This document shows positions 1 to 34,271 of a stretch of 34,271 nt of DNA, one piece after another. The stretch is taken from NCBI GenBank assembly GCA_018066825.1, contig JAGPVU010000177.1, forward strand, positions 1-34,271. The letters are read 5' to 3'. Within the stretch, counting starts at the first letter, position 1. Every line of letters begins with the position of its first letter. The translations under genes were made by a program, and so were the position numbers. Source of the stretch: Cycloclasticus sp. (GTDB taxonomy: Bacteria > Pseudomonadota > Gammaproteobacteria > Methylococcales > Cycloclasticaceae). The notes under the pieces were generated by a model. The model worked only from the letters and a program-made list of their open reading frames with translations, had not been told where the DNA came from and ran no database searches.

Positions 1-2581
1 CTCCATGACCATGTTTTAAGTCAAAACAGCCCGCTTCAGTCTTTAACAAGGCCGAACGCATTTTCTCCCGCATCTCGATAATGTCTTTTTTTAAGTCGCC
101 CAACGCCCTAGTTTTGGCTAACACGAGCTGTCGAGTCTGCCCAAATACTGCCTCTGTGTGCTGGCAACCGGCAATAAAACGGGCTCGAATTAAGGCTTGA
201 TGCTCCCAAGTCCACGCTTGGTTTTGCTGGTAATTTTTAAAGGCCGTTTCACTGCTGACTAGCAAACCAGAATTACCATTTGGCCTAAGTCTAAGGTCCA
301 CCTCATACAAGGGGCCAGAAAAGGTTCGTGTCGTCAGCAAGGTAATCAACTTTCTGCCCAGGCGGGTATAAAATTCGGCCAGAGAAATAGGTTTATCACC
401 GCAGGTGGTTGCGTCTAGTGGTGCATCTTGATGCATAAGCACTAAATCTAAGTCAGAACCAAAACCCAGCTCGATGCCGCCGAGCTTGCCAAAACCGATC
501 ACGCAAAAGCCGCTCACTTCCTCTGCGTTTGCCTCGGGCGGTACACCGTGAGTAGCGCACACTGATTGCCAACTGAGGTTTAATGCCTTGGCAATAATCA
601 CCTCGGCAATCTCGGTTAATTTGTCGCTGACGACCATTAAAGGAATAACACCTGTTAGGTCGGCCGCCGCCACACGTAACACATTGGCCTGTTTAAACAG
701 CCGCAAGGCTTCCATTTGCGCTTCTACATCAGTCGCGTCTATTTCGTTCAAGGTAATATCTAACTCACTCTGCAACTGCTGCTTAGTCGCCGGGTGATAC
801 AAGCTGGCCGGATCGATTAACTCATCTAACAAAATAGGCGAACGGGTTACCTGGCTAACAATCCAAGGGCTTAATTTTGACAAACGTAACAACTGGTCAA
901 AAACTAACTTGTTTTCAACCAACAAGACTAAGTAAACGGTTCGATTACAGATTTTTTCGAGCATGGTTAAAAAACCCACTAAGGTTTTCTCATCCGCCTT
1001 TGGCAACAATAACGCATCTAACAGCATGGGCATTAAGCGCGATAAATACTCACGCCCCTTTTGTTCTAGACGCCTGACGGCATAACTATGGCAAAACTCA
1101 AGTAATAAGCGACTGGCCTCCTCACTCAAATTGAGCTGCTTGGTTAGCAAGTATTGACTTAAAGCAGCATCGTCTAAGTCCATCCAATTGGGTTGATCGC
1201 TTTGTTGATCAGGCGTTGAAAAGTCCACCAGTGAGGCAAAATAACCGTGCACCCGCGCCATCACGATTTCTGTTTTTTGTAACAAAGCTTGCCAATCATC
1301 GGCCTGCATGGCCATCACCAAACGGTGTTGATTTATTTCATCTTGTGGTAGTTCGTGGGTTTGCTTATCGTCAATTTCTTGCAGACGATTTTCCAAGCGC
1401 CGCAGATAAATATAGTCCTGCGTCAATTCTTCTGCCGCCAGCGCTGGGATTTGGCCTTTTTCTGCCAATAAGGCCAGGACCTTTAAAATACCACGCGCCT
1501 GTAAGGGCTTGTCACGCCCACCACGGATCAACTGGAACGCCTGACCGATAAATTCAATTTCTCGAATACCACCGGGGCCTAATTTAACGTTAAACTGAAT
1601 ACCCTTTTGTTGTAACTGCGATTCGATTTGCCGCTTCATCACGCGTATTGAATCAAATATCCCATAGTCCAAATAACGGCGATACACAAAGGCCCTAAGC
1701 ATCGACATTAAACTGCTTATGTCGTTTGACTGGCCCGTGATAACGCGCGCTTTAACCATCGCGTAACGCTCCCATTCTCGCGCCTGGCTTTGATAGTAAT
1801 ATTCCATTGCGTCGCTGTTAACTACCAAGGCACCGCTGGTACCAAAAGGCCGTAAGCGGGTATCGACTCGAAACACAAAGCCGTCGACTGTGCGCTTATC
1901 TAATAGACGCACCACCACTTGGCACAAACGGGTAAAGAACTCTTCATTGCTGATGCTTCGCGCACCGTCGGTATCGCCCGATGAAGGGTAACAAAAGATC
2001 AAGTCTATATCAGAGGAAAAATTCAGCTCTTGCGCGCCCAGCTTGCCCATAGTAATCACCATAAGCTTTTGTTCGCGTCCAACCTCGTCTGTTGGCACGC
2101 CCCATTTTTTACAGGCGTGAAAATACGCCCAGTCCACCGCGAAACGAATCATCGCATCGGCCAAGTCCGACAAGCTTTGCAGTACCAACGACAAATCAGC
2201 ACCGGCCAGGTCGCGCCATGCAATCAGCATCATATGCTTATTGCGCTGCTGCCTTAAGCCCTTCATAACCTCGGCTTCGCTCGACTCTATGCTAATCAAA
2301 CGACTCAGCTCAAGCGCATACTCATCCGCGTTATATTGCAGTTGCTCAACGCCTTCGGCCAAGCCTTGCAACACCGTTTCTGTGTATTTATTGTGTTGTT
2401 CACAGATAAATTGACTGCTGGCTAATGCCGTGACAAATTGATTAGCTCGACCCTCATCGACAACCTTATTCTGATCACGGAGCAACTCATTTAAACCGGC
2501 GACAGCCTGTTCAACGTTGTGTTGTATAGCGTTCGGCAGTGATTGTGAAAAATTAATTTTTATTTTATCTTGCATAGCCAT
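1..2581 (-). CDS. glnE: Bifunctional glutamine synthetase adenylyltransferase/adenylyl-removing enzyme, C-terminus truncated by window edge
   Basis: Manual reverse-strand reading from ATG at 2581 (MAMQDKIKINFSQSLPNAIQ...) gives MGKLGAQELNFSSDIDLIF, FRVDTRLRPFG, FNVKLGPGGIREIEF, then a second domain FGKLGGIELGFGSDLDLVLMH, YEVDLRLRPNGNSG, CFDLKHGHG running off position 1. These are the duplicated GlnE nucleotidyltransferase motifs. Confidence 0.95.
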   Translation of the reverse strand, partial: MAMQDKIKINFSQSLPNAIQHNVEQAVAGLNELLRDQNKVVDEGRANQFVTALASSQFICEQHNKYTETVLQGLAEGVEQLQYNADEYALELSRLISIESSEAEVMKGLRQQRNKHMMLIAWRDLAGADLSLVLQSLSDLADAMIRFAVDWAYFHACKKWGVPTDEVGREQKLMVITMGKLGAQELNFSSDIDLIFCYPSSGDTDGARSISNEEFFTRLCQVVVRLLDKRTVDGFVFRVDTRLRPFGTSGALVVNSDAMEYYYQSQAREWERYAMVKARVITGQSNDISSLMSMLRAFVYRRYLDYGIFDSIRVMKRQIESQLQQKGIQFNVKLGPGGIREIEFIGQAFQLIRGGRDKPLQARGILKVLALLAEKGQIPALAAEELTQDYIYLRRLENRLQEIDDKQTHELPQDEINQHRLVMAMQADDWQALLQKTEIVMARVHGYFASLVDFSTPDQQSDQPNWMDLDDAALSQYLLTKQLNLSEEASRLLLEFCHSYAVRRLEQKGREYLSRLMPMLLDALLLPKADEKTLVGFLTMLEKICNRTVYLVLLVENKLVFDQLLRLSKLSPWIVSQVTRSPILLDELIDPASLYHPATKQQLQSELDITLNEIDATDVEAQMEALRLFKQANVLRVAAADLTGVIPLMVVSDKLTEIAEVIIAKALNLSWQSVCATHGVPPEANAEEVSGFCVIGFGKLGGIELGFGSDLDLVLMHQDAPLDATTCGDKPISLAEFYTRLGRKLITLLTTRTFSGPLYEVDLRLRPNGNSGLLVSSETAFKNYQQNQAWTWEHQALIRARFIAGCQHTEAVFGQTRQLVLAKTRALGDLKKDIIEMREKMRSALLKTEAGCFDLKHGHG

Positions 2582-2721
2582 ACAATGAGTTAAAAAACGG
2601 TACACCAACCCTAAATGACGCCCAGGTGGCTCATGATAATAGCAATAATTAAAGCCTTGTATCGAGTTTTTACTTTACCGCTCCGCTATTTAAGCGCAGT
2701 CGATGTTAACCCAAATTTTAT

Positions 2722-4479
2722 TTGTTTTTAAAGATGCCCAGTCACCCAACAGAGAACTCAACCAACATCGCCGCACTTTTAGCGGAAAGAAAACGTCACC
2801 TAGCCATCTTATCCTCGCTTAGCGAAGGCGTAATTTCAATTGACCCAGCCGGGGCGGTGAACTACCTCAACCCGTCTGCCGAAACTTTATTAGCCTTACC
2901 AAGCCAGCACGCCATTAACCAACCACTGGCTGATATTTTTAAGCTGGTTAACGAAGAAAATCAACAAAGCATTGTTTTGTCAGATTATATCGTGCTCGAT
3001 AAACCGATGAACAATGGCGAGTCTTTTCTACGTCAATCCGTACTCAAACGGCATGATAAAAATGATCTGTACATCGATTGGAGCTTCGCCAGCATTAAGG
3101 ACGAACAAGGCTTGGCCGTTGGCGTCGTTATCACTTTTCGCGATATTAGTGATACGCATAATTTGACCTTGCAACTTAAACACCAAGCCACCCACGACCC
3201 GCTCACTGGATTGGTCAATAATGATGAGTTTAATAAGCGACTGAAAAATTTACTGGCTACAACCTACGGTTCTGGCGCCATGCACAGTTTGGTGTTTATC
3301 GACCTTGACCAATTTACCACCGTCAACGAACAGTGCGGTTATCAGGCCGGCGATCATTTACTAAAACAAATATCTGCCCTACTAAAACCCAAAGTACGCG
3401 GCCGCGACACACTGGCCCGAGTCGGCAGTGATAAGTTCGCCGTTCTGCTAGAAAATTGCCCAAAGAAAGTCGCCTTAAAAATTGCTAATGATTTACTGGT
3501 GACTATTCAGGATTTTCGTTTTTTATGGGACGAACGCCACTTTGACATTGGCGCCAGTATGGGCGTGGCTTATTTTTCAAGCGACCCGTTGGATGATGGC
3601 AATGACCCTATTATTGCCGCCAAAAGGGCCTGCTCCGATGCTAAAAATAGCGGTCGAAACCAAATACGCGAGCTGGATATTTCGCACTCAAACAGTCCAA
3701 ACGAACAGCAACACGCCGAGATGCATTGGGTCGGCCGCATTAAAGCGGCACTCAACGAAAATCGTTTATTGCTTTTTCAACAAACCATTCTGCCTTTGGA
3801 ACCAAAAAAAACGGATCGTTTGCACTTTGAGATTTTATTGCGCATGAAAAACAAAGACGGCGAACTGATCAGCCCCGGCGCTTTTTTACCCGTGGCCGAA
3901 CGTTACAATATGATCAATAAAATTGATCGCTGGGTGATTGAAACCACCTTTCAATGGTTGGCCGAGCACCCCGCCGTTTTAGCTAAAACTGACTTTTGCA
4001 GTATTAACCTATCTGGCTTATCCCTGTCTGACAAATCGTTGGCTGCCTTTGTGAGTGATTGTTTTACTAAACACGCCATCGATTGCCAAAAAGTATGTTT
4101 TGAAATAACCGAAACGTCAGCCATCCACAACTTAGATTCAGCGATGGATTTTATGGCTAAAATGAAAAAATTGGGTTGCTACTTTGCACTGGATGATTTT
4201 GGCACGGGCATGTCCTCTTTCTCGTACCTCAAACACTTGCCTGTTCAGCACTTAAAAATTGACGGTACCTTTATTAGAGACATCCTTGATGATCCCATTG
4301 ACCGCGCGATGACTCGTTCAATTAATGACATTGGCCATGTTATGGGCATGCAAACCATCGCTGAATTTGTTGAAAATGAAGAAACCCTGCAATTATTGAA
4401 ACAACTTGGCGTTGACTACGCTCAGGGTTACCATATCGCCCAACCAGCACCCTTACAGCAATTACTAGAGGGCTTGTGA
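2722..4479 (+). CDS. PAS-GGDEF-EAL domain protein (cyclic-di-GMP signalling); start may be TTG 2722 or ATG 2734
   Basis: N-terminal PAS-like region; HDPLTGLVNNDEF...RVGSDKFAVLLENC (GGDEF domain, degenerate signature); FEILLRM...FEITETSAI...LDDFGTGMSSFSYLKHLPVQHLKID (EAL domain). Confidence 0.92.
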   Translation: MFLKMPSHPTENSTNIAALLAERKRHLAILSSLSEGVISIDPAGAVNYLNPSAETLLALPSQHAINQPLADIFKLVNEENQQSIVLSDYIVLDKPMNNGESFLRQSVLKRHDKNDLYIDWSFASIKDEQGLAVGVVITFRDISDTHNLTLQLKHQATHDPLTGLVNNDEFNKRLKNLLATTYGSGAMHSLVFIDLDQFTTVNEQCGYQAGDHLLKQISALLKPKVRGRDTLARVGSDKFAVLLENCPKKVALKIANDLLVTIQDFRFLWDERHFDIGASMGVAYFSSDPLDDGNDPIIAAKRACSDAKNSGRNQIRELDISHSNSPNEQQHAEMHWVGRIKAALNENRLLLFQQTILPLEPKKTDRLHFEILLRMKNKDGELISPGAFLPVAERYNMINKIDRWVIETTFQWLAEHPAVLAKTDFCSINLSGLSLSDKSLAAFVSDCFTKHAIDCQKVCFEITETSAIHNLDSAMDFMAKMKKLGCYFALDDFGTGMSSFSYLKHLPVQHLKIDGTFIRDILDDPIDRAMTRSINDIGHVMGMQTIAEFVENEETLQLLKQLGVDYAQGYHIAQPAPLQQLLEGL

Positions 4480-4484
4480 TTACA

Positions 4485-6917
4485 TTACAGTCTGAGGTGT
4501 TTCAACCGCAGGGCATTGGCGATCACTGAAACTGAACTTAGACTCATCGCTGCTGCAGCGATCATCGGCGATAGCAGTATGCCAAAAAAGGGGTATAACA
4601 CGCCCGCCGCCACCGGCACCCCTAGGCTGTTATAAAGAAAAGCAAACACCAGATTTTGCTTAATATTTTTCATCGTCGCGACACTTAATTGTTGCGCTCG
4701 CAAGATACCCCGTAAGTCGCCCTTAACCAACACAATACCGGTGCTCTCTATCGCCACATCTGAGCCATTACCCATCGCAATACCTACGTCTGCCTGTGCC
4801 AGCGCCGGGGCGTCATTAACCCCATCGCCCGCCATTGCCACCACTTTACCCGCGGCTTGCAATGTTTTAACCACCTCTGCTTTTTGCGCTGGCAAAACGC
4901 CTGAACGATAGTCCTCAATACCTAATTGTTCGGCTACTTGTTTAGCCGCCCCTTGCTGGTCACCGGTCAGCATCACAATGTTAATGCCGTTACTCTGAAG
5001 TAAGCGAACGGCTTCGTGGCTAGATGCTTTAATTTCGTCTTTTAGAAATAGAATGCCTGCTGCACGCTGATCAAGCGCCATATACAGCGGAGTTGCTCCG
5101 CTATACCCATCACCTTGTAGACCATCTAAGGCTTGCACGTCGATTTGCTGGCTTTTCAAAAAGCTAAGGTTACCCAATAAGACAGTCTGACCGTTTACCA
5201 CACCGGCCACCCCTTGCCCGGGGGTCGATTCAAAGTCACTTACATCAAACAAGGTGTGCTCTGATGCCGCTCTAACCACCGCTTCAGCCAATGGATGCTC
5301 GCTGGCTTTTTCTAAACTAGCCGCCAGTTGTAATAGCGTCTTTTCTTGCTGTCCTTCGACAACCTTAATTGCCATTAAACTGGGTTTACCGGCCGTTAAG
5401 GTCCCCGTTTTATCTACTACCAAGGTATCGACCTTCTGCATTACTTCTAATACTTCTGCATTTTTTATTAATACGCCCATGCTCGCGCCACGACCCATGC
5501 CAACCATAATTGACATTGGCGTTGCCAAACCTAAGGCACAAGGACACGCGATAATTAGCACCGCCACTGCATTCACCAACGCCATCGCTAAGGCCTGTTC
5601 AGCCGCTAAAAAGTACCACGCAAAAAAGGTGACTAGCGACACTAATACCACAATCGGTACAAACCATGACGCTACGACATCGACAACTTGTTGAATCGGC
5701 GCACGGCTGCGTTGTGCTTCGCCGACCATTTTTATAATTTGCGACAGCAGCGTTTCCCCACCCACACGTTGCGCCTTAAACAAAAAGCTGCCTGTGCCAT
5801 TCACGGTTCCACCAATCACAGGTGCACCGACAAATTTTTCAACCGGTATGGGTTCCCCGCTGACCATCGACTCATCAATCGAACTATTGCCATCTATCAA
5901 CTCACCATCGACAGGGACTTTTTCACCCGGTCTTACCCGTAAAACATCGCCCAGCTGAATATCTTGCAAGGGAACATCTTGCTCCTCACCCTGCTCATTA
6001 ACTCGCCGTGCAGTAGTTGGCGATAGGCCAAGCAATAGTTGAATGGCTTGATTGGTTTGACCACGCGCTTTCAGCTCAAGCACCTGACCCAGCAACACAA
6101 GGGTGATAATGACTGCTGCCGCTTCAAAATAAACCGGAATAAGGCCGTGTGCATTGAGCATCGTCGTGGGAAATAGACCCGGCGCAAACACCGCCAACAA
6201 ACTATATATCCAAGCCACCGATACACCCAAGCCGATCAAGGTGAACATATTTAAATGCCATGTCTTAACCGACTGCAATGCGCGCTCAAAAAATGGCCAG
6301 CCCGCCCACATGACAACCGGGGCTGCTAACGCAAGTTGCAGCCACAATAAAACCTTAGGCGAGACTAATTGGGCCAAGTCTATGCCTGGCAACATCTCCG
6401 ACATGGCGATAACAAAAAGCGGTAAAGTAAACGCAATGCTGACTTTAAAACGACGACTCATGTCGTCTAGTTCAGGGTTTTCTTGTTGCAATACCGTGGT
6501 GCGCGGTTCCAAAGCCATGCCGCACTTTGGGCAGGCGCCTGGATGATCTTCAACTACCTCTGGGTGCATCGGACAGATATAGTCGACGCGACTGGCCGGT
6601 GGTGTAAATTGTTCAGGCTCAAGCGCCATACCACATTTGGGGCAATTATCAGGCCCGTCACTTTCAACCCCTGGGCACATGGGGCAAATATACTTGGCAC
6701 CGACAACTGCAGCGGGTGTTGGCCTAGGTTTAGCGGATAAATAGCTATCTGGGTCTTTATTAAATTTAAGCAAACACGACTCACAACAAAAGCCAATCCA
6801 TTGCCCCTTATAGTCCGTATGGTGTGCAGCCTCCTTGCTTACCGTCATACCGCACACAGGGTCCTTTAACTCGGGCGCTTCCTCGCGCTCCCCGCAACAA
6901 TCTGTTTTGTCATTCAT
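4485..6917 (-). CDS. copA: Heavy-metal (copper) translocating P1B-type ATPase with N-terminal YHS domain and two CPMxP...CPKCGMAL metal-binding modules
   Basis: [14 protein letters not shown] domain; YICPMCPG...[11 protein letters not shown] and [30 protein letters not shown] transmembrane motif ([13 protein letters not shown]); [25 protein letters not shown]. Confidence 0.95.
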
Positions 6918-6973
6918 TGTAATAGCCTATCGTATCCCTACATTAACTAACATAATTTCACTAAATCACTTCT

Positions 6974-7366
6974 CTATAACGCTGGGCCACCCAGATCAAC
7001 CCACGTTTTCAAATCCCAATATTCACGCCACTCGCTAATTTTTCCATCAACGTCAAATTCAAAAACACCCAGTACCGGCAATTCTTTTAGCGCGGTACCA
7101 TCCAAAAAATCAAAGCTATCCAGCCGTTCGGTAACGACCCGTTTGTCGTTAGCCGTTAAATTAAGGATATCAAAACAACAACTGCTCGAAATGCCAAAAA
7201 AGCCACCCACAAAATCAGCAATTTGCTGCTGTCCTATCAAGGGTTCTAATGGCATATTATGGTAAATCGCATCATCGCTCATTAACGCCAAAATACCTTC
7301 TAAATCTAACCTGTCCCATGCTGTACAAAACTGTCTAACGGTGGATTCATGCTGTGCTGCTGACAT
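6974..7366 (-). CDS. Limonene-1,2-epoxide hydrolase family protein (SnoaL/NTF2-like fold)
   Basis: 130 aa; TVRQFCTAWDRLDLEGILALMSDDAIYHNMPLEPLIGQQQI...TERLDSFDF...EWREYWDLKTW matches the LEH pattern, including YxN, RxD and a C-terminal D. Confidence 0.8.
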   Translation of the reverse strand: MSAAQHESTVRQFCTAWDRLDLEGILALMSDDAIYHNMPLEPLIGQQQIADFVGGFFGISSSCCFDILNLTANDKRVVTERLDSFDFLDGTALKELPVLGVFEFDVDGKISEWREYWDLKTWVDLGGPAL

Positions 7367-7510
7367 CTATACGTCCCCTATGAATAAAATAATCAATTTA
7401 TAATACACCTTATTAATAACCGTTTTAACAACTTCTTCCTACTGTATCAGCCTTAGCCATCCAGCAAAAAACTGCGTTCTAACAGCGTTAACCCTTACCG
7501 GTGAGAGTGA

Positions 7511-9454
7511 TTATTTTTTTGTAATAATTAAATTACCGTAGTCATCAACCGTGCATTGCCAATCTGCGGCAAGGTAGGTGGTAGCCACTTGTTCAACGAT
7601 CAAGGCCTCACCTTCGATAACATCATTGGCCAATAAGTGCTGGCGCTGGTAAATACGCAGTTTATTTTGTGCTTGGTAGCTTAATGGTAATGTAGCGCTG
7701 CGTTTGGCTAGCTTAGTTAACGTGGGTTTTTCCACGTGTGCCGACAAGGTCAGTCTTAGTGTGACTAATTCTATCGGCAAGTCTAATTCGTGCCCGTAGC
7801 GCTGTTTATGTTGTTGGTGAAACAACGCCATCACTGATAACTTATTATTCCACGGTATAGATAAACTGTATGACTGGCCCAAATACCTTAAATCAACCCC
7901 ATAGTTAAGCTTAATTGTTTCTACTGCCACCCCTTCGGCCAACAGCTCAGTAACGCCCTGTTGGCGCAAATTATCGAAGCCGCTTTCGATCTGATCGTCT
8001 GGCACCTGCTGCAACTCACCCAGCAAGCTATGCGATAAGGCCCGAGACCTTGGCGCGGTTAGCATACCGAAGGCGGACAATACCCCCGAGTTGACCGGCA
8101 CAATGGCCGTTTGCATAGTTAAGGCATCGGCCAAGGCACATACATGCAAGCCGCCTGCACCACCGAAGGTCATCAAGGCATAAGGGCGTGGATCGATACC
8201 GCGTTGGATCGAAATGACCCGTAAGGCACGAGCCATGTGTTCATTGGCTAAGCCAATCACGCCGTCGGCCGCTTGCTGAGGTGTACAGTCTAATTGTGCG
8301 GCTAACTCAACAAGGGCTTTATTAGCAGCGGCCACATCTAGCACCATACCACCAGCCAAAAAGTGTTCTGTACTAATACGGCCCAAATACAAGTTGGCAT
8401 CGCTAACCGTTACCTGAGTGCCGCCGTTACCGTAACAGGCAGGCCCAGGCAAAGCCCCGGCTGATTCTGGTCCAACACACAACATGCCTGCTGCATCAAC
8501 ACGGGCAATCGAGCCGCCACCCGCTCCGATGGTATGCATATCCACCATTGGCACCGCAACCGGATAACCTGCCACTTTGCCTTCATTGGTGAGTGATATA
8601 GCACCATCCAATAAGGCGACATCAGTCGACGTACCGCCCATATCTAAGGTTAACAGGCGATCATAACCCGCTGTTTTACCGATATGTAAAGCAGCCACCA
8701 AGCCCCCAGCGGGGCCGGAAAGCAACATACGAACGGCTTGTTCACCCGCCTGTTCAGCGGCGATGGTACCGCCTGAACTTTGCATCACCGACACCGATGA
8801 TGAGCTAAGCGATTGCGTTAACTCGCTCAAATACCCACTCACTAACGGTCCCACATAGGCGTTAAGCCAGGTCGCCATACCCCGTTCATATTCCTTATAT
8901 TCGGGTAGCACCTTGGATGAGCGCGAGACGAAAACCCCCGGTGGCATGGCTGCCTCGATACGTTTTTCTGCCTCATCGTTTAAAAACGAAAACAATAAAT
9001 TAATGGCCACCGATCGAGGTGCCAACTTTTGTACCTGTAAGCGTAAGGCTGTTAACTGTTCATCTGTTAACGGTGTCAACAGCTCGCCTTTTGCAGATAC
9101 ACGTCCAGCCGTTTGTAAGCATAACTCCGGAGGCACCGGCGGGCTTTCGGCTGCGGGATTAAGGTGATACAACTCTTTTCTCGCTTGTCGGCCAATGGTT
9201 AACATATCGGCCATACCCTCATTGGTAATAAAGCAGCAACGGACCCCTTTCTTTTCTAACACCGCATTGGTTGCCACGGTTGAACCGTGAACGATCAGCA
9301 AGGTGTTTGTGTCGACGCCCATGTCCTGTATGCCTTGCAAGATAGCCTGTTCTGGCGCGGCCGGCGTTGACGGCACTTTATGGATACGCGTACCCCTTGG
9401 GTCCACATACACAAAATCAGTAAACGTGCCACCTGTGTCTACACCTAATAACAT
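7511..9454 (-). CDS. Hydantoinase/oxoprolinase family protein (HyuA-type ATP-grasping subunit)
   Basis: MLLGVDTGGTFTDFVYVD N-terminus; LLTLDMGGTSTDVALLDG; TIGAGGGSIARVDAAGMLCVGPESAGALPGPACYGNGG; MTFGGAGGLHVCALAD. Confidence 0.92.
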   Translation of the reverse strand: MLLGVDTGGTFTDFVYVDPRGTRIHKVPSTPAAPEQAILQGIQDMGVDTNTLLIVHGSTVATNAVLEKKGVRCCFITNEGMADMLTIGRQARKELYHLNPAAESPPVPPELCLQTAGRVSAKGELLTPLTDEQLTALRLQVQKLAPRSVAINLLFSFLNDEAEKRIEAAMPPGVFVSRSSKVLPEYKEYERGMATWLNAYVGPLVSGYLSELTQSLSSSSVSVMQSSGGTIAAEQAGEQAVRMLLSGPAGGLVAALHIGKTAGYDRLLTLDMGGTSTDVALLDGAISLTNEGKVAGYPVAVPMVDMHTIGAGGGSIARVDAAGMLCVGPESAGALPGPACYGNGGTQVTVSDANLYLGRISTEHFLAGGMVLDVAAANKALVELAAQLDCTPQQAADGVIGLANEHMARALRVISIQRGIDPRPYALMTFGGAGGLHVCALADALTMQTAIVPVNSGVLSAFGMLTAPRSRALSHSLLGELQQVPDDQIESGFDNLRQQGVTELLAEGVAVETIKLNYGVDLRYLGQSYSLSIPWNNKLSVMALFHQQHKQRYGHELDLPIELVTLRLTLSAHVEKPTLTKLAKRSATLPLSYQAQNKLRIYQRQHLLANDVIEGEALIVEQVATTYLAADWQCTVDDYGNLIITKK

Positions 9455-9568
9455 GCGATTAACTCTCTTTTTAAGTCTTTGTATTTTTACACGGCAGAAA
9501 AAATTTCATACAATTATTTTACTAATTTTTACTCACTTGAACGAAGGGTCGTCACGTATACTCAAGCC

Positions 9569-10501
9569 ATGAACACATTAATTGAAGTTAATAATTTAAG
9601 CCGCCAGTTTGGTGAATATTGCGCCGTCAATGACGTCAGCTTTTCATTAAAACAAGGCGAAGTATTGGGGTTTTTAGGCCCCAATGGTGCAGGCAAATCA
9701 ACCACCATGAAAATGATCTGCGGCAACCTAACACCGACCATTGGTGAAATTAAAATCAATGGCTACGATATCATCGAGCAACCTAAGCTGGCGAAAGCTG
9801 AATTAGGGTTTTTACCCGAGGTTCCACCGCTCTACCCCGAACTAACCGTCGATGAGTATTTAATCTATTGCGCCAAATTGCACGGCCTGCGAAAAATTGC
9901 CGTTAAACAAGCGGTTGAGCAAGGCAAACTAAAATGCGGCCTGGCCGATATGGGGCACCGTTTAATCAATAATTTATCCAAGGGCTACCAACAGCGCATA
10001 GGCATAGCACAAGCTATTTTGCACAACCCGTCGGTGATTATTTTAGACGAACCAACGGTTGGTTTAGACCCGCTTCAAATCTTGGAAATTCGCCAATTAA
10101 CCCGTGAACTAGGCAAACAGCACAGCGTTATTTTATCTACCCATATCCTGTCTGAAGTACAACAATCGTGTAGTCGGGTACAAATTATTCATCACGGAAA
10201 ATTAGTACTCAATGAAGACATCGCTGGCTTATCTCGCCGTATGACTTCATCCAGTTTATTATTACGCCTACGCGAAACACCCGATTTAAACCAGCTACGC
10301 AACATTAACGGCGTTGACACCATTGATGAGCTAGGCGACCAGCAATATCGCATCCACCATGCACAGCAGCTTAGTCTTGCCGAGGCGATTGCCGAACTGG
10401 TCGTCAAGCAGCATTGGGGCTTACTGGAGTTGATGCCAGAAAAACACGATATGGAACATATCTTTCTTTCAATTACTAATGACTCAGCCACCCATGAATA
10501 G
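9569..10501 (+). CDS. ABC transporter ATP-binding protein, GldA-like
   Basis: Walker A GPNGAGKST, signature LSKGYQQRIGIAQA, Walker B VIILDEPTVGLDP. Start set to ATG 9569 (MNTLIEVNNLSRQF) rather than the ORF-track 9479. Confidence 0.93.
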   Translation: MNTLIEVNNLSRQFGEYCAVNDVSFSLKQGEVLGFLGPNGAGKSTTMKMICGNLTPTIGEIKINGYDIIEQPKLAKAELGFLPEVPPLYPELTVDEYLIYCAKLHGLRKIAVKQAVEQGKLKCGLADMGHRLINNLSKGYQQRIGIAQAILHNPSVIILDEPTVGLDPLQILEIRQLTRELGKQHSVILSTHILSEVQQSCSRVQIIHHGKLVLNEDIAGLSRRMTSSSLLLRLRETPDLNQLRNINGVDTIDELGDQQYRIHHAQQLSLAEAIAELVVKQHWGLLELMPEKHDMEHIFLSITNDSATHE

Positions 10502-11249
10502 TTTTATTATTGCCGGCCGTGAATTAAGGAACTTATTCCTATCACCGCTGGCGTGGACCATACTCGGCGTTACCCAATTAATCCTTGCGTATATGTTTTT
10601 AACGCAAATTGATTATTACCTGACGATTCAAGCCAAACTGGTCGGTATTCCGAACGCGCCAGGGGTTACTGACTTGGTTGTCGCCCCCTTGTTTGGTAAC
10701 GCGGCTGTTATCTTATTGCTCATCACCCCCTTACTTACCATGCGCGTTATTAGCGACGAACGGCGCAACAAGACCATCAGCCTTTTATTTTCTGCGCCGA
10801 TCAGTCTTAGCGAAATTGTATTGGGTAAGTTTTTGGCGATTTTTGCCTTTTTACTGATTATTCTACTGTCGATTGCCTTAATGCCACTCTCTTTACTCAC
10901 GGTAGGCGACTTAGATCTGGGTAAGTTTTTTGCCTGCCTACTCGCCTTGGCACTGTTGATGGCATCGTTCAATGCCTTGGGTTTGTACATGTCCGCTATA
11001 GCGACACAGCCGACAGTAGCCGCGGTGTCTAGCTTTGGCGCATTATTATTATTATGGATAATCGATTGGGCTGGCAGCAACAGCGGCAATAGCAGTGCCT
11101 TGCTTGAATACATTTCCATCATGCGCCACTTTGAAAATCTACTGCGGGGCTTAGTGAATACCACCGACGTGGTCTATTTTGTCTTGTTTACTGCTGGGTT
11201 TTTGATCTTGAGTATTCGGCGCCTAGATAACGATCGGCTACAGTCATGA
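10479..11249 (+). CDS. ABC-2 type permease, GldF/NosY-like (start 10479 or 10494)
   Basis: Multi-pass hydrophobic protein with TPLLTMRVISDERRNKTISLLFSAPISLSEIVLGKFLA, typical of ABC-2 permeases paired with GldA-like ATPases; overlaps the upstream CDS. Confidence 0.88.
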   Translation: MTQPPMNSFIIAGRELRNLFLSPLAWTILGVTQLILAYMFLTQIDYYLTIQAKLVGIPNAPGVTDLVVAPLFGNAAVILLLITPLLTMRVISDERRNKTISLLFSAPISLSEIVLGKFLAIFAFLLIILLSIALMPLSLLTVGDLDLGKFFACLLALALLMASFNALGLYMSAIATQPTVAAVSSFGALLLLWIIDWAGSNSGNSSALLEYISIMRHFENLLRGLVNTTDVVYFVLFTAGFLILSIRRLDNDRLQS

Positions 11250-12607
11250 AGATTTCACGCAAAATACACCAATTTATCCGCCTGCAAAACATCGCCTTTA
11301 CGCTTTTATTTGTCGGCGTTTTTGCCCTATTAGCCTGGCTCAGTTCACAATATAGCGCGCAATCCGATTGGACAGCCAATAGCAGAAACTCCTTATCCGA
11401 GCCCAGCGTGCAATTATTGCAACAGCTCGATCAGAACGTCGATATAACCGTATACGCCACAGAGAATGAGCTGCTACGCCAACAAATTTCGCAGCTGCTG
11501 GAAAAATATACCCGGCATAAACCCGATATATCACTGAGTTTTGTTAATCCTGATATGCGTCCAGACCAGGCGCGAGAAGAAGGCATCACCAACGATGGCG
11601 AACTGGTGATCCGTTATAACGGGCGCCGCGAGTCGATCAGCCGCTTGAACGAACAAGCTCTGACTAACGCCTTACAACGGCTGTCTCAAAGTGATCAACG
11701 CTGGGTGGCATTTTTAGCCGGACACGGGGAGCGCAAGCCTGATGGTAATGCTAATTTCGACTTTGCCATCTTTAGCAAGGAGTTAAAAAATAAGGGCATT
11801 AATAGTCAGAGCCTAAACTTGATTAATACCCCGCGCATCCCAAAAAACACCTCGTTGCTGGTGATTGCCGACCCAAAATCGGCACTACTCGCTGGTGAAA
11901 TTCAATTGATCCACGACTACATCAACCAAGGTCGCCCCTTATTACTGCTAACCGAGCCGGGACAAGCTAGTTATATTCAGGCTATTACCAAACTACTAGG
12001 CATCTCTTTACTGCCGGGCACAGTTGTTGACGCGACCACACAATTATTCGGCATTGATGACCCCACGTTTGCCTTGGTCACTCAATACCCCGATCACTTG
12101 GCGACGCGTCATTTGCAAACCATGAGCTTATTTCCCGGCGCCAATGGACTGGCGATCAACAATGACTCCAACTATACGGCAACGTCCCTATTATCTACCT
12201 TAGACAGATCATGGACTGAAACCGGCAGCATTGAAGGTAACATTCAATTTGATAGCGACAGTGATGAGCAACAAGGCCCAATTGCGATAGCTTATGCCCT
12301 TAGTAATAAGCAGCCGATGGGCAGTATTGACGATGCGTCTCAACGCATTGCGGTGATCGGTGATGCCGACTTTTTATCCAATGCCTTTTTGGGTAATGGC
12401 GCCAACTTGGATTTAGGCTTAAGCCTAATACAATGGTTAAACCACGACGACAGTTTAATCGACATTCCGGCTAAAACCGCCAACGATATTGCGTTAGAAA
12501 TTAACCAAACTTGGTCGATCATTTTTGGGCTTGGATTTTTGTTTCTTTTACCGCTCGTATTTATTGTGACGGGCATTGTTATTTGGCTTAAACGGAAAAA
12601 ACGTTAA
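11246..12607 (+). CDS. GldG-like ABC-type auxiliary protein (N-terminal TM, periplasmic domain, C-terminal TM)
   Basis: NSLSEPSVQLLQQLDQNVDITVYA, VAFLAGHGERKP, LLLLTEPGQASYIQAITKLLGI, IAVIGDADFLSNAFLGNGANLDLGLSLIQWL; 4-nt ATGA overlap with the permease. Confidence 0.87.
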   Translation: MKISRKIHQFIRLQNIAFTLLFVGVFALLAWLSSQYSAQSDWTANSRNSLSEPSVQLLQQLDQNVDITVYATENELLRQQISQLLEKYTRHKPDISLSFVNPDMRPDQAREEGITNDGELVIRYNGRRESISRLNEQALTNALQRLSQSDQRWVAFLAGHGERKPDGNANFDFAIFSKELKNKGINSQSLNLINTPRIPKNTSLLVIADPKSALLAGEIQLIHDYINQGRPLLLLTEPGQASYIQAITKLLGISLLPGTVVDATTQLFGIDDPTFALVTQYPDHLATRHLQTMSLFPGANGLAINNDSNYTATSLLSTLDRSWTETGSIEGNIQFDSDSDEQQGPIAIAYALSNKQPMGSIDDASQRIAVIGDADFLSNAFLGNGANLDLGLSLIQWLNHDDSLIDIPAKTANDIALEINQTWSIIFGLGFLFLLPLVFIVTGIVIWLKRKKR

Positions 12608-12611
12608 TCCG

Positions 12612-13472
12612 ATGAAAAGCCGCCTGGTCATCAACCTGCTGTTATTGCTGCTAGCCATTGGGCTTGGCATGGTCGTTTGGCTAAAACCCGGGCTGCAACC
12701 GAGTCAGCGCTTTCAACTCACCACGCTGGACCCTCAATCAATTCAGTTAATACGCATCGATCGCCAGTCCGGCGGTCGCATCGAGTTAACGCGCCAAAAT
12801 GGTCAATGGTGGCTAACTCAGCCAATCAAAGCTCCCGCCTTAAACGGCAAGGTGGAACGGTTATTAAAAATTTCTCAAATTAGCCCCCCCGTTAGCTACC
12901 CGCTTGATGCAAATGCATTAAGCCGTTTTGGTCTATTAAACCCTGTGGTACGCCTTAGCTTTAATGACACCCACTTAGCCATTGGTTCGACAGAAAGCAT
13001 GAACGCACGGCGTTATATCAGCGACGATACGCAACTCTACTTAGTCGATGACACCTTCTTGCACCATTTAACAGCGCCAATAGATGACTACCTTGATACA
13101 CGGCTATTGGCAGATGGGGTACAAATTACGCAACTGAACACACCCAAACTTCAGCTACAACAAACTAAAAGCGGCCATTGGCAAAACCTATTACAGCCTA
13201 ACGACGAACTGTCAGCTGATGCAGTACAAATGCTGTTTGATGAATGGCGCTTTGCCCGCGCAATTCATGTCAGCCATCGACCAAGCAGCGCGACAATAGG
13301 CGACGCTGTTTTAATCACCCTCAGTAGCGGTGAAAAAAAACGCTTTAGCGTCATACGACAGCAGAACGAGGTTATTCTAGTGGCCAACGATACATCACTG
13401 ACCTACACCTTTAGTCTCGATAAATACCAGAAAATGAGTCAATTATCCAAGCCCACTACACCTGATGCCTGA
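12612..13472 (+). CDS. DUF4340 domain-containing protein
   Basis: Signal/TM anchor, then RIDRQSGGRIELTRQNGQWWLTQPIKAPALNGKVERLL...RFGLLNPVVRLSF, the characteristic DUF4340 pattern. ATG at 12612 preferred over ORF-track 12576. Confidence 0.8.
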   Translation: MKSRLVINLLLLLLAIGLGMVVWLKPGLQPSQRFQLTTLDPQSIQLIRIDRQSGGRIELTRQNGQWWLTQPIKAPALNGKVERLLKISQISPPVSYPLDANALSRFGLLNPVVRLSFNDTHLAIGSTESMNARRYISDDTQLYLVDDTFLHHLTAPIDDYLDTRLLADGVQITQLNTPKLQLQQTKSGHWQNLLQPNDELSADAVQMLFDEWRFARAIHVSHRPSSATIGDAVLITLSSGEKKRFSVIRQQNEVILVANDTSLTYTFSLDKYQKMSQLSKPTTPDA

Positions 13473-14280
13473 ACTACCCGAAGTTGAAACCACCAAACGC
13501 GGCATTGCCCCCCATATAGAAGGTAAACGTGTATCGCGGGTACACGTTCGACAAGGCAAACTGCGTTGGCCGGTTAGCCCCGAAATCGAACAGCAATTAC
13601 CGGGGCTGATCATTCATCGGGTCAAACGCAGGGCAAAATATCTATTGCTTGAAACAGACCAAGGTACGCTGATTATTCATCTAGGTATGTCGGGCAGTTT
13701 ACGCATCGTTGATGCGGCAGTAGAACCGGAAAAGCACGAACATATCGATATCGTCTTAGATGGTAATAGCTGCCTACGTTACAAAGATCCCCGCCGTTTT
13801 GGTTGTTTTTTATGGTCAGCTGGAGCGATTGAAGAACATAAGTTGATACAGCACTTAGGTCCAGAACCCTTATCTGACGTATTTACTATTGATGACTTTT
13901 ACCCCAAGGCACGCAATAAAAAAACACCCATCAAAAGTTTTATCATGGATGGCAAAGTCGTTGTTGGTGTGGGTAATATTTACGCCAGTGAGGCGCTTTT
14001 TCGCTCAGGCATTCACCCTAATCGCCCCGCTACTCATATCTCTAAAGCACGCATGACGCAGTTAGTCAGCGATATAAAAACCATCCTGAGCCAAGCGATT
14101 GAACAAGGTGGTACAACACTCAAAGACTTTGTGAATAGCGACGGCAAGCCCGGTTATTTTCAACAAACACTCAATGTCTACGGTCGAGCGAAAAAACCCT
14201 GCAGCACTTGCGATACGCCTATCAAGCAAGTCACTATCGGCCAACGCTCCACCTTTTACTGCCCACATTGCCAACATTAA
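13465..14280 (+). CDS. mutM: Formamidopyrimidine-DNA glycosylase (Fpg)
   Basis: MPELPEVETTKRGI N-terminus, YKDPRRFG, C-terminal zinc finger CSTCDTPIKQVTIGQRSTFYCPHCQ. Confidence 0.98.
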   Translation: MPELPEVETTKRGIAPHIEGKRVSRVHVRQGKLRWPVSPEIEQQLPGLIIHRVKRRAKYLLLETDQGTLIIHLGMSGSLRIVDAAVEPEKHEHIDIVLDGNSCLRYKDPRRFGCFLWSAGAIEEHKLIQHLGPEPLSDVFTIDDFYPKARNKKTPIKSFIMDGKVVVGVGNIYASEALFRSGIHPNRPATHISKARMTQLVSDIKTILSQAIEQGGTTLKDFVNSDGKPGYFQQTLNVYGRAKKPCSTCDTPIKQVTIGQRSTFYCPHCQH

Positions 14281-14353
14281 ACCGTACATTTTTACCCAAA
14301 AATAAATAAACGGATTAGAAATTCATGGTTTTTTACTATAAAGTAAGTCGCTC

Positions 14354-14359
14354 AGGAGG
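14354..14359 (+). promoter_or_regulatory. Strong Shine-Dalgarno AGGAGG upstream of the TTG start of the first DUF1538 gene
   Basis: aggagg at 14354-14359, six nt before ttg at 14366. Confidence 0.75.
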
Positions 14360-14365
14360 CGCTGT

Positions 14366-15100
14366 TTGTTTAAGGTAAAAAATAAGTTTTTCAGGCAGTT
14401 AATCGGCAGCGTAAAGGACTTGCTTCCTATTTTTGCTGTTATTTTTGTTTTTCAGATTTTTATCTTGCAACAGCCTATCCCAGATCTTGGCGATATTGCC
14501 ATTGGCACTGTGTTTGTTGTACTCGGACTCACGCTGTTTATTCAAGGACTTGAAAAAAGCCTGTTCCCGATTGGCGACAATATGGCCTATGCTTTCGCCA
14601 AAAAAGGCAGCCTTTTTTGGTTAATGGCGTTCGCTTTTTCTTTGGGCTTTGGTACTACCGTTGCAGAGCCTGCATTAATAGCCGTAGCAAACGAAGCCGC
14701 TCGTATCGCTGCCGAAGGTGGCATGATTGACTTATCTGATGCCGCAAAAACAAGCTATGCCCTAGGCTTACGTTATACCGTTGCCGTGTCGGTTGGCTTC
14801 GCCATTTTACTCGGTGTATTGAGAATTATCCGCGGCTGGCCCTTACACTATCTTATTATTCCTGGGTATATCGGTGTTGTCGTGATGACCTTTTTTGCCC
14901 CCGATACCATCGTCGGCATTGCCTATGATTCCGGCGGTGTCACCACCGGCACCGTGACCGTCCCACTGGTTACCGCCTTAGGTGTCGGTCTTGCTTCTGC
15001 CATTCAAGGTCGTAACCCGATGACCGATGGTTTTGGCTTAATTGCCTTTGCCTCGTTAACCCCTATGATGTTTGTGATGCTGTATGGGATTTTAATATGA
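14366..15100 (+). CDS. DUF1538 family membrane protein, UmpA-like; TTG start
   Basis: Hydrophobic; [73 protein letters not shown], shared with the adjacent paralogue. Confidence 0.87.
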
Positions 15101-15891
15101 GCAGCTGGCTAAATGAAATCAGCAGCGTATTGCTGTCTACGCTAAGAGATATTGCACCGATTTTATCGATCATTATATTTTTCCAATTAGCTATCATCCG
15201 TCGTCCTTTTAGTCATCTCAAAAATTTAATTATTGGCATGGTTTATGTCATTATCGGCATCACCTTTTTTCTTGTTGGCTTAGACAAAGCTCTGTTTCCA
15301 TTAGGCGCCATGATGGCAGAGCAGCTCACCAGCGATAGCTTTATTCAACCGAGCACCGATCAGTCCGTCTCTATCGCATGGCGCGATTATATTTGGGTGT
15401 ATGTGTTTGGCGCTTGTATTGGCTTTGCTACTACCTTAGCCGAACCCTCACTGATTGCCGTTGCCATTAAGGCCCAACAAATTTCAGCCGGTGCCATTAG
15501 AGCATGGTATTTACGCCTCGCCGTTTCGGCTGGCGTGTCTTTTGGCATCGCATTAGGTACCTACCGTATCGTTAGCGGTACAGAGTTACACCTGTACATT
15601 ATTGCCGGCTATATCGTCGTTATTATACAAACCATGTTTGCGCCTAAACTAATTATTGGCTTGGCGTATGACTCTGGCGGCGTGACAACGTCGACCGTTA
15701 CCGTGCCCTTAGTTACCGCGCTAGGTATTGGTTTGGCGTCCTCCATTCCCGGTAGAAACCCCTTATTGGATGGCTTTGGCCTGATTGCCTTCGCCAGCCT
15801 TTTCCCTATAATAGCCGTGCTCGCATACGCCCAGTTAACTGAATGGCTAGCGCATCGAACGCAGCATAACCCGCCTGATAAAGGAGATTAA
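15097..15891 (+). CDS. DUF1538 family membrane protein, UmpB-like
   Basis: Paralogue of the preceding gene: [77 protein letters not shown] overlap with the upstream gene. Confidence 0.87.
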
Positions 15892-15893
15892 CG

Positions 15894-16244
15894 ATGCACT
15901 TTAAATTGATTTTAGTATTTGTTGACGACAACAAAACGGACCTCGTCCTAAAAGCCGCTCGAGAGGTCGGCGCCACCGGCGTGACCATTATTAATAACGC
16001 GAGAGGGGAAGGCTTAAAGCAGAAAAAAACCTTTTTAGGCCTAAATTTAGAAACCCAACGTGATGTTGTTTTGTTTTTAGTAGAGGAACATTTAAGCCGG
16101 AAAATCATTGAAGAAATTTCCCGAGCGGGACGATTTGATGAAGAACCAGGCAGTGGTATTGCCTTAAAAATTGACGTTGAAGACGCCATCGGCGTGCTTC
16201 ATCAAGCACAAGAAATAACACAGACTATTGAGGAAGAACTATGA
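15894..16244 (+). CDS. P-II-like (GlnB-fold) regulatory protein
   Basis: HFKLILVFVDDNKTDLVLKAAREVGATGVTIINNARGEG...VVLFLVEEHLSRKIIEEISRAGRFDEEPGSGIALKIDVEDAIGV fits the PII beta-alpha-beta repeat; the T-loop is atypical. Confidence 0.8.
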   Translation: MHFKLILVFVDDNKTDLVLKAAREVGATGVTIINNARGEGLKQKKTFLGLNLETQRDVVLFLVEEHLSRKIIEEISRAGRFDEEPGSGIALKIDVEDAIGVLHQAQEITQTIEEEL

Positions 16245-16654
16245 GTGAGAAAAAAACCATTCGCGTTCGCGACGTAATGAAAACCGACGTACATATGATC
16301 GATGGGAAATGCACCGTAACCGAAGCCATTCGGGTGATGAAACAGCACCAAACCTCGGTTCTTTTTGTTAATAAGTTTCATGATGACGATGAATACGGCG
16401 TTATCAATGCCGGTATTATTGCACGATTGGTGTTAGCTAAAGACAGGGCCGCTGACCGCGTTAATGTCTACGAGATTAACGAAAAACCACTCATCTCTGT
16501 GTCCCCCGATATGGATATTCGCTATTGTTCACGCTTATTTGCACGATATAACCTAATGCGAGCACCGGTAATTGAGAACGGTAAAATTATTGGCGTGATC
16601 AGCCCTATTCAGTTGGTGCTGGACGGCTTGTGTGAACTGTCGGGGATTTGTTAA
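16241..16654 (+). CDS. Two-CBS-domain protein
   Basis: VRDVMKTDVHMIDGKCTVTEAIRVMKQHQTSVLFV...YEINEKPLISVSPDMDIRYCSRLFARYNLMRAPVIENGKIIGVISPIQLV; ATGA overlap with the PII-like gene. Confidence 0.88.
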   Translation: MSEKKTIRVRDVMKTDVHMIDGKCTVTEAIRVMKQHQTSVLFVNKFHDDDEYGVINAGIIARLVLAKDRAADRVNVYEINEKPLISVSPDMDIRYCSRLFARYNLMRAPVIENGKIIGVISPIQLVLDGLCELSGIC

Positions 16655-16765
16655 ACCACTTGAAAAAATAACAGTTGATGGTTAGTTCACGCAATTAGCA
16701 ATCACATTAAAGTATGATTTTTTACTCAACGAATAACTGTTCATATTTATTCTAATACTCAAGTA

Positions 16766-18289
16766 ATGAAAACAAACCGACTGTTGGCCCGTGCAAAATC
16801 CCTTAAAAATAAGGGTGACTTCGAACAGGCCCGAGAACTTTATAATAAGATTTTAGATCAATCACCTCAAAACCCATTGGCTAAGAAGGGGCTGTTAGCC
16901 ATAGACGATCGATCTGACGCCACGCCACATGTTTCTCGTGAGCTGGAGTTACAGCTTAAATCTGCTACAACTTTGGTTTCGAATGGTCAGCTCTACGCCG
17001 CAGTCAATTCGCTCAATAAGCTAGCCTCTAAATACCCTGATTCAGCCACCCTCTTTTATACCCGCGGCCGTTGTTTTCAACTGACTTCAAAACTTGATGC
17101 TGCTATTAGCGACTATAATCGCGCTATAACATTAGATCAAAACTATGCCGACGCGCACGCTGATTTAGGCGTTACTTTAAATGTGCTTGGGCAATCAGAA
17201 GCCGCGATAGAAAGCTTGCAACGGGCACTTAGCATAGAAGCAAACCATGTGACTGCGCTTTGCGGCCTATACCCTTTAAAACAACAACCCGATAGTATCC
17301 CTATCGCACAAATACACAAACTCTATGAAAGTTCAAAACTGACAAACCGGGAGCGAATTTTAGTTTGTTACACCTTAGCGCGCGCCCACAATAAGTTGGG
17401 GGAAGAAAACGTCGCATTTGATTATTTATTAGAAGCTAATAAACTCAGCAAAGCTGAAGTTGGCTACAAATTTTATAAGTCAGAAAATACGTTTTCATCC
17501 ATTAAAAAACTATTTAGCGTTAAACATCCTATCCTTGACGTAGACGATTTTGACTCCTTATCAAAAATCAGGCCTATTTTTATTGTGGGCATGCCACGCT
17601 CTGGAACCTCTCTTACCGAACAAATTCTCGATAGTCATTCTAAGGTTCGTGGAGCAGGTGAGTTAGATTTCTTGAATCAACTGGCCCACATTATTATGCA
17701 AGAACAGCAGGCCAACTTAAAACGCCAATACCCAAAACCCTTGTCAAAAAGTAGCCTTCGCGCCATTCGTACTAGGTACCAGGGCTCATTACAGGCACTG
17801 AATTATCCCGAAAACATCATTATTGATAAAATGCCGCTAAATTTTAGGTGGGTCGGTCTCATATTATCGGCTTTTCCAGAAGCAAAAATTATTCATCTAA
17901 AAAGAGACCCTGTCGCTACGTGCTGGTCAAATTTTAACAACTATTTTCCTGTGCATGGACTTGGCTTTACTAATAATTTAAATGACTTGGCCAAGTTTTA
18001 TCATCTGTATGCTGATTTAATGACGTTCTGGCACCAACGCTTTCCAAATAAAATTTATGACTTGTGTTATGAGGATTTAACCGAAAACCAAGCACAAGAA
18101 ACAAAAAAATTACTCGCTTATTGTGAACTAGAATGGGAGGACGCCTGTTTAAACTTCCACGAAAATACACGTCGAGTCGTGACTGCAAGCTCTAATCAAG
18201 TCGGACAAAAGATGTACCAAGGCAGCTCTAAGTCGTGGAAAGAATACGAGCAACAATTACAGCCTTTGGTAAAAGCGTTAAATTATTAA
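16766..18289 (+). CDS. TPR-repeat sulfotransferase
   Basis: N-terminal TPR repeats (DFEQARELYNKILDQSPQNPLAKKGLLA, LDAAISDYNRAITLDQNYADAHADLGVTL); PAPS-binding FIVGMPRSGTSLTEQILDSHSKVRGAGEL; IIHLKRDPVATCWSNF. Confidence 0.9.
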   Translation: MKTNRLLARAKSLKNKGDFEQARELYNKILDQSPQNPLAKKGLLAIDDRSDATPHVSRELELQLKSATTLVSNGQLYAAVNSLNKLASKYPDSATLFYTRGRCFQLTSKLDAAISDYNRAITLDQNYADAHADLGVTLNVLGQSEAAIESLQRALSIEANHVTALCGLYPLKQQPDSIPIAQIHKLYESSKLTNRERILVCYTLARAHNKLGEENVAFDYLLEANKLSKAEVGYKFYKSENTFSSIKKLFSVKHPILDVDDFDSLSKIRPIFIVGMPRSGTSLTEQILDSHSKVRGAGELDFLNQLAHIIMQEQQANLKRQYPKPLSKSSLRAIRTRYQGSLQALNYPENIIIDKMPLNFRWVGLILSAFPEAKIIHLKRDPVATCWSNFNNYFPVHGLGFTNNLNDLAKFYHLYADLMTFWHQRFPNKIYDLCYEDLTENQAQETKKLLAYCELEWEDACLNFHENTRRVVTASSNQVGQKMYQGSSKSWKEYEQQLQPLVKALNY

Positions 18290-18323
18290 TGATGCTATCA
18301 CTCTCTTTACACTGCAGACGAAA

Positions 18324-18800
18324 TTAATACGCCCTAGCATACTGACGAGAGTGGCTTTTTAGTAAGGGATCAATGAGTAAAAGCGCTTTCACATCATCGG
18401 GAATAGCCACCGAATGATGCGCCTTTGGGTCAAAGAAGACATTGACACTGTGTGCCGTTGCCACACAGTCATCAGCGACAAACACACCGTAGCCGGTTGT
18501 GATCGATTTATTACCTACAGCAATAACTCGTGTGCCCACATCGACCGTACCGGGGTAATACGCCTCTTTTATATAATCAATCGTTACATTGGCCAAAACA
18601 AAGTCGATAGCGGGGTGCTTTTTTGCATCTAACAAACCCCCAATAAACATTGTACGGCCTGCTTCAATATAGGCAGCGTAAGCGACATTATTGATATGTC
18701 CCAATGGGTCTTGATCAGAAAAACGGGTGCTGACTGGTGTCCAAAAATGGAAACTTTCCTTTGATGTTAAATCAACACTTACTTTGCTATCGTTTGTCAT
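18324..18800 (-). CDS. Acyl-CoA thioesterase (4HBT/hotdog fold)
   Basis: TRFSDQDPLGHINNVAYAAYIEAGRTMFI (hotdog D-x-x-GHxNN motif) and DFVLANVTIDYIKEAYYPGTVDVGTRV. Confidence 0.88.
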   Translation of the reverse strand: MTNDSKVSVDLTSKESFHFWTPVSTRFSDQDPLGHINNVAYAAYIEAGRTMFIGGLLDAKKHPAIDFVLANVTIDYIKEAYYPGTVDVGTRVIAVGNKSITTGYGVFVADDCVATAHSVNVFFDPKAHHSVAIPDDVKALLLIDPLLKSHSRQYARAY

Positions 18801-18848
18801 GAGTTAAAACCAATCGTGTTATACAAAGTGACGGCGGCTTATCATCGC

Positions 18849-19577
18849 CTAGTCAAGCTCGGGCATTTCAACGTTGTGGTACACCTGCTGCACATCGTCT
18901 AACTCGTCCAGCATGGCCAAAAACTTGTCGAATAAGGCTACATCGTCACCGTTGATGGTGGTGGTGTTTTGAGCAATAAATTGTATTTCATCAACGTCAA
19001 AATCAATCTCACCAAAACTGTCGAGCAAGGCCTGTTTCGCCTTAAAGTAATCGGTGTTGGGAGCAAACACAGAGAGTTTTCCGTCGTCACCTTCAATATC
19101 GCTGACGTCTACCTCGGCGTCCATTAGGGCTTCTAGTACCGCGTCTTCATCGTCATGGCTAAAAACAAAAATAGCCGAATGATCAAACATATGACTAACG
19201 CTACCTTGGGTGCCGATTTTACAATCGGTTTTGGTGAACGCCATACGTACATCGCCAAACGTGCGGTTGGGGTTATCGGTTAAACAATCAATAATTGCCA
19301 TGCACCCGCCCGGGCCATACCCTTCATAACGTGCGGGGGAAAAGTCCTCGCCAGCGCCACCTTTAGCTTTTTCAATCGCCTTATCTATCACGTGAGCCGG
19401 CACTTGATCTTTTTTAGCGCGATCTATCAAACTTCGTAACGCTAAGTTGCCCGTGGGGTCAAAGCCTCCAGACTTAGCCACGACATAAATTTCGCGCCCA
19501 TAACGGCTATACACCTTGGCTTTCATATCCGATGTTTTAGCCATGGATAATTTGCGGTTTTGGTAAGCTCTGCCCAT
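18849..19577 (-). CDS. YebC/PmpR family protein (YeeN-like subtype)
   Basis: [38 protein letters not shown]...[31 protein letters not shown]...[23 protein letters not shown]. Confidence 0.93.
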
Positions 19578-19699
19578 GTAACTTGTGCTCCGTAGTAATA
19601 GAAAAGTTATTTTACGCGCTAGGGCGTATTAGTGAAACCAGATTAGCCGGTCCTTTTTGCTCGCAAACAATGATCGGGGGTACGCTTCTCTTAACGCCC

Positions 19700-21364
19700 T
19701 TACTCCACCAAGGCCTTGCCGGAATGCCTTGGGTCGCTGGCGGCGCTCACTTTATTGCTTTTTTTATCCCATAAAATCACGTGCATATTGCCGTAGCTTC
19801 TACCCACTGATTTAAGTTGGTGACCTTTAGCTTTGAGTTGTGCGATTGTTTGCTCACTCAGTGCCTTGGGTTCGTGCTGTATCCAATCGGGCAAATATTG
19901 GTGGTGATAGCGCGGTAAGCTAACCCACGATTGGGGGTTTTGCCCTTGCGCTGCATCCAACAAAGCCAATAACACCATGCTGATGATGCGGCTGCCGCCG
20001 GGAGTACCCAGTAAGCCTATGCTATCGTTCGTTTCAAAAAACGTGGGCGACATACTCGATAGCATCCGTTTGCCCGGCTGTATGGCATTCGCTTCGCCAC
20101 CCACCAGACCGTACACGTTAGGTGTACCAGGTTTAATTGAAAAATCGTCCATTTCGTCGTTCAATAACACGCCTGTACCCGGTGGTACGAACCCTGAGCC
20201 AAAGGGGTAGTTAATGGACAAAGTGGCCGATACCCGATTACCTTGCCTATCTAAGACCGAGAAGTGTGTCGTATCGTGGCCTTCTGTCGGATTAAGCCCG
20301 TTGATCTGTGCGCTTGGCGTTGCCTTATCTAAGCTAATATCGGCAGCCAGCTGACGTGCATAAGATTTTTTTCGCAGCTCGGCGCTGGGGACATTCACAA
20401 AGTCACTGTCCCCCATACTTAAAGCGCGATCACGGTAAGCACGGCGCATGGCCTCTACAACGACATGGATACGCGTAGCTTCGTCCATGGCGGCTAAGTC
20501 ATACTGTTCTAGACTGTTGAGTGCGATCGACAACACCAAACCACCTGACGATGGCAAGGCCGCGCTGATGATTTTGATGCCTTTGTAATCAATGGTAATA
20601 GGCTCGCGTTCTTTAACCCTGTAATTAGCTAAGTCCTGATGTGTCCAGATGCCACCCGCCTGCTGTACACCACGCACCAGTTTGTCGGCTACTGGGCCCG
20701 CATAAAAGCCATTGAATCCGTCTTTTCCTAATTGCCTTAATGTCATCGCCAAGTCCTTTTGGACGATGCTAGCGCCTAATTTCGGCACTTGACCCTGCTG
20801 TAAAAAAAGCGACTTTGCAGGCTCGCTGCTCGCCAATACCGCTTGCCGAAATTGTGCGAGGCTTTGGTAATGTTGATTAACGCTAAAACCGTTTTCGGCC
20901 AGTTTGATCGCCGGTTTTAAGCTAACACGTAAAGCTAGCTTTCCATACTGTTGCGACAAATGCACCAAGGCAGCCGGCATACCAGGAATACCCGCCGCTA
21001 ATGCCCCATCGACCGAGGCCTGTTTAATCGGCTCGCCGGTGTGATCTAAATACATATCTCGATGGGCTTTTTGAGGTGCGACCTCACGCCCATCAATCAT
21101 TACCTGCTTACCGTCGCTGGCACGATGTAACAGCCAAAAACCACCGCCACCGATACCGGAACCAAATGGCTCAACAACCGCCAACGCAGCACTAACGGCC
21201 ACCGCCGCATCAAAGGCATTGCCGCCTTGATTAAGGATATCCAACCCTGCTTGAGTGGCTGCAGGGTGCGCACTGGCTACAGCCTGTGCCGGTGGGTGAC
21301 TTTCTGGGTTAACACACGCTGATAAAAATAACAGAACCACTGCTGCCAAGCTGAATTGTTTCAT
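19700..21364 (-). CDS. ggt: Gamma-glutamyltransferase
   Basis: Lipoprotein-like signal (LSACVN); NQGGNAFDAAVAVSAALAVVEPFGSGIGGGGFWLL; autoprocessing/nucleophile region EGHDTTHFSVLDRQGNRVSATLSINYPFGSGFVPPGTGVLLNDEMDDFS. Confidence 0.95.
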   Translation of the reverse strand: MKQFSLAAVVLLFLSACVNPESHPPAQAVASAHPAATQAGLDILNQGGNAFDAAVAVSAALAVVEPFGSGIGGGGFWLLHRASDGKQVMIDGREVAPQKAHRDMYLDHTGEPIKQASVDGALAAGIPGMPAALVHLSQQYGKLALRVSLKPAIKLAENGFSVNQHYQSLAQFRQAVLASSEPAKSLFLQQGQVPKLGASIVQKDLAMTLRQLGKDGFNGFYAGPVADKLVRGVQQAGGIWTHQDLANYRVKEREPITIDYKGIKIISAALPSSGGLVLSIALNSLEQYDLAAMDEATRIHVVVEAMRRAYRDRALSMGDSDFVNVPSAELRKKSYARQLAADISLDKATPSAQINGLNPTEGHDTTHFSVLDRQGNRVSATLSINYPFGSGFVPPGTGVLLNDEMDDFSIKPGTPNVYGLVGGEANAIQPGKRMLSSMSPTFFETNDSIGLLGTPGGSRIISMVLLALLDAAQGQNPQSWVSLPRYHHQYLPDWIQHEPKALSEQTIAQLKAKGHQLKSVGRSYGNMHVILWDKKSNKVSAASDPRHSGKALVE

Positions 21365-21365
21365 T

Positions 21366-22104
<739 letters not shown>

Positions 22105-22105
<1 letters not shown>

Positions 22106-22680
22106 TAACTTTCTCGCTGAAATAAATAGTAAGACACTTGGCCATTGGTTTTACTGCGGTGTTGGCGCCAATTGCTGGGCAAAAAGTCTAAGTCCAGCCT
22201 ACGTTCACACTCAATATAAATGAGTGCATCGCCCGCCAATAGACCACTTTCCTCAAGTCGCTTACTGCACTCGGGTAGACTATTATGCTTGAAAGGTGGG
22301 TCAAGGAATACCACATCAAACGTTGGGTCTGTTGGTTTTGGTTTATCGCTTAAAAAATCCATCGCCGAGCGGTGCATCAACTGCACGTTATCCGCCTTGA
22401 TTAATTCCTTATTATTGCGCAAGGACTTAATGATAATGACATCTTTTTCAACCATTAAAACACGTTCGGCACTTCTTGAGGCGGCCTCAAAACCCAACGC
22501 ACCACTGCCCGCGTACAGGTCCAAACACGTGGCACCGGATAGGTAAGGCTGCAACCAATTAAACAAAGTTTCACGTATAGGGTCGGTGGTTGGCCTTAGG
22601 CCTTCGACACTAGGAAAACCAATTTTACGACCGCGCCACTGGCCGCCAATAATTCGCACACGGTTCTCTTTACCAGCCAT
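22105..22680 (-). CDS. rsmD: 16S rRNA (guanine(966)-N(2))-methyltransferase
   Basis: VRIIGGQWRGRKIGFPSVEGLRPTTDPIRETLFNWL; CLDLYAGSGALGFEAASR; VVFLDPPF. Confidence 0.97.
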
Positions 22681-23999
22681 TAGTTATTTGCATCCTTATT
22701 TTCGCCAACGGTTACCAAAGTCATGTTTTTTATACTCACACGACGCTGGAACGCCTGTTGTATTTGCTTTGCCGTTAGCGCATTAACTTTTTGTACATAG
22801 GTATTAAGGTAGTCTAATGGCGCACCACTGACGACAATACCCACCACGTTAGCTAGTAGTTTTTTATTACTATCCAGTTTTAACGCAAAACCACCGCTGA
22901 TATTTTTTTTCGCCGCAATCAATTCTTCTTCGCTTGGGCCCTTGTCTACAAACTGCGTTAGGACCTGTTTTGTTGCCTTTACTGCTTCATCAAGCGATTC
23001 ATTTTTAGTTTGCAAACCCATCATAAACGGGCCTTTTTGTAACATCGGAGAGAAATAGCTATAGGCGCTATAAGCCAAGCCTCGTTCCTCACGAATTTCT
23101 TTTACGATACGTGAACTAAACCCGCTGCCGCCTAAAATATGATTGCCCACGTACAACGCAAAATAATCCTCATCATTGTGTTTTAAAACCGGCATGCCGT
23201 ACAGCACATGCGTTTGTTGCGATGGATACGACTGCTGGATAACTGCCCCGTTTAACGGCGTGTCAACCGCCGCTATGGGTGTAGCTTTTTCGCCTGGCGC
23301 CAATCGACCCACGGCTTGATCAACCAATAACTCGGCCTGTTGGCGCGAAATACCACCCACCAACACCACGGTTAGGTTGCTGCCCACATAATATTTTTTA
23401 TAAAACGCTTTCAGCTCATCAACACTGAGTTTTTCAACCGAGTCATACTGCCCTTGGATGGGGTTTGCATACGGGTGTGAACCATACATTTGTTGGTATA
23501 AGGCCAACTGCGCCAATGTGCCCGGTGATTCTTCACGCTGTTTGATGCTCAACAGCGTACGCTGCTTTTCACGCGAAAAATCTACCGCTGGAAAACTCGG
23601 TGTATTAACCACCTTAGTCAATACCCCCCACGCGGTTTTTAATGTCTGCTGATCACTTAAGCTACGAAACGAGACCGACGTATAATCGCGTGAGCTGGAT
23701 GCACCCATTCGTGCCCCGACGCTGTCTAATTGCTCGGCAATTTGTTGTGCAGTTAAACTGCCAGCGCCTTGATCAATCAACACACTGGTTAACGCCGCCA
23801 AACCTAATTTTTCGCCATCACGCGCGCTACCAGCGTCAAACACCAATTGAACATCTAATAGCGGCAAACCTTCCGTTGGCACAAAATAAACGGCTGCGCC
23901 ATTAGCTAGCTGCCAGTGTTGAATTGTTGGCACTGCCATACTTTGCGAACCAACCATCGCCAGCATAAAGGCCAGTAATACGCTCACCTTACTGTGCAT
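22680..23999 (-). CDS. M16 family peptidase-like protein, non-catalytic partner
   Basis: M16 fold (LANGAAVYFVPTEGLPLLDVQLVFDAGSARDGEKLGLAALTSVLIDQGAGS) without HxxEH; C-terminal R/Y region REERGLAYSAYSYF. Confidence 0.92.
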   Translation of the reverse strand: MHSKVSVLLAFMLAMVGSQSMAVPTIQHWQLANGAAVYFVPTEGLPLLDVQLVFDAGSARDGEKLGLAALTSVLIDQGAGSLTAQQIAEQLDSVGARMGASSSRDYTSVSFRSLSDQQTLKTAWGVLTKVVNTPSFPAVDFSREKQRTLLSIKQREESPGTLAQLALYQQMYGSHPYANPIQGQYDSVEKLSVDELKAFYKKYYVGSNLTVVLVGGISRQQAELLVDQAVGRLAPGEKATPIAAVDTPLNGAVIQQSYPSQQTHVLYGMPVLKHNDEDYFALYVGNHILGGSGFSSRIVKEIREERGLAYSAYSYFSPMLQKGPFMMGLQTKNESLDEAVKATKQVLTQFVDKGPSEEELIAAKKNISGGFALKLDSNKKLLANVVGIVVSGAPLDYLNTYVQKVNALTAKQIQQAFQRRVSIKNMTLVTVGENKDANN

Positions 24000-25359
24000 G
24001 ACGAGCCTCCCGTTTGCTGTCTATCGGCTGCGGTTGCATATGCACAACCGTTAAATGATCTTCAATCAAGTAGTTATTCGCCACTGCCTGAATTTGCTCT
24101 GCTGTTACCGCTTTCACCTTATCAAGGTATTCTGCTTCTTTTCGCCAACCAATGCCCACCGTTTCCAGCATACCCAGTTGCAGTGCCTGATAAAAATTGG
24201 AGTCTTTTTGATACACCGCTGCGGCGATAACTTGCGCCTTGATACGATCGAGTTCCTGTTGTTGAACGGGTGTTTTTTTCAAGTTATCTATCTCACTGAT
24301 AATGGCCTTTTCTAACTCTTGTAGGCTGCGCCCATCTGCCGGCACCCCGTCGAATAAAAACAAGCTGTCTAATCTAGCATTCAGGTCATAGCCCGCGCTG
24401 GCGTTTGTCGCCACTTGCTGGCCTCTAACTAAACGGGAGTCTAAACGTGCACTATTGCCACTGCTTAAAATACCTGACAACAGCTCTAAGGCGTACACAT
24501 CCGTTTCTTTATCGGTAGTATTAAGCACAGGCACCTTATAACCCATCAGTAAATACGGTAATCTCGCCGTTTGTTTAATAATGCTGCGTCGAACCCCTAA
24601 TTGGGGCACCTCCACACGTTGCTTGATTGGGGTAAATGACACCGCCGGAATCGCGCCAAAATGTTTTTCTGCCAGGCTAAACACTTGCGTTGCATCTACG
24701 TCACCCACCACCACTAAGGTTGCATTATTCGGTGCGTACCATCGTTGGTACCATTGCGCCAAGTCTGCCAACTGCATATCTTTTAAATCTTGCATCCAGC
24801 CGATAATCGGATTGCGGTACGGGCTGCTGGTATAGGCCATCGCTTTAAAGTACTCGTAGGTTTGACCTTGCGGCTTATCCTCGGTACGCAAACGCCGCTC
24901 TTCCATCACCACTTGCAATTCTTTTTCGTATTCTTTTTGCTGTAAGTTTAAATGCTGCATCCGTTCGGCTTCTAGCCGTAGACTCACTTCCAAACGGGAC
25001 GCTTCCATGGTTTGAAAATACGCTGTGTAGTCGGCGCCAGTAAAGGCATTTTCTTGCCCACCATTAGCGGCAATGATTTTTGAAAACTCACCAGGTTCAA
25101 GGTTTTTGGTACCTTGAAACATCATATGTTCTAACACATGAGAAACGCCTGTAATGCCATCGTATTCATAGCTTGCACCCACCTTATACCAAACTTGCGA
25201 CACCATAACGGGCGCACGGCGGTCTTCTTTTACCAGAATTTTTAAGCCATTTTTAAGCACTTTTTCGTGTACCATATTAGACATTAATTCTGGCGAGGCA
25301 AACGCGGTCAATGAATACAAACTATTCAGTAAAAATACCGTAACGGATAACTTTCTCAT
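23989..25359 (-). CDS. M16 family zinc peptidase, catalytic subunit
   Basis: VLKNGLKILVKEDRRAPVMVSQVWYKVGASYEYDGITGVSHVLEHMMFQGT contains HxxEH; overlaps the downstream partner gene. Confidence 0.94.
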   Translation of the reverse strand: MRKLSVTVFLLNSLYSLTAFASPELMSNMVHEKVLKNGLKILVKEDRRAPVMVSQVWYKVGASYEYDGITGVSHVLEHMMFQGTKNLEPGEFSKIIAANGGQENAFTGADYTAYFQTMEASRLEVSLRLEAERMQHLNLQQKEYEKELQVVMEERRLRTEDKPQGQTYEYFKAMAYTSSPYRNPIIGWMQDLKDMQLADLAQWYQRWYAPNNATLVVVGDVDATQVFSLAEKHFGAIPAVSFTPIKQRVEVPQLGVRRSIIKQTARLPYLLMGYKVPVLNTTDKETDVYALELLSGILSSGNSARLDSRLVRGQQVATNASAGYDLNARLDSLFLFDGVPADGRSLQELEKAIISEIDNLKKTPVQQQELDRIKAQVIAAAVYQKDSNFYQALQLGMLETVGIGWRKEAEYLDKVKAVTAEQIQAVANNYLIEDHLTVVHMQPQPIDSKREARHAQ

Positions 25360-25432
25360 ATTGCTCTCACATAAACTGTAACTGTACTAAAATGGGCATT
25401 TTACGACAGCCCCCTCGGAAAGACACGATATC

Positions 25433-26431
25433 ATGTTTGGATTTGGTAACAAAAAAAACACCGCTTCTACTGAAACTGCCAATAGCGAGCAACCAAAGGC
25501 CGGTGTCTTTGACCGCCTTAAGGCACAACTATCTAAAACGCGCGTAGGTTTAGCCGGCGGCTTAGCCAACGTATTTCTCGGCAAAAAACAAATTGACGAC
25601 GCGCTATTTGAAGAACTCGAAACCATTTTGTTAACCGCTGATGTTGGTATTGAAACCAGCCAAGGTATTATCGATAAGCTAACCCAACGCGTAGCACGCA
25701 AACAGCTATCCGATCCTCAGGCGCTGAGCGATGCACTACAAGAAGAACTGCACGCCATCCTGCAAGCTAACCAACAACCGCTTCGTATTCCAGACAGCGA
25801 TTCGCCCTTTGTTATTTTAGTAGTCGGTGTTAACGGCATGGGCAAAACCACCACCATTGGTAAATTGGCTAAACGCTTAAAAGCCGAAGGTAAAAGTGTC
25901 ATGCTCGCCGCTGGTGACACCTTTAGAGCCGCTGCGATTGAGCAATTACAAGAATGGGGCAAGCGAAATGAAATTGAAGTCGTCGCGCAGCATACTGGCG
26001 CTGATTCGGCTTCGGTTATCTACGATGCCTTTGAAAAAGCTCGCGCTCGTAAAGTCGATGTACTACTCGCTGACACCGCAGGACGTTTACATACGCAAAC
26101 AAATCTGATGAACGAACTCAGTAAAATCAACCGGGTTATCAAGAAGCTAGATGAGTCCGCACCCCATGAGGTGATGTTGGTTGTTGATGCTGGCACCGGG
26201 CAAAACGCGATTTCACAAACTAAAAACTTTAATGAGGCGACACCCTTAACCGGCATTACACTAACCAAGCTGGACGGCACCGCTAAAGGCGGCATTATTT
26301 TTGCCATCGCCAACCAATTTAATTTACCCATTCGTTTTATCGGTATCGGTGAAGGCATCGACGATTTGCGTGAGTTTGACGCAAAAGAATTTACCCACGC
26401 GTTATTCGATAAACCTGAGCCAACTCACTGA
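25433..26431 (+). CDS. ftsY: Signal recognition particle receptor FtsY
   Basis: VNGMGKTTTIGKLAKRLK, AAGDTFRAAAIEQL, LLADTAGRLHTQTNLMNEL, LTKLDGTAKGGIIFAI. Confidence 0.98.
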   Translation: MFGFGNKKNTASTETANSEQPKAGVFDRLKAQLSKTRVGLAGGLANVFLGKKQIDDALFEELETILLTADVGIETSQGIIDKLTQRVARKQLSDPQALSDALQEELHAILQANQQPLRIPDSDSPFVILVVGVNGMGKTTTIGKLAKRLKAEGKSVMLAAGDTFRAAAIEQLQEWGKRNEIEVVAQHTGADSASVIYDAFEKARARKVDVLLADTAGRLHTQTNLMNELSKINRVIKKLDESAPHEVMLVVDAGTGQNAISQTKNFNEATPLTGITLTKLDGTAKGGIIFAIANQFNLPIRFIGIGEGIDDLREFDAKEFTHALFDKPEPTH

Positions 26432-26437
26432 TTTTAT

Positions 26438-27100
26438 ATGCTGCAATTTATTAACGTTAGTAAGCGATACCCCGGCGGCGGCGACGCGCTTAAAAACGTT
26501 AATTTTGAAATAAAACAAGGGGAAATGGCCTTTTTAACCGGCCACTCGGGTGCGGGTAAAAGCACGCTGTTAAAATTAATCGCCTTGCTTGAGCGCAGCA
26601 CCCAAGGCCAAGTGATGCTAGATAATCAGAATATTGGTCGCCTGTCTAAACGGCTGGTGCCGTATACGCGTCGCAAAATCGGCATGATTTTCCAAGACCA
26701 TCGCTTGCTCCATGACCAAACAGTATTTGACAACGTCGCTTTGCCGCTAATTATTGCTGGCTTTAATCACCATGAGATTAAACGCCGGGTGCGCGCGGCT
26801 TTAGATAAAGTGGGTTTATTGGGTAAGGAGCAGCGCTACCCGATTACCCTATCCGGTGGAGAGCAACAACGTATTGGCATCGCTAGAGCTGTGGTTAATC
26901 GCCCCCCTATGATTTTAGCCGACGAACCCACAGGCAACCTTGACCCCGCGTTATCAGAAGAGATTATGCAGTTATTCGTACAATTTAATCAGGTGGGTGT
27001 TACTGTTTTAATCGCCAGTCACGATATCAGTTTAATCCAACAAATGGGCTATCGTACGCTTCAATTATCACAAGGTGAGTTGGTGCAAGCACATGGCTAA
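26438..27100 (+). CDS. ftsE: Cell division ATP-binding protein FtsE
   Basis: [58 protein letters not shown]; located between ftsY and ftsX. Confidence 0.97.
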
Positions 27101-28052
27101 TCGTCGTAACAGCATAAAAAAACCCCTGCAGAATTTTAATCTGCGATCTTATATTCGTATTCACTTACACACTTTTTTTGCGAGTCTCGGCCGTTTTTAT
27201 CGCGCACCGTTTAACTTTATGATGACTGTTAGCGTTATCGCCATCACACTATCCTTGCCCTCTGGCTTGTTAGTATCGATTACCAATTTAAAGTCGTTAA
27301 GCGACCAAATTGACCTGAATAATAACATTTCAATATTCTTACAACAAAGCGTCACTTTTCAGCAAGCGGTGGATTTAAGCCAATTACTGGAAAACGACGA
27401 TAAAATTGCCAATACAACACTGATTAGCAAGCAAGATGCCTTACAGGAGTTTCGTCAATACAGTGGTTTTGGCGCCGCTATTCGTGTTCTCAACGACAAC
27501 CCCTTGCCGCATGTCATTCAAATAACACCTATAGCCAACGTAAACAATTCAACACAACTACAGCAATTAGTTACACAACTTGAACAACAGCCGTCCATCC
27601 AACTTGTACAAATGGATATGGGCTGGTTATCACGCTTACAAGGGATTTTAGATATTGCGCAACGCGCGGTCATTCTTATCACCGTATTATTAGGTTTTGC
27701 TGTGCTACTAATTGTGAGTAACACCATTCGTTTAGAACTACAAAACAGGCGTGATGAAATTGATATTACTCGTCTAGTGGGTGCTACTCGATCTTTTATT
27801 ATGCGGCCTTTTATTTACAGTGGTTTTTGGTACGGTTTTTTGGGTGGGGTATTGGCCTGCATTTTAGTCAACTTATCGGTTTGGTTGCTTGACGGCCCGT
27901 CGAGCTCACTTGCTCAGCTATACAGCAGTTCGTTTACTATCGATTATATGACTATCAGCCACGCGCTGTTATGGGTGCTTTTTTCTATCTTATTAGGCAT
28001 CGTCGGTTCTTGGATCGTGGTGAGCCGCTACCTGAGTGAACTAGAACGCTGA
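27093..28052 (+). CDS. ftsX: Cell division protein FtsX
   Basis: FtsX-type permease; NTIRLELQNRRDEIDITRLVGATRSFIMRPFIYSGFWYG; ATG 27093 ([10 protein letters not shown]) overlaps the ftsE end by 8 nt. Confidence 0.95.
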   Translation: MANRRNSIKKPLQNFNLRSYIRIHLHTFFASLGRFYRAPFNFMMTVSVIAITLSLPSGLLVSITNLKSLSDQIDLNNNISIFLQQSVTFQQAVDLSQLLENDDKIANTTLISKQDALQEFRQYSGFGAAIRVLNDNPLPHVIQITPIANVNNSTQLQQLVTQLEQQPSIQLVQMDMGWLSRLQGILDIAQRAVILITVLLGFAVLLIVSNTIRLELQNRRDEIDITRLVGATRSFIMRPFIYSGFWYGFLGGVLACILVNLSVWLLDGPSSSLAQLYSSSFTIDYMTISHALLWVLFSILLGIVGSWIVVSRYLSELER

Positions 28053-28078
28053 TAAGCCGACCTTTTACATTCTTTTCA

Positions 28079-28109
28079 TTGACACAATCTTTTGAACTTT
28101 TGCTATAAT
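28079..28109 (+). promoter_or_regulatory. Putative sigma-70-like promoter for rpoH: TTGACA-N19-TATAAT (long spacer)
   Basis: ttgaca at 28079-28084; tataat at 28104-28109. Confidence 0.55.
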
Positions 28110-28135
28110 TAGCACTCTTATATGGCGAGTGCTAG
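28109..28135. promoter_or_regulatory. CIRCE-like operator (HrcA binding site)
   Basis: ttagcactc (28109-28117) - 9-nt spacer ttatatggc - gagtgctag (28127-28135). Canonical CIRCE is TTAGCACTC-N9-GAGTGCTAA, so 17 of 18 arm positions match; overlaps the end of the putative -10. Confidence 0.88.
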
Positions 28136-28176
28136 ACTCTAAATGTGATAGCACGATGATAAATGGGAGGGATAAT

Positions 28177-29046
28177 ATGACTTATGCACTTACAGTACCA
28201 GCTAACTTGTCGGCCGGTTCTTTGGATGCCTATATTGCATCCGTTTCTTCTGCGCCTCTTTTAACCGCCGAAGAAGAAAAATCCTTAGCCTTTCGCTTAC
28301 ACAACGATAATGACTTAGAAGCCGCGCGCACGCTAATCTTATCTCATATGCGCTATGTCATCCATATTGCTAGAAGCTACAGTGGCTATGGTTTAGCCCT
28401 ACCCGACCTTATTCAAGAAGGTAGCATCGGTTTAATGAAGGCAGTTAAACGCTTTGACCCCGAGATGGGCGTACGCTTAGTGTCGTATGCGGTACATTGG
28501 ATTAAATCTGAAATCCACGAGTTTGTTATTAAAAACTGGCGCATTGTTAAAATTGCCACCACTAAGGCTCAACGTAAACTGTTTTTCAACCTTAGAAAAC
28601 ATAAACGCGGGCTGACTTGGTTAAATGAATCAGAAGCGGGTGCTATTGCCAATGACCTGGGCGTCGACAAATCAGCCGTTTATGAGATGGAAAAACGCTT
28701 AAGTAATCACGATATGGCGTTTGACGGCCATCAAGACGACAATGCTGACAGCGACGAATTAGTACACACACCAGCGAGCTTTGTCACTGATGAAGAGCAC
28801 GACCCTGCGCGCATCGTTGAAGACAATGTAGAAGAGTCACGTAATAGTGCTCAATTACAAGCTGCTCTGAATCGCCTGGATGACCGAAGCCGGTCAATTT
28901 TGTCAGAACGTTGGTTGAGTGATGAAAAGTCTACTCTGCACGAACTTGCTGATAAATATCAAGTCTCGGCAGAACGTATTCGCCAGCTCGAAAAAAATGC
29001 TATGAACAAAATTAAGCAGCAATTATTGGAGTTTCAGCCGAGTTAA
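28177..29046 (+). CDS. rpoH: RNA polymerase heat-shock sigma factor RpoH (sigma-32)
   Basis: AYIASVSSAPLLTAEEEKSLAFRLHNDNDLEAARTLILSHMRYVIHIARSYSGYGLALPDLIQEGSIGLMKAVKRFDPEMGVRLVSYAVHWIKSEIHEFVIKNWRIVKIATTKAQRKLFFNLRK. ATG 28177 with upstream gggagg preferred over ORF-track 28129. Confidence 0.98.
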   Translation: MTYALTVPANLSAGSLDAYIASVSSAPLLTAEEEKSLAFRLHNDNDLEAARTLILSHMRYVIHIARSYSGYGLALPDLIQEGSIGLMKAVKRFDPEMGVRLVSYAVHWIKSEIHEFVIKNWRIVKIATTKAQRKLFFNLRKHKRGLTWLNESEAGAIANDLGVDKSAVYEMEKRLSNHDMAFDGHQDDNADSDELVHTPASFVTDEEHDPARIVEDNVEESRNSAQLQAALNRLDDRSRSILSERWLSDEKSTLHELADKYQVSAERIRQLEKNAMNKIKQQLLEFQPS

Positions 29047-29056
29047 AAACTCGGCT
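29036..29056. terminator. Stem-loop at the end of rpoH (9-bp perfect stem, no clear U-tract)
   Basis: agccgagtt-aaa-aactcggct inverted repeat spanning the rpoH stop codon, between convergent genes. Confidence 0.45.
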
Positions 29057-29067
29057 ATCTGCTCTGC

Positions 29068-29598
29068 TTATCTGACAGGGGCTTTTAGCTGCAGGGTTAA
29101 CTGCTTATCTTTTTGTAGTAGATCAAGGTGTTTAAGAAAACTCATACCCAATAACACCTGATCACCTTCCATGTGCGGGTTAATGTGCGCAGCTATATTT
29201 CGCAACTCAATAGACCCCAACTTAACCGTATCTAAAGTGACGCGGTACACCACGATATCACCGTTTGCTGTACGTGCTCGTTCAGCGCGGCCTTCAGTTA
29301 AATTCAAGGCCTTTGCCAACTTACCAGGGATACTGAGCTTAGTCGCCCCTGTATCGAGTATAAAGGTTGTCCAGTGACCATTAATTTTTCCATCAGCGAT
29401 ATAATGCCCTTGCCGATTTTGTATTAGCGTTACCTCAGCACTTCCATCTGCTGTGTAAACCGCCTCAGGCCTTTCATTTGGGTTAGTCCGTTTATCAAGG
29501 TAGCGATCAAAGCCAATAACCAGCATGGCTAGAAAACCAATCCAAGCAAGCGATACCATTATTTGACTAATTTTATTACCCGACCGAAGTGATTTCAT
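29068..29598 (-). CDS. Retropepsin-like clan AA aspartic protease
   Basis: N-terminal TM; FILDTGATKLSIPGKLAKALNL (DTGA active site); VLLGMSFLKHL. Confidence 0.85.
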   Translation of the reverse strand: MKSLRSGNKISQIMVSLAWIGFLAMLVIGFDRYLDKRTNPNERPEAVYTADGSAEVTLIQNRQGHYIADGKINGHWTTFILDTGATKLSIPGKLAKALNLTEGRAERARTANGDIVVYRVTLDTVKLGSIELRNIAAHINPHMEGDQVLLGMSFLKHLDLLQKDKQLTLQLKAPVR

Positions 29599-29715
29599 AA
29601 GTAACCGTATGATTACCTCTTACAGTTATTACGCTTAATAGTAGAAATGTGAAGCCTTGTGAGCAATAACACTGTTTTAAATAGCCTTAATCATTGCGCC
29701 TAATATTGTTTGATT

Positions 29716-30612
29716 TCAATATTTAACGTAATGGTCTATCAATAAAACAGCGAACAATACCATTAAATATACAATTGAGTATTTAAACGCTTTCATCGCA
29801 ATCACGTCATCAGCCGTTCTTTTTAACAAGATAGCGTAATATAAAAACCCCAAGCCTAAACCAATTGCAGCAACTAAATACAGCAAGCCACTCATCCCTG
29901 TCAAATAGGGCAACAGTGTGACCAAAAGTAATAGCACGGTATAAAACACAATGTGCAAGCGGGTAAAGTCAGCTCCATGTGTGACCGGTAACATGGGAAT
30001 GTCTGCCTTGGCATACTCGTCACGTCTCGCCACCGCTAGCGCCCAGAAATGTGGCGGTGTCCAAATAAAAATAATTAAAAATAACAATAAGGCGTATGGG
30101 TCGATGGTCCCTGTTACTGCACACCAGCCAAGTACCGGCGGAGCAGCACCGGCAGCACCACCAATAACAATATTTTGTGGTGTCGCGTGTTTAAGGTAGA
30201 CGGTATAAACCACTGCGTATCCAATTAACGATAAAAAAGTTAAAAAAGCTGTTAATTCATTAACCAGAAACACCAAAATCAGCATCGCTATAATGCCCAG
30301 TGTAAAGGCAAACCCAAGCACTTGTTTACCCGTTAGGTCACCATGAGGTAATGGTCGACCTTGGGTGCGCGCCATTTTTGCATCGTACTTCTGATCCAAA
30401 AAATGATTAATCGCCGCAGCCGATGAAGCAGCCATGCCAATACCAAGGGTGCCAAAAATCAAAGGTTGCCACGGCACCATACCGGGAACTGCCAAAAACA
30501 TGCCAACAACCGCAGTAAATACGATAAGCATAACGACCTTTGGTTTACACAGCTCGTAATAACTTGCCCAACTTACGTGCTTTACCGGCTGATTGATAAT
30601 TTGTTCTGTCAA
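29716..30612 (-). CDS. ctaB: Protoheme IX farnesyltransferase (heme O synthase)
   Basis: [72 protein letters not shown]. Confidence 0.97.
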
Positions 30613-30625
30613 AATTAAACCCTAT

Positions 30626-31600
30626 TTAATATCTATTTTGTTTTAACCTGAAGTTGACGTACACCATACTCAATAACAACAGTGCTGCAATGCCATTATG
30701 CGCTACAGCTATGCTGAGTGGCAAACTCAAGACTACGTTTAAAATACCTAACATGACTTGTGTACATAATAGCGTTAGCAATATGCCCCCTTCTTTACGC
30801 GCACGCACCTTAAATAACTTTGCCGCTAAATAAGCCAATATGATCGTGGTGACGATGGCACCCAACCGGTGCACCCAATGTATCGCAGCGCGCGCTTCAT
30901 TGCTGAGTACGCCAAATTCATAATCAACGCCTAAGCCTCGCCATAGTACGAAACCCTCACTGTAATCAAGTGATGGGGTCCAGTTGCCCGCAAAGCACGC
31001 CGGAAAATCAGGGCAGGCTAGGGCTGCATAATTGGTACTAGTCCATCCGCCTAGTGCAATTTGGGCGATCAATACAACCAAGCCTAACTTGGCTAAACTC
31101 TTTACACTGTTATCCGTCTGACTGACCAATAAGCGTTTATTGTTAAGCCGTAATAACAACCAAAAGAGCAAGCTTAATGTCGCTAAACCTCCCAGCAAAT
31201 GGCTGACTACGATGGCGGGTTTAACCAGCAAGGTCACCGTCCACATGCCTAAGGCACCTTGAAACACAACCAGCAAAAACAGGCTAATTGTCAAGCCGCG
31301 CTGGCCTAACAAAGGCCGTCGCCATGCTATCACCATTAAAATTAGAATTACCAGACCCAAGCCACTGGCAAAATAGCGATGGATCATTTCTTTCCAAGCT
31401 TTAGAGGCTTCAAATGGGCGCTCTGAAAAGGCCTCATTAGCTTTTAATACCTCATCATGCCCCTCTTCAATAATGAGGTTACCGTAACAACCTGGCCAAT
31501 CAGGGCAACCTAGGCCCGCATCAGACAAACGTACATAAGCACCTAATACCACGACAAATAAAGCCAGTAAAATTGCAAAAATGGTTAGCTTTCTAAACAT
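30626..31600 (-). CDS. ctaA: Heme A synthase (COX15/CtaA family)
   Basis: GAYVRLSDAGLGCPDWPGCYGN; EMIHRYFASGLGL; ALACPDFPACFAGNW; AIHWVHRLGAIVTT. Confidence 0.97.
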   Translation of the reverse strand: MFRKLTIFAILLALFVVVLGAYVRLSDAGLGCPDWPGCYGNLIIEEGHDEVLKANEAFSERPFEASKAWKEMIHRYFASGLGLVILILMVIAWRRPLLGQRGLTISLFLLVVFQGALGMWTVTLLVKPAIVVSHLLGGLATLSLLFWLLLRLNNKRLLVSQTDNSVKSLAKLGLVVLIAQIALGGWTSTNYAALACPDFPACFAGNWTPSLDYSEGFVLWRGLGVDYEFGVLSNEARAAIHWVHRLGAIVTTIILAYLAAKLFKVRARKEGGILLTLLCTQVMLGILNVVLSLPLSIAVAHNGIAALLLLSMVYVNFRLKQNRY

Positions 31601-31604
31601 GGCT

Positions 31605-32195
31605 TTACCCTATTTGTGAGGCCTTAAATAAAAGTTTTAAGTCCTTTTGTATCCCATACGGATCTGCTTGTTGTTGATACTTCATCATGATATTACCTAA
31701 TGGATCTAGTAAAATCATATCACCATCATTCAACCCTGCAATCAGCGTCTTCAGCTTAGCTATGTGCTCTTCTGTCCAAGGTAGTACAGTAAGCCCACCA
31801 TCTTGTGAAAACAGCGCTTGCGCTGCATCAGAACCAGATCCGCCGTTATCAAAGAAAACGCGTTTCAAACGGTCAGAATCTTTATTCAATAAGATGTTCA
31901 GTTGATGCAGTAACTTAACAGACTCAATGCATCCGCTATCGCAACGCCCATCAAGATCGAGGTGGACAAGAACCCAGCGACCCTTTAAATGTTGCAACCC
32001 TTCTTCAGTTGCTTGATTAACAAAATTTTGAATCTGAGATGGAATGGCAGGGGATATTAACTCACCATAGTTTTTAGTCTTACTTCCTTCCAGAAGTTGA
32101 GGGTTTTGATAAACAAACCAAGCCGACAAAACCGGCAACGCAAACAAGGTTGTAATAAAAATCAGTTTTAATCTATTTTTCGTTAATGTTTTCAT
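31605..32195 (-). CDS. SCO-like/thioredoxin-fold membrane-anchored protein of the cytochrome oxidase assembly cluster
   Basis: N-terminal TM; LKGRWVLVHLDLDGRCDSGCIESVKLLHQL (CxxxC in a thioredoxin-like context); MILLDPLGNIMMKYQQQADPYGIQKDLKLLFK; between ctaA and SURF1. Confidence 0.7.
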   Translation of the reverse strand: MKTLTKNRLKLIFITTLFALPVLSAWFVYQNPQLLEGSKTKNYGELISPAIPSQIQNFVNQATEEGLQHLKGRWVLVHLDLDGRCDSGCIESVKLLHQLNILLNKDSDRLKRVFFDNGGSGSDAAQALFSQDGGLTVLPWTEEHIAKLKTLIAGLNDGDMILLDPLGNIMMKYQQQADPYGIQKDLKLLFKASQIG

Positions 32196-32905
32196 GTTTT
32201 CTTAGTTTTAGTTTTAATGGTTACAACAAAATATATAATCAACCAAGTTAGCGCCAAGGCAAACCACTGAAACGCATAGCCATGGTGTTTTTCTGGTCCC
32301 ATTTCAAATAACGTCCATTCACGTTCATAGCCGTATAACTCATCATTATTTAATAATACTTGATAAGGCATAACAGCATAACCTAAACGCTCGGACACCT
32401 TGGCTAAATTAATCGTTTGCACAACCGCCGGCCAGCCTTTAGATAACACGTCAGCACCTTCTAGCGCAATACCAACACTTGGAAAATGGTCTAGCCTACC
32501 GTTTACCGATAGCTCAACTGTGTTGACTTTAACATCTGGTAAGGTGTTTCGATCATCACCTAAGGGAAGCCAACCTCTGTTTAGTAAAATAGCGCTGTTA
32601 TTGCTTAGCTTAATAGGCGTTAAAACGAAGTATCCCGCACGCCCTTGTTTAATTTGGTTATCAATCAATATTTGTTGATCAGCATCTATTGTGCCAGACA
32701 CAGTCACTGGTAGATAACGTAACTGTTGTTTGTTGATACGCACTGACTCTATTGCGACCGGTGCTAACTGTACACGCGCCGCTTGTAAATCTAACAACGC
32801 TTGCTTTTGTTCGGCTCGGTCTAATTGCCAATAGCCTAAGCCCAACAATAAACCCAGCACTAAAACAGCCAAAAGCGTTAAAATGAAATTAAATTTAAAC
32901 TGCAT
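32192..32905 (-). CDS. SURF1 family cytochrome oxidase biogenesis protein
   Basis: LGLLLGLGYWQLDRAEQKQALL; ILIDNQIKQGRAGYFVLTPI; ILLNRGWLPLG; HHGYAFQWFALALTWLIIYFVV. Confidence 0.93.
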   Translation of the reverse strand: MQFKFNFILTLLAVLVLGLLLGLGYWQLDRAEQKQALLDLQAARVQLAPVAIESVRINKQQLRYLPVTVSGTIDADQQILIDNQIKQGRAGYFVLTPIKLSNNSAILLNRGWLPLGDDRNTLPDVKVNTVELSVNGRLDHFPSVGIALEGADVLSKGWPAVVQTINLAKVSERLGYAVMPYQVLLNNDELYGYEREWTLFEMGPEKHHGYAFQWFALALTWLIIYFVVTIKTKTKKT

Positions 32906-32975
32906 AAACTAAAGCTGCCATTGCTTATTTACTTGCATTTATTCAACCATAGTAAACATTAGCTGAGATCACCAC

Positions 32976-33251
32976 ATGCCACCTATCATTAAATATCTCG
33001 TTGTTTTTATCTTATTTTTAATAATTTACCAATTATTTAGGGCGTTTTATCACCTAAGCAATACCAAATCAAAACCCAAAGAGGTCGTTAAATCCTTGGT
33101 TATTCGAATTGGTCTCTCAATCGCATTATTTATTGCTCTAATTTTAGCAGCCAGTTTTGACCTTATTAAACCACACGGCGTTGTACCTCATTCGCCATCA
33201 CTACCACAATCAAATGGAAACGAGATCAATAAAAAAGGCGCTACACAGTAG
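32976..33251 (+). CDS. DUF2909-like twin transmembrane protein
   Basis: 91 aa, two hydrophobic helices, located between SURF1 and coxC where DUF2909 proteins commonly occur. Confidence 0.6.
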   Translation: MPPIIKYLVVFILFLIIYQLFRAFYHLSNTKSKPKEVVKSLVIRIGLSIALFIALILAASFDLIKPHGVVPHSPSLPQSNGNEINKKGATQ

Positions 33252-33262
33252 CGCCTTTTTTA
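33231..33262. terminator. Bidirectional Rho-independent terminator between the DUF2909-like gene and coxC
   Basis: aaaaaa-ggcgctac-aca-gtagcgcc-ttttttt: perfect 8-bp GC-rich stem with A-tract upstream and T-tract downstream; stem covers the DUF2909 stop codon (33249-33251). Confidence 0.85.
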
Positions 33263-33276
33263 AAAAGCAAGGCGAA

Positions 33277-34140
33277 CTACAGCCAGTAAACAAATATAAA
33301 TAAGCCTAACCAAACAACATCAACAAAGTGCCAATACCAAGCAGCCGCTTCGAATGCAAAGTGATTTTCTGGCGTAAAGTGCCCTTTAATACTGCGAATT
33401 AGCATAACCAACAACATGATGGCGCCAACGGTTACGTGAAAACCATGGAAACCTGTCAACATATAAAAAGTAGAACCGTAAACACCTGAGCCCATTGTCA
33501 AATTGAGTTCATTGTAACCATGGCTATATTCTAAGACTTGTAAACCAACAAAAATAAAGCCGAGTAAAACTGTAGCCGCCAAACCCATAATTAACTGTTT
33601 ACGGTTATTGGCAACCAATCCCCAATGTGCCCACGTTACAGTGGCACCACTGATCAAAAGAATGAAGGTATTAATCGCAGGAAGACCCCATGCGCCCATT
33701 TTTTGATACTCGCCGCCCACCGCAGCTGGACCATTAGTTGGCCAAACAGCTTCGAAACCACTCCATATAAACTCATTAGTAGATGCACCCGAACCCTCTC
33801 CTGCCAACCAAGGCACCGAGAATACACGGATATAATAAAGTGCCCCGAAAAACGCGGCAAAAAACATGACCTCGGAGAAAATAAACCAGATCATCCCCAT
33901 ACGGAAAGACACGTCTTCTAATTTTTTGTAGGTGCCAGATTCACTTTCATCGATCACGTCACCAAACCAACCAAACATCATATAAACCAGTACTAAAAAC
34001 CCAATAATCATGACATTGGCTGCCATGCTATTACCATTTAATTGGCCAGCAAATCCGCCTAAAAACAGGGTCAAGCCAATCGAACCAACAATTGGCCATT
34101 TAGCATCGTGAGGAACGTAATACGCGTTTTCTGAAGACAT
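33277..34140 (-). CDS. coxC: Cytochrome c oxidase subunit III
   Basis: YYVPHDAKWPIVGSIGLTLFLGG; RMGMIWFIFSEVMFFAAFFGALYYIR; LTGFHGFHVTVGAIMLL; FAFEAAAWYWHFVDVVWLGLFIFVYW. Confidence 0.97.
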   Translation of the reverse strand: MSSENAYYVPHDAKWPIVGSIGLTLFLGGFAGQLNGNSMAANVMIIGFLVLVYMMFGWFGDVIDESESGTYKKLEDVSFRMGMIWFIFSEVMFFAAFFGALYYIRVFSVPWLAGEGSGASTNEFIWSGFEAVWPTNGPAAVGGEYQKMGAWGLPAINTFILLISGATVTWAHWGLVANNRKQLIMGLAATVLLGFIFVGLQVLEYSHGYNELNLTMGSGVYGSTFYMLTGFHGFHVTVGAIMLLVMLIRSIKGHFTPENHFAFEAAAWYWHFVDVVWLGLFIFVYWL

Positions 34141-34190
34141 ATAGTTACCTATTTCAGTTTAATTTTTTAATTAACAAGTTATCTACTTTG

Positions 34191-34271
34191 TTAATTATTG
34201 GTTAAAAATACAAACGAACCAAAATAAAATGTTGCAGCAATAGATATCAATATAACGACGGCTATTACATT
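34191..34271 (-). CDS. C-terminal fragment of a small membrane protein (possibly DUF2970-like), truncated by window edge
   Basis: Reverse strand reads ...NVIAVVILISIAATFYFGSFVFLTNN-stop; hydrophobic tail upstream of coxC. Confidence 0.45.
   Translation of the reverse strand, partial: NVIAVVILISIAATFYFGSFVFLTNN

Follow-up and report, generated by a model that had tools for sequence, protein, structure and literature searches.

We analyzed a stretch of 34,271 nucleotides (hereafter the window) from a Cycloclasticus genome (G000), a 1.91 Mb, 87%-complete assembly in 194 contigs. In the window, rpoH, the gene for the RNA polymerase sigma factor sigma-32, follows ftsE and ftsX, and its closest named relative is that of a Cycloclasticus sponge symbiont (83% identity). 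The features of the locus are the following.

26438 to 27100, + strand: ftsE (TIGR02673, 289.1 bits).
27075 to 28052, + strand: ftsX, the upstream neighbour (TIGR00439, 330.8 bits).
28079 to 28084, + strand: TTGACA, the -35 element originally predicted, with a 19-nt spacer; shared only with the sister genome G005.
28094 to 28099, + strand: predicted sigma-E (RpoE) -35 element GAACTT, 16 nt 5' of its -10 element, at a fixed offset from CIRCE, as in E. coli rpoH P3, and found class-wide.
28101 to 28109, + strand: predicted extended -10 element for sigma-70, TGCTATAAT, sharing one base with the start of CIRCE and conserved in most Cycloclasticus.
28109 to 28135, + strand: CIRCE, predicted to be the operator through which HrcA acts on rpoH, TTAGCACTC-TTATATGGC-GAGTGCTAG; kept in relatives and lost along with hrcA.
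28116 to 28120, + strand: predicted sigma-E -10 element TCTTA, marked by a bias to A at spacer base 3 and kept as GTCTTA in 5/6 hrcA-less Cycloclasticus.
28165 to 28171, + strand: GGGAGGG, resembling a ribosome-binding site, 5' of rpoH (from the sequence).
28177 to 29046, + strand: rpoH, 289 aa (TIGR02392, 388.6 bits; cut-off 323.1).

The + strand at 28109-28135 reads TTAGCACTC-N9-GAGTGCTAG, a CIRCE element that matches 17 of the 18 arm bases of the consensus used for scoring (TTAGCACTC-N9-GAGTGCTAA) and has the exact 9-nt spacer. Our scan of the window recovered this site just as the original prediction had described it, and the TIGR02392 score bears out the identity that it gave to the gene 3' of CIRCE. 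It was the only CIRCE with 3 or fewer mismatches in the window, where dinucleotide shuffles expect 0.01, which excludes a chance origin. The site lies between the promoter elements and rpoH, 41 bp from the gene, and the predicted transcription start sites fall inside it.

The same genome encodes the repressor that such an operator calls for: hrcA was found between nadK and grpE (G000:C87; TIGR00331, 332.5 bits), with a 3-mismatch CIRCE upstream of hrcA-grpE. A look for CIRCE at groESL or dnaK had also been proposed. Besides the hrcA-grpE site, the groES match in G005 has a perfect CIRCE 107 bp upstream of it; groES was not found in the 87%-complete G000 assembly, so groESL control is seen in relatives only. 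RpoE is present as well (TIGR02939, 294.3 bits), with RseA adjacent (RseA_N, 33.1 bits) and nadB, assigned by its sequence, divergent from rpoE. The CIRCE arms at rpoH are identical between G000 and G005.

Conservation in relatives, on which the prediction also depended, holds in the order and well beyond it in the class. Among 50 named gammaproteobacterial genomes, HrcA was found in 28 of the 30 with CIRCE at rpoH versus 1 of the 20 without it, and the HrcA-less controls that we checked (Halomonas, Acinetobacter, Cobetia and others) had no CIRCE with 2 or fewer mismatches in the genome. One locus, L169, has an rpoH without CIRCE in the presence of hrcA. Pseudoalteromonas and some Methylococcales carry CIRCE at rpoH without a sigma-E motif, so HrcA control does not need sigma-E.

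The Pseudoalteromonas HrcA is strongly diverged (TIGR00331, 117 bits, below the cut-off of 197). We compared the Pseudoalteromonas/Alishewanella hrcA regions (L247-L251) and rpoH loci (L109, L118, L125, L157, L165); the diverged Pseudoalteromonas hrcA still lies between nadK and grpE in both regions examined (L248, L251), and in 4/5 such genomes no CIRCE with 2 or fewer mismatches lies anywhere but at rpoH, as though the HrcA regulon had shrunk to this gene.

Within Cycloclasticus, all 10 hrcA-positive genomes (including G017, scored as positive with its hrcA cut by a contig end) keep the rpoH CIRCE with 0-2 mismatches, versus none of the six hrcA-less genomes with rpoH (G001, G004, G009, G012, G014 and G016; only genomes with rpoH were counted), where the site has at least 4 mismatches or is no longer recognisable. 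In 5/6 of the latter nadK and grpE are adjacent with hrcA missing between them, and where the two adjoin an assembly gap is excluded as the reason for the missing gene. The groES operator is also affected: G004, G009 and G014 lack any CIRCE with 3 or fewer mismatches genome-wide, no CIRCE was found around groES in G001 and G012, and G016 retains a 3-mismatch site there. On a five-gene tree, hrcA losses number 5 by parsimony, at least 3 of them forced by supported branches. The operator state follows hrcA in all 3 supported independent pairs (sign test, p 0.25), three pairs being too few for significance by themselves. GAACTT and GTCTTA persist in the hrcA-less genomes while CIRCE decays, GTCTTA being retained in 5/6. 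Judged by these comparisons, the operator is under selection that depends on hrcA, and the comparison of genomes gives good support to HrcA control of rpoH.

Three further observations were made in this genus. The sponge symbiont G016 (L257) carries an hrcA remnant before grpE, 29 residues with 52% identity to the end of HrcA, which is probably the trace of a pseudogene. In G013 (L078) the distance between the CIRCE/sigma-E promoter and the rpoH start is 171 bp, compared to 24-41 elsewhere, and the leader appears to have gained about 130 bp by insertion. Two rpoH copies with identical CIRCE lie on separate contigs of one genome (G002:C161 and G002:C200) and are probably an assembly duplication.

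The original prediction placed the operator over a TTGACA-N19-TATAAT promoter. These letters are present (TTGACA at 28079-28084 and TATAAT, after N19, at 28104-28109), but TTGACA is conserved only as far as the sister genome G005; our promoter scan, with a spacer range of 16-18 nt, did not report the pair, N19 being beyond that range. The proposed overlap amounts to one base common to CIRCE and TATAAT, while the remainder of CIRCE lies downstream, over the predicted start sites. The extended -10 element TGCTATAAT is mostly limited to Cycloclasticus. A second promoter was absent from the earlier account: TGAACTT-N16-TCTTA matches the sigma-E consensus (a GGAACTT-like -35, 15-17 nt, and a TCNNA -10), with GAACTT at 28094-28099 and TCTTA at 28116-28120. 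The TC of TCTTA are the last bases of the CIRCE left arm and TTA the first bases of the spacer. From conservation, the promoter retained at rpoH is predicted to be the extended -10 element and, mainly, the sigma-E promoter GAACTT-N16-TCTTA, and HrcA probably blocks the sigma-E promoter together with the overlapping extended -10 sigma-70 promoter.

The arrangement of these elements is not peculiar to the window. Of 69 non-redundant rpoH promoters, 38 have GAACT or GAACC at 15 or 16 nt 5' of the CIRCE start, with no more than 2 at any other offset. At this position GAACTT precedes the TC that closes the CIRCE left arm by 16-17 nt. CIRCE itself leaves spacer base 3 free; this base is A in 32/38 promoters with GAACY versus 6/31 without (Fisher p 5.5e-8). 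At the corresponding offset GAACY was found in 0/27 groES CIRCEs and 0/23 hrcA CIRCEs, which excludes GAACTT as a general part of CIRCE promoters; TTGACA and a -10 resembling TATTA are found at most of the groES sites.

We then counted GAACY-N9-11-CIRCE, a composite 42 bases long, in 369 genomes of the class. It occurs in 133 of them (95/270 genera), once per genome, and the reversed pattern had 0 matches in the same genomes. The gap is N10 in 115 of the 133 composites; A occupies spacer base 3 in 119 and T occupies base 1 in 86, and bases 5-9 have no strong preference. Every composite locus checked (30/30) lies upstream of rpoH. The composite is present in 128/271 HrcA-positive versus 5/98 HrcA-less genomes (p 7e-16, uncorrected for relatedness; the counts in this and the other two-by-two comparisons are not independent events); the five without HrcA are metagenome-assembled genomes (MAGs) that are 62-86% complete. 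Furthermore, the Methylococcales without an RpoE match over the cut-off (G030, G034, G057 and G059) have GAACY in 0/4 cases versus 27/39 for those with RpoE (p 0.015), and 3 of these four retain CIRCE and HrcA.

These data bear on the possibility that HrcA represses rpoH via a housekeeping sigma-70 promoter only, GAACTT and TCTTA being a coincidence or some other conserved element. The conservation of TGCTATAAT in Cycloclasticus is in keeping with this, as are the several lineages with CIRCE at rpoH but without GAACTT. However, TATAAT is mostly missing outside Cycloclasticus, whereas GAACY holds one fixed offset with a gap of exactly N10 in most composites, and A at spacer base 3 is found mainly where GAACY is present. 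In addition, GAACTT and GTCTTA outlast CIRCE in genomes that lost hrcA, and GAACY is absent from those without RpoE. We consider a sigma-70-only arrangement unlikely. It is more improbable still that the inverted repeat acts at the RNA level, forming a hairpin or thermometer in the 5' leader of rpoH, and not as a DNA operator. The repeat lies near the start codon, and an RNA thermometer does exist in E. coli rpoH, but the arm sequence itself is conserved class-wide, the site tracks hrcA, and the left arm would stay untranscribed because the starts are predicted inside CIRCE. We give just as little credence to the site being a functionless relic in this species: it has one arm mismatch, and the hrcA operator of the same genome has 3, but its arms are identical in G000 and G005, and the decay that follows hrcA loss in Cycloclasticus goes to 4 mismatches or beyond.

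We thus regard it as very likely that an HrcA operator is built into a sigma-E-dependent rpoH promoter, the counterpart of E. coli P3, and that in Cycloclasticus this operator overlaps with an extended -10 sigma-70 promoter as well, with HrcA repressing until GroEL is titrated and sigma-E setting the output. This model starts from features read in the genomes, namely an operator that forms part of a composite element, the genes for HrcA, RpoE and RseA, and hrcA-dependent selection on the operator. From these we infer how HrcA would bind and repress, how it would sense GroEL and how the gate would work. In the unstressed cell, GroEL would keep HrcA folded and active, and HrcA would occupy CIRCE, where it would cover the sigma-E -10 element (28116-28120), the overlap with the extended -10 element and the predicted start region, and so hold rpoH down. 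Heat or protein damage would occupy GroEL, leaving HrcA inactive and rpoH released. In Caulobacter, HrcA depends on GroESL to stay folded (PMC8119881), so that chaperone titration would release rpoH. Since HrcA would also control groESL and hrcA-grpE, its inactivation would raise the chaperones as well as sigma-32. The amount of rpoH transcription would be set by sigma-E activity, and it would be maximal when envelope stress frees sigma-E from RseA and rpoH is released from HrcA at the same time. The heat-shock cascade originally proposed, with HrcA derepressing rpoH, gains support from the presence of hrcA, the conservation of the site and the co-loss within the genus. Since HrcA probably blocks both promoters, we would expect integration with sigma-E as well as a cascade from HrcA to sigma-32. 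With the HrcA site exactly over the sigma-E promoter of the master heat-shock gene, two stress sensors, kept apart in textbook accounts of E. coli, probably meet on a 42-base element.

In E. coli, rpoH is controlled by sigma-E, several sigma-70 promoters and an RNA thermometer, with no HrcA, and our HrcA search, run on E. coli as a control, gave no match. The E. coli gene also lies after ftsX, and its P3 promoter (GAACTT-N16-TCTGAT) has the same sigma-E spacing upstream of rpoH as the composite but is without CIRCE; inspected by eye for CIRCE likeness, it is out of register in the right half. In a CIRCE the triplet that precedes the spacer is fixed as CTC, and E. coli P3 (GGTCTGAT) has GTC there. 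A hand count of CIRCE-less rpoH promoters with a sigma-E match, those of hrcA-less Cycloclasticus and several relatives of Halomonas among them, found GTC in 12/19, and the -10 element seems to drift towards GTC after release from HrcA. The CIRCE-less promoters at L159 and L163/L164 keep the sigma-E match (HrcA was tested for and is absent in L159 and L163) and show an apparent CIRCE half-site relic (TTGGCACT-TCTAA; TTAGCC-TTCTAA). Tentatively, and with slightly more doubt than confidence, we suggest that the HrcA/sigma-E composite on rpoH may be the ancestral gammaproteobacterial design, of which the HrcA-free P3 of E. coli would be a remnant after hrcA loss, with a -10 element that, no longer constrained by the operator, drifted from CTC towards GTC. 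If the composite is ancestral, cytoplasmic stress (through HrcA-GroEL) and envelope stress (through sigma-E) would jointly set sigma-32 via one element.

HrcA and CIRCE control groESL and dnaK in B. subtilis and Caulobacter. Repressor family, operator and spacing are common to those systems and to the one described here, but the target here is the gene for sigma-32 and the promoter predicted to be blocked is mainly a sigma-E promoter, whereas the groES operator in relatives sits at a sigma-70 promoter. A gammaproteobacterial survey by Permina and Gelfand (2003) reportedly deals, by its title, with the two regulons concerned here and may list CIRCE at rpoH. A literature search for HrcA with rpoH and RpoE, within a limited set of papers, found no description of the sigma-E/CIRCE composite; CIRCE upstream of rpoH was already known as a prediction from 2004. 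In that work a perfect CIRCE was predicted at -51 of rpoH in Geobacter sulfurreducens, which has hrcA in its genome and further CIRCEs at hrcA-grpE-dnaKJ and groESL (Rodionov et al. 2004, PMC545781). Both bacteria combine CIRCE at rpoH with hrcA, Geobacter being one deltaproteobacterial genome, and the account of it in the relevant part of that paper describes neither an overlap with sigma-E nor a test of hrcA dependence (PMC545781). The 42-base composite provides a one-per-genome signature in about a third of the sampled gammaproteobacteria. If our reading is true, GroEL would be a direct input to sigma-32 synthesis, and the E. coli rpoH model would be one derived case, compared to which many other gammaproteobacteria would wire the repressor and sigma-factor branches of the heat-shock response in series.
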